Of a stretch of DNA of 64,000 nucleotides, positions 1 to 64,000 are shown one piece after another (within the stretch, counting starts at the first letter, position 1; each line of letters opens with the position of its first letter). This DNA is from Sphingomonadaceae bacterium. Lineage in GTDB: Bacteria; Pseudomonadota; Alphaproteobacteria; Sphingomonadales; Sphingomonadaceae. Where the stretch lies: contig JAFAZF010000011.1 of assembly GCA_019239915.1 (NCBI GenBank), positions 62,001 to 126,000 of the forward strand, read 5' to 3'. Under the pieces are notes generated by a model that did not search any database, was not told the DNA's origin, and was given only the letters and a program-made list of their open reading frames with translations. A program made the position numbers and the translations under genes.

Positions 1-656
1 ATGCGCGAGAAGAAGCGGCCGAGCCAGCCCTGGCTCGAGGCGCGCGCGATCTCGCCCTTGCCCGAATAGGTGATCTTGGCGTCGGCGACGCGTGTTGACG
101 GCAGCGAATTGTCGGGGCCGATGTCGACCTCGCGGATCAGCCCGGAGATCTGGATCATCTCGTCGCCGCGGTTGAGCGTGAGATGCTTCTCGCCCTTCAC
201 CAGCAGCGTGCCGTTGGGATAGATCTCGGCGACGGTGACGCTGATCGCGCCGGTGAGCTGGTTGGCCTGCGTCGCCTGACCCTTGCCAGCGAAGGTCGCG
301 GCATTGCCCATGCTGAGGTCGGTGCCCTTGATGAAGGAGAGCGGCCCGGTCGGTGGCGGCATCACGCTGATGTTGCCGGAGCGATCGGTCGAGGCGCTGT
401 TCGTCTTGGAGGATTGCGTCGCCTCGACGAGGTTGATCGTGACGATGTCGCCGACCATCGCGGCGCGCGCGCCGGACGTGATCGGCGCATAGCCGCTGGC
501 GGCGTGGAAGATCGCACCGTCGGCGGGCGCGGCGACGGGCGCCGCCGGCGCCAGCGTCGCGGCATAGGGATTGACCTTCTCCTTGTCCTTCTTCGCGGCG
601 GCCGGAGCCGGCGCGAGGGCGAGGAGCAGTCCGAGCGCGGTCAGCGTGCGGCGCAT
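1..656 (-). CDS. flgH: Flagellar L-ring protein FlgH (3' end cut by window edge)
   Basis: Outer-membrane L-ring subunit of the flagellar basal body. The start is the ATG at 656-654, 7 bases after the flgG stop. About 218 residues are visible, and the last ones seen (GRFFSRI) match the usual FlgH C-terminus, so only a few residues are missing. An N-terminal signal sequence of about 21 residues ends in AAA and is followed by a lysine-rich stretch. A middle region resembles the family (DIVTINLVE, then a Ser/Thr-rich segment), followed by GLIRxVDI and a SQGWLGRFF end. Oddly, no cysteine follows the signal sequence, although FlgH is normally a lipoprotein with a lipobox. It is the last visible gene of flgBCDEFGH; flgI and others probably lie beyond the edge. 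Confidence 0.9.
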   Translation of the reverse strand, partial: MRRTLTALGLLLALAPAPAAAKKDKEKVNPYAATLAPAAPVAAPADGAIFHAASGYAPITSGARAAMVGDIVTINLVEATQSSKTNSASTDRSGNISVMPPPTGPLSFIKGTDLSMGNAATFAGKGQATQANQLTGAISVTVAEIYPNGTLLVKGEKHLTLNRGDEMIQISGLIREVDIGPDNSLPSTRVADAKITYSGKGEIARASSQGWLGRFFSR

Positions 657-663
657 CGCAGCC

Positions 664-1452
664 TCAGACGTTCTGGTTGAGGTACTGAAGCATCTGGTCG
701 GTCGCCGAGATCATCTTCGAGTTGACCTCATAGGCGCGCTGGGTCTCGATCATGTCGACGAGCTCCTCGACCACCGAGACGTTCGAGCTCTCCAGCGAGC
801 CCTGCACGACCGAACCGCGGCCCTCGGTGCCGGGATCGCCGACCTGGGGCTCGCCCGACGCCTGCGTTTGCGCGAGCAGGTTGTTGCCGAGATCCTGCAG
901 GCCGCCTGGGTTGACGAAGCGGGCGAGCTGGAGCTTGCCGATCTCCGTCGGCGTGGCGGAGCCCGCGACCGTCGCCGAGACGGTGCCGTCCGATCCGATC
1001 GTCACGCCGGTGGCGCCGTCGGGGATGTTCATGTTCGGTACTACCGGCTTGCCGTCCGAAGTGACGATCTGGCCGGTCGAGGACAGGCTGAAGGAGCCGT
1101 CACGCGTATAGGCGGTGGTCCCGTCCGGCATCTGCACCTGGAAGAAGCCGTTGCCCTGGATTGCGACGTCGAGGGCGTTGCCGGTCTGCTGCAGCGATCC
1201 CTGCGTGTCCGAGCGCGACGTGCTGACGAACTGGACGCCGGTGCCGAGCGAGGTGCCGGTGGCATATTGGTCGTCGCCCTGGCTGGTCGCGCCGGGTTGG
1301 GTGATCTGCTGATAGGCGAGCGTCTGGAAATTGGCGCGATCGCTCTTGAAGCCGGTCGTGTTCACGTTCGCGATGTTGTTCGCGATGACCTGCATGCGCT
1401 GCTGCTGAGCATCGAGGCCGGTTCGCGCGACGTGGAGGGCGGCGCTGGTCAT
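664..1452 (-). CDS. flgG: Flagellar distal rod protein FlgG
   Basis: Distal rod subunit that links the motor to the hook. The protein is 262 aa, the normal family length. The N-terminus has the rod/hook signature (NNIANVNTTGFK, residues about 26-37) and the C-terminus has the matching helix (SNVSVVEELVDMIETQRAYE). Together these form the coiled-coil pair that packs axial subunits. A central segment contains GNGFFQV and YTRDGSF, typical of FlgG/FlgF/FlgE. No signal peptide is expected, because axial proteins leave through the flagellar type III exporter. It lies 24 bases after flgF and just before flgH in the same operon. Confidence 0.95.
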   Translation of the reverse strand: MTSAALHVARTGLDAQQQRMQVIANNIANVNTTGFKSDRANFQTLAYQQITQPGATSQGDDQYATGTSLGTGVQFVSTSRSDTQGSLQQTGNALDVAIQGNGFFQVQMPDGTTAYTRDGSFSLSSTGQIVTSDGKPVVPNMNIPDGATGVTIGSDGTVSATVAGSATPTEIGKLQLARFVNPGGLQDLGNNLLAQTQASGEPQVGDPGTEGRGSVVQGSLESSNVSVVEELVDMIETQRAYEVNSKMISATDQMLQYLNQNV

Positions 1453-1476
1453 GGGTGGTGCTCCCTAATATTCTAT

Positions 1477-2226
1477 TCAGTCGGACGGCAGGTTCATGAG
1501 CTGGGCGCCGGAACTGTCGATGTCCTTGGCGGCCGAGATCATCTTGGTCTGCGTGTCCCAGTCCCGGCTCGCCTGGATCATGTCGGTGAGCGCCTTGGCG
1601 GTAGAGACGTTCGAGCCTTCGAGCGCACCCGACGTCAGGCGCGCGTCGGGATCGGCAGCGAGCGTGCCGCCGTTCGCTTCGCGGAAGAGGCCGTCGAGGC
1701 CCTTCTTGATCGTCGAGCCCTGCGGGCTCACCAGCTTGAGCTGATCGACCTTCTGCATCTCGGCGCCCTGCTGCGATCCCTGCGGCAGGATCCAGATCGC
1801 GCCCGTGCCGTCGATCTTCACCTTGTCGGCGGGCGGGAGCGTGATCGGGCCCTGGTCGCCGACGACGGGCGCGCCATCGCCGGTGGTGAGCAGGCCGGAG
1901 TCCGAAAGCTGGAGATCGCCGCGGCGCGTATAGGCCTCGCTGCCGTCGGTCGCCTGCACCGTCAGCAGCGCGTCGCCGCTGAGCGAGACGTCGAGATCGC
2001 GCCCCGTGGACGCGACCGCGCCGGCGGTCATGTCGGCGCCGGTGACACCTTCGGTCTGCGGCGCCCGCGCGTTAAGCCCCTCGCCCTGGATGTAGAATGC
2101 CTGCGCATCCGCCATCTCGGCGCGAAAGCCCGGCGTGTTGGCGTTGGCGAGGTTGTTCGCCGTCGCCGTCTGGCGGGACATCGCGCCGCGCAACGCGGTG
2201 AGCGAGGTGTAGATCAGCCTATCCAT
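1477..2226 (-). CDS. flgF: Flagellar proximal rod protein FlgF
   Basis: Rod subunit of the flagellar basal body, 249 aa. The start of the protein (MDRLIYTSLTALRGAMSRQ) is typical of FlgF, and the segment TANNLANANTPGFRAE at about residues 21-36 is the family signature. The C-terminus carries GSNVSTAKALTDMIQASRDWD. It resembles FlgG in layout but is shorter. Flanked by flgE (28-base gap) and flgG (24-base gap) on the same strand, it is certainly part of one transcript. Export is by the flagellar type III apparatus. Confidence 0.93.
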   Translation of the reverse strand: MDRLIYTSLTALRGAMSRQTATANNLANANTPGFRAEMADAQAFYIQGEGLNARAPQTEGVTGADMTAGAVASTGRDLDVSLSGDALLTVQATDGSEAYTRRGDLQLSDSGLLTTGDGAPVVGDQGPITLPPADKVKIDGTGAIWILPQGSQQGAEMQKVDQLKLVSPQGSTIKKGLDGLFREANGGTLAADPDARLTSGALEGSNVSTAKALTDMIQASRDWDTQTKMISAAKDIDSSGAQLMNLPSD

Positions 2227-2254
2227 GGCTCAGGGCTCCGAGCGGCTATCTCGA

Positions 2255-3565
2255 TCAGTTCTGCATGTTGACGATGACCGAGGTCATCTGGTTGTCCGTG
2301 TCGATCGCCTTCGCATTCGCTTGGAAGTTGCGCTGTGCGGCGATCAGCGCGACGAGTTCGGTGGTAAGATCGACGTTCGACTGCTCGAGTGCGCCCGACT
2401 GGATCGAACCCAGGCCATCGCTGCCAGCCGAGCTGATGATCGGATCGCCCGAATTGCCGCTCACCGCCCATTTCGCGTCTCCGAGCTGCTGGAGACCCGA
2501 GGGATTGGAGAAGCTGGCGAGCGCGAGCTTGCCGAGCGCCTTGGTGGTGCCGTCCGAATAGCTGGCGGTGACGAGGCCGTCGCTGCCGACCGAGACGTTG
2601 GAGAGCTTGCCGACGGTGTTGCCGTCCTGGCTGAGCGCGGTGACGCTGAAGCCCGAATTGGCCTGGTTGGTGCCGCTCCCGAAGGCGAGGCTGAGCGTGA
2701 TCGGCGCCGACGCACCGGTGGGCGTGGCCGCCGAGAAGCTCGTCGCGGTCGTGCCCGGCGAGGTCATCTGGCCCGAGCTGTCGAAGGTCAGCGTCAGCGG
2801 CGTCGGCGGCGTCGTGGCGGTGCCGCCCGCGCTCACTTCCTGGTTGCCGACGAAGAGGTGCGCGGCCCAGGTGCTGTCCGTGTTGGTGCCCGAGGGCGCC
2901 GAGGTGCGGACATAGTAGATCGTCGCCGGGATGGCGTTGCCCGCGGAGTCGTAGACCGTGGTCGAGCTCGCCTGGTTGTAGCTGTTCGGGTCGTTCGGAT
3001 TGAAGGTGTAGCCGCTCGTCGCATAGGCGGTGCGATCGGCGGGAAGGTCCGCGGACGAGGGCAGCGTCACCGAGGTGTTGATCGTGCCGGTCGCCGTCGC
3101 GGTGCCGTTGGTCGCCGGGAGCTGGAGGTTCTCCAGCGCGCCCGTGCCGGTCGCGGTGACGTTGCCGAGCGTGTCGACCGGCAGGACCTGGAGAAAGGCG
3201 CCGCTGGAATCCGACACATAATTGTTCGAGTCGACCTGGAAGGCGCCGTTGCGCGTATAGGCGACCTGGCCGCCGGTGAGCGCGCCCTTGGTGATGAAGA
3301 AACCCTGACCGGAGACGGCGAGATCGAGGCTGCGATCGGTCGATTCGAACGTGCCCTGGGTGAACTCCTGCGTCACGCTCTTGAGCTGCGTGCCTTGGCC
3401 GATCACCGAACCCTGCGCCTGGAAGGCGGAAGAGGCGATGAGATCGCCGAAATCGGTGCGGCTCTGCTTGAAGCCGACGGTGCCGACGTTCGCGATGTTG
3501 TTCGAGATCGTCGAGAGATCGGTCTGCGCGGCCTTGAGGCCCGAGAGCGAGGTATAGAAGGACAT
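2255..3565 (-). CDS. flgE: Flagellar hook protein FlgE
   Basis: Main structural subunit of the flagellar hook, 436 aa. The N-terminal axial motif (SGLKAAQTDLSTISNNIANV, then GTVGFKQSRTDF) and the C-terminal helix (SNVDLTTELVALIAAQRNFQAN) bracket a Gly/Ser/Thr-rich variable middle that would be exposed on the hook surface. The motif GQGFFI at about residue 87 is shared with other rod and hook proteins. It follows flgD by 30 bases; FlgD caps the growing hook and FlgE is its client. Length and order agree with a standard flg operon. Confidence 0.95.
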   Translation of the reverse strand: MSFYTSLSGLKAAQTDLSTISNNIANVGTVGFKQSRTDFGDLIASSAFQAQGSVIGQGTQLKSVTQEFTQGTFESTDRSLDLAVSGQGFFITKGALTGGQVAYTRNGAFQVDSNNYVSDSSGAFLQVLPVDTLGNVTATGTGALENLQLPATNGTATATGTINTSVTLPSSADLPADRTAYATSGYTFNPNDPNSYNQASSTTVYDSAGNAIPATIYYVRTSAPSGTNTDSTWAAHLFVGNQEVSAGGTATTPPTPLTLTFDSSGQMTSPGTTATSFSAATPTGASAPITLSLAFGSGTNQANSGFSVTALSQDGNTVGKLSNVSVGSDGLVTASYSDGTTKALGKLALASFSNPSGLQQLGDAKWAVSGNSGDPIISSAGSDGLGSIQSGALEQSNVDLTTELVALIAAQRNFQANAKAIDTDNQMTSVIVNMQN

Positions 3566-3595
3566 GGCGTCTGCTCCGTCGGTGAGTTCGCGGGA

Positions 3596-4297
3596 TTAGG
3601 AGAGGCTGAGCACGGCGGTCGGCGAGACCAGGCCGCTGCTGGTGATGAGCTGCGCGCTCGAGCCGCCGGCGGGGGACTGGACGCCCTCAACCTCGGCCCA
3701 GGTCGCGATGCTCGGCGTGATCGCCTTGCCGTTCGCATCGGTGGCGCTGGCCTGGACGGTGACCGGACCGGCGACGGCGTTGCCGCTCGTGTCCTTGCCG
3801 TCCCATGCGAAGTTGACCGCGCCCGCCGATTGCGCGCCGGCATCCTCGCTGTGGACGATGGTGCCGTTCGCATCGATGAAGCTGACCTTCATGTCGGCGG
3901 CATTGGAGGGCAGCGTGATCTGGCCGGCATAGCTGCCGTCGGAAAGCGCGGACGCAGTCGCGCCCGAGGAGAGCACCGATTTGCCGATCCAGCTCGCCGC
4001 GTCGCCGATGCGCGAGCCGTCGAGGTTCGACGCGATCTGCGATAGCGTCGTGTTCATGCTCGAGATGCCGGCGACGCTCGAGAACTGCGCCATCTGGGCG
4101 ACCATCTGCGTGTTGTCGACCGGATTGAACGGATCCTGCGTCTGCATCTGCGTAGTGAGCAGCGTCAGGAAGTCGCTCATGCCGAGCGTGCCGCTCGAGC
4201 CGCTGGTGCCCGAGGTCGTGCCGCTAGTGGTGCCGGTGGTCGACCCGGCCGCGCTCGCGGAGCGCAGATAGTCGATCGAAGTGTTCACGGTTGTCAT
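3596..4297 (-). CDS. flgD: Flagellar hook assembly (cap) protein FlgD
   Basis: Scaffold that caps the nascent hook and guides FlgE polymerisation, 233 aa. After a Ser/Thr/Gly-rich N-terminus comes the diagnostic stretch MSDFLTLLTTQMQTQDPFNP followed by VDNTQMVAQMAQFS, at about residues 40-75. The C-terminal part has the FlgD Ig/tudor-like layout (VSFIDANGTIVH, then FAWDGKDTSGN). The start ATG overlaps the flgC stop by 4 bases (ATGA), so translation is probably coupled. The low-complexity Gly/Thr/Ser run near residues 15-37 is a local oddity. Confidence 0.93.
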   Translation of the reverse strand: MTTVNTSIDYLRSASAAGSTTGTTSGTTSGTSGSSGTLGMSDFLTLLTTQMQTQDPFNPVDNTQMVAQMAQFSSVAGISSMNTTLSQIASNLDGSRIGDAASWIGKSVLSSGATASALSDGSYAGQITLPSNAADMKVSFIDANGTIVHSEDAGAQSAGAVNFAWDGKDTSGNAVAGPVTVQASATDANGKAITPSIATWAEVEGVQSPAGGSSAQLITSSGLVSPTAVLSLS

Positions 4298-4698
4298 TTG
4301 CCGAGCCTCAATGTGTCGAGGGTGAGGGTTTTTGCGGTCTCCATGACCTGCACGTTGTTCTGATACTGGCGCGATGCCTCGATCATCTCGACGAGCTCCG
4401 CCGAGCTATCGACGCCCGCCTCCCAGACGTTGCCGTCCTTGTCGGCGAGCGGGTTGGAAGGGTCGTGGCGCTTGGTCGGCTGCGCATCGGAATTGACGAC
4501 GCTGCTGACGTCGACGGTGGCGACGCCGGGCTGGTCCGAGACGGTCTGGAACACCGGCTTCAGCGCGCGATAGGCGGTGTCCGCGCTCGATGAGACCGAG
4601 CCGGCGTTGGCAAGGTTCGACGCGGTGGTGTTGAGCCGCACGAGCTGCGCCGACATGGCGCGGCCGGCGATGTCGAACACGGAGAGGTTGTTCGCCAT
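4294..4698 (-). CDS. flgC: Flagellar proximal rod protein FlgC
   Basis: Proximal rod subunit, 134 aa, the normal length. The N-terminus has the rod signature (RLNTTASNLANAGSVSS, residues about 20-36) and the C-terminus has SSAELVEMIEASRQYQNNVQ. DPSNPLADKDGNVW in the middle is typical of FlgC. Three bases separate it from flgB upstream, and it overlaps flgD downstream, so the three are tightly coupled. Confidence 0.93.
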   Translation of the reverse strand: MANNLSVFDIAGRAMSAQLVRLNTTASNLANAGSVSSSADTAYRALKPVFQTVSDQPGVATVDVSSVVNSDAQPTKRHDPSNPLADKDGNVWEAGVDSSAELVEMIEASRQYQNNVQVMETAKTLTLDTLRLGK

Positions 4699-4701
4699 GG
4701 C

Positions 4702-5052
4702 TTATTCTCCCTTGAGCGCCGACATCACGGTGTCGATGCGTCCCTGCAGGAAGGCGAGGGTGGTGCGGTACGCGACCGCGTTCTCCGCGAACTGGGTCTG
4801 CTCGGTGGAGAGCTCGACCGTATTGCCGTCGAGCGAGCTCTGCAGTGGTACGCGATAGGCGACCGCGGCGTTGGCCGCTTCGTCCGTCGACTTGCCGGAT
4901 TCCGCGACCTGCATCGCCTTGTCGAAGTCGATGTCGCGCGCCTTGTAGTTCGGCGTCGAGGCGTTCGCGATATTGGAGGCGAGCATCGCCATGCGCTGCG
5001 AGCGGAGCGAGAGCGCCGTCGCGTGCACGCCGAAGAGCGGATCGTCAGCCAT
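4702..5052 (-). CDS. flgB: Flagellar proximal rod protein FlgB
   Basis: First gene of the flgBCDEFGH operon, 116 aa. The segment LASNIANASTPNYKARDIDF (residues about 24-43) is the FlgB form of the rod signature, and the C-terminal helix contains ENAVAYRTTLAFLQGRI. FlgB joins the rod to the MS ring with FlgC, FlgF and FliE. The start ATG is preceded by a GAGGGAG-type ribosome binding site on the minus strand. A sigma-54 promoter lies about 100 bases upstream (5149-5164). Confidence 0.92.
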   Translation of the reverse strand: MADDPLFGVHATALSLRSQRMAMLASNIANASTPNYKARDIDFDKAMQVAESGKSTDEAANAAVAYRVPLQSSLDGNTVELSTEQTQFAENAVAYRTTLAFLQGRIDTVMSALKGE

Positions 5053-5148
5053 ATCGCACTCCCTCGCTAAAGGTCTTCGCCAAGCCGCCGTTCACTAGGA
5101 GGGCGGGCACGTCCGTCACCGGAGCGACAGGCGTGCAGGAAGGCATTG

Positions 5149-5164
5149 AGCAAAGTGCGTGCCA
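5149..5164 (-). promoter_or_regulatory. Sigma-54 (-24/-12) promoter of the flgB operon
   Basis: Read on the minus strand, the site is TGGCACGCACTTTGCT. It has the -24 GG and -12 GC dinucleotides separated by exactly 10 bases and is a near-perfect match to the RpoN consensus. It faces flgB, whose ATG is at 5052. It also matches two other sites in this locus (6571-6586 and 7941-7956), which supports it as genuine. Confidence 0.85.
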
Positions 5165-5280
5165 ATTGCGCTTTGCATGGCTGCACGGCTTGAATTAAGG
5201 CCGTTTCCGGCAAGGCGGCAGGGTTTTGCCGGCAGGCGGCAAATTGTTGCCGGTCGCGTTGCCACCGGGGGTCAAGGGCG

Positions 5281-5979
5281 GTGTTCGACAGCTTTCTCAC
5301 GCTTGCCGGCCGCTTTCTCGATCCGCTCTCCCTGCTGCTCGTGGTCGGCGGTGCGCTGCTCGTCGCGGCCGCACGCTCGACGCGGAGCGACGTCGCGCGT
5401 GCCCTCGCGGCGCTGGGGCCGCTGTTCCGGGCCGATCCGGAGCGCGAGGCGCAGGCGGCGCGGGTCGCGGTCAACGGCATCAAGCAGCTCGCCCAGGCCA
5501 AGGGGCTCGCCAGCGCCGATCGCGTGCGCAGCGATCACGCGCCGGGCGCCAAACGCTTCCTGCGCGCCGCCGCCAATCGCCTTTCCGATGCTGACGATGC
5601 CGACGCCTTCGCGCGCTGGGCCGACGAGGAGGTCGCCGCCCGCCTCCGCCGCCATCAGGAGGCGATCGCCTTCTGGCAGACCGCCGCCGACGCTGCGCCG
5701 GGCATGGGCATGATCGGTACCGTCGCCGGGCTGATCGACATGTTCGCGAACATGGACGATCCCGCGAAGGTCGGTCCGGGCATGGCGCTCGCGATGCTCA
5801 CCACCTTCTACGGCGTCGTCTTCGCCAACCTCGTCGCCGGGCCGATCGCGGCGCGGCTCGAGCGCTTGTCGGCGGCCGAGCTCGACTGGCAGCGGGAGAC
5901 TTTGGCGCGCCTCGCAACTCTCGCGCGCGAGCAAGCAGAGAGCTTAGCGGCAGCACCGCCGCTGCGGAACCGCGCGTGA
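5281..5979 (+). CDS. motA: MotA/TolQ/ExbB-family flagellar stator subunit
   Basis: Probable proton-channel subunit of the flagellar stator, 232 aa, with a GTG start. Hydrophobic segments lie at about residues 14-32, 140-157 and 167-190. The segment PGMGMIGTVAGLIDMF followed by AMLTTFYGVVFANLVAGPIA is the conserved MotA channel region. The cytoplasmic part between segments is rich in charged residues, as expected for rotor contact. MotA usually has four membrane helices; only three are clear here, nearer to the TolQ/ExbB plan. The assignment rests on its place among flagellar genes and its 4-base GTGA overlap with a MotB-like gene. The upstream boundary is the divergent flgB promoter region. 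Confidence 0.8.
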   Translation: MFDSFLTLAGRFLDPLSLLLVVGGALLVAAARSTRSDVARALAALGPLFRADPEREAQAARVAVNGIKQLAQAKGLASADRVRSDHAPGAKRFLRAAANRLSDADDADAFARWADEEVAARLRRHQEAIAFWQTAADAAPGMGMIGTVAGLIDMFANMDDPAKVGPGMALAMLTTFYGVVFANLVAGPIAARLERLSAAELDWQRETLARLATLAREQAESLAAAPPLRNRA

Positions 5980-6458
5980 AGATCGCGGGCGCGCGCGCGC
6001 CGCGCTGGGCGCTGAGCTTCGCCGATCTCAGCCTGGTGCTGCTCGCCTTCTTCGTGCTGCTGCAGTCGCAGCGCAACGATCCCGCGGGGCTCGCCGCCGG
6101 CGTCCGCAAGGCGTTCGGCAATGGCAGCCATGCCATTGTCACGCAGCGGCTTTTGCCTGCCGCGCCATTGTTCGAGGAAGGCGAGGCGGTGCTGAAGCCG
6201 GAGGCGCGGGCGGAATTCGTCGCGATCGGACGCCAGGCGTTGGCGCAGCGTGACATGGTCCGCGTCGCCAGCCTCGGCGTCGACGCGTCGAGCGCGCGCT
6301 TCGATGGCTGGGAGCTGGCGGCGGCGCGCGTCGCGGCGGTGGCGCGCGCGATCGCATCGGCCGGGCTCGACCAGCGCCGCATCGAGATTGCCATCCCCAC
6401 CACCGCGCAGACGGAAGCGGGGCACGGACAGCGCGTAAGTGTGACACTAAGTCGCTAA
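5976..6458 (+). CDS. motB: Short MotB-like flagellar stator subunit
   Basis: Ion-conducting and cell-wall-anchoring partner of MotA, 160 aa with a GTG start overlapping the motA stop. The single membrane segment (about residues 13-30) begins FADLSLVLLAFFVLLQS. The aspartate near residue 17 is in the position of the essential MotB proton-carrying Asp. The C-terminal 90 residues are a shortened OmpA/MotB-like domain: WELAAARVAAVARAIASAG, an IEI strand and a final QRVSVTL in place of the usual NRRVEI. MotB proteins normally exceed 250 aa, so this is a minimal form with little linker between membrane helix and cell-wall domain. The stop is followed by a palindromic repeat ending in T-runs. Confidence 0.75.
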   Translation: MKIAGARAPRWALSFADLSLVLLAFFVLLQSQRNDPAGLAAGVRKAFGNGSHAIVTQRLLPAAPLFEEGEAVLKPEARAEFVAIGRQALAQRDMVRVASLGVDASSARFDGWELAAARVAAVARAIASAGLDQRRIEIAIPTTAQTEAGHGQRVSVTLSR

Positions 6459-6471
6459 TTCAAAACACGAT

Positions 6472-6553
6472 TCGTTCGTGCCGAGCGCAGTCGAGGCACG
6501 TCCGCGTACGGATCGCTTGGGGCACGTCCCTCGACTGCGCTCGGGACGAACGG
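6472..6553. repeat. Palindromic intergenic repeat, family A (copy 1), likely also a terminator
   Basis: Inverted repeat with arms near 6472-6501 and 6520-6552. The arms share the core CGAGCGCAGTCGAGG and its complement, with GTTCGT/ACGAAC ends. It is followed on the plus strand by several short T-runs (to about 6570). That would let it end motB transcription just before the flgA promoter. At least nine more or less diverged relatives occur in this window. Confidence 0.85.
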
Positions 6554-6570
6554 TTTTCAATTTTCCCTTT

Positions 6571-6586
6571 TGGCATGGCTCTTGCT
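6571..6586 (+). promoter_or_regulatory. Sigma-54 (-24/-12) promoter of flgA-flgM-flgN
   Basis: The site is TGGCATGGCTCTTGCT, with GG and GC exactly 10 bases apart. It falls inside the longest open frame reading toward flgA. This argues that flgA translation starts downstream (6618 proposed) rather than at the upstream TTG at 6570. It probably drives flgA, flgM and flgN together. Confidence 0.75.
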
Positions 6587-6617
6587 GAAAATGCGCCCGA
6601 TGAACGGGAGCATGGGA

Positions 6618-7142
6618 ATGGGCAGTTCGGTGCGGGCAGCGATCCTGCTTGCTATGGCGGCGATGGCGAGCCCCGCGACCGCCATGCCAGGCCAGTTCGA
6701 GGATATCGGCACGCTCGAGGCACGCGTCGTCGCGGCGCTGGACGCCGAGATCGGCGCTCCGGGCGGTCCGGTCGCGCCGATCGACCGCCGTCTCAAGCTT
6801 GCGCCATGCCCTTCGCCTGCGACGATCGACCCGCCCGCGCTCGGCGCGGTGGCGGTGCGCTGCCAGCAGCTCGGCTGGCGCATCCGCGTGCCGCTGCGGC
6901 TGGCGGGTCAGCAGACCGCCGCGATGGCGGCTCAGCCGGTGGCGGGGCCGCCGCTGGTGCGGCGCGGCGATCCCGTCGAGCTGATCGCGCAGGGGGACGG
7001 GCTTACCGTGAGCACCCAGGCGGTGGCGCAGGAAGACGGCAGCGCCGGCGCCCATATCCGCGTGAAAACAGATGCAAAATCGCCGATCATTGTCGGCGAG
7101 GTGATGGAAATGGGCAAGGTTCGCATAATCTCGCTAAACTGA
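6618..7142 (+). CDS. flgA: FlgA, P-ring assembly chaperone
   Basis: Periplasmic chaperone for FlgI polymerisation into the P ring, 174 aa from the chosen ATG. A signal peptide (hydrophobic AAILLAMAAMA, cleavage after ATA) follows. The C-terminal SAF-like region includes LVRRGDPVELIAQGDGLTVS and ends VGEVMEMGKVRIISLN, which is typical of FlgA. I chose ATG 6618 because a GGGAG lies 7 bases upstream and because earlier starts overlap the sigma-54 promoter; ATG 6612 and 6600 are alternatives. It is followed after 71 bases by flgM. Confidence 0.88.
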   Translation: MGSSVRAAILLAMAAMASPATAMPGQFEDIGTLEARVVAALDAEIGAPGGPVAPIDRRLKLAPCPSPATIDPPALGAVAVRCQQLGWRIRVPLRLAGQQTAAMAAQPVAGPPLVRRGDPVELIAQGDGLTVSTQAVAQEDGSAGAHIRVKTDAKSPIIVGEVMEMGKVRIISLN

Positions 7143-7213
7143 CGCCGGATGCCGCCGTTAAAGGTTCGGTAAGGCGGCACCGGAGCGCACAGAAGGTGCA
7201 AGAGGACGGTACA

Positions 7214-7507
7214 ATGATCGACAAGATCGGTAACAGCGCAAGCGCGGGCATCGCCCAGGCGCGCCTCCAGGGCGCGGGCAAGAGCGTCGCCGCCGCAGCC
7301 GTGCAGGCGAGCGATACGGAGGCCGCGCAGACGCCGGCCAGCCCCGCCGCCGCGCTCGCCGCGCAGGGTGCCCCGGTCGATACCGACAAGGTCGCGCGCA
7401 TCCGTGCCGCGATCGCCAACGGCAGCTATGCGGTCGATCCGCAGGCGATCGCCGAGAAGATGATTGCGCTCGATCTGCCGGGCGTGGATCAAGGGACTGC
7501 GGCGTGA
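7214..7507 (+). CDS. flgM: FlgM, anti-sigma-28 factor
   Basis: Negative regulator that binds FliA and is exported when the hook is complete, 97 aa. The C-terminal sigma-binding segment reads VDTDKVARIRAAIANGSYAV, then IAEKMI, the classic FlgM end. The N-terminal half is Ala/Gln/Ser-rich and probably disordered, as in other FlgM proteins. An AGAGGA ribosome site lies 6 bases before the ATG. Its stop overlaps the flgN GTG. Its target FliA is encoded 3.5 kb downstream. Confidence 0.85.
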   Translation: MIDKIGNSASAGIAQARLQGAGKSVAAAAVQASDTEAAQTPASPAAALAAQGAPVDTDKVARIRAAIANGSYAVDPQAIAEKMIALDLPGVDQGTAA

Positions 7508-7827
7508 GCCTCGCGCTCGTCGAGACCCTGATCGAAAGCGAGAAGGCGCTGATCGCCGCGCTCGATGCCGACGATGTCGGCGCGATCGAGCGCGAGACGC
7601 AGGCCTTCCGCAATGCGCTCGAGCAGCTCGGGCCCACTAATGCGCTGGCCGACGCGAGCGCGCTGCAGCCGCTGGCCCGCGAGGCGCTGGCACTGGCGGA
7701 CGCCGCGCGCGTCCGCGTCGCCTTCCTCGCCGATGCCACGCGCCGGCGCATCGATATGCTCGCCACCGCCACCGGGCGCGGCCCCGCGGTCACCGTCTAC
7801 GCGAGCAATGGCCGCCTGCGCGGCTAA
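7504..7827 (+). CDS. flgN: FlgN-like hook-filament junction chaperone
   Basis: Small, mostly helical protein of 107 aa with a GTG start overlapping flgM by 4 bases. The sequence begins LALVETLIESEKALIAALDADD and continues with charged amphipathic helices, the FlgN pattern. FlgN binds FlgK and FlgL before export. The assignment comes mainly from its position after flgM and its all-helical length, since FlgN proteins are poorly conserved. A family A repeat follows the stop. Confidence 0.7.
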   Translation: MSLALVETLIESEKALIAALDADDVGAIERETQAFRNALEQLGPTNALADASALQPLAREALALADAARVRVAFLADATRRRIDMLATATGRGPAVTVYASNGRLRG

Positions 7828-7837
7828 CTCTCAACGA

Positions 7838-7920
7838 CCGTTCGCCCTGAGCTTGTCGAGGGGCTGTTCTTCTTCCGAAATTCAGAATGTGCAGGGCTTC
7901 GACAGGCTCAGCCCGAACGG
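7838..7920. repeat. Palindromic intergenic repeat, family A (copy 2)
   Basis: Imperfect inverted repeat: CCGTTCGCCCTGAGC at the left and GCTCAGCCCGAACGG at the right, enclosing TTGTCGAGG and CTTCGACAGG. It separates flgN from the next sigma-54 promoter. Confidence 0.85.
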
Positions 7921-7940
7921 CTCTCGGAAAAGCGAAAAAC

Positions 7941-7956
7941 TGGCACGATCTTTGCT
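7941..7956 (+). promoter_or_regulatory. Sigma-54 (-24/-12) promoter before the transglycosylase and flhA
   Basis: The site is TGGCACGATCTTTGCT, with -24 GG and -12 GC separated by 10 bases. It is the best match of the three in the window. It lies 30 bases before the TTG start at 7986. It may serve the transglycosylase, flhA and fliA, which are closely spaced. Confidence 0.88.
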
Positions 7957-7985
7957 CTGATCACCCCGGATATCCGGGGGTTTGA

Positions 7986-8828
7986 TTGAGTTCAGCTTTC
8001 ACCATCGACGCAACCGGGACGCGTGCCCGCGTCCAGACCGCGATCGCGAATGCCGCGTCGCGGACCGGCGTCGATTTCTCCTATTTGCTGCAGCAGGCCA
8101 AGCTCGAAAGCGGCCTCAACCCCGACGCCCAGGCTGCGACCTCCAGCGCTTCCGGCCTCTACCAGTTCGTCAGCCAGAGCTGGCTCGGCGTGATCAAGCA
8201 GCACGGCGCGCAATATGGCCTGAGCTGGGCGTCCGACGCGATCAGCAAGGGTTCGGACGGGCGCTACCACGTCAGCGACGCTGCCACCAAGCAGGCGATC
8301 CTCGGCCTGCGCAAGGATCCGGAGATCGCCTCCGAGATGGCCGCCGAGCATGCCGCCGACAACAAGGCGGTGCTGGAGAGCAAGCTCGGCCGCAGCGTCT
8401 CCTCGACCGATCTCTATATGGCGCACTTCCTCGGCACAGGCGGCGCGACTAAGTTCCTGCAGGGCCTCGACAGCAATCCCGATGCTTCGGCGGCGGCGGT
8501 GCTGCCGCAGGCGGCGGCGGCCAACCACCGCATTTTTTACAATGGCGACGGCTCGGCGAAGAGTTTCGCGCAGATCGCTGCCAACTTCTCGAAGCGGTTC
8601 GACAACGGCGCCTCGCCGATCCCGAACTACACGCCGTCGACAGGCCTGCCGGGCGTCCAGCTCGCCTCGGCGACCACGACCGGCTCGGGCAAGCTCGGCG
8701 ACGACGACCAGAGTTTCCTGCGCAGCGTCGCCCAGATGGGCGGCAATAGCGCGAGTACCGTATTGAGCCCGAGCCCGAAGACGGCGCGGCTCGCCTACCT
8801 CATGCTGTCCTCGATGGGAGTGAGCTAA
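7986..8828 (+). CDS. Flagellum-associated lytic transglycosylase (SLT domain)
   Basis: Likely opens the peptidoglycan for rod passage, in place of the muramidase half of FlgJ. The protein is 280 aa, from a TTG start 6 bases after a GGGGG. The SLT fold occupies about residues 15-130: catalytic Glu41 in QAKLESGLNP, then SSASGLYQFVSQSWL. The C-terminal 130 residues are Ala/Ser-rich with no recognised domain. No signal peptide is visible, so it may be exported through the flagellar system or the annotated start may be late. A sigma-54 promoter lies just upstream, and flhA starts 4 bases after its stop. Confidence 0.85.
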   Translation: MSSAFTIDATGTRARVQTAIANAASRTGVDFSYLLQQAKLESGLNPDAQAATSSASGLYQFVSQSWLGVIKQHGAQYGLSWASDAISKGSDGRYHVSDAATKQAILGLRKDPEIASEMAAEHAADNKAVLESKLGRSVSSTDLYMAHFLGTGGATKFLQGLDSNPDASAAAVLPQAAAANHRIFYNGDGSAKSFAQIAANFSKRFDNGASPIPNYTPSTGLPGVQLASATTTGSGKLGDDDQSFLRSVAQMGGNSASTVLSPSPKTARLAYLMLSSMGVS

Positions 8829-8832
8829 GCCG

Positions 8833-10956
8833 ATGGCCACGCAGGCAATCAACCGCAAGGTCTGGCTGAATGCGAGCAAGGGCGCGATCCTTCCGCTGGC
8901 GACGCTCGTGCTCGTGGCGCTGATGGTCGTGCCGATGCCGAGCTTCGTGCTCGATATCGGCTTCATCTCGAACATCATGATCAGCCTCGCGGTGCTGATG
9001 GTGGCGCTGAACGCCGCCAAGCCGCTCGATTTCTCGTCTTTCCCGACCGTGCTGCTGTTCACGACGCTGCTCAGGCTGGCGCTCAACGTCGCCTCGACCC
9101 GCGTCGTGCTCGTCAACGGCCACACCGGCGCGGGCGCGGCCGGCCATGTCATCGAGGCGTTCGGCAGCTTCCTGATCGGCGGCGACTATGCCGTCGGCCT
9201 GTTCGTCTTCGCGATCCTGATGATCATCAACCTCGTCGTCATCACCAAGGGCGCGGGCCGCGTCTCGGAAGTGTCCGCGCGCTTCACGCTCGATGCGCTG
9301 CCCGGCAAGCAGATGGCGATCGACGCGGATCTCAACGCCGGCCTGCTCACGCCCGACGAAGCCAAGGCGCGGCGTGCCGAAGTCGCGACCGAAGCGGACT
9401 TTCACGGTTCGATGGACGGCGCCTCCAAGTTCGTGAAGGGCGATGCGGTCGCCGGCGTGCTGATCCTCGCGGTCAACATCCTCGGCGGCCTCGTGCTCGG
9501 TGTCGTCAGCCATCACATGCCGATCGGCGAGGCCGCCAAGACCTATATCCAGCTCGCGATCGGCGATGCGCTCGTCGCGCAGGTGCCGGCGCTGCTGCTC
9601 TCGATCGCGGCCGCCGCGATCGTCACCCGCGTCTCATCGCCGCTCGATCTCTCGGGCCAGATCACGAGCCAGTTCGGCAGCCACAAGGCCTGGATTCCGG
9701 TTGCGGCGATCCTCACCATTCTCGGCCTGCTGCCCGGCATGCCGCACATCGTCATCCTGCCGGCCGCCGCGCTGGCAGGCTATACCGCGTGGAAGCTGCG
9801 CAAGGCCGATGCCGCCAAGCAGGCCGAAGCCGCTGTTGCCGCCGCCGCGCCTGCCGCGCCTGCGACCAGCCCTTCGGTGATCAACTGGGACGAGGTCTCG
9901 GACGGCGCCGCGCTCGGGCTCGAGCTTGGTTACGGGCTCATCGGACTCGTCGACGAACGCAAGGGCGCGCCGCTGATGGCGCGGATCACCGGCGTGCGCC
10001 GCCAGCTCTCCAAAGAGCTCGGGTTCGTCGTGCCGCTGGTGCGGGTGCGCGACAATCTGTCGCTCGGGCCCAACCAGTATCGCATCACCGTCGCCGGCGT
10101 CGCCTGCGGCGAGGACGAATGCTGGCCGGAAGATCTGCTCGCGCTCGATAGCGGCGATCTCGTCGGCACGGTCGAGGGCAAGAAGGTCAAGGATCCGAGC
10201 TTCGGGCTCGACGCGGTCTGGATCAGCCCGGACAAGCGCGGCGAGGCGGTGGTCGCGGGCTACACCGTCGTCGATCCCTCGACCGTGATCGCCACGCATC
10301 TCAACCAGCTCATCCAGCTCGCCGCCGCCGACCTGTTCGGCATGGACGAGGCGCAGAAGCTGCTCGACGCGCTGAAGGAGAGCGCGCCGCAGCTCGTCGC
10401 CGGGCTCACGCCCAATCCGCTGCCGCTCGCCAGCGTCGCCGCGCTCTGCCGGGCGTTGCTGGCCGAGGGCATGCCGCTCAAGGATTTCCGCCGCATCGCC
10501 GAGGCGATGGTCGAGGTCGCGCGTGACGAGAACGAGCCGGTCCGCCAGGTCGAGGCGCTGCGCCTCAAGCTCGGCGCGCTGATCGTGCAGACGATCGTGC
10601 CGGTGAAGATGCCGCTGCCGGTGATCACGCTCGATGCGCAGCTCGAGACGCTGCTCGCGCAGGCGGTCCGCGCCGGGCCGGGCGCGACGCACCCGTTCGA
10701 ACCGGCGCTCGCGAGCCGGCTGGTCGCCGCGATCAGCGAAAGCGCGGCGCCGCTCGTCAACCAAGCGCGCCGCTTCGCGATCGTCACGTCGCCGGTCGCG
10801 CGGCGTCCGCTCGCGCGGCTGATGAAGCCGCATCTCCCCGAGGTGCCGGTGATGAGCTTCCTCGAAATCCCCGACGGCAAGCCGGTCGAGGTGATGGCGG
10901 TGGTCGGCAACCCGCCGCCGCAGCTCACCGAGCCGACGCCGGCGTTGGCATCATGA
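8833..10956 (+). CDS. flhA: FlhA, flagellar type III export gate protein
   Basis: Central component of the flagellar protein export gate, 707 aa, the normal size. The N-terminal half has about eight membrane segments (residues roughly 18-330). It includes the FHIPEP-family regions TTLLRLALNVASTRVVL and RVSEVSARFTLDALPGKQMAIDADL. The C-terminal cytoplasmic half binds substrates and chaperones. An Ala-rich linker lies at about residues 333-350. The gene sits 4 bases after the transglycosylase and 33 bases before fliA, with no flhF or flhG between, unlike many proteobacteria. Confidence 0.96.
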   Translation: MATQAINRKVWLNASKGAILPLATLVLVALMVVPMPSFVLDIGFISNIMISLAVLMVALNAAKPLDFSSFPTVLLFTTLLRLALNVASTRVVLVNGHTGAGAAGHVIEAFGSFLIGGDYAVGLFVFAILMIINLVVITKGAGRVSEVSARFTLDALPGKQMAIDADLNAGLLTPDEAKARRAEVATEADFHGSMDGASKFVKGDAVAGVLILAVNILGGLVLGVVSHHMPIGEAAKTYIQLAIGDALVAQVPALLLSIAAAAIVTRVSSPLDLSGQITSQFGSHKAWIPVAAILTILGLLPGMPHIVILPAAALAGYTAWKLRKADAAKQAEAAVAAAAPAAPATSPSVINWDEVSDGAALGLELGYGLIGLVDERKGAPLMARITGVRRQLSKELGFVVPLVRVRDNLSLGPNQYRITVAGVACGEDECWPEDLLALDSGDLVGTVEGKKVKDPSFGLDAVWISPDKRGEAVVAGYTVVDPSTVIATHLNQLIQLAAADLFGMDEAQKLLDALKESAPQLVAGLTPNPLPLASVAALCRALLAEGMPLKDFRRIAEAMVEVARDENEPVRQVEALRLKLGALIVQTIVPVKMPLPVITLDAQLETLLAQAVRAGPGATHPFEPALASRLVAAISESAAPLVNQARRFAIVTSPVARRPLARLMKPHLPEVPVMSFLEIPDGKPVEVMAVVGNPPPQLTEPTPALAS

Positions 10957-10989
10957 TGAACTTGATGACTGGTCGCGAGAGAGTCAGCG

Positions 10990-11727
10990 ATGGCCTGGAC
11001 TGATCACAATCATAACGAGGTCGCAACGACCTACCAGCGCCGCCCGGCGAAGGCCGATCCGGCGGCATTGGCGCGCGCCAACATGGGCATCGTGCGGCGC
11101 ATCGCGTGGCACGTGCACGGCCGCGTCTCCTCCGCGATCGACGTCGAGGATCTCGTCCAGATCGGCATGGTCGCGCTGGTCGAGGCGGCGAACGGCTATG
11201 AGGATCGCGGCCACGCCTTCGCGACCTATGCGAGCATGCGCGTGCGCGGCGCGATGATCGATCACCTCCGCCGCGCCGCCAATCTCGCGCGCTCCGGCAT
11301 GGCCAAGCGCCGCGAACTCGCCGCGACGCGGGCGCGGCTCGAAAACGGCCTCGGCCGCGCCGTCGGCGATGTCGAGATGGCCGCGGCGCTCGGCCTCGAT
11401 CCCGACGGCTACGCCGCGATGGTCAGCGACGCCACCGCGCTCCAGCATGAATCGATCGACGAGGTCTATTCCGATCATTCGATGTGGTTTGCCGACGTCG
11501 AGGAGCGTGCCGATGCGGCGCTCGAACGGAGCGCGCTGAAGGAAGCGCTCGCCGCCGGCATCAGCCAGCTGCCCGAGCGCGAGGGCATGGTGTTGCAACT
11601 CTACTTCGTCGAGGAGATGAACCTCGAGGAGATCGGCCAGACGCTCGGCATCGGCGCCGCGCGCGTCTGCCAGATCAAGAAGGCGGCGCTCGACAAGCTC
11701 CGCGAGACACTGCGCGACTGGGGCTGA
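10990..11727 (+). CDS. fliA: FliA, flagellar sigma-28 factor
   Basis: Sigma factor for late flagellar genes such as flagellin and motility or chemotaxis functions, 245 aa. Region 2 is visible as SAIDVEDLVQIGMVALVEA and AFATYASMRVRGAMIDHLRR (residues about 45-95). Region 4 ends the protein (LQLYFVEEMNLEEIGQTLGI, then ARVCQIKKAALDKLR), a helix-turn-helix that reads the -35 element. It should be inhibited by FlgM (7214-7507). It follows flhA directly and precedes the carrier-protein operon. Confidence 0.93.
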   Translation: MAWTDHNHNEVATTYQRRPAKADPAALARANMGIVRRIAWHVHGRVSSAIDVEDLVQIGMVALVEAANGYEDRGHAFATYASMRVRGAMIDHLRRAANLARSGMAKRRELAATRARLENGLGRAVGDVEMAAALGLDPDGYAAMVSDATALQHESIDEVYSDHSMWFADVEERADAALERSALKEALAAGISQLPEREGMVLQLYFVEEMNLEEIGQTLGIGAARVCQIKKAALDKLRETLRDWG

Positions 11728-11862
11728 GCGGCTCGCAGCCACGTCGCGATCGGTTGTTGCCTTCGAACCTTTCGCAGATACGGAACTTAATCCGTCAATA
11801 ACGCCACTTGCAAATAGTTTGCCGATGCTGTCTGTGCGCCACGGGCAGCGGGTGAACCCGAG

Positions 11863-12588
11863 ATGAACAAAGTTGCTTCCGGACTTTGGTCTCGGATGGA
11901 AACCTTTCTTGGGCGTCAGAATTCGGCCGAAACCCTGCCTGCCTCGTCGGGCGGAGGGAGCTTTGCCGAGCTTCTGGATCATTTCGAGAGCATAGGGGAC
12001 AGCTGCGAGTTCGGCGCGCTCCAGAAGCTCAACGGTGTCGACCAGATGGCGCTGTTCAAATGGACCGAAGTCCCGCTCGCCTGCCTCGCCGAGCTGATCG
12101 ACGCCGATCTCGCCGGCGTCGATGCCGCCGAGAATTTCGACGTCCGGCTCGAGGAGCGCCGCGACGCACCCTTCGAATATATGATCGATCACCGGCTGCT
12201 GCAGTCGCCCATGCACACCTTCGTCAAGGAGGGCCGGTTCACCGCCGAGGAGGTGAAGGAACGGGAGCGCCGCCGGCTCGCGATCCTGCGGCGGAAATTC
12301 CTCGAGGATGCCGCCGCGGCACGGCGGATCTACGTGTATCGCAGCCTTGCGCCGCGTGATGTCGGCGACGTCGCGAACGTTCTGCGGGCGCTGCGGCGGC
12401 TCGGTCCGAACCGGCTGTTGTTCGTGCGGCCGCCCGACGCCGAGATCGCGGCCGCCGAGGTGCGCATCGAAGCGCCGGGCTTCGCGATCGGCGCGCTCGA
12501 CGATCTCGCCATCTACGAGGCCTCCACGGCGATCCGCAGCACGATGTGGCCGCATCTGTTGCGCCGCGCGCTCGCCGCGCTGCGCTGA
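11863..12588 (+). CDS. Unrecognised protein with ESIGDSCEFG motif, in carrier-protein operon
   Basis: I cannot assign a function. The 241-aa protein has no signal peptide or membrane segment. Its clearest feature is FESIGDSCEFGALQ (residues 41-54) followed by a hydrophobic FKW segment. This resembles, from memory only, the SLGxxCEFG motif seen in proteins of surface-polysaccharide or glycosylation loci; a cysteine-dependent enzyme is possible. The rest is helical with many Arg/Glu pairs, plus a repeated RxL pattern near the C-terminus. It lies 136 bases after fliA and 13 bases before a carrier protein, so it is probably in one transcript with the next two genes. A GCCGATGC match to a FliA -10 lies at about 11821 but lacks a well-placed -35. 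Confidence 0.7.
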   Translation: MNKVASGLWSRMETFLGRQNSAETLPASSGGGSFAELLDHFESIGDSCEFGALQKLNGVDQMALFKWTEVPLACLAELIDADLAGVDAAENFDVRLEERRDAPFEYMIDHRLLQSPMHTFVKEGRFTAEEVKERERRRLAILRRKFLEDAAAARRIYVYRSLAPRDVGDVANVLRALRRLGPNRLLFVRPPDAEIAAAEVRIEAPGFAIGALDDLAIYEASTAIRSTMWPHLLRRALAALR

Positions 12589-12601
12589 GCTCGGCCCGAC
12601 G

Positions 12602-12862
12602 ATGCCGGCGAACGATCTCGTCGCGACGGTGCGGTCGATCGTGGCGGCGACGCTGGGGGCGGCCGATCCGCCTGCCGCCGACGCGCGGGCGCGCGAGGTT
12701 GCGGGATGGGATTCGCACGCGACGGTGCAGATCATCTTCGCGATCGAGGATCATTTCGGCTTCGAGATGACCGGCGAGGAGATGGAATCGATCGACAGCG
12801 TCGCCAGCATCGTCGCGATCGCGACGCGGCGGACAGCGATGTCGATGCCGGCGCGATCGTGA
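12602..12862 (+). CDS. Acyl-carrier-like protein paired with a stand-alone ligase
   Basis: Small helical carrier protein of 86 aa. The phosphopantetheine attachment motif is GWDSHATVQIIFAIEDHFGF (residues 35-54), with Ser38 as the modified serine. The usual Leu after DS is His here. The stop overlaps the GTG of the next gene, an amino acid:[carrier protein] ligase homologue, so the two are translationally coupled. This carrier is therefore more likely to be charged with an amino acid than to serve bulk fatty acid synthesis. The start ATG at 12602 gives a normal carrier-protein length. Confidence 0.85.
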   Translation: MPANDLVATVRSIVAATLGAADPPAADARAREVAGWDSHATVQIIFAIEDHFGFEMTGEEMESIDSVASIVAIATRRTAMSMPARS

Positions 12863-13794
12863 GCATCGCGCCGGAGGAGCTCGCCGCCGAGATCCGCGCG
12901 CAGGGGTTGATCGTGCCGACCGCCGTCAGCGGCGTCGTCGCGCAGGGGCGAGGGTTCGCCGAGGTCGCAGATGCGCTCGTCGCGGCGATCCGCCGCTTGA
13001 CGGCTGGTGTCGGCGAATATCTGCGCTTCGGCGCGGTGATGCCGCGCGATCAGGCGGTCGCGATGCGCTACTTCGCCAATTTTCCCCAGCTGCTAGGGTC
13101 GATCCACTGTTTCTGCGGCAGCGATGCCGAGCATCGCGCGTTGCTGCGGGCGCACGATGCCGGCGAGCCATGGGCGGACGCGCTGCCGCCGGTCGAACTC
13201 GTCCTCACGCCCGCCGCCTGCTATCCCTGCTATGCGATCCTCGCCGCGCGCGGTGCGGTTCCGGCGGCAGGCTATCGGCTTCAGGTCGATGCGACGTGCT
13301 TCCGGCACGAACCGTCGGACGACCCGGCGCGCCTCCAAAGCTTCCGCATGCAGGAGGTCGTCGCCATCGGGCAGCCAGACGCGGTCGTCTCCTTCCGCGA
13401 GCATTGGCTCGCCGCCAGCGCGGATTTCCTGGCGCGGCTGGGCCTCGAAGGCGACGTCGCGCCGGCCGACGATCCGTTCTTCGGCCGCGCCGCGGCGGTG
13501 ATGGCCAAGGCGCAGCGCGAACGCGAGCTCAAGTTCGAATGGCGCACGCCCGTTTCGGACGCGGCGCGGCCGACCGCGTGCCTGAGCGCCAACTATCATC
13601 TCGACAGCTTCGCGAAGGCGTTCGGTCTACGGTTCGACGATGGCAGCCACGCGCATTCGGCCTGCGTCGGCTTCGGCGTCGAGCGGATCGCGCTCGCGCT
13701 GTTCCGCACGCACGGCATGGTGGCGGAAGCCTGGCCCGTCGAGGTAGTCGATCTGCTGCGCCTCGAGGGCACGCCGCGGGCCGACATTCGCTGA
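12859..13794 (+). CDS. Amino acid:[carrier protein] ligase (SerRS-like, stand-alone)
   Basis: Class II aminoacyl-tRNA-synthetase-like catalytic core without any tRNA-binding arm, 311 aa from GTG 12859. A motif-2-like segment is CFRHEPS through FRMQEVVAIG (residues 147-171) and the motif-3-like segment is GFGVERIALALF (271-282). Cys121, Glu166 and Cys269 fit by context the Cys/Glu/Cys zinc triad of atypical seryl-tRNA synthetases and of the bacterial amino acid:carrier protein ligases described in Bradyrhizobium and Agrobacterium. Those enzymes load small amino acids such as glycine or alanine onto the phosphopantetheine arm of a neighbouring carrier protein. The 4-base overlap with such a carrier supports the call. 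The physiological product of these systems is not known to me. Confidence 0.85.
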   Translation: MSIAPEELAAEIRAQGLIVPTAVSGVVAQGRGFAEVADALVAAIRRLTAGVGEYLRFGAVMPRDQAVAMRYFANFPQLLGSIHCFCGSDAEHRALLRAHDAGEPWADALPPVELVLTPAACYPCYAILAARGAVPAAGYRLQVDATCFRHEPSDDPARLQSFRMQEVVAIGQPDAVVSFREHWLAASADFLARLGLEGDVAPADDPFFGRAAAVMAKAQRERELKFEWRTPVSDAARPTACLSANYHLDSFAKAFGLRFDDGSHAHSACVGFGVERIALALFRTHGMVAEAWPVEVVDLLRLEGTPRADIR

Positions 13795-13879
13795 TCGTCG
13801 CCCGCGCGAAGTCATTCGACAGGTTGGCGCGCTCGCGCTAGCATTGGCCGTCCGGTCGATCGCGGGAGCTTGGGCACGG

Positions 13880-14134
13880 ATGCAGAGGGTGCGGATCGGC
13901 ATCATGGGGCTGGCCGGGGTGTTCCTGCTCGTGGTGCTCGCGGCTGCGCTCTATTCGTTGTTCGGCAAACCCCACGCGCCGCTGATCGGCAACGCCGCCG
14001 CGACCGACAATGCCGCCGACGCGCCCAAGGAGCCGCTTGCCGAACTCGGCGTCGCTCCGGGCAACGTGCCGCCCGATGCGACCACTGCCGCACGCAAGAC
14101 CACGCCGAAGCCGGGTGGCAGAACGGCGCGCTGA
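13880..14134 (+). CDS. Small single-pass membrane protein, unknown
   Basis: An 84-aa protein from ATG 13880, with a GGGAG 11 bases upstream. One strong membrane segment (GLAGVFLLVVLAAALYSLFG, about residues 10-29) is preceded by a short basic N-terminus. A Pro/Ala/Thr-rich periplasmic tail of about 50 residues follows. No domain is recognised. It sits between the carrier-protein operon and the dcw cluster on the same strand. A longer reading from TTG 13844 is possible but less likely. Whether it belongs with the ligase operon (85 bases upstream) is unclear. Confidence 0.6.
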   Translation: MQRVRIGIMGLAGVFLLVVLAAALYSLFGKPHAPLIGNAAATDNAADAPKEPLAELGVAPGNVPPDATTAARKTTPKPGGRTAR

Positions 14135-14200
14135 CTGCCCTAAAATTCGATTGATCGCGGCCCAGCCTCCTCTGGTCGCTCGGGGCTTGCTCCCACACAC

Positions 14201-14209
14201 TTATCCACA
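14201..14209 (+). promoter_or_regulatory. Perfect DnaA-box sequence upstream of mraZ
   Basis: The sequence TTATCCACA is an exact match to the classical DnaA box. It lies in the 289-base gap before mraZ, with a one-mismatch relative (ATATACACA) at 14292-14300 in the same orientation. Functional DnaA binding is an inference; a single nine-base match can occur by chance. Confidence 0.4.
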
Positions 14210-14291
14210 GCCGCTGGGCACCGGTGCTCCGCTTGAAAATGGCGGATTGCCGCGGCTTCGAGCTCGGCCACGCGAGGTACGGCAGACCAAA

Positions 14292-14300
14292 ATATACACA
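14292..14300 (+). promoter_or_regulatory. Second DnaA-box-like sequence (one mismatch)
   Basis: ATATACACA differs from the DnaA consensus TTATNCACA at one position. It lies 91 bases downstream of the perfect box at 14201 and 124 bases before the mraZ start, in an AT-richer pocket that may hold the dcw promoter. Confidence 0.25.
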
Positions 14301-14320
14301 GCAAAACCCATGCAGTGGGA

Positions 14321-14352
14321 TTGAAAACCATGAACAACCCATGATACTCCAT
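14321..14352 (-). promoter_or_regulatory. Candidate MraZ operator (TGG repeats)
   Basis: On the minus strand three TGG-starting units (TGGAGTATCA, TGGGTTGTTCA, TGGTTTTCAA) are spaced 10-11 bases apart. MraZ of other bacteria binds TGGG-type direct repeats with about 10-base spacing in front of its own gene. The position, 72-103 bases before mraZ, fits autoregulation. Only one unit has the full TGGG. Confidence 0.3.
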
Positions 14353-14423
14353 CGGATGTCGGGGGCAGTCCATGGATCGTCCTGTCCCGGGCAAGCGGCG
14401 AGGGCGAAGCGCCGTGCAACGGG

Positions 14424-14951
14424 GTGGACCATTTGGAGCTCGATCATCCCTTCCTGGGCCATGCGCTCAACGCGGTGGACGCGAAGGGGCGGGTGTCGGT
14501 GCCTGCGGAGTTCCGCGGCCTGATCGAGACACGCTGCCGCATCTATGCGCTTCCCGGCGATCCGGTGAACGACAAGGAGCTCCGCATCGGCCTCCACGAG
14601 GACGGCGATCGGCTGCAGGCGCTCGATGCGATCGCCAGCCGACAGCTGACGCAGGATCTGCGCGAGAGCGTCTCGGACATGCCGGCGGCCGAGCGCCGCA
14701 AGGCGTTGCGCGCGATGCAGAGCGACGAGCTCGGCACGCTATCGGTGGTGAGCTTCGACGGGGCGGGGCGCATGGTGCTGCCGCCGATGCTGCGCGATTT
14801 CGCGGGAATCGAGGATCTGGCGCTGTTCTGGGGGGTGGGCGACCAGTTCGAGATCTGGAATCCGCGCGCGGCCCGCGACGCGTTTAAGGACTCCAAGCGC
14901 AAGCTGATGACGCTCGACTATCTGCTCAAAGAGCGGGGGGTGCGGCTGTGA
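14424..14951 (+). CDS. mraZ: MraZ, transcriptional regulator at the head of the dcw cluster
   Basis: DNA-binding protein with two SpoVT/AbrB-like half domains, 175 aa. The first contains [20 protein letters not shown] (residues about 12-31) and the second [19 protein letters not shown] (about 109-127). The start is GTG 14424. The C-terminal tail is longer than in the roughly 150-aa E. coli protein. It overlaps rsmH by 4 bases (GTGA), the usual dcw arrangement. Confidence 0.93.
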
Positions 14952-15928
14952 GCGCTTCTGCTGCGGGCGCCGAGCGCCATATCCCGGTGTTGCGCGACGA
15001 GGTGATCGCCGCGCTCACGCCCACCGACGGCGAGACGCATGTCGATGGCACCTTCGGCGCGGGCGGCTACACGCGGGCGATCCTCGCTGCCGGGGCCAAC
15101 GTGATCGCCTTCGATCGCGATCCCGATGCGATCGTGGCGGGCCGCGCACTCGAGGCGGCGAGCGACGGCCGGCTGGCGCTGGTCGGCGAGCGCTTCTCGC
15201 GGCTCGACGCGGTGCTGGCGGAGCGCGGCGTCGAGGCGGTCGACGGCGTCACGCTCGATATCGGCGTCTCCTCGATGCAGCTCGATCAGGCGGAGCGCGG
15301 CTTCTCCTTCCAGTCGGACGGCCCGTTGGACATGCGCATGGAGCGCGAAGGGGCGAGCGCCGCCGATTTCGTCAACGAGGCCGACGAGGCCGAGATCGCC
15401 GACGTCATCCACGCGCTCGGCGAGGAGCCCAAGGCGCGGCGCATCGCGCGTGCGATCGTCGCGGCGCGGCCGATCGCGGGGACCGGCGAGCTTGCCGCGA
15501 TCGTCCGCCGCGCGACCGGCTGGCATCCCGGCCAGCCGAAGGATCCCGCGACGCGGACGTTCCAGGCGATCCGCATCCTCGTGAATCGTGAGCTCGGCGA
15601 ACTCGAGGACGGCCTCGCCGCCGCCGAGCGCGCGTTGAAGCCGGGCGGTCGGCTCGCGGTCGTCACCTTCCATTCGCTCGAGGACCGGCTGGTCAAGCGC
15701 TTCTTCCGCGCGCGATCGGGCGGCGAGCCTGCCGGCTCGCGCCACCGCCCGGCCGTCAACGACGGACCGGACCCCAGTTTCGAGGCGGTCGCCAAGCCGG
15801 TGCGCCCGAGCGAGGCCGAGATCGCGCGCAATCCCCGCGCGCGCTCGGCGACGCTCAGGAGCGCGCGCCGCACCGCCGCCATTCCGTTTAGTACCGTAGC
15901 GTTGCGTAACCCCGGTCGAGGAGCATGA
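14948..15928 (+). CDS. rsmH: RsmH (MraW), 16S rRNA m4C1402 methyltransferase
   Basis: Methylates N4 of C1402 in 16S rRNA, using S-adenosylmethionine. The protein is 326 aa. The N-terminus reads [13 protein letters not shown], followed by [14 protein letters not shown] (SAM-binding loop) and [29 protein letters not shown] and [20 protein letters not shown] are hallmark segments. GTG start overlapping the mraZ stop. The stop lies 4 bases before ftsL. Confidence 0.96.
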
Positions 15929-15932
15929 TCGA

Positions 15933-16934
15933 GTGTTGATCGCGTCCCGTTTCCGTTCGGTCGGCTGGGTCTTCGCCTGCGCGCTCGCCGCGCTGGCCTG
16001 TTATCTCGTCTCGCTGCGCGTCGCTGCCAAGCGCGCGCAGCTTGATGGGATGGACGCGAGTATTATCGCGGCCAAGGAGGACATCGGCCGGCTCCAAACC
16101 GAGCTCGGTACGCGCAGCCGCCTCGTTCAGCTCGAGCGCTGGAATGCGGACGTGCTGTCGCTGCAGGCGCCGCAGGCGCAGCAATATGTCAACAACCCCG
16201 TCCAGCTCGCGAGCTTCGCGGCGCCGCCGCCCCCGCCTGTGCTGGCACCCGTTCTGGCGCCCACCGCGCCGCCGCAGGTCGAGCAGGCGGCGGCCGTCAC
16301 ACCGACGCCCGAACCCAAGATGATCGCAACGAGCTACAGTTCGGCGCCCGCCGTCGCCGCTGCCGCCGCGAGCGCGGCCGTTGTGACGAAGCCGGCCGCG
16401 AAAAAGGCCGAAAGCGCCGATGCCGCGCCCGCGAAGAAGCCCGCGGCAAAGAAGCCGATTGCCAAGGAGACGCTGGCGGACGCGGCGCCAGCGAAGAAGA
16501 AAGCGCGGAGCGACGCGAAGAAGGACGTCGGGCTCGCGTCCGCCGCACTCGCCAAGGCCAAGGCGAAGCTTGCCAAGACCGAGCTCGCGAGAGCCGATGT
16601 CAAGAAGAAGCCGGCGCACAAGACGACCGAGCTCGCCTCCGCGTCCGACAGGGCGAAGAAGGCCAAGGCGGCCAAGTCCCCGTCGGGGAGCGGGACGCGT
16701 CTCGCATCGGCCGACAAGAAGAAGGCCGGCAAATCCTCGGATACGGTGAAGCTCGCGTCCGCCACCAAGAAGAAGGGCGAGGAGCAGGCGACGCTGCGCC
16801 ACACCGCCATCGTCAAGGTCGGCCACGACAAGTTCGGCGACGCGCAGAAGGTGGCGCTGCTCGACGATCATGCGCTCGGCTCGATCGAGCGCGCTGCCCA
16901 CGCCGAATCGATGAGCAAGAAAAACCGTCCGTGA
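15933..16934 (+). CDS. ftsL: FtsL-position division protein with long Lys/Ala-rich tail
   Basis: Occupies the ftsL slot between rsmH and ftsI. The first 80 residues look like FtsL: short cytoplasmic end, one membrane helix (about 11-30), then a coiled-coil-like stretch (LDGMDASIIAAKEDIGRLQT and onward). After that come a proline-rich patch (PPPPPVLAPVLAP) and about 200 residues of Lys/Ala repeats such as AAPAKKPAAKK, resembling histone H1 tails. The total is 333 aa, against about 90-120 for typical FtsL. GAGGAG 9 bases before the GTG supports this start. The 4-base overlap with ftsI argues for a real in-frame gene. FtsL normally joins FtsB and FtsQ and activates FtsWI. Confidence 0.75.
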   Translation: MLIASRFRSVGWVFACALAALACYLVSLRVAAKRAQLDGMDASIIAAKEDIGRLQTELGTRSRLVQLERWNADVLSLQAPQAQQYVNNPVQLASFAAPPPPPVLAPVLAPTAPPQVEQAAAVTPTPEPKMIATSYSSAPAVAAAAASAAVVTKPAAKKAESADAAPAKKPAAKKPIAKETLADAAPAKKKARSDAKKDVGLASAALAKAKAKLAKTELARADVKKKPAHKTTELASASDRAKKAKAAKSPSGSGTRLASADKKKAGKSSDTVKLASATKKKGEEQATLRHTAIVKVGHDKFGDAQKVALLDDHALGSIERAAHAESMSKKNRP

Positions 16935-18724
16935 ACGCCCATACCGCCATAGCCGGAAGCGGGCTCGCCGCCCGCCCAGAACGCGTCAGGCTCGCGGGCC
17001 AGCGCCAGCAGTCGGTCGCGCTCGCGCACAACCGGCTGATGGTGATGATGCTGATCTTCCTCGGCGTCATAGCGCTGATCGCCGGGCGGCTCTTCTATCT
17101 AGCGATCTTCGGCGGCAACGGCGGCGCGATCAGCGCGCAGGACATCCTGCTGCCGCCGCGCGCCGACATTACCGATCGCAACGGCATCCCGCTCGCGCGC
17201 ACGATCGACATGTGGACGATCGGCATCCATCCCGATCAGCTCGTCAACCGCCCGCAGGAGGTCGCCGCCAAGCTCGCCGAGCTGCTCCCCGAGCGCAGCT
17301 ATGACGAGTATCTCGCGATCCTGAAGTCCAAGCGGAAATTCTTCTACCTGCGCCGGCGCGCGATGCCCGATCTCGTCGTCAAGGTGAACGCGATCGGCGA
17401 GCCGGCGATCGAGCTCGATCGCGAACCGCAGCGCGTCTACCCGCAGGCGACGCTTGCCGGCCCGGTACTCGGCTGGACCAATGTCGACGGCCATGGCGGC
17501 TTCGGCATGGAGAAGGTGCTCGACAAACGCCTCATCGATCCGGCGCTGCGTGGCAAGCCGGTCTCGCTCTCGATCGACAGCCGGGTGCAGGCCGCGCTCG
17601 AGCAGGAGCTCGGCGCCGCGAAGGACAAGTTCACCGCCGCAGCGGCGAGTGGGCTGGTGATGGACGTGCGCACCGGCGAGGTGATCGCGATGACGTCGCT
17701 GCCCGCGTTCAACCCGAACAATCCGGGCGCGACGCCGGTCGACAATCTCAAGAACAACATCACCCAATCGGTCTACGAGCTGGGCTCGACCTTCAAGATG
17801 ATCACCATCGCCAACGCCATGCAGAGCGGCGTGGTGACCAACATGGCGCAGAAGTACGACGCCACCGCGCCGCTCCATGTCGGCCGCTTCACGATCCACG
17901 ACGAGGAACCCGCGGGCCGCTGGCTGAACATCCCCGAGATGATCACCAAATCGTCGAACATCGTCACCGCGAGGATCGCCGACGAGCTCGGCGAGGCGCG
18001 CGAGGTCGCGATGTTCCGCAAGCTCGGCATGGACAAGGCGCCCGAGATCGAGCTCACCGCCAAGGCGCGGCCGCTGTGGCCGGCCTATTGGGGGCGCTCG
18101 ACGGTGATGACCGTCGGCTTCGGCCACGGCATCGCGGTGACGCCGCTCAACCTCGCGCTTGCCTATTGCGCGCTGGTCAACGGAGGCGTCTATCGCCCCG
18201 CGACGCTGCTCAAGCGCGGCCCCGAGAACCCGCTGCCCGCCGGCCGCCGCGTCATCTCGGAGACGACGAGCGCGCGCGTCCGCCAGCTCATGCGGCTGGT
18301 CGTGATGCCGATCGCGGACGGCACCGGCAAGAAGGCCGAGGTTCCCGGCTTCCGCCTCGGCGGCAAGACCGGCACGGCCGAGAAGGCGCAGGGCGGCGGC
18401 TACAACAAGAAGCTCAACGTCTCTACCTTCGCGGGCGCCTTCCCGATGGACAACCCGCACTACCTCGTGATGATGACGCTCGACGGCCCGCACGCCACCG
18501 CCGACACCTATGGCTGGACGACGGCGGCCTGGGTGGTCGGCCCGGCGATCGGCAGGATGGTCGCGCGGATCGGTCCCTTGCTCGGCGTCTACCCCGATCT
18601 GCACAAAGATGTGGATGAAAGCGATCTTCTGCCGCTGATCTGGCACGCACCGGTTGACCGCAAAGCGGCACGGACGACAGATGTCCAGGCCGGCGCGGCG
18701 GCGGCGCGAAAGGACCGGGACTGA
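16931..18724 (+). CDS. ftsI: FtsI (PBP3), septal peptidoglycan transpeptidase
   Basis: Cross-links septal peptidoglycan with FtsW. The protein is 597 aa with one membrane helix (about residues 36-60), a dimerisation region, and a transpeptidase domain. The domain has all three penicillin-binding motifs: S286-T-F-K289 (active-site Ser286), S341-S-N343 and K479-T-G-T482. The start is a GTG overlapping ftsL. GFGHGIAVTPLNLALAYCAL is conserved in class B PBPs. The stop is 3 bases before murE. Confidence 0.96.
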   Translation: MNAHTAIAGSGLAARPERVRLAGQRQQSVALAHNRLMVMMLIFLGVIALIAGRLFYLAIFGGNGGAISAQDILLPPRADITDRNGIPLARTIDMWTIGIHPDQLVNRPQEVAAKLAELLPERSYDEYLAILKSKRKFFYLRRRAMPDLVVKVNAIGEPAIELDREPQRVYPQATLAGPVLGWTNVDGHGGFGMEKVLDKRLIDPALRGKPVSLSIDSRVQAALEQELGAAKDKFTAAAASGLVMDVRTGEVIAMTSLPAFNPNNPGATPVDNLKNNITQSVYELGSTFKMITIANAMQSGVVTNMAQKYDATAPLHVGRFTIHDEEPAGRWLNIPEMITKSSNIVTARIADELGEAREVAMFRKLGMDKAPEIELTAKARPLWPAYWGRSTVMTVGFGHGIAVTPLNLALAYCALVNGGVYRPATLLKRGPENPLPAGRRVISETTSARVRQLMRLVVMPIADGTGKKAEVPGFRLGGKTGTAEKAQGGGYNKKLNVSTFAGAFPMDNPHYLVMMTLDGPHATADTYGWTTAAWVVGPAIGRMVARIGPLLGVYPDLHKDVDESDLLPLIWHAPVDRKAARTTDVQAGAAAARKDRD

Positions 18725-18727
18725 CAG

Positions 18728-20143
18728 GTGAAGCTCGGCGCGCTCATCGGAACAAGTGACGAGACGAGCGTGACCGGGTTCGCGATCGACCATCGCAAGG
18801 TCGCGCCGGGCACAGTGTTCGGCGCGTTCCCGGGCGCACGGTTCAACGGCGAGGACTTCATCGCGCCGGCGATCGCGGCAGGTGCGGTGGCGGTCGTCGC
18901 GCGGCCCGAGGCGGATGTCGCCGGCGTCGTCCACGTCACCGACGGCGAGCCACGGCGCGCCTTCGCCCGCATGGCGGCGAAGTTCTTCGCGCCGTTCCCG
19001 GAGACGGTCGTCGCCGTCACCGGCACCAACGGCAAGACCTCGACCGTCGAGCTCACCCGCCAGCTATGGCGGATGGCGGGGCATCATGCCGCCTCGATCG
19101 GCACGCTCGGCGTGACGACGGCGGACGATCAGGTGAGCACCGGACTGACGACGCCCGACATCGTCACCTTCCTCGCAAACGTGGCCGGGCTGCGGCGCGA
19201 GGGGGTGAGCCATGTCGCGTTCGAGGCGTCGAGCCACGGACTCTCGCAGTTCCGCACCGAGGGGCTGCCCGTGAAGGCGGCGGCGTTCACCAATCTCAGC
19301 CGCGATCATCTCGATTATCACGGCACGATGGAGGCCTATCTCTAGGCCAAGCTGCGGCTGTTCACCGAGGTCGTCGATCGCGACGGTACCGCGGTGGTGT
19401 GGGCCGACGACAAGGCGAGCCCGAGGGTAATCGAGCTCGCACGCGAGCGCGGCCTTTCGATCATCGACGTCGGCACGCGCAGGGAGGCGCTGAGACTTGT
19501 CGATCGCGAGGCGACGCAGCTCGGCCAGACGCTCAAGCTTCAGTATGGTGGCGTTGCTTATACCGTGAAACTGCCGCTGATCGGCGCCTATCAGGCCGCG
19601 AACGCGCTCGTCGCGGCGGGTCTCGCGATCGCGACCGGCGGCGAACCCGCGCAGGTGTTCGCGCATCTGGCAAGGGTCCAGCCGGTGCGTGGTCGGCTCG
19701 AGCGCGCCGCGATCAGCCGCGCCGGCGCGCCGATCTACGTCGATTATGCCCACACGCCCGACGGGCTCGAGGCGGCGATCGCGGCGCTCAAGCCGCATGC
19801 CAAAGGGCGGCTGCTCGTCGTGTTCGGCGCCGGCGGCGATCGCGACAAGGGCAAGCGGCCCGAAATGGGTGCGGTCGCGGCGCGGATGGCCGATCGCGTC
19901 ATCGTCACCGACGACAATCCGCGCACCGAGGACGCCGCCGCGATCCGCCGCGAGGTGCTCGCCGGCGCGCCCGGCGCGATCGAGATCGGCGGGCGGCGCG
20001 AAGCGATCGCCGCCGGCATCGAGGAGGCGGGCGGCGACGACATCGTGCTCGTCGCCGGCAAGGGCCACGAGCAGGGCCAGATCGTCGGCGACATCGTGCT
20101 GCCGTTCGACGACGTCGCCGTGGCGCAAGAGTGCGCGGCGTGA
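18728..20143 (+). pseudogene. murE: MurE (UDP-MurNAc-tripeptide synthetase) reading frame interrupted by an in-frame amber codon
   Basis: MurE adds meso-diaminopimelate to UDP-MurNAc-L-Ala-D-Glu in the cytoplasm. The full frame is 472 codons. The ATP loop GTNGKTS (residues 99-105) lies in the first part. The second part has the DAP-specific DNPRTED motif and a GKGHEQGQ end. Codon 206 is TAG at 19343-19345, inside a well-conserved stretch reading YHGTMEAYL*AKLRLF, and the same frame continues intact on both sides. The two open parts are 18728-19345 and 19346-20143 (next GTG at 19394). The break is in the catalytic domain, so neither half should work alone. Since murE is essential and no second copy is visible here, a sequencing error, readthrough, a suppressor tRNA or a second copy elsewhere must be considered. 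GTG start. Confidence 0.9.
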
Positions 20144-20156
20144 GGGGTCTCTCCTT

Positions 20157-20244
20157 GGTACGTCTCTCGACTACGCTCGGGACGAACGGTGTCTTGCTGA
20201 ATCCTCAGATTCCGTTCGTCCCGAGCGTAGTCGAGGGACGTGCG
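20157..20244. repeat. Palindromic intergenic repeat, family A (copy 3), nearly perfect
   Basis: Two 33-base arms (20157-20189 and 20212-20244) are almost exact reverse complements, with core TCGACTACGCTCGGGACGAA and a 22-base spacer. It separates murE from murF, which are usually adjacent or overlapping. It is the best-preserved copy in the window. Confidence 0.93.
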
Positions 20245-20258
20245 ACCGGAAGCGCGGC

Positions 20259-21644
20259 ATGACCGCGCTCTGGACATCATCCGAGATTGCCGAGGCGACG
20301 GGCGGGAACGCCTCGGCAGAGTTCCGTGCAAGTAGCGTTGCGTATGATTCCCGCGAGATCGGCCCTGGCGACCTGTTCGTCGCGCTGAAGGGCGAGAGTA
20401 CCGATGGCCACCGCTTCGTCGACGGCGCGTTTGCCGCCGGCGCGGCGGGGGCCATCACCTCCATTCCCGTCGACCATCCGCATGTGCTGGTCGGTGATAC
20501 CGCCGCCGCGCTCGATGCGCTCGGCCGCGCCGGCCGCGCGCGGACGCAGGCGAAGATCATCGGCGTCACCGGCTCGGTCGGCAAGACCGGCACCAAGGAG
20601 GCGCTGTGGGCGGCGCTCGATCGCGCCGCACCTGGCCGCGCGCACCGCTCGGTCAAGAGCTACAACAATCATGTCGGCGTGCCGCTCAGCCTCGCGCGGA
20701 TGCCCGCCGCGACGCGCTTCGGCGTATTCGAGATGGGCATGAACCATGCCGGCGAGCTCGACGCGCTGACGAAGCTCGTCCGCCCGCATGTCGCGATCGT
20801 CACCGCGATCGCGCCGGCGCATTCGGCCTTCTTCTCGGGCGAGGAGGCGATCGCCGACGCCAAGGGCGAGATCTTCCGCGGCCTCGAACCCGGCGGCACC
20901 GCGATCGTGCCGTGCGACAGCCCGCATCGCGATCGGCTGATCGCCGCCGCCAAGCCCTATGCCAGCCGGATCTGGACGTTCGGGCGCGGGCAGGGCGCCG
21001 ACGTTCGCGCTGTCGAGGCGATGCCGACCGCCAACGGCACGCTGATCTCGGCGGTGCTGCCGGAGGCGGAGCTGACGTTCACGCTGGCATTGCCCGGTGC
21101 GCACTGGGTCTCGAACGCGCTCGCCGTGATCGCGGCGGTCGAGGCGGCGGGCGGCGATCTCGCGGCGGCTGGCCTCGCGCTTTCGGAGATCGAGGGACTG
21201 GCGGGGCGCGGCCGGCGCATCCGCGTCCCGCTCGAGGACGGCGAGGCGCTGATCGTCGACGAAAGCTACAACGCCAACCCGGCCTCGATGGCGGCGACGA
21301 TCGCCTTGCTCGGGCAGGAGAAAGCCGTGCGGCGGCTCGTGCTGCTTGGCGAGATGCGGGAGCTGGGGGAGGGCTCGCGCGGCTATCACGCGGCACTCGC
21401 CGGTCCGCTCGAATCGGCCAACGTGGATTATGCACTGCTCGTCGGCGAGGAGATGAAATCGCTCGGCCAAGCGCTTGAAGGCCGCATTGATTTCGATCAT
21501 GCGCCCGACGCTGCAGCCGCGAAAGACGTGATGGCGAAGATGCTTCGCCCGGGGGACGCGCTGCTCATCAAGGGATCCAACGCCATCGGGCTCTCGCGCG
21601 TGGTGGAGGCGTTGTCGCGCGGGACGGTGGCATGCTCTATCTGA
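20259..21644 (+). CDS. murF: MurF, UDP-MurNAc-tripeptide:D-Ala-D-Ala ligase
   Basis: Adds D-alanyl-D-alanine to complete the murein pentapeptide precursor. The protein is 461 aa from ATG 20259. The N-terminal domain contains [20 protein letters not shown], then the ATP loop [11 protein letters not shown] (about residues 106-116) and [10 protein letters not shown]. The C-terminal domain includes [18 protein letters not shown]. The start lies 14 bases after the family A repeat. The end overlaps mraY by 13 bases. Confidence 0.95.
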
Positions 21645-22705
21645 TCGCCGAGCAGCTCGGCTTTCCGCATCTTCTCAACCTCGTCCGCTACATCACGTTC
21701 CGCGCGGGCGCCGCCGCGATCACCGCGCTGCTGATCGGGCTGGTGATCGGGCCGCGTTTCATCGGCTGGCTGCGCGTGCGCCAGGGCAAGGGCCAGCCGA
21801 TCCGCTCCGACGGCCCGCAGACGCACCTCGCCAAGCGCGGAACGCCGACAATGGGCGGGCTGATGATCCTCGCCGCGCTCGCGCTTTCGATGCTGATCTG
21901 GATGGATCTCACCAGCCGCTTCACCTGGGCGGTGCTGGGGGTGACGATCGGCTTCGGCCTGATCGGGTTCATGGACGATTATGACAAGGTCAAGAAGCGC
22001 AGCCACAAGGGCGCTTCGGCCAAGCTCAGGCTGGTGCTTGAATTCGGCATCGCAGGCGCGGCGAGCTGGCTGATCGTTCAGGCGGCCGGCACGCATCTCT
22101 ACGTGCCCTTCTACAATGGTGCGGTGATCGATCTGACCTATTGGGGCTATATCCCGTTCGCGGCGTTCACGATCGTCGCGTTCGGCAATGCGGTGAACCT
22201 CACCGACGGGCTCGACGGGCTCGCGACGATGCCGGTCGTCATCGCCTGCCTCGCTTTCTTCGTGATCGCCTATCTCGTCGGCAACCTGAAGTTCGCAACC
22301 TATCTCGGCATCCCGCACGTGCCGGGAGCGGGCAATCTCACTATCGTGTGCGCCGGCATCATCGGTGCCTGCCTCGCCTTCCTCTGGTTCAACGCGCCGC
22401 CCGCCGCCGTCTTCATGGGCGATACCGGAAGCCTCGCGCTCGGCGGCGCGCTCGGCGCGATCGCGGTCGCGACGCACCACGAAATCGTGCTCGGCATCGT
22501 CGGCGGGTTGTTCGTGATGGAAGCGCTCAGCGTCATCATCCAGGTGTTCTTCTACAAGCGCACAGGCAAGCGCGTCTTCAAGATGGCGCCGATCCATCAT
22601 CATTTCGAGCAGCTCGGCTGGAGCGAGCCGACGGTTGTGATCCGCTTCTGGATCATCGCCTTCATCCTCGCGCTCGCCGGGCTCGCGACGCTGAAGCTCA
22701 GATGA
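21632..22705 (+). CDS. mraY: MraY, phospho-MurNAc-pentapeptide translocase
   Basis: Transfers phospho-MurNAc-pentapeptide to undecaprenyl phosphate, making lipid I at the membrane. The protein is 357 aa with about ten membrane helices. Conserved segments are [21 protein letters not shown] (Asp-rich catalytic loop), [13 protein letters not shown], and [11 protein letters not shown] with the HHH motif. The ATG lies within the end of murF and the stop overlaps murD by 4 bases. Confidence 0.97.
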
Positions 22706-24087
22706 TCACCAGCCGTGCCTTCGCGGGGAAGCGGTACGCCGTGCTGGGGCTCGCGCGCTCGGGCGCGGCGACGGTGCGCGCGCTCGCGGCGAGCGATGCC
22801 AAGGTGGTGGCATGGGATAGCGATGCCGCCAAGCGCGAAGCGCTGGCCGAACTCGCGCCAATGAAGGATCCGCTGGAGATCAATCTCAAGGGGTTCGACG
22901 GCGTCGTCGTGTCGCCGGGCGTGCCGCTCAACACGCATCCGATCGCGAAGAAAGCGGCGGATGCCGGCGTGCCGGTGATCGGCGATGTCGAGCTGTTCGC
23001 GCAGGCGCGGCCCGATCTGCCCGCGCACAAGGTCGTCGGCATCACCGGCACCAACGGCAAATCGACCACCACCGCGCTCATCCACCACATGCTCGCGACC
23101 GCCGGCTATCCCACCACGCTCGGCGGCAATATCGGCTTGCCGATCCTCGGTCAGGATCCGCTGGCGCCGAACGCGAAGGGCGAAGGCGTCTACGTGCTCG
23201 AGCTCTCGAGCTTTCAGATCGATCTCACCCGCACGCTCGATTGCGACGTCGCGGTGCTGACCAACATCACGCCCGATCATCTCGATCGCTACGCCAGCTT
23301 CGCGGACTATGCCCGTTCCAAGGCGCGGCTGTTCTTCATGCAGACGCAGGATGGCACCGCGGTGATCGCCACGGACGACGAGCCGACGCGGCGGATCGCG
23401 AAGGCATTGCGCGAAGGCATCCGGCCCGCGCAGACCTCGCAGGCGGCAGTGACGGCGGCGGCCGGCATGCCCGGCGGCGCGGTGCTCGGCTCGGCCGGGA
23501 ATCCCGAGGTGGTCGAGGCCTCGTCGGCGGCGCTGCTGCAGTATCAGCACAACTGGCCCACGCTGCAGGGGCCGCACAATGCGCAGAATGTCGCCTGTGC
23601 CGTCGTAACCGCGCGCGCGCTCGGGCTGAGCGACGACGAGATCCGCACCGGCGTGCGCAGCTATCCCGGCCTGCCGCACCGCATGGAGCGCGTCGCCGAG
23701 AAGCGGGGCGTGCTCTATGTCAACGACAGCAAGGCAACCAACGCGACCGCGACCGCGCCAGCGCTCGGCGCCTACAAGGCAATCCACTGGATCCTCGGCG
23801 GCATCGCCAAGACCGACGATCTCGATGCCTGCGCGCCTTATTATGATCACGTCCTCGCCGGCTATACGATCGGCCAGGCCGGCCCGATGTTCGCGGGGCT
23901 GCTGCGCGCGGCGGGCAAACCCGTCACCGAGAGCGGCACGCTCGATCGGGCGGTGCGCGACGCGGCGGCGGCGGCGAAGCCCGGCGAGGTGGTGATGCTG
24001 TCGCCGGCCTGCGCCAGCTTCGATCAGTTCAGCGATTACGAGGCGCGGGGGCGGGCATTCCGCGAAGCGGTGGAGGAACTGGCGTGA
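22702..24087 (+). CDS. murD: MurD, UDP-MurNAc-L-Ala:D-Glu ligase
   Basis: Adds D-glutamate to UDP-MurNAc-L-Ala. The protein is 461 aa from ATG 22702 (ATGA overlap with mraY). The N-terminal Rossmann-like part reads [17 protein letters not shown]. The ATP loop is [19 protein letters not shown] (about residues 113-131), followed by LELSSFQID and [10 protein letters not shown]. The C-terminal domain has [13 protein letters not shown] and [11 protein letters not shown], hallmarks of MurD. The end overlaps ftsW. Confidence 0.96.
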
Positions 24088-25310
24088 ACGGCACGGGGGC
24101 ATCGGCCGCGATCGGGGCGGCGCGCGCGCGGGCGCGGCGCAAGGCGCAGGATCGGTTCGGGCGCGGCGACCGCTCGGCGGTCGGCCGCTGGTTCTGGGAG
24201 ATCGACCGGGTGCTGCTGCTGCTCGTCTCGGTGCTGATCGGCATCGGGCTGGTCGCGGTGGCCGCCGCATCGCCGGCCGCAGGCGTGCGCTATTCGGACG
24301 GCGCGGTGGTCGTGCCGCCGCTCTATTATTTCTACCGCCAGTGCATCTGGCTCGCGCTCGGCATCCCGGTGATGGTCGCCGTCTCGATGCTGCCCAAGGA
24401 TATCGCGCGGCGCTTCTGCCTCGGCGGCGCGGCGTTCTTCACCGTCATGCTGGCAGCGGTGCCCTTGATCGGCAACACCGTGAACGGCGCGCGGCGCTGG
24501 ATCGGCGTCGGCCCGCTGCAGATGCAGCCTTCGGAATTCCTGAAGCCGCTGTTCGTGGTCTCGATCGCGTGGCTGCTCTCGTTGCGCCAGCAGGACAAGT
24601 CGCTGCCGGTGATCCCGCTTTCGGGGTTGCTTACCGGCCTCGTTGCGCTGCTGCTCATGAAGCAGCCCGATTTCGGGCAGAGCGTGATCTTCCTGATCAT
24701 GTGGATGGCGCTGCTGCTGCTCTCGGGCGTCTCGGCCAAGCTGATCGGCGGGCTGTGCGGCGGCGGCGTGGGTGTCGTCGTGCTCGCCTATCTCTTCTAT
24801 CCCGTGGCGACGACGCGTATCGACAACTTCATCTACGGGCAGGGCGATACCTATCAGGTCGATAGTGCGCACCGCACGCTCGTCCATGGCGGGCTCTTCG
24901 GCATGGGGCCGGGCGGCGGCACCGCCAAGTTCCACCTGCCCGAGCCGCATACCGATTATATCTTCTCGGTGATTGGCGAAGAGTTCGGGCTGATCGCCTG
25001 CCTGGCGATCGCGCTGATCTTCGCCGCGATCGTGGTGCGCGTGCTGATCAAGCTGCTCGACGAGGAGGATCCGTTCACGCTGCTGGCGAGCGCCGGACTG
25101 GTCACTCAGTTCGGCGCGCAGGCGGTGATCAACATGTGCGTCAACCTGCAGCTCGCGCCCTCCAAGGGCATGACGCTGCCGTTCATCTCCTATGGCGGGT
25201 CGTCGATGGTGGCATTGTCGGTCGGCTTCGGGCTGCTGCTGGCGTTCACGCGCCGAAACCCGTATCTCTCGCGCTCCCCCTATGTGGTCAAATGGAGCAC
25301 GCGCGCGTGA
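24084..25310 (+). CDS. ftsW: FtsW, septal SEDS glycosyltransferase
   Basis: Polymerises lipid II at the septum as partner of FtsI. The protein is 408 aa with a GTG start overlapping murD. It has a basic Arg-rich N-terminus, then about ten membrane helices. SEDS-family segments include NGARRWIGVGPLQMQPSEFLK, GQGDTYQVDSAHRTLVHGG and PFISYGGSSMVALSVGFGLLL. The end overlaps murG by 4 bases. Confidence 0.96.
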   Translation: MNGTGASAAIGAARARARRKAQDRFGRGDRSAVGRWFWEIDRVLLLLVSVLIGIGLVAVAAASPAAGVRYSDGAVVVPPLYYFYRQCIWLALGIPVMVAVSMLPKDIARRFCLGGAAFFTVMLAAVPLIGNTVNGARRWIGVGPLQMQPSEFLKPLFVVSIAWLLSLRQQDKSLPVIPLSGLLTGLVALLLMKQPDFGQSVIFLIMWMALLLLSGVSAKLIGGLCGGGVGVVVLAYLFYPVATTRIDNFIYGQGDTYQVDSAHRTLVHGGLFGMGPGGGTAKFHLPEPHTDYIFSVIGEEFGLIACLAIALIFAAIVVRVLIKLLDEEDPFTLLASAGLVTQFGAQAVINMCVNLQLAPSKGMTLPFISYGGSSMVALSVGFGLLLAFTRRNPYLSRSPYVVKWSTRA

Positions 25311-26488
25311 GCGGCAGCGATTCATCCTCGATTCAAGGCCGGACTTCGGGCGCGAAACGTCACTTCGTGCTCGCGGCCGGCGGCACCGGCGGCCATATGA
25401 TCCCGGCGCATGCGCTCGCCGCGGAACTCGGGCGCCGCGGCCATTTCGTGTCGCTGATCACCGACGCGCGCGGCGCCACCATTCCGGGGCTGTTCGAGGG
25501 CGTTGACAGCCATGTCCTGCCCGCCGGCCGGCTCGGTGGCGGGCCGCTCGGTTGGGTGCGTGCCGGGCGTGCGATCCTCGATGGGCGCGCGCGGGCCAAG
25601 GCGCTCTATCGGCAGCACAAGCCGGCGGGGGTAATCGGCTTCGGCGGCTATCCGGCGCTGCCGGCGCTGCTCGCCGCGCTGTCGATGAAGGTGCCGACCG
25701 CGATCCACGAACAGAACGCGGTGCTCGGCCGCGTCAACCGGCTGATGGCGCCGTGGGTGAAGGTGATCGCGACGGGCTATCCGCAGGTCGAGCGGTTGCC
25801 GGCGAATGCGCGCGACAAAGCCGCGATGGTCGGCAATCCGGTACGCGCGGAGGTGCTCGCGCTGCGCGATCAGCCTTTCCCGCCGCTGACGCAGGAGGGC
25901 GTGTTCCGCCTGCTCGTGACGGGCGGCAGCCAGGGCGCCTCGATCCTCTCCGAGATCGTGCCCGACGGGCTCGCGATGCTGCCGCCGCACTTCAAGGCGC
26001 GCCTGCAGGTGACGCAGCAATGCCGGCCGGAGGATATCGACGAGGTTCGCCAGCGCTATGCGCGGCTCGGCATCCCCGCCGATTGCGCGACCTATCTGCC
26101 CGATCTGCCCGATCGGCTCGGCTGGTCGCATCTCTTCATCGGCCGCGCCGGCGCCTCGACGATCGCCGAGCTCACCGCCGCCGGCCGGCCCGCGATCCTG
26201 ATCCCGCTGCCGTCCGCCACCGACGACCACCAGACCGCGAACGCACGCGCGATGGCGAAGGGCGGTGGCGCGCGGATGATCGCGCAGGCGAAGTTCACCG
26301 CCGTTGAGCTTGCCAAGCAGATGCAGAAGATGGCGCTCGAGCCCGGCGCGCTCGAGAATGCGGCGAACCGCGCGAAGGCGGCCGGGCTGCCCAACGCGAC
26401 GACCGATCTTGCCGACCTCGTCGAGGGGCTGGGGGGCGTGAAGCGCGGTGCGGCGCCTGCGGCGGCCAGAGAGAAGGTGTTGGCATGA
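25307..26488 (+). CDS. murG: MurG, lipid II-forming GlcNAc transferase
   Basis: Adds GlcNAc to lipid I on the inner face of the membrane. The protein is 393 aa from GTG 25307. After a Ser-rich leader of about 15 residues comes the GT-B signature [17 protein letters not shown] (about residues 22-38), then [13 protein letters not shown] and [13 protein letters not shown]. The donor-site segment [24 protein letters not shown] is intact. The stop overlaps an ATG (ATGA at 26485) that opens a 52-codon frame across the following repeat to murC. Confidence 0.96.
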
Positions 26489-26643
26489 GGGACTTCTTCA
26501 TCCTCCCCGCGCGCAGCGGGGGGAGGGGAACCGGCGTAGCCGGTGGAGGGGCGCCGCGTCAGCGGCGTGCTTCGCCCGCCGCCCCCTCCACCGCACCTCG
26601 TGCGGTCCCCCTCCCCAGCAAGCTGGGGAGGACCTTCCTATGA
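26485..26643 (+). other. Bridging small open frame across the murG-murC repeat
   Basis: A 52-codon frame starts at ATG 26485, overlapping the murG stop as ATGA. It runs through the whole family B repeat without a stop and ends with TGA 26641-26643, overlapping the murC ATG. The product would be Arg/Pro/Gly-rich and repeat-derived, with no recognised domain. The likely role, if any, is to keep ribosomes moving between murG and murC. An equivalent frame bridges murB and ddl. Confidence 0.4.
26500..26633. repeat. Palindromic repeat, family B (copy 1), between murG and murC
   Basis: About 134 bases of nested inverted repeats. The outer arms are TCCTCCCC and GGGGAGGA. Inner hairpins are built on CCGGCGTAGCCGG and CCGCACCTCGTGCGG, with GGAGGGG and CCCCTCC arms. 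The closing arm GGGGAGGA (26625-26632) lies 8 bases before the murC ATG and acts as its ribosome binding site. A second copy lies between murB and ddl. Confidence 0.88.
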
Positions 26644-28094
26644 AAGGCGTCGCGACCGATATCGGGACGATCCACTTCATCGGCATCGGCGGCATCGGCA
26701 TGTCCGGCATCGCCGAGGTGATGCACAATCTCGGCTACAAGGTGCAGGGCTCGGACGTTGCCGAAGGCTATGTCATCGAGGGGCTGCGCAAGCGCGGCAT
26801 CAAGGTGATGATCGGCCACGCCGCCGAGAATCTCGGCGATGCCGCGGTGGTCGTCACCTCGACCGCGATCAAGCGCGGCAACCCCGAGGTCGAGCTCGCG
26901 CTCGAGCAGCGCGTGCCGGTCGTCCGCCGCGCCGAGATGCTCGCCGAGCTGATGCGGCTGAAGTCGACCGTTGCGGTCGCAGGCACCCACGGCAAGACGA
27001 CGACGACCTCGATGGTCGCGGCGCTGCTCGACGCCGGCGGCGTCGATCCCACCGTGATCAATGGCGGCATCATCAACAGCTACGGCTCGAACGCCCGGCT
27101 CGGCGCGAGCGATTGGATGGTGGTCGAGGCCGACGAGAGCGACGGCAGCTTCCTACGGCTCGACGGCACCTACGCGATCGTCACCAACATCGATCCCGAG
27201 CATCTCGATCACTATGGCTCGTTCGACAAGGTGAAGGACGCGTTCGTCGATTTCGTGGAGAACGTGCCCTTCTACGGCGCCGCAATCATGTGCCTCGATC
27301 ACCCCGAGGTGCAAGCGATCCTGCCGCGCGTGCGCGATCGCCGCGTCGTCACCTACGGCTTCTCGACGCAGGCCGACGTGCGCGGCGTCAACGTGACCCC
27401 GATCCCGGGCGGCAACCGCTTCGAGGCGATCATCCGCCATCGCGACGGCACCGTGCGCTCGATCGAGAATATCGAGCTGCCGATGCCGGGCCGGCACAAC
27501 GTCTCGAACGCGCTCTCGGCGATCGCGGTCGCCCTCGAGATGGGCGTGTCCGACGCAACGATCCAGACCGGCTTCGCGCGCTTCGGCGGCGTCAAGCGGC
27601 GCTTCACCAAGGTCGGCGAGATCGCGCTCGACGGCGGCGCGGTGACGGTGATCGACGATTATGGCCACCACCCGGTCGAGATCCGCGCGGTGCTGGCGGC
27701 GGCGCGCGAGGGCCTGCAGGGCGCGCGCGACGGCGGCCGCGTCATCGCGGTCGTCCAGCCGCACCGCTATACCCGGTTACGCGACCTGATGGAGGAGTTC
27801 CAGCAGGCGTTCAACGATGCCGATCTCGTCTATGTCGCGCCGGTCTATGCCGCCGGCGAGAACGCGATCGACGGCATCGACGCGAACACGCTGGTGCAAG
27901 GCCTGCGCCGGCGCGGGCATCGCTCGGCGAACGAGATCGCCGGTCCTGACGCACTCGCCGAGACGCTGGCGGCCACAATCCAGCCCAACGACATGGTGAT
28001 CTGCCTCGGCGCGGGCGACATCACGAAGTGGGCGGCGGGGCTCGCGGACGCGATCGAAGCGGTACGCGCGAAGGTGGGGGAACCGGCGGAGTGA
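26640..28094 (+). CDS. murC: MurC, UDP-MurNAc:L-Ala ligase
   Basis: Adds L-alanine to UDP-MurNAc. The protein is 484 aa from ATG 26640. The N-terminus has [20 protein letters not shown] and the ATP loop is [15 protein letters not shown] (about residues 112-126). [25 protein letters not shown] and [15 protein letters not shown] are MurC hallmarks. The start is set by the GGGGAGGA closing arm of the family B repeat. A longer in-frame reading from 26448 would only translate murG and the repeat. The stop overlaps murB by 4 bases. Confidence 0.96.
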
Positions 28095-29152
28095 GCGAGG
28101 CGGCCTCTCCCAACCCGTTCGTGCTGAGCGAAGTCGAAGCACGTGAGACAAGCGATGCGCCTGCGGCACGTCCTTCGACTGCGCTCACGACGAACGGGGG
28201 AGGTGTGGCTGGCGTAAGGGAAGCGAGCGCGGGCGTTTTTGAATTTTCTCTGGCCGCCGGCGCTTTCACTGCCACGCAGCCGGACGGTGAGATCCAGACC
28301 AACGCTTCCCTCGCCGACTTTATCTGGTTTCGGACGGGCGGCGCGGCGGAACTGTTGTTCCGCCCTCGTTCGGTCGATGCGCTTGCCGCGTTTCTGAAAG
28401 AGTTGCCTCGCTGGGTCCCCGTCATGGCGGTCGGCGTCGGCTCGAACCTGATCGTGCGCGATGGCGGCGTGCCGGGCGTGGTTGTGCGGCTGCCGAAGGC
28501 CTGCGCCAAGGTCGCGATCGAACCGGGTAACCGCATTCGCGCGGGCGCGGCAGCGATGGGGATCACGGTCGCATCGGCCGCGCGCGATGCCGGGATCGCC
28601 GGCCTCGAGTTCCTGCGCGGCATTCCGGGGACGGTCGGCGGCGCGGTGCGGATGAACGCCGGCGCCTATGGCCGCGACGTCTCCGATCTGCTGATCGAGG
28701 CGACGCTGGTGACGCGGGCGGGCGCGGTCGAGACCTGGCCGGCGGCGCTGTTCGGCTATTCCTATCGCCACTCCGAGCTGCCCGAAGGCGCCGTCGTGGT
28801 CGAGGCGCTATTCCAGGGTAGGCCCGGCGACAAGGCCGCGATCGCCGCCGAGATGGACCGCATCGCCACCGAGCGCGAGGCGAGCCAGCCGCTGCGCTCG
28901 AAGACCGGCGGCTCGACGTTCAAGAATCCCGGCGGCCACAAGGCCTGGGCGCTGATCGACGCGGCCGGGTGCCGGGGCCTCAGGATCGGAGACGCACAGG
29001 TTTCCGAGAAGCATTGCAACTTCCTGCTCAACCTCGGCGGCGCGACCTCGGCGGACATCGAGGCGCTTGGCGAGGAAGTGCGCCGCCGCGTGAGGGCGCG
29101 TTCGGGCGTGACGCTCGAATGGGAAATCCAGCGGGTGGGGGAGCGGTCATGA
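28091..29152 (+). CDS. murB: MurB, UDP-N-acetylenolpyruvoylglucosamine reductase, with repeat-encoded N-terminal insert
   Basis: FAD enzyme that reduces UDP-GlcNAc-enolpyruvate to UDP-MurNAc. The protein is 353 aa from GTG 28091, about 50 longer than usual. Residues 9-37 are encoded by a palindromic family A repeat (28115-28199) read in frame, giving [15 protein letters not shown] and onward. The conserved enzyme begins near residue 70 ([17 protein letters not shown]). The FAD-binding part has [18 protein letters not shown] and [20 protein letters not shown]; the C-terminal domain has SGGSTFKNP-like [21 protein letters not shown] start downstream of the repeat (e.g. GTG near 28205) is possible. 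The GTGA overlap with murC favours 28091. Confidence 0.93.
28115..28199. repeat. Palindromic repeat, family A (copy 4), inside the murB coding region
   Basis: Arms CCGTTCGTGCTGAGCGAAGT and, at the right, GACTGCGCTCACGACGAACGG flank a 30-base centre. It lies wholly within the murB frame, in frame and without a stop. This resembles the palindromic elements of Rickettsia that are inserted into protein-coding genes. Confidence 0.88.
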
Positions 29153-29292
29153 TCCTCCCCATCGCAGATGGGGAGGGGGACCGCACGAAGTGCGGTGGAG
29201 GGGCCGCCGACGTAGGTCGGCGGACTGACGTCCGCCGCCCCTCCACCGCCTTCGGCGGTCCCCCTCCCCAAGCAAGCTTGGGGAGGATGTGA
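29149..29292 (+). other. Bridging small open frame across the murB-ddl repeat
   Basis: A 47-codon frame begins at ATG 29149, overlapping the murB stop as ATGA. It crosses the family B repeat and ends at TGA 29290-29292, which overlaps the ddl ATG (TGATG). Layout and overlaps repeat those of the murG-murC junction. The product is Gly/Arg/Pro-rich and probably has no function of its own. Confidence 0.4.
29153..29287. repeat. Palindromic repeat, family B (copy 2), between murB and ddl
   Basis: About 135 bases with outer arms ATCCTCCCC and GGGGAGGAT. Internal hairpins include CCGCACGAAGTGCGG, CCGCCGACGTAGGTCGGCGG and CCGCCTTCGGCGG. The right end GGGGAGGA supplies a Shine-Dalgarno 5 bases before the ddl ATG. 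It is closely related to copy 1 at 26500-26633. Confidence 0.9.
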
Positions 29293-30209
29293 TGGAGTCC
29301 CTCCACGTCGCGGTTCTCATGGGCGGGTGGTCGGCCGAGCGCGAGGTGTCGCTGACCTCGGGCAAGGGCATCGTCGCGGCGCTCGAGGAGCTCGGCCATC
29401 GCGTCACGCCGATCGATATGAACCGCGACGTCGCGCTCAAGCTGCACGACGCGCAGCCCGATGTCGTGTTCAACGCGCTGCACGGCTCGCCCGGCGAGGA
29501 CGGCACGGTGCAGGGCATGCTCGATCTGATGGGGCTGAAATACACCCACTCGGGGCTGGCCACCTCGGTGATCGCGATCGACAAGCAGCTCACCAAGAAC
29601 GAGCTGATGCCGCACGGCATCCGCATGCCCGGCGGCTTCGTCATTGCGAGCGAAAGCCTCTACGCCGCCGATCCGCTGCCGCGCCCCTATGTGCTGAAGC
29701 CGGTCAACGAGGGCTCGTCGGTCGGCGTCGCGATCGTCACCGCGGACGGCAATTACGGCTCGCCGATCGGCCGCGACGTCAAGGGGCCGTGGCAGGATTT
29801 CGAAGAACTGCTCGCCGAGCCGTTCATCAGGGGCCGCGAGCTTACCGTCGCGGTGCTCGGCGAGACGCCGCTCGCGGTGACCGAGCTCAAGCCCAAGTCC
29901 GGCTTCTACGATTACGACGCCAAATATACCGACGGCATGACCATCCACGTCTGCCCGGCGCAGATCCCTGCGGAGATCGCGAGCGCCGCGATGGAGATGG
30001 CGGCGCGCGCGCACCGGCTGCTCGGCTGCAAGGGCACGAGCCGCTCCGATTTCCGCTGGGACGAGGAACAAGGCCTCGCCGGCCTCTATCTCCTCGAAGT
30101 CAACACCCAGCCCGGCATGACCCCGCTCAGCCTCGTGCCCGAGCAGGCGCGCTACGCCGGCTACAGCTACGCCGAACTGGTCCAGCGGATCGTCGAGGAG
30201 GCATTGTGA
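29292..30209 (+). CDS. ddl: D-alanine--D-alanine ligase
   Basis: Makes the D-Ala-D-Ala dipeptide used by MurF. The protein is 305 aa from ATG 29292 (a GTG at 29289 is also in frame). ATP-grasp hallmarks are MGGWSAEREVSLTSGKG (residues about 10-26), ALHGSPGEDGTVQGMLDLMG, KPVNEGSSVGVAIV and LEVNTQPGMTPLSLVPEQA. The ribosome site is the closing arm of the family B repeat. The stop overlaps ftsQ (GTGA). Confidence 0.95.
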   Translation: MESLHVAVLMGGWSAEREVSLTSGKGIVAALEELGHRVTPIDMNRDVALKLHDAQPDVVFNALHGSPGEDGTVQGMLDLMGLKYTHSGLATSVIAIDKQLTKNELMPHGIRMPGGFVIASESLYAADPLPRPYVLKPVNEGSSVGVAIVTADGNYGSPIGRDVKGPWQDFEELLAEPFIRGRELTVAVLGETPLAVTELKPKSGFYDYDAKYTDGMTIHVCPAQIPAEIASAAMEMAARAHRLLGCKGTSRSDFRWDEEQGLAGLYLLEVNTQPGMTPLSLVPEQARYAGYSYAELVQRIVEEAL

Positions 30210-31204
30210 GCGAGAAGGCCAGGATCAGGCGCGGCACGCCCGCCCGCAGCAGCAGCGGGACGGCGCGACGACGGCCGCCGACCGTCACGCAGCAGCGCCG
30301 CCCGGTGACGGTCCAGCGCGGCAAGGTGATGGGCCCGGTGCGCAAGCTGGTGCGCATGCCGGTGCCGATGGCGACGGTGAAGCTCTGGGCCGGGCGCGCC
30401 GCCTGGATCGTCGCGGCGGGTGCGGTCGTCGCGCTCGCGCTGTTCCTGCGGCTGCCGCAGATGGCCGGCGTCGCGATGGGCGAGGGCGTCGGCGCGATGG
30501 GCCTCTCGGTCCGCAACATCCAGATCGACGGCATCCAGCATATGGACCGGCTGACGGTCGCCTCGATCCTCGGCGACCAACAGACGGTGGCGATGCCGCT
30601 GCTCGATCTGCAGGCGATCCGCAAGCAGCTGCTCACCCAGCCCTGGGTCGAGGATGCGCGCGTGTCGCGGCGGCTGCCCGACACGCTGCTCGTCGATATC
30701 GTCGAGCGCAAGCCGGTGGCGATCTGGCAGTTCCACCAGAAGCTCAACCTGATCGACAAGGACGGCCGCGTGCTCGCGCCGGTCGACATCAACGCGATGC
30801 CCGATCTGCCGCTGCTCGTCGGCCCGGATGCCAACACGCGCGAGGCGGCGCTCGCGCAGCTGATGGAGGTCGCGCCGCAGCTGAAGCCGATGATCGCCGG
30901 CGCGAGCTGGGTCGGCGGGCGGCGCTGGGATCTTCGCTTCCAGTCGGGCGAGACGCTCGCGCTGCCGGAAGGCGACGGCGAGGCCAAGGCGGCGCTCGCC
31001 AAGTTCCAGCGGATGGATCAGGCGGCGCGGCTGCTCGGACAAGGCTTCGTCCACTTCGACATGCGCGTGCCCGATCGCCTCTACGTCCGCGTCTCCAAGG
31101 ATCCCGGCAGCAGCGTCACCAACTTGACCAGCAAGCTGGACGGCGCGGCGACGGCCGTGCCCGCGACCAAGACTCCCGCCCCCGCGACGCCCGCCGACAC
31201 CTGA
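30206..31204 (+). CDS. ftsQ: FtsQ, divisome POTRA protein
   Basis: Bitopic inner-membrane protein that bridges early and late divisome proteins through FtsB/FtsL. The protein is 332 aa from GTG 30206. It has a basic cytoplasmic N-terminus of about 60 residues rich in Arg, one membrane helix (about 62-82) and a POTRA domain (LSVRNIQIDGIQHMDRLTVA). The beta domain (PWVEDARVSRRLPDTLLVDI, then ERKPVAIWQ) is family-typical. A Thr/Pro/Ala-rich tail ends the protein. It is followed 13 bases later by ftsA. Confidence 0.93.
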   Translation: MSEKARIRRGTPARSSSGTARRRPPTVTQQRRPVTVQRGKVMGPVRKLVRMPVPMATVKLWAGRAAWIVAAGAVVALALFLRLPQMAGVAMGEGVGAMGLSVRNIQIDGIQHMDRLTVASILGDQQTVAMPLLDLQAIRKQLLTQPWVEDARVSRRLPDTLLVDIVERKPVAIWQFHQKLNLIDKDGRVLAPVDINAMPDLPLLVGPDANTREAALAQLMEVAPQLKPMIAGASWVGGRRWDLRFQSGETLALPEGDGEAKAALAKFQRMDQAARLLGQGFVHFDMRVPDRLYVRVSKDPGSSVTNLTSKLDGAATAVPATKTPAPATPADT

Positions 31205-31217
31205 GGACCAGAGCGCC

Positions 31218-32480
31218 ATGGCCCAGCCCAAACCCGACAAGCTCATCACCGCGCTCGATATCGGATCATCGAAGATCTGCGCGCTCATCGCTCAACCGAC
31301 CGACGGCGGCGAACTTCAGGTGCTCGGCACCGGCCAGCGCGAGAGCCGAGGGGTGCGGCGCGGCTACATCGCCGACATGGGCGCGACCGAAGCGGCGATC
31401 CGCGAGGCGGTCGAGCAGGCCGAGCGCATCGCCAACATCAACATCGAGAACGTCTTCGTCGGCTTCTCGGCGGGCGGGCTCGTCTCGGAGATCGCGTCCG
31501 TCGAGGTCGAGTTGGGCGGCCACCGCATCGAGCAGACCGACATCGACGAGCTGCTCGACACCGGCCGCCGCTCAATCGATCCCGACGGCCGTATGGTGCT
31601 CCATGCCGTGCCGACGCTCTACACGCTCGACGGGCTGCAGGGCGTCAAGAAACCGCTCGGCCTGCATGCCGACCGGCTTGGTGTCGACATCCACGTCGTG
31701 GCGGCCGATCCCTCGCCGATCCGCAATCTCGATCTGTGCGTCCGCTCGGCGCACCTGGCGGTGAAGTCGATCGTCGCCTCGCCGATCGCGGCGGGGCTCT
31801 CCTGTCTCAGCGAGGAAGAGCGCGAGCTCGGCGTCGCGCTCGTCGAGATGGGCGCGGGCGTCACCAACGTGTCGCTGTTCGCCGGCGGCATGCTCGTGGG
31901 CCTCACCTCCATCCCCTACGGCGCCAACGACATCACCGACGACATCGCCTCGGCGTTCGGCACCAAGCGCCAGCAGGCTGAGCGGATGAAATGTTTCCAC
32001 GGTTCGGCGACGACCTCGCCGCGCGACAATCACGAGATGATCGAGGTTGCGCCGATCGGCAGCGACAATGACGGCGCCGAGGGTGGCCGGATCACCAAGG
32101 CGCAACTCATCTCGGTGATCCGCCAGCGTTTAGATCATCTCGTAGGAGAGATCGCCAACGCCCTGAAAGCGCTTGGTTTCACTGGCCCTGTCGGTCGCCA
32201 GGTGGTGCTAACCGGCGGCGGCGCGGAGCTCAAGGGCGTGGCCGACTATGTCCAGGGCGTGCTCGGCCGCGCGGTGCGGATCGGGCGGCCGCGCGGGCTT
32301 TCCGGCCTGCCCGACGCGCATGCCGGCCCCGCCTTCGCGACGCTCGCCGGGCTTGCGCAGTTCGCGGCGTCCGATCCGATGGACCTGCGGCAGATCATCC
32401 CGGCGGAACAGTCGGTTCATCGCATCGGCTCGGGGCGGCTGGTCGGACGTCTGATCTCGGCGTTGAAGAGCGGTTACTGA
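31218..32480 (+). CDS. ftsA: FtsA, actin-like membrane tether of the Z ring
   Basis: ATP-binding actin homologue that anchors FtsZ to the membrane, 420 aa. The N-terminus has ITALDIGSSKICALIAQP (phosphate-1 loop). The SHS2-like region follows, then DVHVVAADPSPIRNLDLCVR, VEMGAGVTNVSLFAGG and GRQVVLTGGGAELKGVADY. The C-terminal amphipathic helix GRLVGRLISALKSGY is the membrane-targeting sequence. There are 125 bases between its stop and ftsZ, more than elsewhere in the cluster, so a local ftsZ promoter may lie there. Confidence 0.96.
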   Translation: MAQPKPDKLITALDIGSSKICALIAQPTDGGELQVLGTGQRESRGVRRGYIADMGATEAAIREAVEQAERIANINIENVFVGFSAGGLVSEIASVEVELGGHRIEQTDIDELLDTGRRSIDPDGRMVLHAVPTLYTLDGLQGVKKPLGLHADRLGVDIHVVAADPSPIRNLDLCVRSAHLAVKSIVASPIAAGLSCLSEEERELGVALVEMGAGVTNVSLFAGGMLVGLTSIPYGANDITDDIASAFGTKRQQAERMKCFHGSATTSPRDNHEMIEVAPIGSDNDGAEGGRITKAQLISVIRQRLDHLVGEIANALKALGFTGPVGRQVVLTGGGAELKGVADYVQGVLGRAVRIGRPRGLSGLPDAHAGPAFATLAGLAQFAASDPMDLRQIIPAEQSVHRIGSGRLVGRLISALKSGY

Positions 32481-32605
32481 GTGGCGCAGAAAGCGCCAAG
32501 AAAAGTGTGGATCGTTAGGATTTTCGCGTGCGTTCGCGATTCGCTTCGGGCAGAATCGCAAATCGAGAGGGCGTGTCGCGCAGGGGACCCTCGGGGAGAT
32601 TGGGA

Positions 32606-34111
32606 ATGAGCATCGAATTCGTCCGGCCGGAAGTGGACGAGCTCCGTCCACGAATCAGCGTGATCGGGGTCGGCGGCGCGGGCGGCAACGCCATCGCCAA
32701 CATGATCCAGTCCGACGTGCAAGGCGTTGATTTCCTTGTCGCGAACACGGACGCGCAGGCGCTCAACTCGTCGATCGCGGAGCGCCGCATCCAGCTCGGC
32801 CTGCGCATCACCCAGGGCCTCGGCGCCGGTTCGCGGCCCGAGATCGGCCGCGCCGCCGCCGAGGAGGCGCTCGAGCAGGTCGAGAAGGCGCTCGAGGGCG
32901 CGCACATGTGCTTCATCGCAGCCGGCATGGGCGGCGGCACCGGCACCGGCGCGGCCCCCGTTATCGCGAAGGCGGCCCGCGACCGCGGCATCCTCACCGT
33001 CGGCGTCGTCACCAAGCCGTTCAGCTTTGAGGGCGCGCGCCGCATGAAGTCGGCCGAGGCCGGCATCGACGAGCTGCAGCGCCACGTCGACACGCTGATC
33101 GTCATCCCCAACCAGAACCTCTTCCTGATCGCGAACCCGAACACGACCTTCAAGGAAGCCTTCCGCATGGCGGACGAGGTGCTCCAGCAGGGCGTGCGCG
33201 GCATCACCGACCTGATGGTCATGCCCGGTCTGATCAACCTCGACTTCGCCGACGTGCGCTCGGTGATGGGCGAAATGGGCAAGGCGATGATGGGCACGGG
33301 CGAGGCCTCGGGCGACAATCGCGCGATCGAGGCGGCCGAGAAGGCGATCGCCAACCCGCTGCTCGACGGCGTCTCGATGCGCGGCGCCAAGGGTGTGATC
33401 GTGTCGATCACCGGCGGCGACGACATGCGCCTGATGGAGGTCGACGAGGCCGCCAACCACATCAAGGAGCTGGTCGACCCCGACGCCAACATCATCTGGG
33501 GTTCGGCGTTCAACAACGATCTCGAGGGCCGCATCCGCGTCTCGGTCGTCGCGACCGGCATCGAGGCGGAGATCAGCTCGAACGCGGAGCCGGCGAAAGT
33601 CTTTGCGTTCCAGCCTTCCGCCCGCCCTAAGTCGGAGCCCGCGACCGCGCCGGCCGCGCAAGCTCCTGTTGCCCAGCCGGCGCCCACCCCCGCGGCCGCT
33701 CCTGCGGCCGCCCAGGCCGCAGCGCCCGCACCCGAGCCGGCGCCCGCTCCGGTCGCCGAGGTAAAGGCCGAGGCTCCGCCGCCCGCGCCGCAGCCTGAGG
33801 CCAAAGCTCCCGAGGCGAAGGCCGAGCCGGCCGTGTCCGACGAGCTGCTGCTCGAGAGCGACAGCGTGCTGACGCCGCCGGTCGAGTCCAACCCGATGCC
33901 CGCGCAGGGCACGCGCCGCTGGATCGCCGAGGAGGAATCCGCGCAGGCGCGCCCCGCGCGTGGCGGCCGCGAAGGCGGCACGCTGTTCGAGCGGATGTCG
34001 TCGATCGCGCGCGGTGCCGCCAAGGCACAGGTCGACGAGGAAGGCGGCGAGGCGAAGGCGGCCGATCCGCTCGACATCCCGCGCTTCCTCAATCGCCAGA
34101 ACAACCAGTAA
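32606..34111 (+). CDS. ftsZ: FtsZ, tubulin-like division GTPase
   Basis: Forms the Z ring. The protein is 501 aa from ATG 32606, with GGGGAG 7 bases upstream. The nucleotide region has [18 protein letters not shown] and the tubulin signature GGGTGTG (residues 109-115). [11 protein letters not shown] and the T7 loop are intact. The linker after about residue 330 is long and Ala/Pro/Glu-rich. The end [13 protein letters not shown] is the conserved peptide that binds FtsA and other partners. An in-frame upstream start at 32528 lacks family support. A strong terminator follows. Confidence 0.97.
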
Positions 34112-34139
34112 GCCGCACCCGCTGAAGGGTTGTGCGACG

Positions 34140-34171
34140 CGGCCGCCGGGCATCTGCCCGGCGGCCGTTTT
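34140..34171 (+). terminator. Rho-independent terminator after ftsZ
   Basis: A perfect 12-base-pair stem (CGGCCGCCGGGC with GCCCGGCGGCCG), a 4-base loop ATCT and a TTTT run. It closes the dcw cluster 29 bases after the ftsZ stop. Confidence 0.9.
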
Positions 34172-34266
34172 CGTCGCCGCACCGGACCGGTTTGGCGACG
34201 ATCCTTTTCGCTGCCCTTGCGCGGGCTTGAGCGACGGCGCTTAGAGTTTACGTCCAACGATCCAGA

Positions 34267-34377
34267 CCGTTCGCTTCGCGCGGAGGGTCGAGCGTGCCGA
34301 GACCGCAGCCGAGAACGCGCCCGTGGCCGGTCTCGACAGGCGCTTCTCAGTGGCGCTCGAAGCTGCTCGAACCGAAC
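34267..34377. repeat. Diverged palindromic repeat, related in reverse orientation to the copy at 63309-63401
   Basis: The sequence from CCGTTCGCTTCG to CTCGAACCGAAC follows, base for base with small gaps, the reverse complement of the element at 63309-63401. Shared blocks include GCGGAGGGT, GCGCCCGTGGCCGGT and CTCGACA. The element ends at the ATG at 34378. Its GGAGGG (34282-34287) and GTG (34294) make a good-looking start that I think is repeat-derived. Confidence 0.7.
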
Positions 34378-36810
34378 ATGTTCAAGAAGGCGAAGATCGA
34401 TCCTTTGCGCGCCATCGTGATGAGACGCTGTTTTTCCCGCCCGCGGCGGATTGCCGTCGCTGCGCTGCTGGTCGCCGGAGCCGCACCGATCTTCGCGCAG
34501 ACGCCTGCGTCCGGCACGGCGATGCCGGCGACCGGTTCCGCCGATGCGCTCTCCGGCTATCTGCGCACGCTCGCGGGCGATCCGCGCGACCTGACGGCGC
34601 TGCTCGGCGCCGGGCGCGCCGCGCTCGAGATCGGCGATCCCAATGCCGCGATCGGCTTCTACGCGCGGGCGGCGGACGTGTCGCCGCGCAGCGGTGCTGC
34701 CAAGGCGGGGCTCGGCGCCGCGCTCGTGCAACTCGAGCAGCCGCAGCGCGCGCTCGGCCTGTTCGGGCAGGCGGTCTCGCTCGGGGTGCCGGAGGCCGAT
34801 GTCGCCGCCGATCGCGGGCTCGCCTATGATCTCGTCGGCCAAAACAAGCAGGCGCAGCGTGATTATGCGATCGCGCTGAAGGGGCGGCGCGACGACGAGA
34901 CGGTGCGCCGCTATGCGCTCTCGCTCGGCATCAGCGGCGAGCGCAAGCAGGCGCTCGACTTGCTGGATCCGCTGATCCGTCGGCGCGATCCTGCGGCGTG
35001 GCGGGCTCGCGCCTTCGTGCTCGCGCTCAACAACGACGTTCCGGCTGCGGATTCGATCGCGCAGGCGATGTTGCCGAACGAAGCCGCGGCGCTGCACCCG
35101 TTCCTCGTCCAACTCGCGGCGCTGACGCCGGCGCAGAAGGCTTCCGCGGTGACGTTCGGCGATATGCCGGCAAGCGGCGGCGTTTCCTCCTCGACGATGG
35201 TCGCGTCGCGGGCGCCGTCGCCGGTGCCGCAGGCCTTCCCGACGCCGACACCACGCGCGACCACGGTCGCGCCGATCGCGAGACCGACGACGCCGACGCC
35301 GATTCCCGTTACGCGCCCGAGCGCGGCGCCGCAGGCGCTCGCGCTGGCGACACCGGTGCGGTCGCCAGCGCGTCTGCCGTCTTCGACGGTGACGCAGCCG
35401 GCCACGACGGCGCGACCAACACCGACCCCGTCGACGCCGGCAACGCCGCCGCAACCCACACCGACTGTCGCGCAGACGAGCCCTGCGACCCCGATATCCC
35501 CGGCTGCGTCGGCTGCAGCGAATTCGGCTGCCGTGGTGCCTGCGGGCAGTGCGGGCGCGCAGGCGACCGGCGCGCCAGCGACGGCGCTCGCGTTGGCCGA
35601 TCAGTCGGCCCTGCCGCCGCCGGTCGCCGTGACGCTGCCGCCATCCAGCGTGCCGATCTCCACCGATACGGTCGCAACGGCGATCGCGCCGGTCCCCGCC
35701 GAGACGCGCGGCCAAGTCGGTCCGCCGGCGCCGCCGGCAGAGCCGGAGCCCCGGCCGCAGCCTGAGGTCGCAAATGCGATCGGCGCGACGATCGGGACGC
35801 CCGTGGTCCACCAGAGCGGTCCCGCGCATCGTCGTCGCGACGAGACTGGCGATCACGCGCCGACGACCACCAAAACACCGCTCGATGCCGCTTCCGACGA
35901 TCGCGCCAGCACGAACGAGACGAGCGGCGAGGCATCGTCGCATCATGGTTCGGCTCCGCCGCGCAGGCACGAGGACGGCAGCGGCGAGAGCGCCAAAGAC
36001 GAGAGCAAGAGCCGCACAGCGGTGCGCGGGCCTGGCTCGGCCAGGAGTACGCGCGGCAAGACGGACGAGCGGCTCGCTTCGAACGAGCCATCCGACGAGC
36101 GCCAGGTTCGCGTCCACGGCAAGCTCGATGAGAGTATAGAGGAGCGTTCGGGGCACAGCGACACGGCGCGCCCGGCGCAGTCGGAGAACGACGACTCGGC
36201 GCCGGCGAAGCACGGGAAATCCGGCGCCAAAGCGACGGGCAAGAACTCCGGTAGCGACGACGCGGCTGCCGACGACAGCGGCACCTCCTCCACAAAGAAG
36301 CATGGCGCGGCTGAGAAGTCCAAATCAGACGTGAGCGACGGCGAGGACGACACGCCGAAGCACGACAAGACCAAGTCGGCTGACGCGCGCGACGCGCATC
36401 GTTCGTCGGACACGAGCGCGGCGCATGGCGGCAAATCGAGAGCATCGCACGAGGTGGATGAGGGCAGCGCGAGCGACACCTCAACACCCTCGAAATCCAA
36501 GTCCAAATTGATAGTTGCGGGCGGCGAAAACGGTGGGTCGCACGTCTATGTCCAGGTCGCCGGCGGCGCGAACAAGGATGACATGGACAAGGCCTGGGCC
36601 GGCGTGAAGAAGAAAGCGCCCGAGCTCGTGAAGGGCAAGACGGCGCTGACCACGCCGCTGCGCTTCACCAACCGGCTGCTCGTGGGACCCTTCAAGGACG
36701 AGGACGAGGCGCAGGCCTACGTCAACAAGATGTCGGGGAAGGGCGTTTCGAGCTTCATCTTCAAGAGCGCCAAGGGCCAGAAGATCGACAAGGTGGACAG
36801 CGGCAAGTAA
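34378..36810 (+). CDS. Large exported TPR and SPOR-domain protein
   Basis: Probable periplasmic or outer-membrane protein linked to cell-wall remodelling, 810 aa from ATG 34378. It has a basic start and signal peptide (RRIAVAALLVAGAAPIFAQ), then helical TPR-like repeats over about residues 50-250 (YLRTLAGDPRDLTALLGAGR and onward). A very long Pro/Thr/Ala-rich then Ser/Asp/Lys-rich disordered middle follows. The C-terminal SPOR domain (SHVYVQVAGGANKDDMDKAW through the end) should bind denuded septal glycan. Starts at GTG 34294, ATG 34378 and ATG 34420 share the frame. GTG 34294 has the best ribosome site but lies in a repeat; 34420 gives the most compact signal peptide. It follows the dcw terminator. 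Confidence 0.8.
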   Translation: MFKKAKIDPLRAIVMRRCFSRPRRIAVAALLVAGAAPIFAQTPASGTAMPATGSADALSGYLRTLAGDPRDLTALLGAGRAALEIGDPNAAIGFYARAADVSPRSGAAKAGLGAALVQLEQPQRALGLFGQAVSLGVPEADVAADRGLAYDLVGQNKQAQRDYAIALKGRRDDETVRRYALSLGISGERKQALDLLDPLIRRRDPAAWRARAFVLALNNDVPAADSIAQAMLPNEAAALHPFLVQLAALTPAQKASAVTFGDMPASGGVSSSTMVASRAPSPVPQAFPTPTPRATTVAPIARPTTPTPIPVTRPSAAPQALALATPVRSPARLPSSTVTQPATTARPTPTPSTPATPPQPTPTVAQTSPATPISPAASAAANSAAVVPAGSAGAQATGAPATALALADQSALPPPVAVTLPPSSVPISTDTVATAIAPVPAETRGQVGPPAPPAEPEPRPQPEVANAIGATIGTPVVHQSGPAHRRRDETGDHAPTTTKTPLDAASDDRASTNETSGEASSHHGSAPPRRHEDGSGESAKDESKSRTAVRGPGSARSTRGKTDERLASNEPSDERQVRVHGKLDESIEERSGHSDTARPAQSENDDSAPAKHGKSGAKATGKNSGSDDAAADDSGTSSTKKHGAAEKSKSDVSDGEDDTPKHDKTKSADARDAHRSSDTSAAHGGKSRASHEVDEGSASDTSTPSKSKSKLIVAGGENGGSHVYVQVAGGANKDDMDKAWAGVKKKAPELVKGKTALTTPLRFTNRLLVGPFKDEDEAQAYVNKMSGKGVSSFIFKSAKGQKIDKVDSGK

Positions 36811-36831
36811 GCGCTCGCTCAGCGGCCACCG

Positions 36832-36913
36832 CCGTTCGCCCCGAGCATGTCGAAGGGCTACCCTTCCTTTTCGCAAGAAGAGAACAGTGCTTCGACAGGC
36901 TCAGCACGAACGG
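36832..36913. repeat. Palindromic intergenic repeat, family A (copy 5)
   Basis: Left arm CCGTTCGCCCCGAGCATGTC and right arm GACAGGCTCAGCACGAACGG flank an A/T-richer centre. It lies between the SPOR gene and the dGTPase-like gene and is open in the frame of the latter, from ATG 36847. Confidence 0.85.
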
Positions 36914-36930
36914 AATCGAGGGCGCGCGGC

Positions 36931-38097
36931 ATGACGGGTCTCGCTCCCTATGCCAGCGATCCGGGGAAGACTCGCGGTCGGCTCCACGTCGAACCCGGCG
37001 GTGAGACGCGCGGGCCGCGTGACGCTTTCCAGCGCGATCGCGATCGCATCATCCATTCGATCGCCTTCCGGCGGCTCAGGCACAAGACGCAGGTGTTCGT
37101 CGCGCCCGACGGCGACCATTTCCGCGTGCGGCTCACGCACAGCCTCGAGGTCGCGCAGATCGCGCGGACGATTGCGCGTGCGCTCGGCCTCAACGAGGAC
37201 CTGACCGAGGCGCTCGCGCTGGCGCACGATATCGGCCACCCGCCGTTCGGCCACTCCGGCGAGGAGGCGCTCAGCGCCGCGATGGCGAGCGCGGGCGGCT
37301 TCGATCACAACGCCCACACGCTGCGCATCCTGATGCGGATCGAGGCGCCCTATCCCCGCTGGCGGGGGCTCAATCTCTGCTGGGAGACGCTAGAGGGGCT
37401 GGCCAAGCATAACGGCCCGGTCACCGCGCCGTCCTGGGCGATGATCGAGGCGGACGCCGCCTTCGGCCTCGAGCTCGACAGCTGGCCGAGCCTCGAGGCG
37501 CAGGTCGCCGCGCTCGCGGACGACATCGCCTATGACAATCACGACATCGACGACGGCCTGCGCGCCCGCCTGCTCGACATCGAACGGCTGCGGCAGGAGC
37601 CGTTCGTAGCGCGGCATTGGCAGGCGGTGCTGCGCCGCTATCCCGACGTCGCGCCCGAGCGGCTGCACCGCGAGCTGGTCCGCGACCAGATCGGCACGAT
37701 GGTCAACGACCTGATCGAGACGACGCGGGCGACGCTCGCCGATGCCGGCATCGCCAGTGCCGATGCGGCGCGGCGGGCCGGGCGGCCGCTCGTCGGCTTC
37801 TCGCCTTCGCTGGCGGCGGAGGAGAAGGCGCTCAAGCGCTTCCTTTACGCGAACGTCTATCATTCCCGCGCACAGCGCGAGGTGGCGTCGGTGGCGCGGC
37901 CGATCGTGACGCGGCTGTTCGGGGCCTATGTCGCCAACCCCGCGCGGCTGCCCTCCGGCTGGTACGCGACGCTGCCGCGCGACGCCGCAGGCCGCGTCCG
38001 CCACATCGGCGACTTCATCGCCGGCATGACCGACCGCTATGCGATCGCCCGCCACGAGGAGCTGATCGGTCCGGTGGCGCTGCCGGAGGGGTTTTAG
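36931..38097 (+). CDS. dgt: Deoxyguanosinetriphosphate triphosphohydrolase-like HD protein
   Basis: Hydrolyses dNTPs, releasing triphosphate. The protein is 388 aa from ATG 36931. HD-domain residues are visible in FRRLRHKTQVF, RLTHSLEVAQIARTIARAL and LAHDIGHPPFGHSGEEAL, with the paired His and Asp metal ligands. ADDIAYDNHDIDDGLRA is the later family motif. A longer frame begins at ATG 36847 within the repeat. I prefer 36931 because MTGLAPYA starts family-like sequence. It is upstream of argS by 153 bases. Confidence 0.92.
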   Translation: MTGLAPYASDPGKTRGRLHVEPGGETRGPRDAFQRDRDRIIHSIAFRRLRHKTQVFVAPDGDHFRVRLTHSLEVAQIARTIARALGLNEDLTEALALAHDIGHPPFGHSGEEALSAAMASAGGFDHNAHTLRILMRIEAPYPRWRGLNLCWETLEGLAKHNGPVTAPSWAMIEADAAFGLELDSWPSLEAQVAALADDIAYDNHDIDDGLRARLLDIERLRQEPFVARHWQAVLRRYPDVAPERLHRELVRDQIGTMVNDLIETTRATLADAGIASADAARRAGRPLVGFSPSLAAEEKALKRFLYANVYHSRAQREVASVARPIVTRLFGAYVANPARLPSGWYATLPRDAAGRVRHIGDFIAGMTDRYAIARHEELIGPVALPEGF

Positions 38098-38103
38098 CGG
38101 ATC

Positions 38104-38181
38104 GTGCTCCGGCGCGGGCCGGAGCGTTGAAGGTAGAAACGGCTCGCTTGCCGCCAGGGCTCCGGTCTGCGCCGGAGCACG
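38104..38181. repeat. Palindromic intergenic repeat, family D
   Basis: GTGCTCCGGCGCGGGCCGGAGC at the left is an imperfect hairpin, and GGGCTCCGGTCTGCGCCGGAGCAC closes the element with the complementary sequence. It differs from families A and B. No second copy is obvious in this window. Confidence 0.7.
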
Positions 38182-38250
38182 CCGCATGATTTGCTCCCGA
38201 AAGGTCGCCGCGCTAAGGGCGCTCGCTTCCCGCAATCTGGGTGTCCCGAC

Positions 38251-39978
38251 GTGAGTCTCTACGCGCGCTTTACCGATGCGATCGGCGCCATCCTCGATGA
38301 GCTCGAAGCCGAGGGCGGCCTGCCTGCAGGCCTGGCGCGCAAGGGCGTGACCGTCGAGCCGCCGCGCGATCCGAGCCACGGCGATCTCGCGACCAACGCC
38401 GCGATGGTGCTCGCCAAGCCGGCGGGGACGAACCCGCGCGCGCTCGCTGCCCTGATCGCGCCGAAGCTGGAGCAGGTCGCGGACGTCACCGGCGTCGAGA
38501 TCGCAGGACCCGGCTTCATCAACATTCACCTGTCGCCGGATGTCTGGCGGGACGAGCTGCGCACGATCCTCGCCGAGGGCGCGGATTATGGCCGCTCGAC
38601 CGCGGGCGCCGGCAAGCGCGTCAACGTCGAATATGTCTCGGCCAACCCGACCGGGCCGATGCATATGGGCCATTGCCGCGGCGCCGTGGTCGGCGACGCG
38701 CTGGCGAGCCTGCTCGAATATGCCGGGCATGAGGTCATCCGCGAATATTATGTCAACGACGCGGGCGCGCAGGTGCAGGTGCTCGCCCGCTCGGTGCACC
38801 TCCGCTATCGCGAGGCGCTCGGCGAGAGCGTGGTCGTGCCGGAAGGGCTCTATCCCGGCGACTATCTGATCCCCGTGGGGCAGGCGCTCGCGGCCGAGTT
38901 CGGCGATCGTTACGTCAGCGCGCCCGAAAGCGAATGGCTGGCGCTGTTCCGCACGCGCGCGGTCGCGGCGATGATGGACATGATCCGGCGCGATCTCGCG
39001 CTGCTCGGCATCCATCACGACACGTTTGCGTCGGAAGCAGACGTGCAGAGATCCGGCCGCGTCGACACCGCGCTCGATCGTCTCCGGGCTGAGGGGCTGA
39101 TCTACGAAGGCACGCTCGAACCGCCCAAGGGCGAGCTCCCCGACGATTGGGAGCCGACCGAAATGACGCTATTTCGCGCTACCGCGTTCGGCGACGATCA
39201 GGACCGGCCGGTGCGGAAATCCGATGGCGGGTTGACCTATTTCGGGACGGACCTCGCCTATCATGCCCAGAAGGCGGAAGCCGCCGACGAGCTGATCGAC
39301 ATCTGGGGCGCCGACCATGCCGGCACGGTCAAGCGCATCCAGGCGGCGGTTGCGGCGCTGACCCACAAGACCGTGCCGTTCGAGGTCAAGCTCGTCCAGA
39401 TGGTGCGGCTGCTGAGGGGCGGCGAGCCGGTCAAGATGTCCAAGCGTTCGGGCAGCTTCGTGACGCTTGCCGATGTCGTGAACGAGGTCGGCAAGGACGT
39501 CGTGCGGTTCACGATGCTGACCCGCAAGGCCGATGCCCAGATGGACTTCGATTTCGCGAAAGTCGTGGAAGCCTCGAAGGATAACCCGGTCTTTTACGTC
39601 CAGTACGCACATGCGCGGACGCGCTCGCTCAGGCGGCGCGCGATGGAAGCGGGAATCGCCTGCGACGGCGCAGCCGATCTGTCGCTGCTCGACGAAGTCG
39701 ATCTGTCGCTGGTCAGGCTGATGGCGCAGTTTCCGCGCGTGATCGAACAGGCGGCGACGACGCGCGAGCCGCACCGCGTCGCCTTCTACCTCAATGATCT
39801 TGCCGCAGTCTTCCACGCGCTGTGGAACCGCGGCAACGACGAGCCCGAGCGCCGATTTCTCTTGGTTAACTCGGCAGTAACCACTTGTGCGCGACTGGTG
39901 CTCACGGACGCGTTGGGGCAGATTGTCCGCAACGGGCTGGCGATCATGGGGGTCGCCGCAGCCGAGGAGATGCAGTGA
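38251..39978 (+). CDS. argS: Arginyl-tRNA synthetase
   Basis: Class I synthetase that charges tRNA-Arg. The protein is 575 aa from GTG 38251. The N-terminal Add-1 domain recognises the tRNA. The ATP motif is PTGPMHMGHCRGAVVGD (HMGH in the HIGH position, about residue 137). The KMSKR motif follows, in GEPVKMSKRSGSFVTLADVV (about residue 398). The DALR anticodon-binding domain is at the C-terminus. The stop overlaps the next ATG (TGATG). Confidence 0.96.
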   Translation: MSLYARFTDAIGAILDELEAEGGLPAGLARKGVTVEPPRDPSHGDLATNAAMVLAKPAGTNPRALAALIAPKLEQVADVTGVEIAGPGFINIHLSPDVWRDELRTILAEGADYGRSTAGAGKRVNVEYVSANPTGPMHMGHCRGAVVGDALASLLEYAGHEVIREYYVNDAGAQVQVLARSVHLRYREALGESVVVPEGLYPGDYLIPVGQALAAEFGDRYVSAPESEWLALFRTRAVAAMMDMIRRDLALLGIHHDTFASEADVQRSGRVDTALDRLRAEGLIYEGTLEPPKGELPDDWEPTEMTLFRATAFGDDQDRPVRKSDGGLTYFGTDLAYHAQKAEAADELIDIWGADHAGTVKRIQAAVAALTHKTVPFEVKLVQMVRLLRGGEPVKMSKRSGSFVTLADVVNEVGKDVVRFTMLTRKADAQMDFDFAKVVEASKDNPVFYVQYAHARTRSLRRRAMEAGIACDGAADLSLLDEVDLSLVRLMAQFPRVIEQAATTREPHRVAFYLNDLAAVFHALWNRGNDEPERRFLLVNSAVTTCARLVLTDALGQIVRNGLAIMGVAAAEEMQ

Positions 39979-40832
39979 TGTCCGATCTTGGTCGGGACGG
40001 TGCGGGGAGCGGGGTCGACGAGGATCGGCTGCCCTGGCTCGAGCCGGTTGACGACGAGGACATGCCCGAAGGCGGTGTCGCCGCGGGCAAGCTGATCGGT
40101 GCGCTGATCGCGGCGCTGGTCGCGATCGGGCTGATCATCGGCGGCAGCTTCTGGCTGCGCCAGCGCAATACCGAGGTCGCCGACAATGGCGGCCCCGCGA
40201 CGATCCCGGCGCCGCCGGGGCCATACAAAATCAAGCCGGCCGATGCCGGCGGCATGACGGTGCCGGGGCAGGGCGATGCGAGTTACAGCGCCGTCACCGG
40301 CGCCGATCCCAACGCGCAGATCGACATGAACGCCGTTGCCGAGGCGCCGATCGCGACCAAGCCTGCGCCGAAGCCGGTTCCGGCGACGCCGCCGGCTCCG
40401 CCGCCGCCGACGCAGACCGCTTCCGCCGCGCCGGCGAAGCCTGCGCCCGCTCCCGCCAAGCCTGCGCCGGCGCCGACCAAGCCGGTCGCCACCGCAGCGA
40501 TCCCGTCGAGCACCACCAAGCTCGCCAGCGCCGCGCCCGCACCCAAGCCGAGCACGTCCGCCGCCAAGCCGACGACGTCTGTGCCCGCGTCCGGGGCGAC
40601 CAGCGGTCCGGCCGTCCAGCTCGGCTCGTTCTCGAGCCAGGCCAAGGCGGACGCGGCGTGGAAGTCGCTTTCGGGCCGCTTCTCCTATCTTGGCGGGCTG
40701 ACCGAGCAGGTCGTCACCGGCACCGTCGGCGGCAACACGGTCTATCGCCTTCGTGCCAGCGGTGCCGGCGCTTCGGGTATCTGCAGCAAGCTCAAGGTCG
40801 CCGGAGAGACTTGCATCATCGCCCAACAGTGA
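39978..40832 (+). CDS. SPOR-domain membrane protein
   Basis: Inner-membrane protein of 284 aa. An acidic cytoplasmic N-terminus precedes one membrane helix (LIGALIAALVAIGLIIGGSF, about residues 39-58). A Pro/Ala/Lys-rich periplasmic spacer and a C-terminal SPOR domain (SGPAVQLGSFSSQAKADAAW to the end) follow. SPOR domains bind glycan strands lacking stem peptides at the septum. It is coupled to argS by a TGATG overlap and is 15 bases before nagZ, so it is in that operon. It is probably a division-associated protein like FtsN or DedD, but the identity is open. Confidence 0.85.
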   Translation: MSDLGRDGAGSGVDEDRLPWLEPVDDEDMPEGGVAAGKLIGALIAALVAIGLIIGGSFWLRQRNTEVADNGGPATIPAPPGPYKIKPADAGGMTVPGQGDASYSAVTGADPNAQIDMNAVAEAPIATKPAPKPVPATPPAPPPPTQTASAAPAKPAPAPAKPAPAPTKPVATAAIPSSTTKLASAAPAPKPSTSAAKPTTSVPASGATSGPAVQLGSFSSQAKADAAWKSLSGRFSYLGGLTEQVVTGTVGGNTVYRLRASGAGASGICSKLKVAGETCIIAQQ

Positions 40833-40847
40833 GCATGCCTCGCCCCC

Positions 40848-41867
40848 ATGCTGCCGGCGTTCTTCGGCCTCGCGGGGGCGAGCCTCTCACCTGACGAGCG
40901 GGATTTCTTTCGCGATTGCGATCCCGCCGGCTTCATCCTCTTCCAGCGCAATTGCGCGAGCCGCGCGCAGCTGCGTGGCCTGACCGACGAGCTCCGCGCG
41001 CTCTCTGGCCGCGACGACGTGCCGATCCTGATCGACCAGGAGGGCGGGCGCGTCGCCCGGCTGAAGCCGCCCGAATGGCCGCCCTTTCCGCCGGGCGAGC
41101 GCTTCGCCGCGCTCTACGACATCTCCCCGATCGCCGGGCTGGAGGCGGCGCGCGTGAATGCCGCCGCGATCGCGGCCCTGCTCGTCGAGGTCGGCGTCAA
41201 CGTCGATTGCCTCCCGCTGCTAGACGTTCGCCAGCCGGGAGCACACGACATCATCGGCGATCGCGCGCTCGGCAGCGATCCGCTTGCCGTGGCCTCGCTG
41301 GGGCGGATGGTGGTCGATGGCCTGCGCGAGGGCCGTGTCGTCGGCGTCGTCAAGCATGTCCCCGGCCATGGCCGCGCGATGGCGGACAGTCACCTCGAGC
41401 TGCCGGTCGTCGACGCGCCTGCGGAGGCGCTCGAGATCGACATCGCGCCTTTCGCCAAGCTTCATGACGCGCCGATGGCGATGACCGCACACGTCGTCTA
41501 CACCGCCTGGGACGCGGAGCGCTGCGCCAGCGTCTCGCCGAAGATCATCGCCGAGATCATCCGTGGCCGCATCGGCTTCGACGGCCTGCTGATGTCCGAC
41601 GATCTCGGCATGAAGGCGCTCGCCGGCGATTTCGCGGACCGCGCCCGCGACGTGATCGCCGCCGGCTGCGACATCGCGCTGCATTGTTCGGGCGACATGG
41701 CCGAGATGCAGGCGGCGGCGGGCGCGCTGGAGGCGATCGCCGAAGCGGCGCGCGACCGAATGGCCCGCGCGATGGCGACGATCGTGGGCACTGAAGGCGA
41801 AGCCTACGCGCCGCTCGCCGAGAAACGTGACGCGATCTTCCGGGAAGCGGGGATTCCGCTTTCCTGA
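40848..41867 (+). CDS. nagZ: Beta-N-acetylhexosaminidase NagZ
   Basis: Cytoplasmic glycoside hydrolase of family 3 that removes GlcNAc from anhydro-muropeptides during cell-wall recycling. The protein is 339 aa. The substrate and catalytic loop is KHVPGHGRAMADSHLELP (about residues 166-183), containing the D/H pair of the family. The nucleophile Asp lies in GFDGLLMSDDLGMKAL (about residue 248). DQEGGRVARLKPP near the N-terminus is also typical. It follows the SPOR gene by 15 bases. Confidence 0.95.
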   Translation: MLPAFFGLAGASLSPDERDFFRDCDPAGFILFQRNCASRAQLRGLTDELRALSGRDDVPILIDQEGGRVARLKPPEWPPFPPGERFAALYDISPIAGLEAARVNAAAIAALLVEVGVNVDCLPLLDVRQPGAHDIIGDRALGSDPLAVASLGRMVVDGLREGRVVGVVKHVPGHGRAMADSHLELPVVDAPAEALEIDIAPFAKLHDAPMAMTAHVVYTAWDAERCASVSPKIIAEIIRGRIGFDGLLMSDDLGMKALAGDFADRARDVIAAGCDIALHCSGDMAEMQAAAGALEAIAEAARDRMARAMATIVGTEGEAYAPLAEKRDAIFREAGIPLS

Positions 41868-41872
41868 TCTCC

Positions 41873-41965
41873 CTCTCCCATGGGGAGAGGGTCGGGGTGA
41901 GGCGTTCTCCGCTATCGAGGGTGGACCACCCTCACCTAATCCTCTCTCTCGAGGGAGAGGGCTTC
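41873..41965. repeat. Palindromic intergenic repeat, CCCTCTCC type
   Basis: CTCCCTCTCCCATGGGGAGAGGGT forms a hairpin at the left. CACCCTCACC and CTCTCTCGAGGGAGAGGG close the element at the right. It resembles a common alphaproteobacterial intergenic repeat and is related in style, not in detail, to family B. Confidence 0.75.
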
Positions 41966-42028
41966 AGAACTGTGGATGATCCGGCCGTCCCGATTCCCTT
42001 TGTTTCGGCAATGTCCTAGCGTGGCCGG

Positions 42029-42757
42029 ATGGATGCCGCTGGCGATACGCTGACGCTCGACATTGACGGCTGGGAAGGGCCGCTTGACCTGCTGCTCGCG
42101 CTCGCCCGGACGCAGAAGGTCGATCTGCGCGAGATCTCGATCCTGGCGCTGGTCGATCAGTATCTCGAGTTCATCGCCGACGCGCGCGCGCTTCGGCTCG
42201 AGATCGCCGCCGACCATCTCGTGATGGCGGCGTGGCTTGCCTATCTCAAATCCGGCCTGCTGCTGCCGCGCGATCCCGAGGCCGAGCCCGATCCTGAGGA
42301 ACTGGCGCTCAGGCTGCAGCTGCGCCTGCAGCGGCTCGATGCGATGCGTGAGGCGGGCGCACGGCTGATGGGGCGCGACCGCATCGGCCGGGACGTTTTC
42401 CGCCGCGGCGCGCCGGAGGGGCTCAAGGTGATCCGGCTGCCCGACTGGCAGGCGAGCCTCTACGACGTCATCGCTGCCTATGGCGCGATCAAGGCGCGCA
42501 CCGCGCCGGTGCTCCACGTCGTCAGCCGGCGCGCGGTGATGACGCTGGAGGAGGCGATCGAGCGGGTCGGCGCGCTCGTCGGCAGCAAGGTCGAGTGGGC
42601 CGATCTCAAGAGTTTCGTGCCGCTCGGCCTCGATGCCGACTATGCCCGCTCGAGCCTTGCCTCGAGCTTCGTCGCCGCGCTCGAGCTCGCGCGCCAGGGC
42701 AAAGTCGAGATCCGGCAGGAGACGGCGTTCGCGCCGCTCTATGTGCGCGCGGCATGA
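42029..42757 (+). CDS. scpA: ScpA, segregation and condensation protein A
   Basis: Kleisin subunit that bridges SMC heads in the condensin complex. The protein is 242 aa. The N-terminal half reads WEGPLDLLLALARTQKVDLR and ISILALVDQYLEFI, the ScpA signature. The C-terminal winged-helix region ends with SLASSFVAALELARQGKVEI. ATG 42029 is used. The stop overlaps scpB by 4 bases, as is usual. Confidence 0.95.
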   Translation: MDAAGDTLTLDIDGWEGPLDLLLALARTQKVDLREISILALVDQYLEFIADARALRLEIAADHLVMAAWLAYLKSGLLLPRDPEAEPDPEELALRLQLRLQRLDAMREAGARLMGRDRIGRDVFRRGAPEGLKVIRLPDWQASLYDVIAAYGAIKARTAPVLHVVSRRAVMTLEEAIERVGALVGSKVEWADLKSFVPLGLDADYARSSLASSFVAALELARQGKVEIRQETAFAPLYVRAA

Positions 42758-43353
42758 GCGCGAGCGATCATGCCCGCGCGGTCGAAGCGGCGCTGTTCGC
42801 AGCCGAGGCGCCGCTGACGACGGGCGAGATCGCGGCGGCGGCGGGCGAGGGTGATGTCGTCGCAGCACTGGCCGAGCTCACCGATCACTATGCCGGCCGC
42901 GGCATCGAGCTGGTCGAGCGCGGCGGCCGCTGGCATTTCCAGACAGCGCCCGATCTCGCCCACATCCTGCGCCGCGAGCGGCGCGAGCCGCGCCCGCTCA
43001 GCCGCGCCGCGGTCGAAACGCTCGCGATCATCGCCTACAACGAGCCCGCCAGCCGCGCCGAGATCGAGGCGATCCGCGGTGTTCAGATCTCGAAGGGTAC
43101 GCTCGACGTGCTGATCGAAGCGGGTTGGGTGCGTCCCGCCGGCCGTCGCGAGGTGCCCGGCCGGCCGCTCACCTATGCGACGACGCCCAATTTCCTTGCC
43201 GATTTCGGGCTGGCCAGCCGCCGCGATTTGCCGGGAATCGAGGATCTGCGCGCGGCCGGCCTGCTCGATCCGATCGGAGCGGCGCTCGGCGGGTTCGGCG
43301 CGAACGAACTGGAAACGCAGAGCGAGGTAGAATCCGAACCTGCGGACGACTAG
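42754..43353 (+). CDS. scpB: ScpB, segregation and condensation protein B
   Basis: Winged-helix partner that binds ScpA in SMC-ScpAB. The protein is 199 aa from ATG 42754. Segments EAALFAAEAPLTTGEIA, AVETLAIIAYNEPASRAEIE and IRGVQISKGTLDVLIEAGWV are standard. A C-terminal tail rich in Glu follows the GIEDLRAAGLL region. It overlaps scpA and precedes tatA by 27 bases. Confidence 0.95.
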   Translation: MSASDHARAVEAALFAAEAPLTTGEIAAAAGEGDVVAALAELTDHYAGRGIELVERGGRWHFQTAPDLAHILRRERREPRPLSRAAVETLAIIAYNEPASRAEIEAIRGVQISKGTLDVLIEAGWVRPAGRREVPGRPLTYATTPNFLADFGLASRRDLPGIEDLRAAGLLDPIGAALGGFGANELETQSEVESEPADD

Positions 43354-43380
43354 ATAGGGTCCGTTGAAGGAGACGTTTCG

Positions 43381-43623
43381 ATGGGCCTGTCGCTCCCCCA
43401 CATCCTGCTGCTCGCGGTCGTCGCGGTGCTGCTGCTCGGCGGCGGCCGCTTCTCCGCGCTGATGGGCGATGTCGCCAAGGGCGTGAAGCAGTTCAAGAAG
43501 GGCATGGCCGAGGACGACGATGCCGTCTCGCCCAGCCAGCAGCGGCTTCAGCGCCAGGCGCCGCTCGATCCTAGTGCCGAGCATGATCTGCGGCCCATGT
43601 CCGACGACCGGCCGCGCCCCTGA
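43381..43623 (+). CDS. tatA: TatA, twin-arginine translocase subunit
   Basis: Pore-forming subunit of the twin-arginine protein export system. The protein is 80 aa with one membrane helix (HILLLAVVAVLLLGGGRFSA, residues about 6-25) followed by the amphipathic helix DVAKGVKQFKKGMAEDD. The C-terminal end is charged and disordered. A GGAGA ribosome site precedes the ATG. It is separated from tatB by a family A repeat rather than directly adjacent. Confidence 0.93.
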   Translation: MGLSLPHILLLAVVAVLLLGGGRFSALMGDVAKGVKQFKKGMAEDDDAVSPSQQRLQRQAPLDPSAEHDLRPMSDDRPRP

Positions 43624-43659
43624 TCAACCCGCTCGGCGGATTCGACATGAAGAAAACCA

Positions 43660-43742
43660 CCATTCGCCCTGCGCTTGTCGAAGGGCTGTTTTTTTCTTCG
43701 TGCCGAGAAGGACAGTGCTTCGACACGCTCAGCACGAACGGG
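43660..43742. repeat. Palindromic intergenic repeat, family A (copy 6)
   Basis: CCATTCGCCCTGCGCTTGTC at the left and GACACGCTCAGCACGAACGG at the right, with a T-rich centre. It interrupts the tatA-tatB junction. Confidence 0.85.
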
Positions 43743-43775
43743 TTGGTGCGGGCCGATCCGGGAGCACTTTAGCAC

Positions 43776-44171
43776 GTGTTCGACATAGCGCCTTCGGAGC
43801 TGCTGCTTCTGGCGGTTGTGGCGCTCGTCGTGATCGGCCCCAAGGAGCTGCCGACGGTGATGCGCAAGGTCGGCCACTGGGTCGGCAAGGCGCGCGGCCT
43901 CGCCAACCAGTTCAAGTCGGGCATCGACGAGATGATCCGCGAATCCGAACTCGCCGAGATGGAGAAGCACTGGAAGGCGGAGAACGAGCGGATCATGCGC
44001 GAGCATCAGGCGGCGATGGCGTCGATCGGAGGCAACGTGAGCAGCGATGATGTGCCGAACGCTGACGCGGCCGAGATGATGCACCTGCCGCCCGTCTCGA
44101 CGCCGGGCACGGTGCCGCGTCAGGAGGAGACCGCGCCCGGCTCGCCGCCCGCGCCCGACCGCCCGGCATGA
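43776..44171 (+). CDS. tatB: TatB, twin-arginine translocase subunit
   Basis: Substrate-receptor subunit that works with TatC. The protein is 131 aa from GTG 43776. MFDIAPSELLLLAVVALVVI is the membrane helix with the conserved Glu near residue 8. GPKELPTVMRKVGHWVGKAR follows as the hinge and amphipathic helix. The tail is Ala/Pro-rich and acidic. The stop overlaps tatC by 4 bases. Confidence 0.93.
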   Translation: MFDIAPSELLLLAVVALVVIGPKELPTVMRKVGHWVGKARGLANQFKSGIDEMIRESELAEMEKHWKAENERIMREHQAAMASIGGNVSSDDVPNADAAEMMHLPPVSTPGTVPRQEETAPGSPPAPDRPA

Positions 44172-44935
44172 CCGAGATCGACGAATCGCGCGCGCCGCTG
44201 CTGGAGCATCTGATCGAGCTCAGGCGGCGGCTGATCTTCAGCATCCTCGCGCTCGGCGCCGGCTTCCTGATCTGCCTCTATTTCGCGCGGCCGATCTTCG
44301 CCTTCCTCGTCCAGCCGCTGCTTCGGGCGGGACAGGGCAAGCTGATCTACACCGACGTGTTCGAGGCCTTCTTCGCGCAGATGAAGGTGGCCTTCTTCGC
44401 CGGGCTGATGCTGTCCTTCCCGATCATCGCCAACCAGCTGTGGCGGTTCGTCGCGCCCGGGCTCTATGCCAAGGAGAAGCGCGCGCTGCTGCCGTTCCTG
44501 GTGCTGACGCCGGTGCTGTTCCTGGGCGGCGCGGCGATGGCCTATTTCGTCGCGATGCCGCTCGCGCTGCACTTCCTGCTGGGGTTCCAGGGCAATATCG
44601 GGGGCGTTCACCAGGAGGCGCTGCCGGCGGTCGGCAATTATCTCAGCTTCGTCACCAAATTCCTGTTCGGGTTCGGCGTGGCGTTCCTGCTGCCGGTGCT
44701 GCTGATGCTGCTCGAGCGCGCCGGACTGGTGACGCGCCGCCAGCTGGTGAAGGGGCGTCGTTATGCGATCGTCGGGGTGTTCGCGGTCGCCTGCGTGCTG
44801 GCGCCGCCGGATATCGTCTCGATGGTGGTGATGGCGCTGCCGCTGGTGGCGCTTTACGAGTTCGCGCTGATCGCGATCTGGTTCACCGAGCGCAAACGTG
44901 CCCGGGAAGCCGAGCTCGCTGCGGATCCCAGGTAA
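44168..44935 (+). CDS. tatC: TatC, twin-arginine translocase core subunit
   Basis: Six-helix membrane protein that recognises twin-arginine signal peptides, 255 aa. The N-terminal cytoplasmic motif is PLLEHLIELRRRLIFSIL (residues about 9-26). LIYTDVFEAFFAQMKVAFFAG and FALIAIWFTERKRAREAE are conserved. It is the last gene of the tat set and is followed 6 bases after the stop by a strong hairpin. Confidence 0.96.
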   Translation: MTEIDESRAPLLEHLIELRRRLIFSILALGAGFLICLYFARPIFAFLVQPLLRAGQGKLIYTDVFEAFFAQMKVAFFAGLMLSFPIIANQLWRFVAPGLYAKEKRALLPFLVLTPVLFLGGAAMAYFVAMPLALHFLLGFQGNIGGVHQEALPAVGNYLSFVTKFLFGFGVAFLLPVLLMLLERAGLVTRRQLVKGRRYAIVGVFAVACVLAPPDIVSMVVMALPLVALYEFALIAIWFTERKRAREAELAADPR

Positions 44936-44940
44936 AGTGA

Positions 44941-44968
44941 GCGGGCGCCGCTTTCACGCGGCGCCCGC
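44941..44968. terminator. Hairpin between tatC and the entericidin-like gene, probably a shared terminator
   Basis: A perfect 11-base-pair stem (GCGGGCGCCGC with GCGGCGCCCGC) around a 6-base loop. It sits between convergent genes. On the minus strand it is followed by TCACTTT, so it fits a terminator better in that direction, but it may serve both. Confidence 0.65.
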
Positions 44969-44974
44969 CTGGAA

Positions 44975-45112
44975 TCACTTCGTGTCGTTGGCGGTCTTGG
45001 TGACGGCGTTGCCCGCCGAAGACACGTCCTTGCCGGCGCCGGCGACGGTGTTGCAGGCGGCGGCGCCCAGCGCAGTCGCGGCGAGGGCAAGCGAAAGAAC
45101 GATACGCTTCAT
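44975..45112 (-). CDS. Entericidin-like small lipoprotein
   Basis: A 45-aa protein. A signal peptide MKRIVLSLALAATALGAAAC ends with the lipobox cysteine at residue 20. A short tail follows (NTVAGAGKDVSSAGNAVTKT) with the GAGKD pattern of entericidin A/B proteins. These are tiny membrane lipoproteins, sometimes antidote/bacteriolysin pairs; only one is present here. The start ATG is followed by the normal frame to TGA. A GGAGTC-like ribosome site lies upstream on the minus strand. Confidence 0.85.
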   Translation of the reverse strand: MKRIVLSLALAATALGAAACNTVAGAGKDVSSAGNAVTKTANDTK

Positions 45113-45427
45113 CTGATCGACTCCTGTGTTCGGCCCCAGTCCCTCCTCGCGGGAGGCGTGCCCCTGAAAGCGCAAGGATAATGCGGGCCCGTAACAATGG
45201 TTCCGGCATCGGCTCGGACAGCACGAGGAAAGCTGACGCCGTGGCCACGATGCACGACCGATCGACATGGCCTGAAAAGTGTTGGGCCCGGAGGCGCCGC
45301 CGGGGGGAGTCGGCGCGTCCGGGCCCATTAATGAGGACAGCGAGAGCGGGGGGGCAAAAGGTCGCTATCCGAAGTCTAGAACGAGCCTTGCGGAAAGGGG
45401 TTCCGGGGCCGATCCACTTTTTTACGG
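45113..45427. other. Intergenic stretch without a convincing gene
   Basis: These 315 bases hold the upstream region of the entericidin-like gene and a strong hairpin at 45284-45326. An open frame from 45181 on the plus strand runs antisense into the next gene and has no family resemblance, so I did not call it. Confidence 0.6.
45284..45326. terminator. Strong GC hairpin, possible terminator of the gene at 45428-45793 or small RNA end
   Basis: GGGCCCGGA pairs perfectly with TCCGGGCCC. After one mismatch a further six pairs form, leaving a 10-base loop. On the minus strand it is followed by CAACACTTTTC, so a terminator about 100 bases after the minus-strand gene is plausible. No long T-run is present on either side. 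Confidence 0.45.
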
Positions 45428-45793
45428 TTAGCGCGGGCTTTTCCGTGATTGCGGTGCCGCTGCGGAAATCGGCTGGCAGGCGGGCAGCGCGAGTGCGCCG
45501 ATATCGGCGCAGCTGCGGATCTGCGAGGTGCCGTCCGGGCCGACGAAAACGCCATAGTTGCCGCCGCGATCGCAGGCGACATCCCACCGCTCCAGATTCT
45601 TGTAAGCGCCGCGATAGGCCGCGGCGATCGCATGCGCGCACTTGCCCTGCCCGTCGTCGATCGACTGGCGCAGGATGGCGAGCTGGTTGACCTTGTCGAG
45701 CGCGAGAAGCCGCTGGTTGAAGGCGTTCACGGGCGCCGCCGCCAGCGGCGCCGCGCCAAGCGCTGCGATCGCGATCAAAACGAAGCGGGCCAT
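45428..45793 (-). CDS. Small exported protein, unknown
   Basis: A 121-aa protein with a signal peptide (MARFVLIAIAALGAAPLAAA). The mature part has four cysteines (in GKCAH, VACDR, RSCAD, PACQP) that could form two disulfides. Its start was chosen because GAGGAGG lies 7 bases before the ATG on the minus strand; a longer reading to 45916 would run into a repeat. I recognise no domain. It lies downstream of the OmpA-family gene on the same strand. Confidence 0.7.
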   Translation of the reverse strand: MARFVLIAIAALGAAPLAAAPVNAFNQRLLALDKVNQLAILRQSIDDGQGKCAHAIAAAYRGAYKNLERWDVACDRGGNYGVFVGPDGTSQIRSCADIGALALPACQPISAAAPQSRKSPR

Positions 45794-45859
45794 GGCCGTA
45801 CCTCCTCGCGAAGAACGGCCATGGCCCGAAACCGCTGCGAAGCTGGGGTCGGTGCGAAC

Positions 45860-45935
45860 CTGTTCATCCTGAGCCCGTCGAAATGCTGCTGCACTTGGTC
45901 GCCTAGCAAGAAGCACAGCAGTTCGACAGGCGCGG
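45860..45935. repeat. Diverged palindromic repeat, family A-like
   Basis: CTGTTCATCCTGAGCCCGTCGA at the left (beyond the usual GTTCG start) and CAGTTCGACAGGCGCGG at the right. Only the inner arms are well kept. It is probably an old copy. Confidence 0.5.
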
Positions 45936-45967
45936 CAAGACCAGATCGGTCAACCTGCCGGCCTCGG

Positions 45968-46630
45968 CTAGTTCAGCATCACCGCCATCACGCGACGGTT
46001 GGCGCCGTCGCTGGCGGTGTGGCCCGGGAGCGGCTGCGTCGAGCCGTAGCCGACGACGTCGAGCCGATCGCGGCCGACGCCGCTCGACACCAGATAGTCG
46101 GCGACGGACTGGGCGCGGCGGCGCGAGAGATCGAGGTTCTTCGCGGCGGCGCCGTTCGAGTCAGTGTGGCCCTCGATGCGCAGACGGTGCCCGACAAGGC
46201 GCGGGCTCGACAGCGCGGTCGCGAGCGCGGCGAGGCGGTTGCGATCGCCGTCGTTGAGATCGGACGAACCGCTCGCGAAATCGAGCCGCAGGTTGGCGCT
46301 GCCATGGCTCGACATCGATTTCGCCATGCCGGAAGCGGGTGAGGACATCGCCGGCGCCGGCGCAGCAGTGGCGACATCGGCCGAGGGCGTCGGCGCGGTG
46401 CGCTTGAACGTGAAACCACGAACGCTTGCGCTGCGCGGCGCGCCAGCCGCCGGTGCCGCGGCGGCATCGGGCTGGGCCTGGCCCTGGGTGGCGGCGCTGG
46501 CATCGCCACCGCAGTCGCCGCCAAGGTCACAGGCGAACTGGCTGACCTGAGCCTGATCAGGCTGCGGGCCGGCATAAGCGGCGGTCGCGGTAGCAAGCGC
46601 GACAGCCGAGATCGCGATGAGGAACTTCAT
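45968..46630 (-). CDS. OmpA-family cell-wall-binding protein
   Basis: Exported protein of 220 aa. A signal peptide (MKFLIAISAVALATATAAYA) is followed by an Ala/Gln/Pro-rich spacer of about 85 residues, and then an OmpA-like domain. Hallmarks are LRIEGHTDSNGAAAKNLDLS, RRRAQSVADYLVSSGV and GYGSTQPL with a final NRRVMAVML. They carry the Asp and Arg that bind diaminopimelate in peptidoglycan. There is no beta barrel, so it is probably periplasmic. It appears monocistronic. Confidence 0.85.
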   Translation of the reverse strand: MKFLIAISAVALATATAAYAGPQPDQAQVSQFACDLGGDCGGDASAATQGQAQPDAAAAPAAGAPRSASVRGFTFKRTAPTPSADVATAAPAPAMSSPASGMAKSMSSHGSANLRLDFASGSSDLNDGDRNRLAALATALSSPRLVGHRLRIEGHTDSNGAAAKNLDLSRRRAQSVADYLVSSGVGRDRLDVVGYGSTQPLPGHTASDGANRRVMAVMLN

Positions 46631-46728
46631 GATCGTCTCCCTTCCATCCTGCCGGCGGGGGCTTCGTTGCTGCCCTTCGCCGAAGATTCGCTATCGTCCC
46701 CGATCGACGACCGCTCAGTTACGTGGCG

Positions 46729-47940
46729 TCATCTCGGTTGGATGCGATACCATGTCATCTCGGTGTGCCAGTCGCCGTGATCTGTAGCACTTTGCAGCCA
46801 ATCGCCGAAGTCGTGGCTGCCGGTGACGGTCATCTGCGGCTTGTTGTTCGGTAGCGGGCGATCGCCGGTGACGAGCAGCAGCCCGGTCCAGCCGAGATGG
46901 TCGGCGCGCAGCGTGAACTCGTAATGATTCCCGCTGTCATGGCTGAAGCCGACATCCTGTTCCTTGAGGCCGTCGAGCGCGGTGCGATCGGGGAGGATCC
47001 AGGTGACCTTTCCAGACGGCTCGATGCCGAACAGCGCCATGCTCTTGCTGCTCGAGGCGAGGTTGAGGATCACCCTCGCTTCGGCGAGCCCCATCGATTT
47101 GTCACGGCCGACGTCGGCGGATTCGACGCGGAGCTGGCCGCCATCGTCCTGCCGCAGCCGCCGCGGGACATCGATCGCCGGACATTCGTTCGAGCCGATC
47201 TGTGCGACCTGGTCGATGGTGACGGTGATCGGCTTGGGGCCGCCCTTCACGAGGCCGCGAATGGTTTCGCCGGCGCGGTCGGGCTGATCGGCCACGCCGG
47301 TGAGCGCGAGCGTGCCGTTCGAGCCGTCGTTGACGGGATCGACCTTGAGCCACGCGCAGGGGATGGCGAAAAGCTTGGCGTCGATCTGCTGGCGGATCGA
47401 CGGCGTCGAGCGGAAGAACAGGAAATAGCCGCCGGCCGCCAGCACGAGCACGACCGCGGCAACGATCGCGAGCATGGTGTTGCGGCGGCGCTTGGCGTCG
47501 GGATCGATCGCCTCTTCCTCGGCGCCGCCGACATTGGCGACGGGCCCGAGCTTCATGCGCTGCTTGACGGTGTCGACGAGGCCGGCCAGCGCCTTGTCGT
47601 TGCCGCCGCCCCATTTGCCCAAGTCGGTCGAGTGGAGGCCGCCGAAGCCGAACGGCGTCGGTGCGCCATCCAGCATCACGCCGAGATAGGCGCCGCGCTG
47701 GGCTGGTGCCTCCACCGCGCGGAACAGCGCCTGCGGGCCGTCGCGATCGGTCGAATGGCGTGACCAGAGCGCGAGCACGACCCAGGCACCGTCGATCGCG
47801 GCCTCCATGGCCGGATCGATGGGATCGGTCACGGGCGTGTCGCCCTGCACCTCGATGCCGGCGTCGCGCAACGCCTTGATGATGGTGGCGGCGCGATCGG
47901 CATCGCCCTGCTCATGCGCTACGACTACATAATCGCTCAC
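46729..47940 (-). CDS. TIR-like domain protein with membrane anchor and extracytoplasmic domain
   Basis: A 403-aa protein with a GTG start. Residues 1-130 look like a degenerate TIR fold: MSDYVVVAHEQGDADRAATI (first strand and helix), a middle strand WVVLALWSRHS (about 53-63) and FRAVEAPAQRGAYLGVML, where Glu77 is a candidate for the catalytic Glu of NAD-cleaving TIRs. A basic patch and one membrane helix follow (about 156-176). The remaining 220 residues are a predicted beta-rich extracytoplasmic region ending DWHTEMTWYRIQ. TIR identity is inferred from pattern only. The start overlaps the stop of the preceding CPBP protease gene (GTGA), so the two are co-expressed. Confidence 0.65.
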   Translation of the reverse strand: MSDYVVVAHEQGDADRAATIIKALRDAGIEVQGDTPVTDPIDPAMEAAIDGAWVVLALWSRHSTDRDGPQALFRAVEAPAQRGAYLGVMLDGAPTPFGFGGLHSTDLGKWGGGNDKALAGLVDTVKQRMKLGPVANVGGAEEEAIDPDAKRRRNTMLAIVAAVVLVLAAGGYFLFFRSTPSIRQQIDAKLFAIPCAWLKVDPVNDGSNGTLALTGVADQPDRAGETIRGLVKGGPKPITVTIDQVAQIGSNECPAIDVPRRLRQDDGGQLRVESADVGRDKSMGLAEARVILNLASSSKSMALFGIEPSGKVTWILPDRTALDGLKEQDVGFSHDSGNHYEFTLRADHLGWTGLLLVTGDRPLPNNKPQMTVTGSHDFGDWLQSATDHGDWHTEMTWYRIQPR

Positions 47941-48818
47941 GGACGCAGCTCCGGCATCGGTCTACGGGAAAGATCGGGGGTCAGCGCGTCGCCGGAACGG
48001 CGCGGCGGCCAGAAGAGCAGCGGCGCGATCATCAGCGCCAGCACGATCGTTGCGGGCAGGGCGCTGTTCATGCCATCGCCCGAGCCGCCGAGCCAGGCGG
48101 GACCGGTGAGATCGACGTCGAGCAGGCTGCCCGCCGCATCATGGCCGGGGTTGGGCGAGGCGCCGAACAGCAACGCTTCGGACCAGTTCCAGCCGGCATG
48201 GGCGAGGAACGGCACGCCGAAGCCGCCGGTGCGCACCGCGAGCAGGCCGAACCAGAGGCCGGCCATGCCGATGTTGGCGAGCGAGATCGGATCGCGCCAG
48301 CCACCGACGAAATGGACGATTGTGAAGCCAACGGCAGCGGCGATCACGCCGGTCGCCGTGCCCCAGGCGCGGCGCAGCAAGGGCTGGAGAAAGCCGCGGA
48401 ACAGCGCTTCTTCGGCGAAGGCGCCGAGGATGAAGCCGAGCGTCGCGGCGAGATATGGACCGGCGGCGAGCTTCGGTGCGGGCTGCAGCCTTGTGTGTCC
48501 GCTGATCGCGATCAGCGCAACCGCCAGCCCATAGGCGACGATGCCGGCGGGGAGCGCGGCCATGCCAAGCGGGGTGAAGGAAAGCGCAAGCCGCTGGCGC
48601 AGCGCCAGCGCACCGACCACGGCGAGCGCGAGCCAGACAAGATTGCCGAGCGCATTGACGCCGACATCGCTGGTGATTCGCAGCCCGTCCGCAATCGGGC
48701 CGACGATCAGGAATACCGCCGCGCCGCCACCGACCGCGATGACGAGCGCGACCAGCGCGCGCAGCGTCGCGTCCTCGGCATCCTCGTGCGAATCAGCCAC
48801 AGACAGCTTGTCGGCCAT
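47937..48818 (-). CDS. CPBP (CAAX-like) intramembrane metalloprotease
   Basis: Membrane protein of 293 aa with about eight hydrophobic segments. The three protease motifs are visible: EExxxR in AFAEEALFRGFLQPL (about residue 140), FxxxH in GFTIVHFVGGWRDP, and HAGWNWSEAL with HxxxN. Bacterial members of this family cleave peptides or membrane proteins, and some give immunity to bacteriocins. Start ATG at 48818-48816 with GGGGGA just upstream; longer readings to 49298 are antisense to the RSH gene's C-terminus. It is the first gene of a pair with the TIR-like gene. Confidence 0.85.
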   Translation of the reverse strand: MADKLSVADSHEDAEDATLRALVALVIAVGGGAAVFLIVGPIADGLRITSDVGVNALGNLVWLALAVVGALALRQRLALSFTPLGMAALPAGIVAYGLAVALIAISGHTRLQPAPKLAAGPYLAATLGFILGAFAEEALFRGFLQPLLRRAWGTATGVIAAAVGFTIVHFVGGWRDPISLANIGMAGLWFGLLAVRTGGFGVPFLAHAGWNWSEALLFGASPNPGHDAAGSLLDVDLTGPAWLGGSGDGMNSALPATIVLALMIAPLLFWPPRRSGDALTPDLSRRPMPELRP

Positions 48819-48883
48819 CCGTCCCCCTTCAGCGGCCTGCTCCCGGACGTGACCATAAGCGCGCGTTACCGCGCTGACTAGCG

Positions 48884-51013
48884 TCAACCGCCGGCTTGGC
48901 GGGACGGCTGTTCGACGCGGATGCGCTCGGCCGACGAGACCACGCTCGCGGCGCGCAACGCCGCGAGAATGCGGGCGAGATGCGTGACGTCGTGCACTTC
49001 GAGGTCGATGCGATAGGTGTGGAAGCTGCGGTCGCGGTGAACGAGGCTGAGATCGAGGATGTTGGCAGCGTGCGCGCCGAAGATGCCCGCCATGATGCCG
49101 AGTGCGCCGGGCTCGTTCTTGAGGATGACCGTGAGCCGCGCGGCGCCGCCGTCCGAACCGTCCCCCCAAGCGAGATCGACCCAATCGGCATCGTCGCCGC
49201 TCTCGGCGAGCGTCGGGCAGTCGATCGCGTGGACCTCGACCGGCTCGCCCGGTCGGCGCAGCCCGACGATGCGGTCGCCCGGCACCGGGTGGCAGCAATC
49301 GGCGAGCTGATAGGCGACGCCGGGAGTCAGCCCCTTGATCGAAATCGCGTCGCGTTGCGGCAACGGCCGCGCGGCGACATCGGCGGCGCCCGCGCCGGGC
49401 ATCAGTGCTTCCATCACTGCGGCGTCGTCGATGGTCTGCTTGGCGATCGCCTCCATCAGCGCCGCCTCGTCGTGGAGGTGAAGCCGCTTGAGCGCCTGCG
49501 CGAGCGCGTCCTTGCCAAGCTGCGCGGGCAGGCGACCGACGATCTCATCATAGAATTTGCGGCCGAGCGCGATCGTCTCGTCGCGCTCCTTGTGGCGCAC
49601 GAAGCGGCGCAGCGCGGCGCGCGCCTTGCCGGTGACGACGAAACTCAGCCACCCCGGCTGGGGCTGCTGTGCCTTCGACTTGAGGATCTGGACCTGGTCG
49701 CCGTTCGCGATCTGGGTGCGGAGCGGCACGACGCGGCCGTTGATCTTGGCGCCGACGGTCTGGTCGCCGAGATCCGTGTGCAACGCGTAGGCGAAATCGA
49801 CAGGCGTCGCACCCTTGGGCAGCTGGATGAGCTCGCCCTTGGGCGTGAATGCGAAGATGCGATCCTGGTACATCGCCATGCGCGTATGCTCGAGCAGCTC
49901 CTCGGCGCTCGAGGCATGATCGAGGATCTCGACGAGATCACGCACCCAGCCCATCGAGTCGGGCGAGCCGTCGTCGCGACCCATCTTGTAGGCCCAGTGC
50001 GCCGCATAGCCATATTCAGCCTGTGCGTGCATTGCCTCGGAACGGATCTGGATCTCGACCCGCGCCTTCTCGTTGTGGATGATCGAGGTGTGAAGCGAAC
50101 GGTAGCCGTTGCGCTTGGGCGTGGAGATATAGTCCTTGAAGCGGCCGGGCACCATCGGCCAGCGCTGGTGGACGAGGCCGAGCGCACGATAGCAATCGTC
50201 GATGTCGCGGACGATCACGCGGAACGCCATGATATCGGAGAGCTGCTCGAAACTGATGTGGCGCTCGGCCATCTTGCGCCAGATCGAATAGGGATGCTTC
50301 TCGCGGCCGGACACTTCGGCCTCGACCCCGTGCCGGCCGAGCAGCAGGCGGATGCCGGAGCCGATCCGCGCGATCTGGTCGCCGCCGCCCTCCTTCAGCT
50401 GCGCGAGCCGCTTGGTGATCGAATCATAGGCTTCGGGTTCGAGCTCCTTGAAGGCGAGCGTCTGCATCTCCTTCATGAACTCGTACATGCCGACGCGCTC
50501 GGCGAGCGGCGCGTAGATGTCCATCGTCTCCTTGGCGATGCGCCGCCGCTTCTCGGGCGAGGGGATGTGGTGGAGCGTGCGCATGTTGTGCAGCCGGTCG
50601 GCGAGCTTCACCAGCAGCACGCGGATGTCGTCAGACATCGCCAGCAGGAACTTGCGGAGGTTCTCGGCAGCGCGCTCGTTCTCGCTCTGGGCTTCGATCT
50701 TCGAGAGCTTGGTGACGCCGTCGACCATGCGCGCGACGCTGGGGCCGAACAGCTTCTCGATCTGCTCGGGCGTCGCCAGCGTGTCCTCGATCGTGTCGTG
50801 CAGGATCGCGGTAGCGATCGTCTCGTCGTCGAGATGGAGGTCGGTGAGGATGCCGGCGACCTCGATCGGATGGCTGAAATAGGGGTCGCCGCTGGCGCGC
50901 TTCTGATTGCCGTGCGCCTGCATCGAGAAAACGTAGGCGCGGTTGATCAGCGCCTCGTCGGCGTCCGGATCGTAGCGGCGTACCCGCTCGACAAGCTCAT
51001 ATTGTCTCAGCAC
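48884..51013 (-). CDS. rsh: Bifunctional (p)ppGpp synthetase/hydrolase (RelA/SpoT family)
   Basis: Controls the stringent response. The protein is 709 aa from GTG 51013 (first residues MLRQYELVERV). The N-terminal HD hydrolase part has HPIEVAGIL and ILHDTIEDTLAT. The synthetase part contains AFRVIVRDIDDCYRALGLVH and GRFKDYISTPKRNGYRSLHT; RFKD marks bifunctional enzymes. TGS (FTPKGELIQLPKGATPVDFA) and C-terminal ACT domains follow. GTG 51019 and an upstream ATG at 51049 are alternatives. rpoZ lies upstream on the same strand, as in other alphaproteobacteria, but here an HxlR gene on the plus strand separates them. Confidence 0.95.
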   Translation of the reverse strand: MLRQYELVERVRRYDPDADEALINRAYVFSMQAHGNQKRASGDPYFSHPIEVAGILTDLHLDDETIATAILHDTIEDTLATPEQIEKLFGPSVARMVDGVTKLSKIEAQSENERAAENLRKFLLAMSDDIRVLLVKLADRLHNMRTLHHIPSPEKRRRIAKETMDIYAPLAERVGMYEFMKEMQTLAFKELEPEAYDSITKRLAQLKEGGGDQIARIGSGIRLLLGRHGVEAEVSGREKHPYSIWRKMAERHISFEQLSDIMAFRVIVRDIDDCYRALGLVHQRWPMVPGRFKDYISTPKRNGYRSLHTSIIHNEKARVEIQIRSEAMHAQAEYGYAAHWAYKMGRDDGSPDSMGWVRDLVEILDHASSAEELLEHTRMAMYQDRIFAFTPKGELIQLPKGATPVDFAYALHTDLGDQTVGAKINGRVVPLRTQIANGDQVQILKSKAQQPQPGWLSFVVTGKARAALRRFVRHKERDETIALGRKFYDEIVGRLPAQLGKDALAQALKRLHLHDEAALMEAIAKQTIDDAAVMEALMPGAGAADVAARPLPQRDAISIKGLTPGVAYQLADCCHPVPGDRIVGLRRPGEPVEVHAIDCPTLAESGDDADWVDLAWGDGSDGGAARLTVILKNEPGALGIMAGIFGAHAANILDLSLVHRDRSFHTYRIDLEVHDVTHLARILAALRAASVVSSAERIRVEQPSRQAGG

Positions 51014-51153
51014 CAGCACATGATGTCGTGCGGCGCGGCCGCGATGCAACCTCGAAAGGGCTCCATTCTACTGGAAAACTCGATTGCAAGTCACCACTGA
51101 AAATTATGCATCTGGTCAAGACCATTCATCTCTGGTTATTGATATGATTGGAG

Positions 51154-51657
51154 ATGATGCCCGACTCGAACATACGGACGGCGATCGTCTGTGGGCTCCC
51201 GAGCGCGCTGGAGGCGGTCGGCGAACGCTGGTCGTTCCTGATCCTGCGCGCCGCCTTCAACAATCTCAGCCATTTCGAGGAATTTCAGTCGACGCTCGGC
51301 ATCGCGCGCAACATCCTCGCCAACCGGCTGGCGCGCTTGGTCGAGCATGGCATCCTGTCGCGCTGCCCCTGCACCGACGATCGGCGCAAGATCGCCTACA
51401 AGCTCACGGAGAAGGGCGAGGCGCTGATGCCGACACTGCTGGCGTTGCGGCAATGGGGCGAGCGTTGGGGAACGGGCAAGCCGAGCAATCCGGTGCTGGT
51501 CGACGCGCGCGATCGTCTGCCGGTGCGAGAGGTGGTCGTGCAGGGCGCGGACGGCCGCACGCTCACTCTCGACGAGGTGCAATGGGTCGATAGCAGCCAG
51601 GTCGCGCGCGAAGCCACGACGTCCCGATCCCGCCAGCAGATCGCGGCTGCCCGCTAG
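51154..51657 (+). CDS. HxlR-family transcriptional regulator
   Basis: Winged-helix DNA-binding protein of 167 aa. The motif begins GLPSALEAVGERWSFLILRAAFN and continues ARNILANRLARLVEHGILSR, with CPCTDDRRKIAYKLTEKGEAL as the wing. The C-terminal 50 residues are less conserved. A GGAG lies directly before two in-frame ATGs (51154 and 51157); a TTG at 51148 also exists. It is divergent from the RSH gene across about 140 bases and may regulate itself or a neighbour. HxlR proteins often respond to aldehydes or redox stress, but no sensor cysteine is firmly identified here. Confidence 0.85.
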   Translation: MMPDSNIRTAIVCGLPSALEAVGERWSFLILRAAFNNLSHFEEFQSTLGIARNILANRLARLVEHGILSRCPCTDDRRKIAYKLTEKGEALMPTLLALRQWGERWGTGKPSNPVLVDARDRLPVREVVVQGADGRTLTLDEVQWVDSSQVAREATTSRSRQQIAAAR

Positions 51658-51742
51658 GCACTCTCAGTCCAGGCTGTAGCGGGGGCGTCGCTGATGTCTT
51701 GCCGCCCCGCCATGCCGCTCGCCGCCGTAGCGGCGACCCGGA

Positions 51743-52084
51743 TCACTCGTAGTCGCCGCCGCTGTTCTGGTTGCGCGGCGGCGCCGCGGCGGTGAGGCGG
51801 AGCGCCTCGGCCGACTGGGCGAGGCTTCCCACGGCGTCGGGCACGTCCTCCTCGTCGACCTGCACGCGCTGGAGCGACTGGACGACCGAATCGGAAAGCT
51901 GGTCGGGACGGACCGTCTCGTCGGCGATCTCGCGGAGCGCGACGACCGGATTTTTGTCGCGATCGCGATCGATGGTCAGCTCCGCGCCGCCCGAGATCTG
52001 ACGCGCGCGATGCGCCGCGAGCAGCACGAGATCGAACCGATTCGGAATCTTGTCGACGCAATCCTCGACGGTGACGCGCGCCAT
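51743..52084 (-). CDS. rpoZ: RNA polymerase omega subunit
   Basis: Assembles with beta-prime in RNA polymerase. The protein is 113 aa. [20 protein letters not shown] and [12 protein letters not shown] are the family hallmark, followed by [15 protein letters not shown]. The C-terminal 45 residues are a sphingomonad-type acidic and Gln/Asn-rich tail. It lies on the same strand upstream of the RSH gene, with an HxlR gene inserted between. Confidence 0.95.
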
Positions 52085-52298
52085 CTGCCGCCCTTCAATA
52101 GCTCGAGTTCGGGGAAGCGCAGGCCGCTAGCAGCGCACGCTTTCGAGGTCAAGCAGATGGGGTGCGATGCCTCTCCTGTCAAACCGGTGCCGGAACGACA
52201 ATTTTCATCTGGGTTGGGCGGTGCGGCGTTGCCGGTAGGCGACGCGCAAGACGCTCCGCCGCTTGCCAGCGGCACATCGCGCTGCGCATGGCGCGACG

Positions 52299-53468
52299 AT
52301 GGCGGCGCAAGCGAACGATCCTCCGGACTTCGAGATCGACGGCAACCGACTGACACCGATTGTCGCGGGAGAGGCGCGACTGGCGGCGCTGGTCACGCTG
52401 ATCGAAAGCGCGCGATCGAACGTGCGGCTGCTCTACTATATCTACTGCGACGATGCTGCCGGGCAGCGGGTGCGTGCCGCGCTGGAGGCGGCGCAGGTGC
52501 GTGGCGTCGCGGTGTCGCTGATCCTCGACGGCTTCGGCAGCGACGGCACCGATCCGCATTTCTTCGATCGCCTGCTCGAGGCCGGCGCCGACGTCTGTCG
52601 CTTCATCCCACGCTGGGGTCGTAGCTATCTGCTGCGCAATCACCAGAAGCTCGCCATCGCCGACGAGGAGCGCGCGCTGGTCGGCGGCTTCAACATCTCG
52701 AACGCCTATTTCGACGATGGACCGGAGGGATGGCGCGACTTCGGACTGCAGGTTGAAGGGCCGGCGGCCCGCCACCTCGTCCGCTATTTCGATCTCATCG
52801 CGCGCTGGACGCACCATCGCCGTGCCCGCGTCCGCACGCTGCGCCGCGCGCTCAGGCGCTGGAGCCAGCCCGAGGGCGACGTGCGCTGGCTGCTCGGCGG
52901 GCCGACGCGGCGACTTTCGCCTTGGGCGCGTGCGGTGCGGCGCGATCTGCTCGTGGCGAAGCGCTGCGACATCGTTGCCGCCTATTTCGCGCCCAATCCC
53001 GGAATGCTGCGCAAGCTCGAGCGCATCGCTCGGCGCGGCGGCGCGGCGCGGGTGATGACCGCGGCACGCTCCGACAATCTCACCACGATCGCGGCGGCGC
53101 GACACTGCTACCGCAGGCTGCTCAAACGTGGCGTCGCGATCTCCGAATATCAGCGCAGCCGGCTCCACACCAAGCTGTTCGTGATCGATGACGCGGTCCA
53201 CGTCGGTTCGGCCAATTTCGACATGCGGAGCCTTTATCTCAATCTCGAGCTGATGCTGCGCGTGGAGGATGCCGCCTTCGCGACGCATATGCGCGGCTAT
53301 GTCGAGGGGGAGATCGACGACGCGCGGCCGATCACCGCCGCGCTGCTCGACGAGCGCGCGGGCTGGTTCGACCGGCTACGGTGGAGCATCGCCTATTTTA
53401 TCGTCGCGGTGTTCGATCCGGCACTGACGCGGCGCTTCAGCCTGGGCGCGGGGCGGGGCGAGCTTTGA
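52299..53468 (+). CDS. Phospholipase D-type phosphatidyltransferase (cardiolipin synthase-like)
   Basis: A 389-aa protein with two HKD motifs: NHQKLAIADEERALVGGFN (His115, Lys117, Asp122) and LHTKLFVIDDAVHVGSANFD near the C-terminus. It lacks the N-terminal membrane helices of ClsA, resembling ClsB/ClsC-type synthases. It probably joins phosphatidyl groups to make cardiolipin or a related lipid. A C-terminal WSIAYFIVAVFDPAL segment is hydrophobic. ATG 52299 was chosen; the reading frame extends to TTG 52263. Divergent from rpoZ. Confidence 0.85.
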   Translation: MAAQANDPPDFEIDGNRLTPIVAGEARLAALVTLIESARSNVRLLYYIYCDDAAGQRVRAALEAAQVRGVAVSLILDGFGSDGTDPHFFDRLLEAGADVCRFIPRWGRSYLLRNHQKLAIADEERALVGGFNISNAYFDDGPEGWRDFGLQVEGPAARHLVRYFDLIARWTHHRRARVRTLRRALRRWSQPEGDVRWLLGGPTRRLSPWARAVRRDLLVAKRCDIVAAYFAPNPGMLRKLERIARRGGAARVMTAARSDNLTTIAAARHCYRRLLKRGVAISEYQRSRLHTKLFVIDDAVHVGSANFDMRSLYLNLELMLRVEDAAFATHMRGYVEGEIDDARPITAALLDERAGWFDRLRWSIAYFIVAVFDPALTRRFSLGAGRGEL

Positions 53469-53488
53469 ACCTCCGCGATCCGATCGGC

Positions 53489-53570
53489 GTCACCCCAGCG
53501 GAAGCTGCGATCTCAAGCGATTGAGAGTGACCGGCCGCGCGCGATCCCACCTTTCACTAGGATGACGGGT
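53489..53570. repeat. Degenerate intergenic repeat of the GTCACCCC/GGATGACG type
   Basis: GTCACCCCAGCGGAAGCTG at the left and CACCTTTCACTAGGATGACG at the right, with a CTCAAGCGATTGAG hairpin inside. It resembles a common alphaproteobacterial intergenic palindrome and separates convergent genes. Confidence 0.55.
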
Positions 53571-53578
53571 TTTTGGCG

Positions 53579-54193
53579 TCAGTCCTTCCACGCCCAATAG
53601 AGCTGGCAGGGCGGCACGTTGATGAGCTCGAAGCCATGGTCGATGCGGTCGAAATGCGGGCTCAGGAAATCGCGGACCTTAGGGCTGAACTGGTAGACGA
53701 GGAAGGCGCCGCCGGGGCGAATCGCCTCGTAGGTCTCGCGCGCGATGTGCGGACCGACGCCGGGCGGTAGCGTCGAGAACGGCAGGCCGGAGAGCGCATA
53801 GTCGGCATGGTCGTGGCCGAGTTCGGCGATCAACGCGCGCACGTCGGCGGCGGAGCCGTGCGCGAGCTTGAGGCGGCTGTCGCTGATCCGGCGACGCAGA
53901 TAATCGATGAAGTCGGGGTTGGTATCGATCGCGAGCAGCGTCGCGTCAGGCGCCAGCCGGTCGAGCACCGGCTGCGTGAAGGTGCCGACGCCGGGACCAT
54001 ATTCGACGAACAGCTTGGTGTTCGCCCAGTCGACCGGGGCCAGCATCTTCTCGATACACTGCTTCGAGGACGGAATGATCGATCCGACCATCACCGGATG
54101 CTTGAGGAAGCCCTTGAAGAACATGCCGAGCGGACCGTTGGGCTGGCGGCGCGAGGACCTCTCGACGGCCGTCTCGGCGGGGAACCCGATCAT
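53579..54193 (-). CDS. SAM-dependent methyltransferase, phospholipid N-methyltransferase-like
   Basis: A 204-aa cytoplasmic protein. FFKGFLKHPVMVGSIIPSSK at the N-terminus, then the SAM motif VEYGPGVGTFTQPVLDRLAP (about residues 64-83). AIDTNPDFIDYLRRR and YALSGLPFSTLPP follow. This arrangement is that of PmtA-type enzymes that methylate phosphatidylethanolamine and of KsgA-like relatives. ATG 54193 was chosen because GGAG lies 6 bases upstream. The longer frame to 54301 has no such site. Next to a phospholipase-D-type gene, it suggests a lipid-modification pair. Confidence 0.75.
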   Translation of the reverse strand: MIGFPAETAVERSSRRQPNGPLGMFFKGFLKHPVMVGSIIPSSKQCIEKMLAPVDWANTKLFVEYGPGVGTFTQPVLDRLAPDATLLAIDTNPDFIDYLRRRISDSRLKLAHGSAADVRALIAELGHDHADYALSGLPFSTLPPGVGPHIARETYEAIRPGGAFLVYQFSPKVRDFLSPHFDRIDHGFELINVPPCQLYWAWKD

Positions 54194-54357
54194 CACATCT
54201 CCACCAGCTTGCCGCATTACCGTAACGACGGCGTCATCGCCCGTTCGCAAATGCCCGGCCGGATGGCAAGTTCCGGGGGCGCCCGGTGGGGTATGCGTCA
54301 TCTACGGTTCATCGCGGGAAGTGGGCGGCTGGTCTCAGCGAAGGTCCAAACCTCCGC

Positions 54358-54442
54358 CGTCACCCCGAACTTGATCCTGGGTCCCCCCGTCCTTCCGCCA
54401 GAAAGGAAGAAGCGGGCTGCCGGATTGGATCAGGCATGACGA
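54358..54442. repeat. Intergenic repeat of the GTCACCCCGAACTTGATC type
   Basis: The left arm GTCACCCCGAACTTGATCCT and right arm GGATCAGGCATGACGACC are diverged complements, with a CCTTCCGCCAGAAAGGAAG hairpin in the centre. It is the common alphaproteobacterial GTCATCCC/GGGATGAC palindrome in diverged form. Confidence 0.65.
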
Positions 54443-54453
54443 CCCGGTTGATG

Positions 54454-56763
54454 TCAGTCCGCCCCCTTCGGCCCGTGCGGCGTCAGCATGCCGGGGGCGA
54501 TGAAACCGATCGGCTGGATCGCGAGCGCGTCCTGCTTCAGCCGTGACGCCATCTGCTCGTAATCACGCTCCATCTCGGGCGTGACGCTGGCCCGCGTCTC
54601 GTCCAACGCATCCTCGAAGTTCGCCATCGTCACCTTGTCGCTGTCGAGCGACGAGCGTAGCGCGAACAGCCCGGCGCGACGGACGAGATCCTCGAGATCG
54701 GCGCCGGTGAACCGCTCCGTGCGGCGCGCGAGCGCATCGAGATCGACATCGTTGGCGAGCGGCATCTTGCTGGTGTGAATGCCGAGGATGCGGCGGCGCC
54801 CGCCCTCGTCGGGCACGGACACGTAGATGAGCTCATCGAACCGGCCCGGCCTGAGCAGCGCGGGATCGACGAGGTTCGGCCGATTGGTCGCGCCGATCAC
54901 CACGACCGACTGCAACTCCTCGAGCCCGTCCATCTCGGAGAGGATGGTGTTGACGACGCGCTCGGTCACCTGCGGCTCGCCCAGGCCGCCGCCGCGGGCG
55001 GGCACGAGGCTGTCGAGCTCGTCGATGAAGATCACCGTCGGGGCGACCTGCCGGGCACGGGCGAACAGCCGCGCGATCTGCTGCTCGCTCTCGCCATACC
55101 ATTTGGAGAGGAGGTCGCTCGACTTGGTGGCGATGAAGTTCGCCTCCGCCTCGCGCGCCACCGCCTTCGCGATCAGCGTCTTGCCGGTGCCCGGCGGGCC
55201 ATAGAGCAGGAAGCCCTTGGCCGGGCGGATGCCCATGCGGCGGAACGCATCGGGCCGCTTCAACGGCAGTTCGACGCCCTCGCGCAGCCGTTCGCGGGCA
55301 TCGTCAAGGCCGCCGACATCGTCCCAGCGCACGTTCGGCACCTGCACCATCACCTCGCGCATCGCCGAAGGCTGGACGCGCTTCGCCGCCGCGAGGAAAT
55401 CGTCGCGGGTGACGGAGAGCTCCTCGAGCACGTCCGCCGGGATGGTGCGCTCCTCGAGGTTGAGCTTGGGCATGATGCGGCGCACCGCCTCGATCGCCGC
55501 CTCGCGACACAGGGCGGCGAGGTCGGCGCCGACAAAGCCGTAGGTGGTGCGCGCCAGCTCCCCGAGGTCGACGCCGTCGGCGAGGGGCATGCCGCGCGTG
55601 TGGATGCCGAGGATCTCGCGGCGGCCACGCTCGTCGGGCACGCCGATCACGATCTCGCGATCGAACCGGCCTGGACGACGGAGCGCTTCGTCGATCGCCT
55701 CGGGCCGATTGGTCGCGGCGATGATGACGACGTTGGCGCGCTTCTCGAGCCCGTCCATCAGCGTCAGCAGCTGGGCCACGAGCCGCTTCTCGGCCTCGCC
55801 GGTGACCTGGCCGCGCTTCGGCGCGATCGAGTCGATCTCATCGATGAACACGATCGAAGGCGCGTTCTGCGTCGCCTCCTCGAAGATCTCGCGAAGCCGC
55901 TTCTCGCTCTCGCCATAGGCGGAGCCCATGATCTCCGGACCATTGATCAGGAAGAATTGCGCGTCGCTCTCGTTGGCGACCGCACGCGCGAGCCGCGTCT
56001 TGCCGGTGCCGGGCGGCCCATGGAGCAGTACGCCCTTCGGCGGCTCGACGCCAAGCCGTTCGAAGAGTTCCGGGTAGCGCAGCGGCAGCTCGACCATCTC
56101 GCGAATCTGGTCGATCGTGTCGCCTAAGCCGCCGAGATCGTCATAGGTGACGTCGGCGCGGCGGCTGTCACCCTTGGGCTCGACATATTCGGCGCGCAAC
56201 TCGACCTCAGTCTCACCGTCGATGTGAACGATGCCTTTGGGTACCGTCGAGATGACGGCGAGCCGGATCTCCTGCAGCGCATAGGCCGGCCGGTTGAGCA
56301 TCTGGCGGAGCTGTGGCGGGATGCCGTCCTGGTCGAGCCGCTGCTGGCCTGTCGTGGCGATGATGTCGCCGGCGGTGAGCGGCTGCATCTGGAAGCTTCG
56401 CTTGAGTGCTTGCCCCGAGCCCTGAAGGCGGAGGTTCTGCTGCGCGGGGGCGAACACGACGCGCTGCGCGGGCCGCGATTCGCCTTTGCGCACCTCGACG
56501 AAGTCACCTGAGCCGACGCCGGCGTTGGCACGCTGCAGGCCGTCGAGACGGAGGATGTCGAGCCCTTCGTCCTCGGCGTAGGGCAGTACCGCACGCGCCG
56601 GCGTCGAGCGCTTGCCGACGATCTCGACGACGTCGCCTTCGGCGAGGCCGAGCGCCTGCATCGTCACGCGTGAAAGCCGCGCGAGGCCATGGCCGCTGTC
56701 GTCCGGTCGCGCATTGGCAACCTGCAGCTTGCGCGTGTTGGGCTGGTTCTCGGCGTCGGCCAT
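54454..56763 (-). CDS. CDC48/VCP-type AAA ATPase
   Basis: A 769-aa double-ring unfoldase. An N domain (residues 1-195, beta-barrel-like with [17 protein letters not shown]) precedes two AAA modules. D1 has Walker A GPPGTGKT at 249-256 and Walker [10 protein letters not shown] at 303-311. D2 has Walker A at 522-529 and Walker [10 protein letters not shown] at 576-584. Both have the sensor and arginine-finger segments ([19 protein letters not shown] and [19 protein letters not shown]). CDC48 extracts or unfolds proteins in eukaryotes and archaea; the bacterial role is unknown to me. No partner such as UFD1 is nearby. Confidence 0.93.
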
Positions 56764-56977
56764 GTTTGTCCCGCTCCTAGTCGTTACGCGCCAGATAGGG
56801 GCTCAACGACGATCGCGCGAGAGGGTGCCGCGTAGTAGCGCTCACTGGCCGATTAAGCATGTGCAGATGCGAAATATTCATCCTAAGCTTGCTTTTCGTT
56901 AGTCGCTTCTGCATCCAGTTGCAGAGCAAGACCTGCTTGGAACAGCGTTTCCAATCGAACGTTCTGTCGTTATTGCA

Positions 56978-57922
56978 GTGCACAAAAGTTGTGTGTGCGT
57001 TACGTCATGCGAGGAGGATATTCTGCGCAGGCTGCCGCCGCTGACTGCTATCGAGGCTTTCGTCCAGGTCGCGCGCCTGGGCTCGGTGAAGGCCGCCGCC
57101 GAGGAACTCGCGCTGTCCTCGCCTGCGCTCAGCCGACGCATCCAGGCGCTCGAGCGGTTCGTCGGCCGCCGCCTCTTCGAGCGGCGCCACCAGGCGATGG
57201 CCCTGAATCAGGAAGGCGAACAGTTGCTCGCGCGAATCGCGCCGGCGCTGGATGCGCTCGGCGAGGCGATCGGCACCGCGACCGGCGAGAATGCGCTCCA
57301 GCGGCTACGGCTCGGCGTGCTGCCGCTGTTCGCCTCGCAACGGCTGATGGGCCGCTTGCCGGATCTCAAGCGCCGCCATCCCGACCTGCATCTCGATATC
57401 GATACCGCCAGCCACGCGCTGGCGCGACTTGGCGACGGGATCGACGCCGCGATCGTGCTCGCGCGCGAAATCGAACCGACGCTCTACAGCCAGCGCCTCG
57501 GCGATTGCCGCGTCGTGCCGATCGCGGCCCGCACGCTGGCGGTGAGCGGCGCACCCTTGCGCAAGCCGGACCAGCTGACCGACGCGACGATCCTGCTCCA
57601 TCGCGACATGCCCGAGACCTTCTCGAGCTGGCGCGACGCGATCGGCTTGCCCGATCTCGAGCCGGCGGCGATCGACCACTTCGATTCGGGCCAGCTGATG
57701 CTCGAAGCCGCCGCTGGCGGTCTCGGTGTTGCCTTCATGCTCGATCTGCATTTGGAAGGCGCGAACGATCCGCGGCTGATCAGCCCGTTCGACTATGATG
57801 TCGCGAGCCCCTACAGCTACTGGTTCGCCTGCCGCCGCAGCGCGCTGTCTTACCAGCCGGTGCGCCTGTTCCACGATTGGCTGATCGCGGACAAGCGCCA
57901 GCCCGAGCGCGCGGCGGCCTGA
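56978..57922 (+). CDS. LysR-family transcriptional regulator (GcvA-like)
   Basis: A 314-aa frame from GTG 56978. The winged helix-turn-helix is AIEAFVQVARLGSVKAAAEE through SSPALSRRIQALERFVGRRL. The C-terminal half is the periplasmic-binding-like effector domain (LRLGVLPLFASQRLMGRLP onward). The natural start is unclear: GAGGAGG at 57011-57017 is best placed for ATT 57020 or CTG 57023, which would open as LRRLPPLTAIEAF, the usual LysR N-terminus. Divergent from the CDC48-type gene over about 200 bases. Confidence 0.85.
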   Translation: MHKSCVCVTSCEEDILRRLPPLTAIEAFVQVARLGSVKAAAEELALSSPALSRRIQALERFVGRRLFERRHQAMALNQEGEQLLARIAPALDALGEAIGTATGENALQRLRLGVLPLFASQRLMGRLPDLKRRHPDLHLDIDTASHALARLGDGIDAAIVLAREIEPTLYSQRLGDCRVVPIAARTLAVSGAPLRKPDQLTDATILLHRDMPETFSSWRDAIGLPDLEPAAIDHFDSGQLMLEAAAGGLGVAFMLDLHLEGANDPRLISPFDYDVASPYSYWFACRRSALSYQPVRLFHDWLIADKRQPERAAA

Positions 57923-57929
57923 TCTGACC

Positions 57930-58034
57930 GGCTCCCCTTCCTGGAAGGAAGGGGCTGGGAGCGGGTAGATTGCGGTGGGCCCCCGCTTCGATAGCAGCCC
58001 GCCCCTCAATCCCCCTCCTTTCAAGGGAAGGGAA
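57930..58034. repeat. Palindromic intergenic repeat, CTCCCCTTCC type
   Basis: CTCCCCTTCCTGGAAGGAAGGGG is a hairpin at the left and CCCCCTCCTTTCAAGGGAAGGG at the right. A middle part of GGTGGGCCCCCGC type is present. It lies between convergent genes and may be a transcription terminator for both. Confidence 0.7.
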
Positions 58035-58039
58035 GGCGA

Positions 58040-58519
58040 TCAGGCGTCTGCGGCAACCTTCGCGCTGACGATCTTGCCCGGGGTCCCCGGCGGTTCGCCC
58101 TTGGGCAGCGCGTCGACCGTCTCCATGCCCGAGACGACCTCTCCCCAGACGGTATATTGGCGATCGAGGAAGGTCGCGTCGTCGAAGCAGATGAAGAACT
58201 GGCTGTTCGCTGAATTGGGGTTCTGCGAACGTGCCATCGAGCAGATGCCGCGTACATGCGGCTCGGCGGAGAATTCGGCCTTGAGGTTGGGCTTGTCAGA
58301 GCCGCCCATGCCGGTGCCCGACGGATCGCCGCCCTGCGCCATGAAGCCCGGGATGACGCGGTGGAACACGACGCCGTCGTAGAAGCCGTCGCGTGCCAGC
58401 TCCTTGATCCGGGCGACATGCTCGGGCGCGAGATCGGGGCGCAGCCGGATGACGACGTCGCCGGTGCCGCTGCCGGTTTCGAGCGTCAGCGTAAGTGTGT
58501 TCTCGGGATCGTCTGCCAT
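58040..58519 (-). CDS. Peptidyl-prolyl cis-trans isomerase (cyclophilin type)
   Basis: Catalyses proline isomerisation in the cytoplasm. The protein is 159 aa, single-domain, with no signal peptide. The active-site segment is FYDGVVFHRVIPGFMAQGGD (residues about 47-66), with the FHRVIPGFMAQGGDP core and NSQFFICFDDATFLDRQYTV. The ATG is on the minus strand with a short A-rich leader. It is monocistronic and followed by a repeat. Confidence 0.93.
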   Translation of the reverse strand: MADDPENTLTLTLETGSGTGDVVIRLRPDLAPEHVARIKELARDGFYDGVVFHRVIPGFMAQGGDPSGTGMGGSDKPNLKAEFSAEPHVRGICSMARSQNPNSANSQFFICFDDATFLDRQYTVWGEVVSGMETVDALPKGEPPGTPGKIVSAKVAADA

Positions 58520-58549
58520 GATCTAACTCCTCTAGAAAACCAGGATATC

Positions 58550-58656
58550 CGTTCGCCCTGAGCGAAGTCGAAGCCTGTCCTGAGCTGCGCCGAAGGGGGC
58601 TGTTCTTTCTTTTCGATCAAGAAGGACGGTGCTTCGACAAGCTCAGCACGAGCGGT
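58550..58656. repeat. Palindromic intergenic repeat, family A (long copy 7)
   Basis: CCGTTCGCCCTGAGCGAAGT at the left and CTTCGACAAGCTCAGCACGA at the right. The centre carries an extra GTCCTGAGCTGCGCCGAAGG segment, as if the copy had gained an insert. It sits between the cyclophilin and monooxygenase genes. Confidence 0.85.
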
Positions 58657-58672
58657 TGGTTTGAACGTGGCC

Positions 58673-59701
58673 CTACGCAGCCGCGGCGGCGGACGCCAGC
58701 CCGAAGGCGCGTGCGACCAGCTCGTAGCTGCGCACGCGTGCGGCATGATCGGGCAGGATGTTGACGAGCATCACCTCGTCCGCGCCGTACAGCCGTGCGA
58801 CCGCTTCGATCTCCATGCGGACCTGTTCGCCGGTGCCGAGCGTCATCCGCCGCCGGCGCCGGGAGGCATGCGGATTGGCCTCCGTCCAGGCGATCGCCTC
58901 TTCGACCGACGGCACCGCAATCAGCTGCCCCTGCAGCATGTGCGCGAACATCATAACCGAGGGCAGAGCCAGCCGCTCGGCCTCGGCCAGCGTCGGCGCG
59001 GCGATCGCCCAGGTCGCGACCATCACGTAAGGCGAGGCGAGCATCGCCGAGGGTCGGAAGACGCGCCGGTAATGCTGCGTGAGCTCGGCGCCGTCGGAAT
59101 TGATGAAATCGGCGAAGCAATAGGGCAGTCCGGCCTCGGCCGCCCAGCGCGCGCTGTCCGGCGAGGAGCCGAGCAGCCAGAGCGCGGGTGCGCCGCCGCC
59201 CGCCGGCAACGTCGCCCGCAGCGCTGCGAAGGGATGATCGTCGGGCAGGCCGCCACCGGGCGCGAGATAGGCGATCAGCTCCGCGAGCTGATTGGGAAAG
59301 TCGTCCGAGGGAATGCGCCGCGAGCGATCGCGCTGGAGCGCGAAGGCGGTGCGCTGATCGCTGCCGGGAGCGCGACCGAGGCCGAGATCGATGCGCTCGG
59401 GCGCCAACGCGCTCAGCAGGCTGAAGGTCTCGGCGACCTTGAACGGAGAATAATGCGGCAACATGATCCCGCCCGAGCCGACGCGGATCTGCCGCGTGGC
59501 GAGCGCGATCGGCCCGATCAGCGCCTCGGGCGCGGCGCCGGCGAGGCTAGGCGTGGCATGATGCTCGGCGAGCCAATACCGATGGTAGCCGAGCGCATCG
59601 CAGCTACGCGCGAGATCGAGCGTGTTGCGCACCGCCTCCGTCGCCGTGCTGCCCGCCGCGATCGGCGACTGGTCGAGAACGGAGAGGATCGGCGACGCCA
59701 T
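58673..59701 (-). CDS. Luciferase-like flavin monooxygenase (LLM family)
   Basis: A 342-aa TIM-barrel protein. The N-terminus reads SVLDQSPIAAGSTATEAVRNT and YHRYWLAEHHATPSLAG, the pattern of the MsnO8-like LLM subgroup. VGSGGIMLPHYSPFKVAE and RIDLGLGRAPGSDQRTAFAL follow; both are near-universal in it. It binds FMNH2 and oxidises unknown substrates. No flavin reductase gene is adjacent. ATG at 59701-59699. Confidence 0.9.
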   Translation of the reverse strand: MASPILSVLDQSPIAAGSTATEAVRNTLDLARSCDALGYHRYWLAEHHATPSLAGAAPEALIGPIALATRQIRVGSGGIMLPHYSPFKVAETFSLLSALAPERIDLGLGRAPGSDQRTAFALQRDRSRRIPSDDFPNQLAELIAYLAPGGGLPDDHPFAALRATLPAGGGAPALWLLGSSPDSARWAAEAGLPYCFADFINSDGAELTQHYRRVFRPSAMLASPYVMVATWAIAAPTLAEAERLALPSVMMFAHMLQGQLIAVPSVEEAIAWTEANPHASRRRRRMTLGTGEQVRMEIEAVARLYGADEVMLVNILPDHAARVRSYELVARAFGLASAAAAA

Positions 59702-59764
59702 CGTCCCGATCTAGGCACGCCGGCGCGCATTGAAAGCCCCCCGTGTTGCGCATAGAGCGGGTGA

Positions 59765-61300
59765 ATGGCCGAAGAGCCCCAGCCGATGCCGCCCTTCCAG
59801 CGTTCGATCGTCACGCTGGTCGTGATGGGTGCGACGCTGATCGTCATCCTCGATACGACCATCGCCAATGTCGCGTTGCCGCATATGAAGGCGGCGCTCT
59901 CGGCGACGCAGGACAGCATCTCCTGGGTGCTGACCTCCTACATCGTCGCCTCGGCGATCGCGACGCCGATCACCGGCTGGCTGACGGATCGGATCGGCCG
60001 CCGCCAGCTCTTCACCTTCGCGATCGTCGGGTTCACCCTTAGCTCGATGCTCTGCGGCGTTTCGGTATCGCTGGGGATGATGGTCCTCGCGCGGCTGCTG
60101 CAGGGGCTTTTCGGCGCGTGCATCGTGCCGCTGAGCCAGGCGATCATCTATGAGATCAACCCGCAAGAGCGCCATGCGCGGGCGATGGGCGTCTGGTCGA
60201 TGGGCATGATGCTCGGCCCGCTGCTCGGCCCCGTCGCCGGCGGCTGGCTGACGGATACCTGGTCGTGGCGCTGGTGCTTCTTCATCAACGTCCCGATCGG
60301 TGCGGTGACTGCGGCGGGCTCGTGGCTGATGCTGCCCAACAACCTGCGCCGGCGGCGGCGTTTCGACAGGTTCGGCTTCGCGCTGCTCGCGATCGCGTTG
60401 CTCGCGATGCAGCTCGTGCTCGATCGCGGCACCGATCGCGATTGGTTCCAGTCCACCGAGATCCAGATCGAGGCGGCGGTGATGGTCGCGGCACTCTGGA
60501 TGTTCATCGTCCATGTCTGCACGGCGCGCGGCGCGATCGTGCCGGCGGCGTTGTTCCGCAACCGCACCTACGTTTCCGCGCTGGTGCTCATCACCGTAAT
60601 CGGCGGCCTGGTCACTGCCGGCTCGGCGCTGCTCGCGCCGATGCTGCAAGGGATCATGGGCTATCCGGTGATGACCGCCGGTATTCTCGTCATGCCGCGC
60701 GGCGTAGGCCTCATCATCACCCTGCAGCTTGCGAGCCGGCTGATCGGCAAGGTCGATCCGCGGATACTGATGGGCGCCGGGCTCGTGCTTGCTGCCGTGT
60801 CGCTCTACATGATGACCGATCTGAGCCCGGACATGGGATCGCGGGTGATCATCGTTTCTGGCTTCATCCAGGGCCTGGGCATGGGCCTCGTGAGCATGCC
60901 GCTCAACCTTCTGGCCTTTTCCTCGGTCGAACCGCCGCTGCAGACGGAGGGTGCCTCCTTCTACAGTCTCATGCGCGGCCTTGGCGGCTCGATTACCATC
61001 TCTGTCACCTCCGCGATGCTCTCGCACAATATTCAGCAGAGCCACGCCGATCTCTCCGCCGGTGTCGATCCGACGGTGCAGCACGTGCTCGCCATGGGCC
61101 AGATCCAGAATATCGGACAGATTGGCGGGATGATCCCGTCCTTCCTCGATGTCATGATCAACCAGCAGGCCACGTTCATCGCCTATATCGACGATTATTG
61201 GGCGATGATGTGGTCGGTGATCTTCGTTCTGCCGCTGGTGCTGATCCTGCGACCGGTCAAGCGGCGCGGCGACATGGCCGCGATCGACATGGGGCACTGA
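59765..61300 (+). CDS. DHA2-family drug efflux transporter (EmrB-like)
   Basis: Proton-driven exporter of 511 aa with about 14 membrane helices. The motif-A segment is GWLTDRIGRRQLFTFAIVGF (residues about 77-96). LDTTIANVALPHMKAALSAT near the N-terminus is characteristic of DHA2. AMGVWSMGMMLGPLLGPVAG is motif C. No EmrA-type membrane-fusion gene is adjacent. Divergent from the monooxygenase gene by 63 bases. The next genes form a two-component system that could regulate it. Confidence 0.92.
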   Translation: MAEEPQPMPPFQRSIVTLVVMGATLIVILDTTIANVALPHMKAALSATQDSISWVLTSYIVASAIATPITGWLTDRIGRRQLFTFAIVGFTLSSMLCGVSVSLGMMVLARLLQGLFGACIVPLSQAIIYEINPQERHARAMGVWSMGMMLGPLLGPVAGGWLTDTWSWRWCFFINVPIGAVTAAGSWLMLPNNLRRRRRFDRFGFALLAIALLAMQLVLDRGTDRDWFQSTEIQIEAAVMVAALWMFIVHVCTARGAIVPAALFRNRTYVSALVLITVIGGLVTAGSALLAPMLQGIMGYPVMTAGILVMPRGVGLIITLQLASRLIGKVDPRILMGAGLVLAAVSLYMMTDLSPDMGSRVIIVSGFIQGLGMGLVSMPLNLLAFSSVEPPLQTEGASFYSLMRGLGGSITISVTSAMLSHNIQQSHADLSAGVDPTVQHVLAMGQIQNIGQIGGMIPSFLDVMINQQATFIAYIDDYWAMMWSVIFVLPLVLILRPVKRRGDMAAIDMGH

Positions 61301-61382
61301 CGCGGCGGCTGGCTGCCGGGCGAGTACGCGCCGACAAGGCCGCGCTTCATACGAGCGGTGAATTGCTTTAGAGCGACGCGCC

Positions 61383-62489
61383 ATGGCGCATCCGCCGCTG
61401 CGCGCGCAGCCCTTCTTCGACGACAAGAACCGCGCCTTCTGGCAGCTCCAGTCGGCGGGCTGGGCAGGCTACTTCGTGCTGCGCGCGCTTGGCGGCATCG
61501 CCAACGACATGGGCTTGCTGTTCATCGTCCCCACCGCGCTGGCGACGGCGACCGGCTTTTCGCTGACGCTCTTGATGGCGGCGGCGTTCCGGCGGCTCAT
61601 CAAGATGCGGCCGCTCGTCACCTGGGGCGTCTCGATCGTGATCGTGGGCATCGCCTCGGCCGCCTTCTCCACGATCGAGGTTTGGGCGCACGCGACCTTC
61701 TACCGGCCGGGCGAGATGCCGTCGGGCATCCAGTTCCTCGGCGCGATCCTGCTCGATTTCGCGATCCTAGTCGCTTGGTCGGCGCTCTACTACGGCATCA
61801 ATTTCTTCATCCTGCTCGAAGCGCAGCTCGATCGCATGACTCGCGTCGAGAGCCAGGCCGCGTCCGCGCAGCTCGCGATGCTGCGCTACCAACTTAACCC
61901 GCACTTCCTGTTCAATACGCTCAACTCGATCTCGACGCTGGTGCTGCTCAAGCAGACCGAGCGGGCGAACGCGATGCTCTCTCGCCTCTCCAGTTTCCTG
62001 CGCTATACGCTGGTCAACGAGCCCGAGAGCCTCGTCCCGCTCACACAGGAGGTGGAGACGCTGAAACTCTATCTCGATATCGAGAAGATGCGCTTCGAGG
62101 ATCGGTTGCGCGCGCATTTCGACATCGATCCGGCAGCCGCACAGGCGCGGTTGCCGTCGCTCCTGCTCCAGCCGCTCGTCGAGAACGCGATCAAATATGC
62201 AGTGACACCGCAGGAGGAAGGCGCCGACATCTCGGTGACGGCGCGGCTCAACGGCGCCAGGCTCCATATCGAGGTTTCGGATAGCGGTCCGGGCTTGAAC
62301 GATGGCGGTTCCGGGGCCATTCAGACCCAGCAGGTAACATCGACCGGGGTCGGCCTCGCCAACACGCGCGACAGGCTCGCGCAGGCTTATGGCGGCGATC
62401 ACAGGTTCGAGATCCACGGCAGCGCCGCAGGCGGCTTCGGCGTGACGATAGAAGTGCCATATCAGACGGAGCCCGGCGCGCACCCATGA
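61383..62489 (+). CDS. LytS-type sensor histidine kinase
   Basis: A 368-aa kinase. Four hydrophobic segments (about residues 20-140) form the membrane sensor. The His-kinase motif RYQLNPHFLFNTLNSISTLV holds the phosphorylated His174. A GHKL ATPase domain follows with LLQPLVENAIKYAV (N box) and SGPGLNDG with GVGLANTRDRLA (G boxes). The stop overlaps the response regulator by 4 bases. The pair resembles LytS/LytR and AlgR-like systems; the signal is unknown. Confidence 0.92.
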   Translation: MAHPPLRAQPFFDDKNRAFWQLQSAGWAGYFVLRALGGIANDMGLLFIVPTALATATGFSLTLLMAAAFRRLIKMRPLVTWGVSIVIVGIASAAFSTIEVWAHATFYRPGEMPSGIQFLGAILLDFAILVAWSALYYGINFFILLEAQLDRMTRVESQAASAQLAMLRYQLNPHFLFNTLNSISTLVLLKQTERANAMLSRLSSFLRYTLVNEPESLVPLTQEVETLKLYLDIEKMRFEDRLRAHFDIDPAAAQARLPSLLLQPLVENAIKYAVTPQEEGADISVTARLNGARLHIEVSDSGPGLNDGGSGAIQTQQVTSTGVGLANTRDRLAQAYGGDHRFEIHGSAAGGFGVTIEVPYQTEPGAHP

Positions 62490-63295
62490 CCATCCGCACC
62501 ATCCTCGTCGACGATGAGAGCCTCGCCATCCAGGGCCTCGAGCTCCGGCTCCACGCCCACGACGACGTCGAGATCATCGATCGCTGCACCAACGGGCGCG
62601 AGGCGATCCGCGCCATCAAAACGCACAAGCCGGACCTCGTCTTCCTCGACATCCAGATGCCGGGCTTCGACGGCTTCTCCGTGATCCAGGGTCTGATGGA
62701 GGTCGAGCCGCCGCTCGTCGTGTTCGTCACCGCCTATACGGATCATGCGATCCGGGCGTTCGAGGCGCAGGCGCTCGGCTATCTCATGAAGCCGGTCGAG
62801 GAGGACAAGCTCGCGGCGACGCTCGATCTCGTCCGCACGCGCCTGTCGGAAAAGCGAGCAGTCGAGGAATCGGCCAAGCTCAAAGAAGCGCTCGCCGAGC
62901 ATGCGCCCGAGGCGGCCGAGGCGATGGCCGAAGCTGGCGGCGGCGACGATGCGCCCGCCTCGAACCGCTTCGAGAAGCTGATCAACATCAAGGATCGCGG
63001 CCAGATTTTCCGCGTCGACGTCGACACGATCGAGCGGATCGACGCCGCCGGCGACTATATGTGCATCTATACCGGTGACAACACACTGATCCTGCGCGAG
63101 ACGATGAAGTTCCTCGAGAAGCGGCTCGATCCGAGGCGCTTCCAGCGCGTTCACCGCTCGACGATCGTCAACCTCGACCTTGTCCGCCAGGTGAAGCCAC
63201 ACACCAACGGCGAATGCTTCCTGGTGCTCGAGAGCGGTGCGCAGGTGAAGGTCAGCCGATCCTATCGCGATGTGGTGGCGCGCTTCGTGCACTAG
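62486..63295 (+). CDS. LytTR-family response regulator
   Basis: A 269-aa regulator. The receiver domain has RTILVDDESLAIQGLELRL and the phospho-acceptor Asp55 in LVFLDIQMPGFDGFSVI. An Ala/Glu-rich linker (about residues 130-165) connects it to a LytTR DNA-binding domain. The latter has IDAAGDYMCIYTGDNTLILR and FQRVHRSTIVNLDLVRQVKP. LytTR proteins bind imperfect direct repeats, so sites upstream of the neighbouring MFS or own genes should be sought. Coupled to the kinase by an ATGA overlap. Confidence 0.93.
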   Translation: MTIRTILVDDESLAIQGLELRLHAHDDVEIIDRCTNGREAIRAIKTHKPDLVFLDIQMPGFDGFSVIQGLMEVEPPLVVFVTAYTDHAIRAFEAQALGYLMKPVEEDKLAATLDLVRTRLSEKRAVEESAKLKEALAEHAPEAAEAMAEAGGGDDAPASNRFEKLINIKDRGQIFRVDVDTIERIDAAGDYMCIYTGDNTLILRETMKFLEKRLDPRRFQRVHRSTIVNLDLVRQVKPHTNGECFLVLESGAQVKVSRSYRDVVARFVH

Positions 63296-63308
63296 GCCAA
63301 GAGAGCTG

Positions 63309-63401
63309 CCGTTCGGTTCGAGCTTGTCGAGAACCGGCCACGGGCGCCTACTTCTCGACTGCGGGTCTCGACAGGCTCAACCCTCCGCTCGAAGGGAACG
63401 G
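63309..63401. repeat. Palindromic intergenic repeat, family A-related subgroup
   Basis: CCGTTCGGTTCGAGCTTGTC at the left and TCCGCTCGAAGGGAACGG at the right. The centre GAACCGGCCACGGGCGCCTA and onward is shared, in reverse, with the diverged element at 34267-34377. These two form a sub-type distinct from the other copies. Confidence 0.82.
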
Positions 63402-63424
63402 TCAAAACAGTTAGGCGTAGCTGG

Positions 63425-63907
63425 CTAGCCTGGCCCGAGCAGCTTCGTCACGCCATCGAGCTGCTCGCGTTCATGCGTGTCGATTGCGTTCACCTCGGCG
63501 ACCGCGGCATCGAGCGCGGCGGCATCGAATTCGCCAGAAGTGCGCTCGGCATCCAGATCGGCGCGCGCCTTGGTGACCGGCGTGCGCGCAGCTTCGAGCC
63601 GCGTCGCCGCCTGCTGCGCCGCAATCCACGCATCGCTGCCGATCGCGGCGTGACCACCCTTGGCAGCGGCCGCATGCGCCAGCCCCGCCTCCTGCTGGAA
63701 ATCGGCATCGCCCTTCTTCGCCGTCGCCACGATCTCGACATAGCGCGCCGCGAGCGCCGGGTTGGCGCGGGGTGCTGCCGGCGGCAGCGCGGCGGGCTCG
63801 CTCAGACTCAGCTTCTCGATCGGCCGCGGCGCGAGCGAGGGATAGACCGTGCCATTGGCACAGCAGGCGAGCGACAGCAGCGCGATGGGCGAAAGGAGGC
63901 GGCGCAT
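63425..63907 (-). CDS. Putative lipoprotein, unknown
   Basis: A 160-aa protein. MRRLLSPIALLSLACC ends with a lipobox-like LACC at residues 13-16; the first or second cysteine may be lipidated. The mature part is Ala-rich and predicted helical with many Lys/Glu/Asp residues, perhaps a coiled coil. No domain is recognised. It lies between the two-component pair and a tRNA gene and is on its own. Confidence 0.65.
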   Translation of the reverse strand: MRRLLSPIALLSLACCANGTVYPSLAPRPIEKLSLSEPAALPPAAPRANPALAARYVEIVATAKKGDADFQQEAGLAHAAAAKGGHAAIGSDAWIAAQQAATRLEAARTPVTKARADLDAERTSGEFDAAALDAAVAEVNAIDTHEREQLDGVTKLLGPG

Positions 63908-63986
63908 GGTGATGGCTTAGGTAACGCGTCATCACCATGCAACGGGGTTGCGCCATGACTCTCGGCGATCTAAGAGCCGCGGCCAC

Positions 63987-64000
63987 GCGCCCGTAGCTCA
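63987..64000 (+). tRNA. 5' end of a tRNA gene (cut by window edge)
   Basis: The last 14 bases, GCGCCCGTAGCTCA, match the start of a tRNA: acceptor strand GCGCCCG, UA at positions 8-9, then GCUCA of the D-arm. A GCGCCCG start is common for tRNA-Arg, but the anticodon is not visible, so the identity is a guess. Confidence 0.6.

Follow-up and report, generated by a model that had tools for sequence, protein, structure and literature searches.

An in-frame amber codon in the murE gene of a draft sphingomonad genome, most likely carried by the base call

Introduction

The draft genome of a Sphingomonadaceae bacterium carries a single in-frame TAG within murE, a gene generally thought essential in bacteria. 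Judged from its sequence, the gene appears otherwise normal and selectively maintained, and the TAG presents itself as an isolated single-codon interruption. We consider it probable, with a likelihood of about 60%, that the TAG is a base error or a minority or mixed variant in the draft consensus, and we infer that the change is most likely carried by the base call and not by the organism. An error in the assembly sequence, which the first-pass annotation had named beforehand as the alternative that would refute a real stop, seems to offer the best fit. Under this explanation, a base error or a minority or mixed variant would have entered the consensus of the 85-contig draft at codon 206 of murE, while the living cell would have a sense codon at this position and would make ordinary MurE. 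The essentiality of the gene, the single occurrence of the stop and the draft state of the genome favour it; failing such an error or variant, a very recent nonsense mutation is the next candidate.

The murE Reading Frame and Its Interruption

The window, that is the whole stretch of 64,000 nucleotides that was analysed, comprises positions 62001-126000 of contig C45. The genome is a 3.6-Mb draft in 85 contigs, estimated to be 98.06% complete and 1.09% contaminated. The murE frame extends from 18728 to 20143 on the forward strand, with a GTG start 3 bases past the upstream ftsI-like gene and a TGA end. Reading this frame from start to end confirmed the annotated TAG at 19343-19345 on the forward strand, equal to 81343-81345 of C45. 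It is codon 206 of 471 in the frame that opens with the GTG at 18728 and closes with the TGA at 20143; murE is thus not a single uninterrupted open frame. Two codons further on comes the family motif's conserved Ala-Lys.

In order to score the product against profiles, an X was placed at codon 206. The product matched the NCBIfam model TIGR01085 with 442 bits (cut-off 257.3) and the equivalog model NF001124 with 606 bits (cut-off 476), both at full length and above the curated cut-offs, which bears out the MurE identity and the intact frame on both sides of the stop. The Pfam domain Mur_ligase_M extends over residues 97-300 and spans codon 206, so that the break, annotated as lying in the catalytic domain, indeed falls within the central domain. 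The N-terminal piece of 205 amino acids (18728-19345, forward strand) holds Mur_ligase and the first half of Mur_ligase_M (profile positions 1-103 of 200). The C-terminal piece of 249 amino acids (19394-20143, forward strand), counted from the first downstream in-frame start, a GTG, holds profile positions 121-200 of Mur_ligase_M together with Mur_ligase_C.

Selection on Both Sides of the Stop

When murE was compared with 10 relatives, dN was far below dS on either side of the stop in every comparison (upstream dN 0.079-0.135 and dS 0.497-0.805; downstream dN 0.166-0.249 and dS 0.549-0.839). The downstream-to-upstream ratio of non-synonymous differences was 1.34-2.07 here versus 0.80-2.15 among the relatives themselves (median 1.47, 45 pairs), and the C-terminal non-synonymous excess of this murE is therefore inside the relatives' own range. 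Near-invariant columns were retained at 84 of 84 positions upstream and 94 of 97 downstream of the stop; at least three such changes downstream occur in 7 of 110 rows, this murE included. The three downstream losses may point weakly to relaxed selection or to additional base errors; apart from that, neither dN/dS nor the near-invariant columns gave support for decay of the gene past the stop.

Codon 206 in Relatives

The comparison set of 109 homologues consists of 29 loci (30 minus the copy of the window itself) and 80 sequences from named genomes, and holds at least one genome twice (L010 and L131). None of the 109 has a stop at column 206, whereas an evolutionarily kept read-through site would show the same stop in at least two genomes. 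The column itself accepts Ala (35), Thr (29), Glu (26), Asp (11), His (3), Asn (2), Arg (2) and Cys (1), and is Glu in all eight murE copies from the same genus; the ninth same-genus genome (G008) has no murE match. The earlier description of the site as a conserved stretch is therefore apt for the motif but not for column 206, where eight residue types are found. The Ala, Lys, Arg and Leu of the motif are invariant in the 109 homologues and fall within codons 207-222; the Lys of the YEAAK motif is presumably the carbamylated lysine of the MurE enzyme. The only homologue among the 109 with an internal stop is that of a Sphingomonadales metagenome bin (L133), a TAA at column 270.

A family-wide search returned a murE match in 387 of 397 genomes and, among the matches listed, no stop in any murE row except that of this genome. 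Nearly all family genomes show a single murE match, and at least four of the 397 (G114, G307, G380 and G417) show two. In one single-contig genome (G016; completeness 86, contamination 7) murE is found in three pieces, in different stretches, at C1:508124-509489, which looks as in an assembly with frameshifts. The nearest MurE relatives among the named loci belong to Sphingomonas and related genera. With about 81% protein identity to the nearest relative, a recent stop is not datable from these data.

Neighbouring Genes and Copy Number

The neighbours of murE on the forward strand are intact: a penicillin-binding transpeptidase gene (ftsI-like, 16931-18724) lies upstream, and murF (20259-21644) and mraY (21632-22705) lie downstream. 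At the near-invariant columns of nearby cell-wall genes, odd residues are not in excess (0 of 92, 0 of 78, 1 of 108, 1 of 151, 1 of 122 and 1 of 90), and the internal stop marks in the murF alignment represent the natural C-terminal end (25 of 80 rows, columns 452-458 of 461). Between murE and murF, at 20160-20241, lies a 35-nt inverted repeat with 91% complementarity and a 12-nt loop, and a similar repeat pair is present at 6477-6548 of the window. The core of the repeat, with up to 3 mismatches, has 4 matches in the window versus none in 100 shuffles, and the element looks like a dispersed palindromic repeat.

The Mur_ligase_M profile finds four places in the genome, namely murE with its one TAG and three others without stops, which are probably murF and, by their position in the cluster, murD and murC. 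The annotation of murE as single-copy is borne out within the assembly, and the second murE that had been proposed as an escape was not found by this search of the 3.6-Mb, 85-contig draft. An SSU rRNA search returned nothing in this genome, nor in four same-genus genomes including a one-contig genome, so that the absence is uninformative as to whether the draft is a metagenome bin.

Reading of UAG in This Genome

The release factor gene prfA (RF1) scores 482 bits (cut-off 423.25) and has no internal stop; the loss or gross change of RF1 that would accompany a reassignment of UAG is thus not seen. Among 381 long ORFs from the sequence examined, the terminators are TGA (260), TAG (78) and TAA (43), which makes TAG, at about a fifth, the second commonest. 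The earlier statement that TGA or TAA closes the other genes was mistaken: within the window, the genes for a dGTPase (ending at 38097), a luciferase-like oxidoreductase (reverse strand, ending at 58673) and a response regulator (ending at 63295) all end in TAG. In the sequence scanned, the codon is neither rare as a terminator nor recurrent inside conserved genes, as a reassigned codon would be.

A CTA anticodon was found in none of the 40 tRNA genes that ARAGORN called at 41 RF00005 places, one of which (L058, 575-657) is an extra and weak-looking gene; the tRNA set of the draft is incomplete. The tRNA model has 41 matches here versus 45, 49 and 48 in three same-genus genomes, and tRNAs for Asn, Ile(GAT), Ala(TGC) and Leu(TAA) are missing from the ARAGORN list. 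A crude tRNA-like TCTA pattern gave 134 matches versus 226 in a reversed control, with no CTA-anticodon tRNA among the matches listed. The suppressor tRNA suggested earlier as an escape has thus been searched for within this incomplete set and not found. At about 400-470 of L154 (C33:8300-9200) lies a truncated tRNA, by eye of Pro type, which the model matches at positions 9-63 only; ARAGORN does not call it, and its 5' end seems to have been replaced. Taken together, recoding of UAG in this genome appears unsupported, and the sequence evidence speaks against a recoding system.

Interior Stops Elsewhere in the Draft

A coding-potential scan covered C45 plus 400 kb drawn from four further contigs (588,668 bases) and called 11 stops, among which that in murE is the only interior one; for the other 10 the best Pfam stretches on one side represent a gene end followed by the next gene in frame. 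Of 10,246 sites in long ORFs the scan would detect 7,385, or about 72%, and of the two interior stops known elsewhere in the genome it would call one and miss the other; it replaced an earlier, looser scan of C45 with 25 calls. In 200 kb of the sister genome G004 the same scan gave 4 stops, as raw calls before Pfam sorting. An alignment of C45 with 200 kb of G004, in which only 17 queries aligned and synteny was too short, pointed to murE and to a spurious overlapping frame containing 3 stops.

Searches by domain family yielded 30 matches and no stops for ABC transporters, 19 and one for TonB receptors, and 110 and one for short-chain dehydrogenases, while the same families in G004 gave 38, 70 and 36 matches and no stops. 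Clean interior stops hence number 2 of 159 here versus 0 of 144 in G004, which points to isolated stops as a trait of this draft that is not linked to TAG. Both further stops are TAA in otherwise open frames of non-essential families: one lies in a TonB-dependent receptor (L186, C42:191500-195500) at contig position 193146, and the other in a short-chain dehydrogenase (L187, C41:8500-13500) at contig position 9231. A tRNA-Glu-like 3' fragment occurs at C42:195557, about 2.4 kb from the TAA of the receptor gene, which resembles the border of an integrated element. Interior stops in the draft are rare, scattered and not amber-specific. Against the argument from a trait of the draft stands the fact that the two TAA stops sit in families in which real pseudogenes are ordinary.

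Weighing the Explanations

A base error or minority variant competes mainly with a genuine and very recent nonsense mutation, in which basal near-cognate misreading of UAG would supply a little full-length MurE. We hold such a mutation to be unlikely, if clearly ahead of the remaining candidates. With eight or more residue types tolerated at column 206, nearly every amino acid that might be inserted ought to serve, and the surroundings of the stop are clean in a sequence that, judged by the neighbours' columns and the stop scan, is otherwise good. That murE has the only interior stop in 588,668 bases, with clean neighbours, fits a real mutation equally well, and the three near-invariant changes downstream, with none upstream, may point weakly to relaxed selection or to more base errors. 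In-frame stops are also reported to be widespread in bacterial genes, mostly short-lived and under purifying selection (Belinky et al. 2021; PMC7918605). On the other hand, the cell requires MurE in quantity, and lower expression of the genes behind murE would be expected from the stop. With RF1 intact and TAG ending about one in five long ORFs, termination at UAG should be efficient. A TAG present in one genome only is, moreover, the very case that this study sets aside as possible sequencing error. The sequence alone does not separate a consensus error or variant from a genuine recent mutation, and we favour the former.

A second murE without the stop, or an unbroken allele from a mixed population, could be absent from the assembly, as is conceivable for a draft with 98.06% completeness and a tRNA set with gaps; this seems improbable to us, given that it is the interrupted murE that sits in the cell-division and cell-wall cluster and that family genomes nearly all have a single match. 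Still less probable is an amber-suppressor tRNA reading UAG as an amino acid. It could have been missed with the rest of the incomplete tRNA set, but neither the ARAGORN genes nor the listed TCTA-pattern matches include a CTA anticodon, the other two clean stops are not amber, and suppression would extend many proteins, with TAG so common as a terminator. Least credible of all is a two-piece MurE, in which the N-terminal 205 residues would work together with a C-terminal piece made by restart. An in-frame GTG is available at 19394, 17 codons past the stop; the cut, however, lies within the central domain, codons 207-222 with the most conserved motif residues would be left out, no relative examined is split at codon 206, and no promoter-like site was found in 19300-20300. 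By the domain map, a downstream restart, as envisaged in the first-pass annotation, would yield a product missing the N-terminal half of MurE, in which the ATP-binding motif lies.

If the favoured base error is correct, the case shows that a lone stop within an essential gene, when met in a draft genome, should not be taken for biology without the reads. Should the stop be real, which we think doubtful, a free-living sphingomonad would carry an amber codon at a tolerant residue of its only murE and obtain enough MurE via misreading of UAG or via a tRNA missing from the draft. Such a strain would be a naturally occurring hypomorph for an essential gene of the cell wall, and a natural test of the minimum read-through that an essential enzyme needs and of whether a tolerant stop position decides survival.

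Comparison With Known Systems

With amber suppression and UAG reassignment, including the pyrrolysine system, this murE shares a UAG within a reading frame; it differs in that no CUA tRNA was seen, RF1 is present, TAG is a common terminator and the other stops are TAA. The isolated stops of Belinky et al. (2021) are likewise single, in frames under purifying selection and without a second lesion. In order to exclude sequencing error, those authors kept only stops common to at least two genomes (PMC7918605), whereas the TAG in murE occurs in a single one. As for the enzyme, a UDP-MurNAc-L-Ala-D-Glu:meso-diaminopimelate ligase, the product has the same set of Mur_ligase, Mur_ligase_M and Mur_ligase_C domains as the MurE family of TIGR01085 and NF001124, with a full-length family match. 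The position of the stop aligns within the ...YEAAK... segment of E. coli MurE (1e8c), from which this gene differs by the one TAG at codon 206, and its TDDNPRTED segment aligns with the E. coli enzyme (1e8c and related chains).
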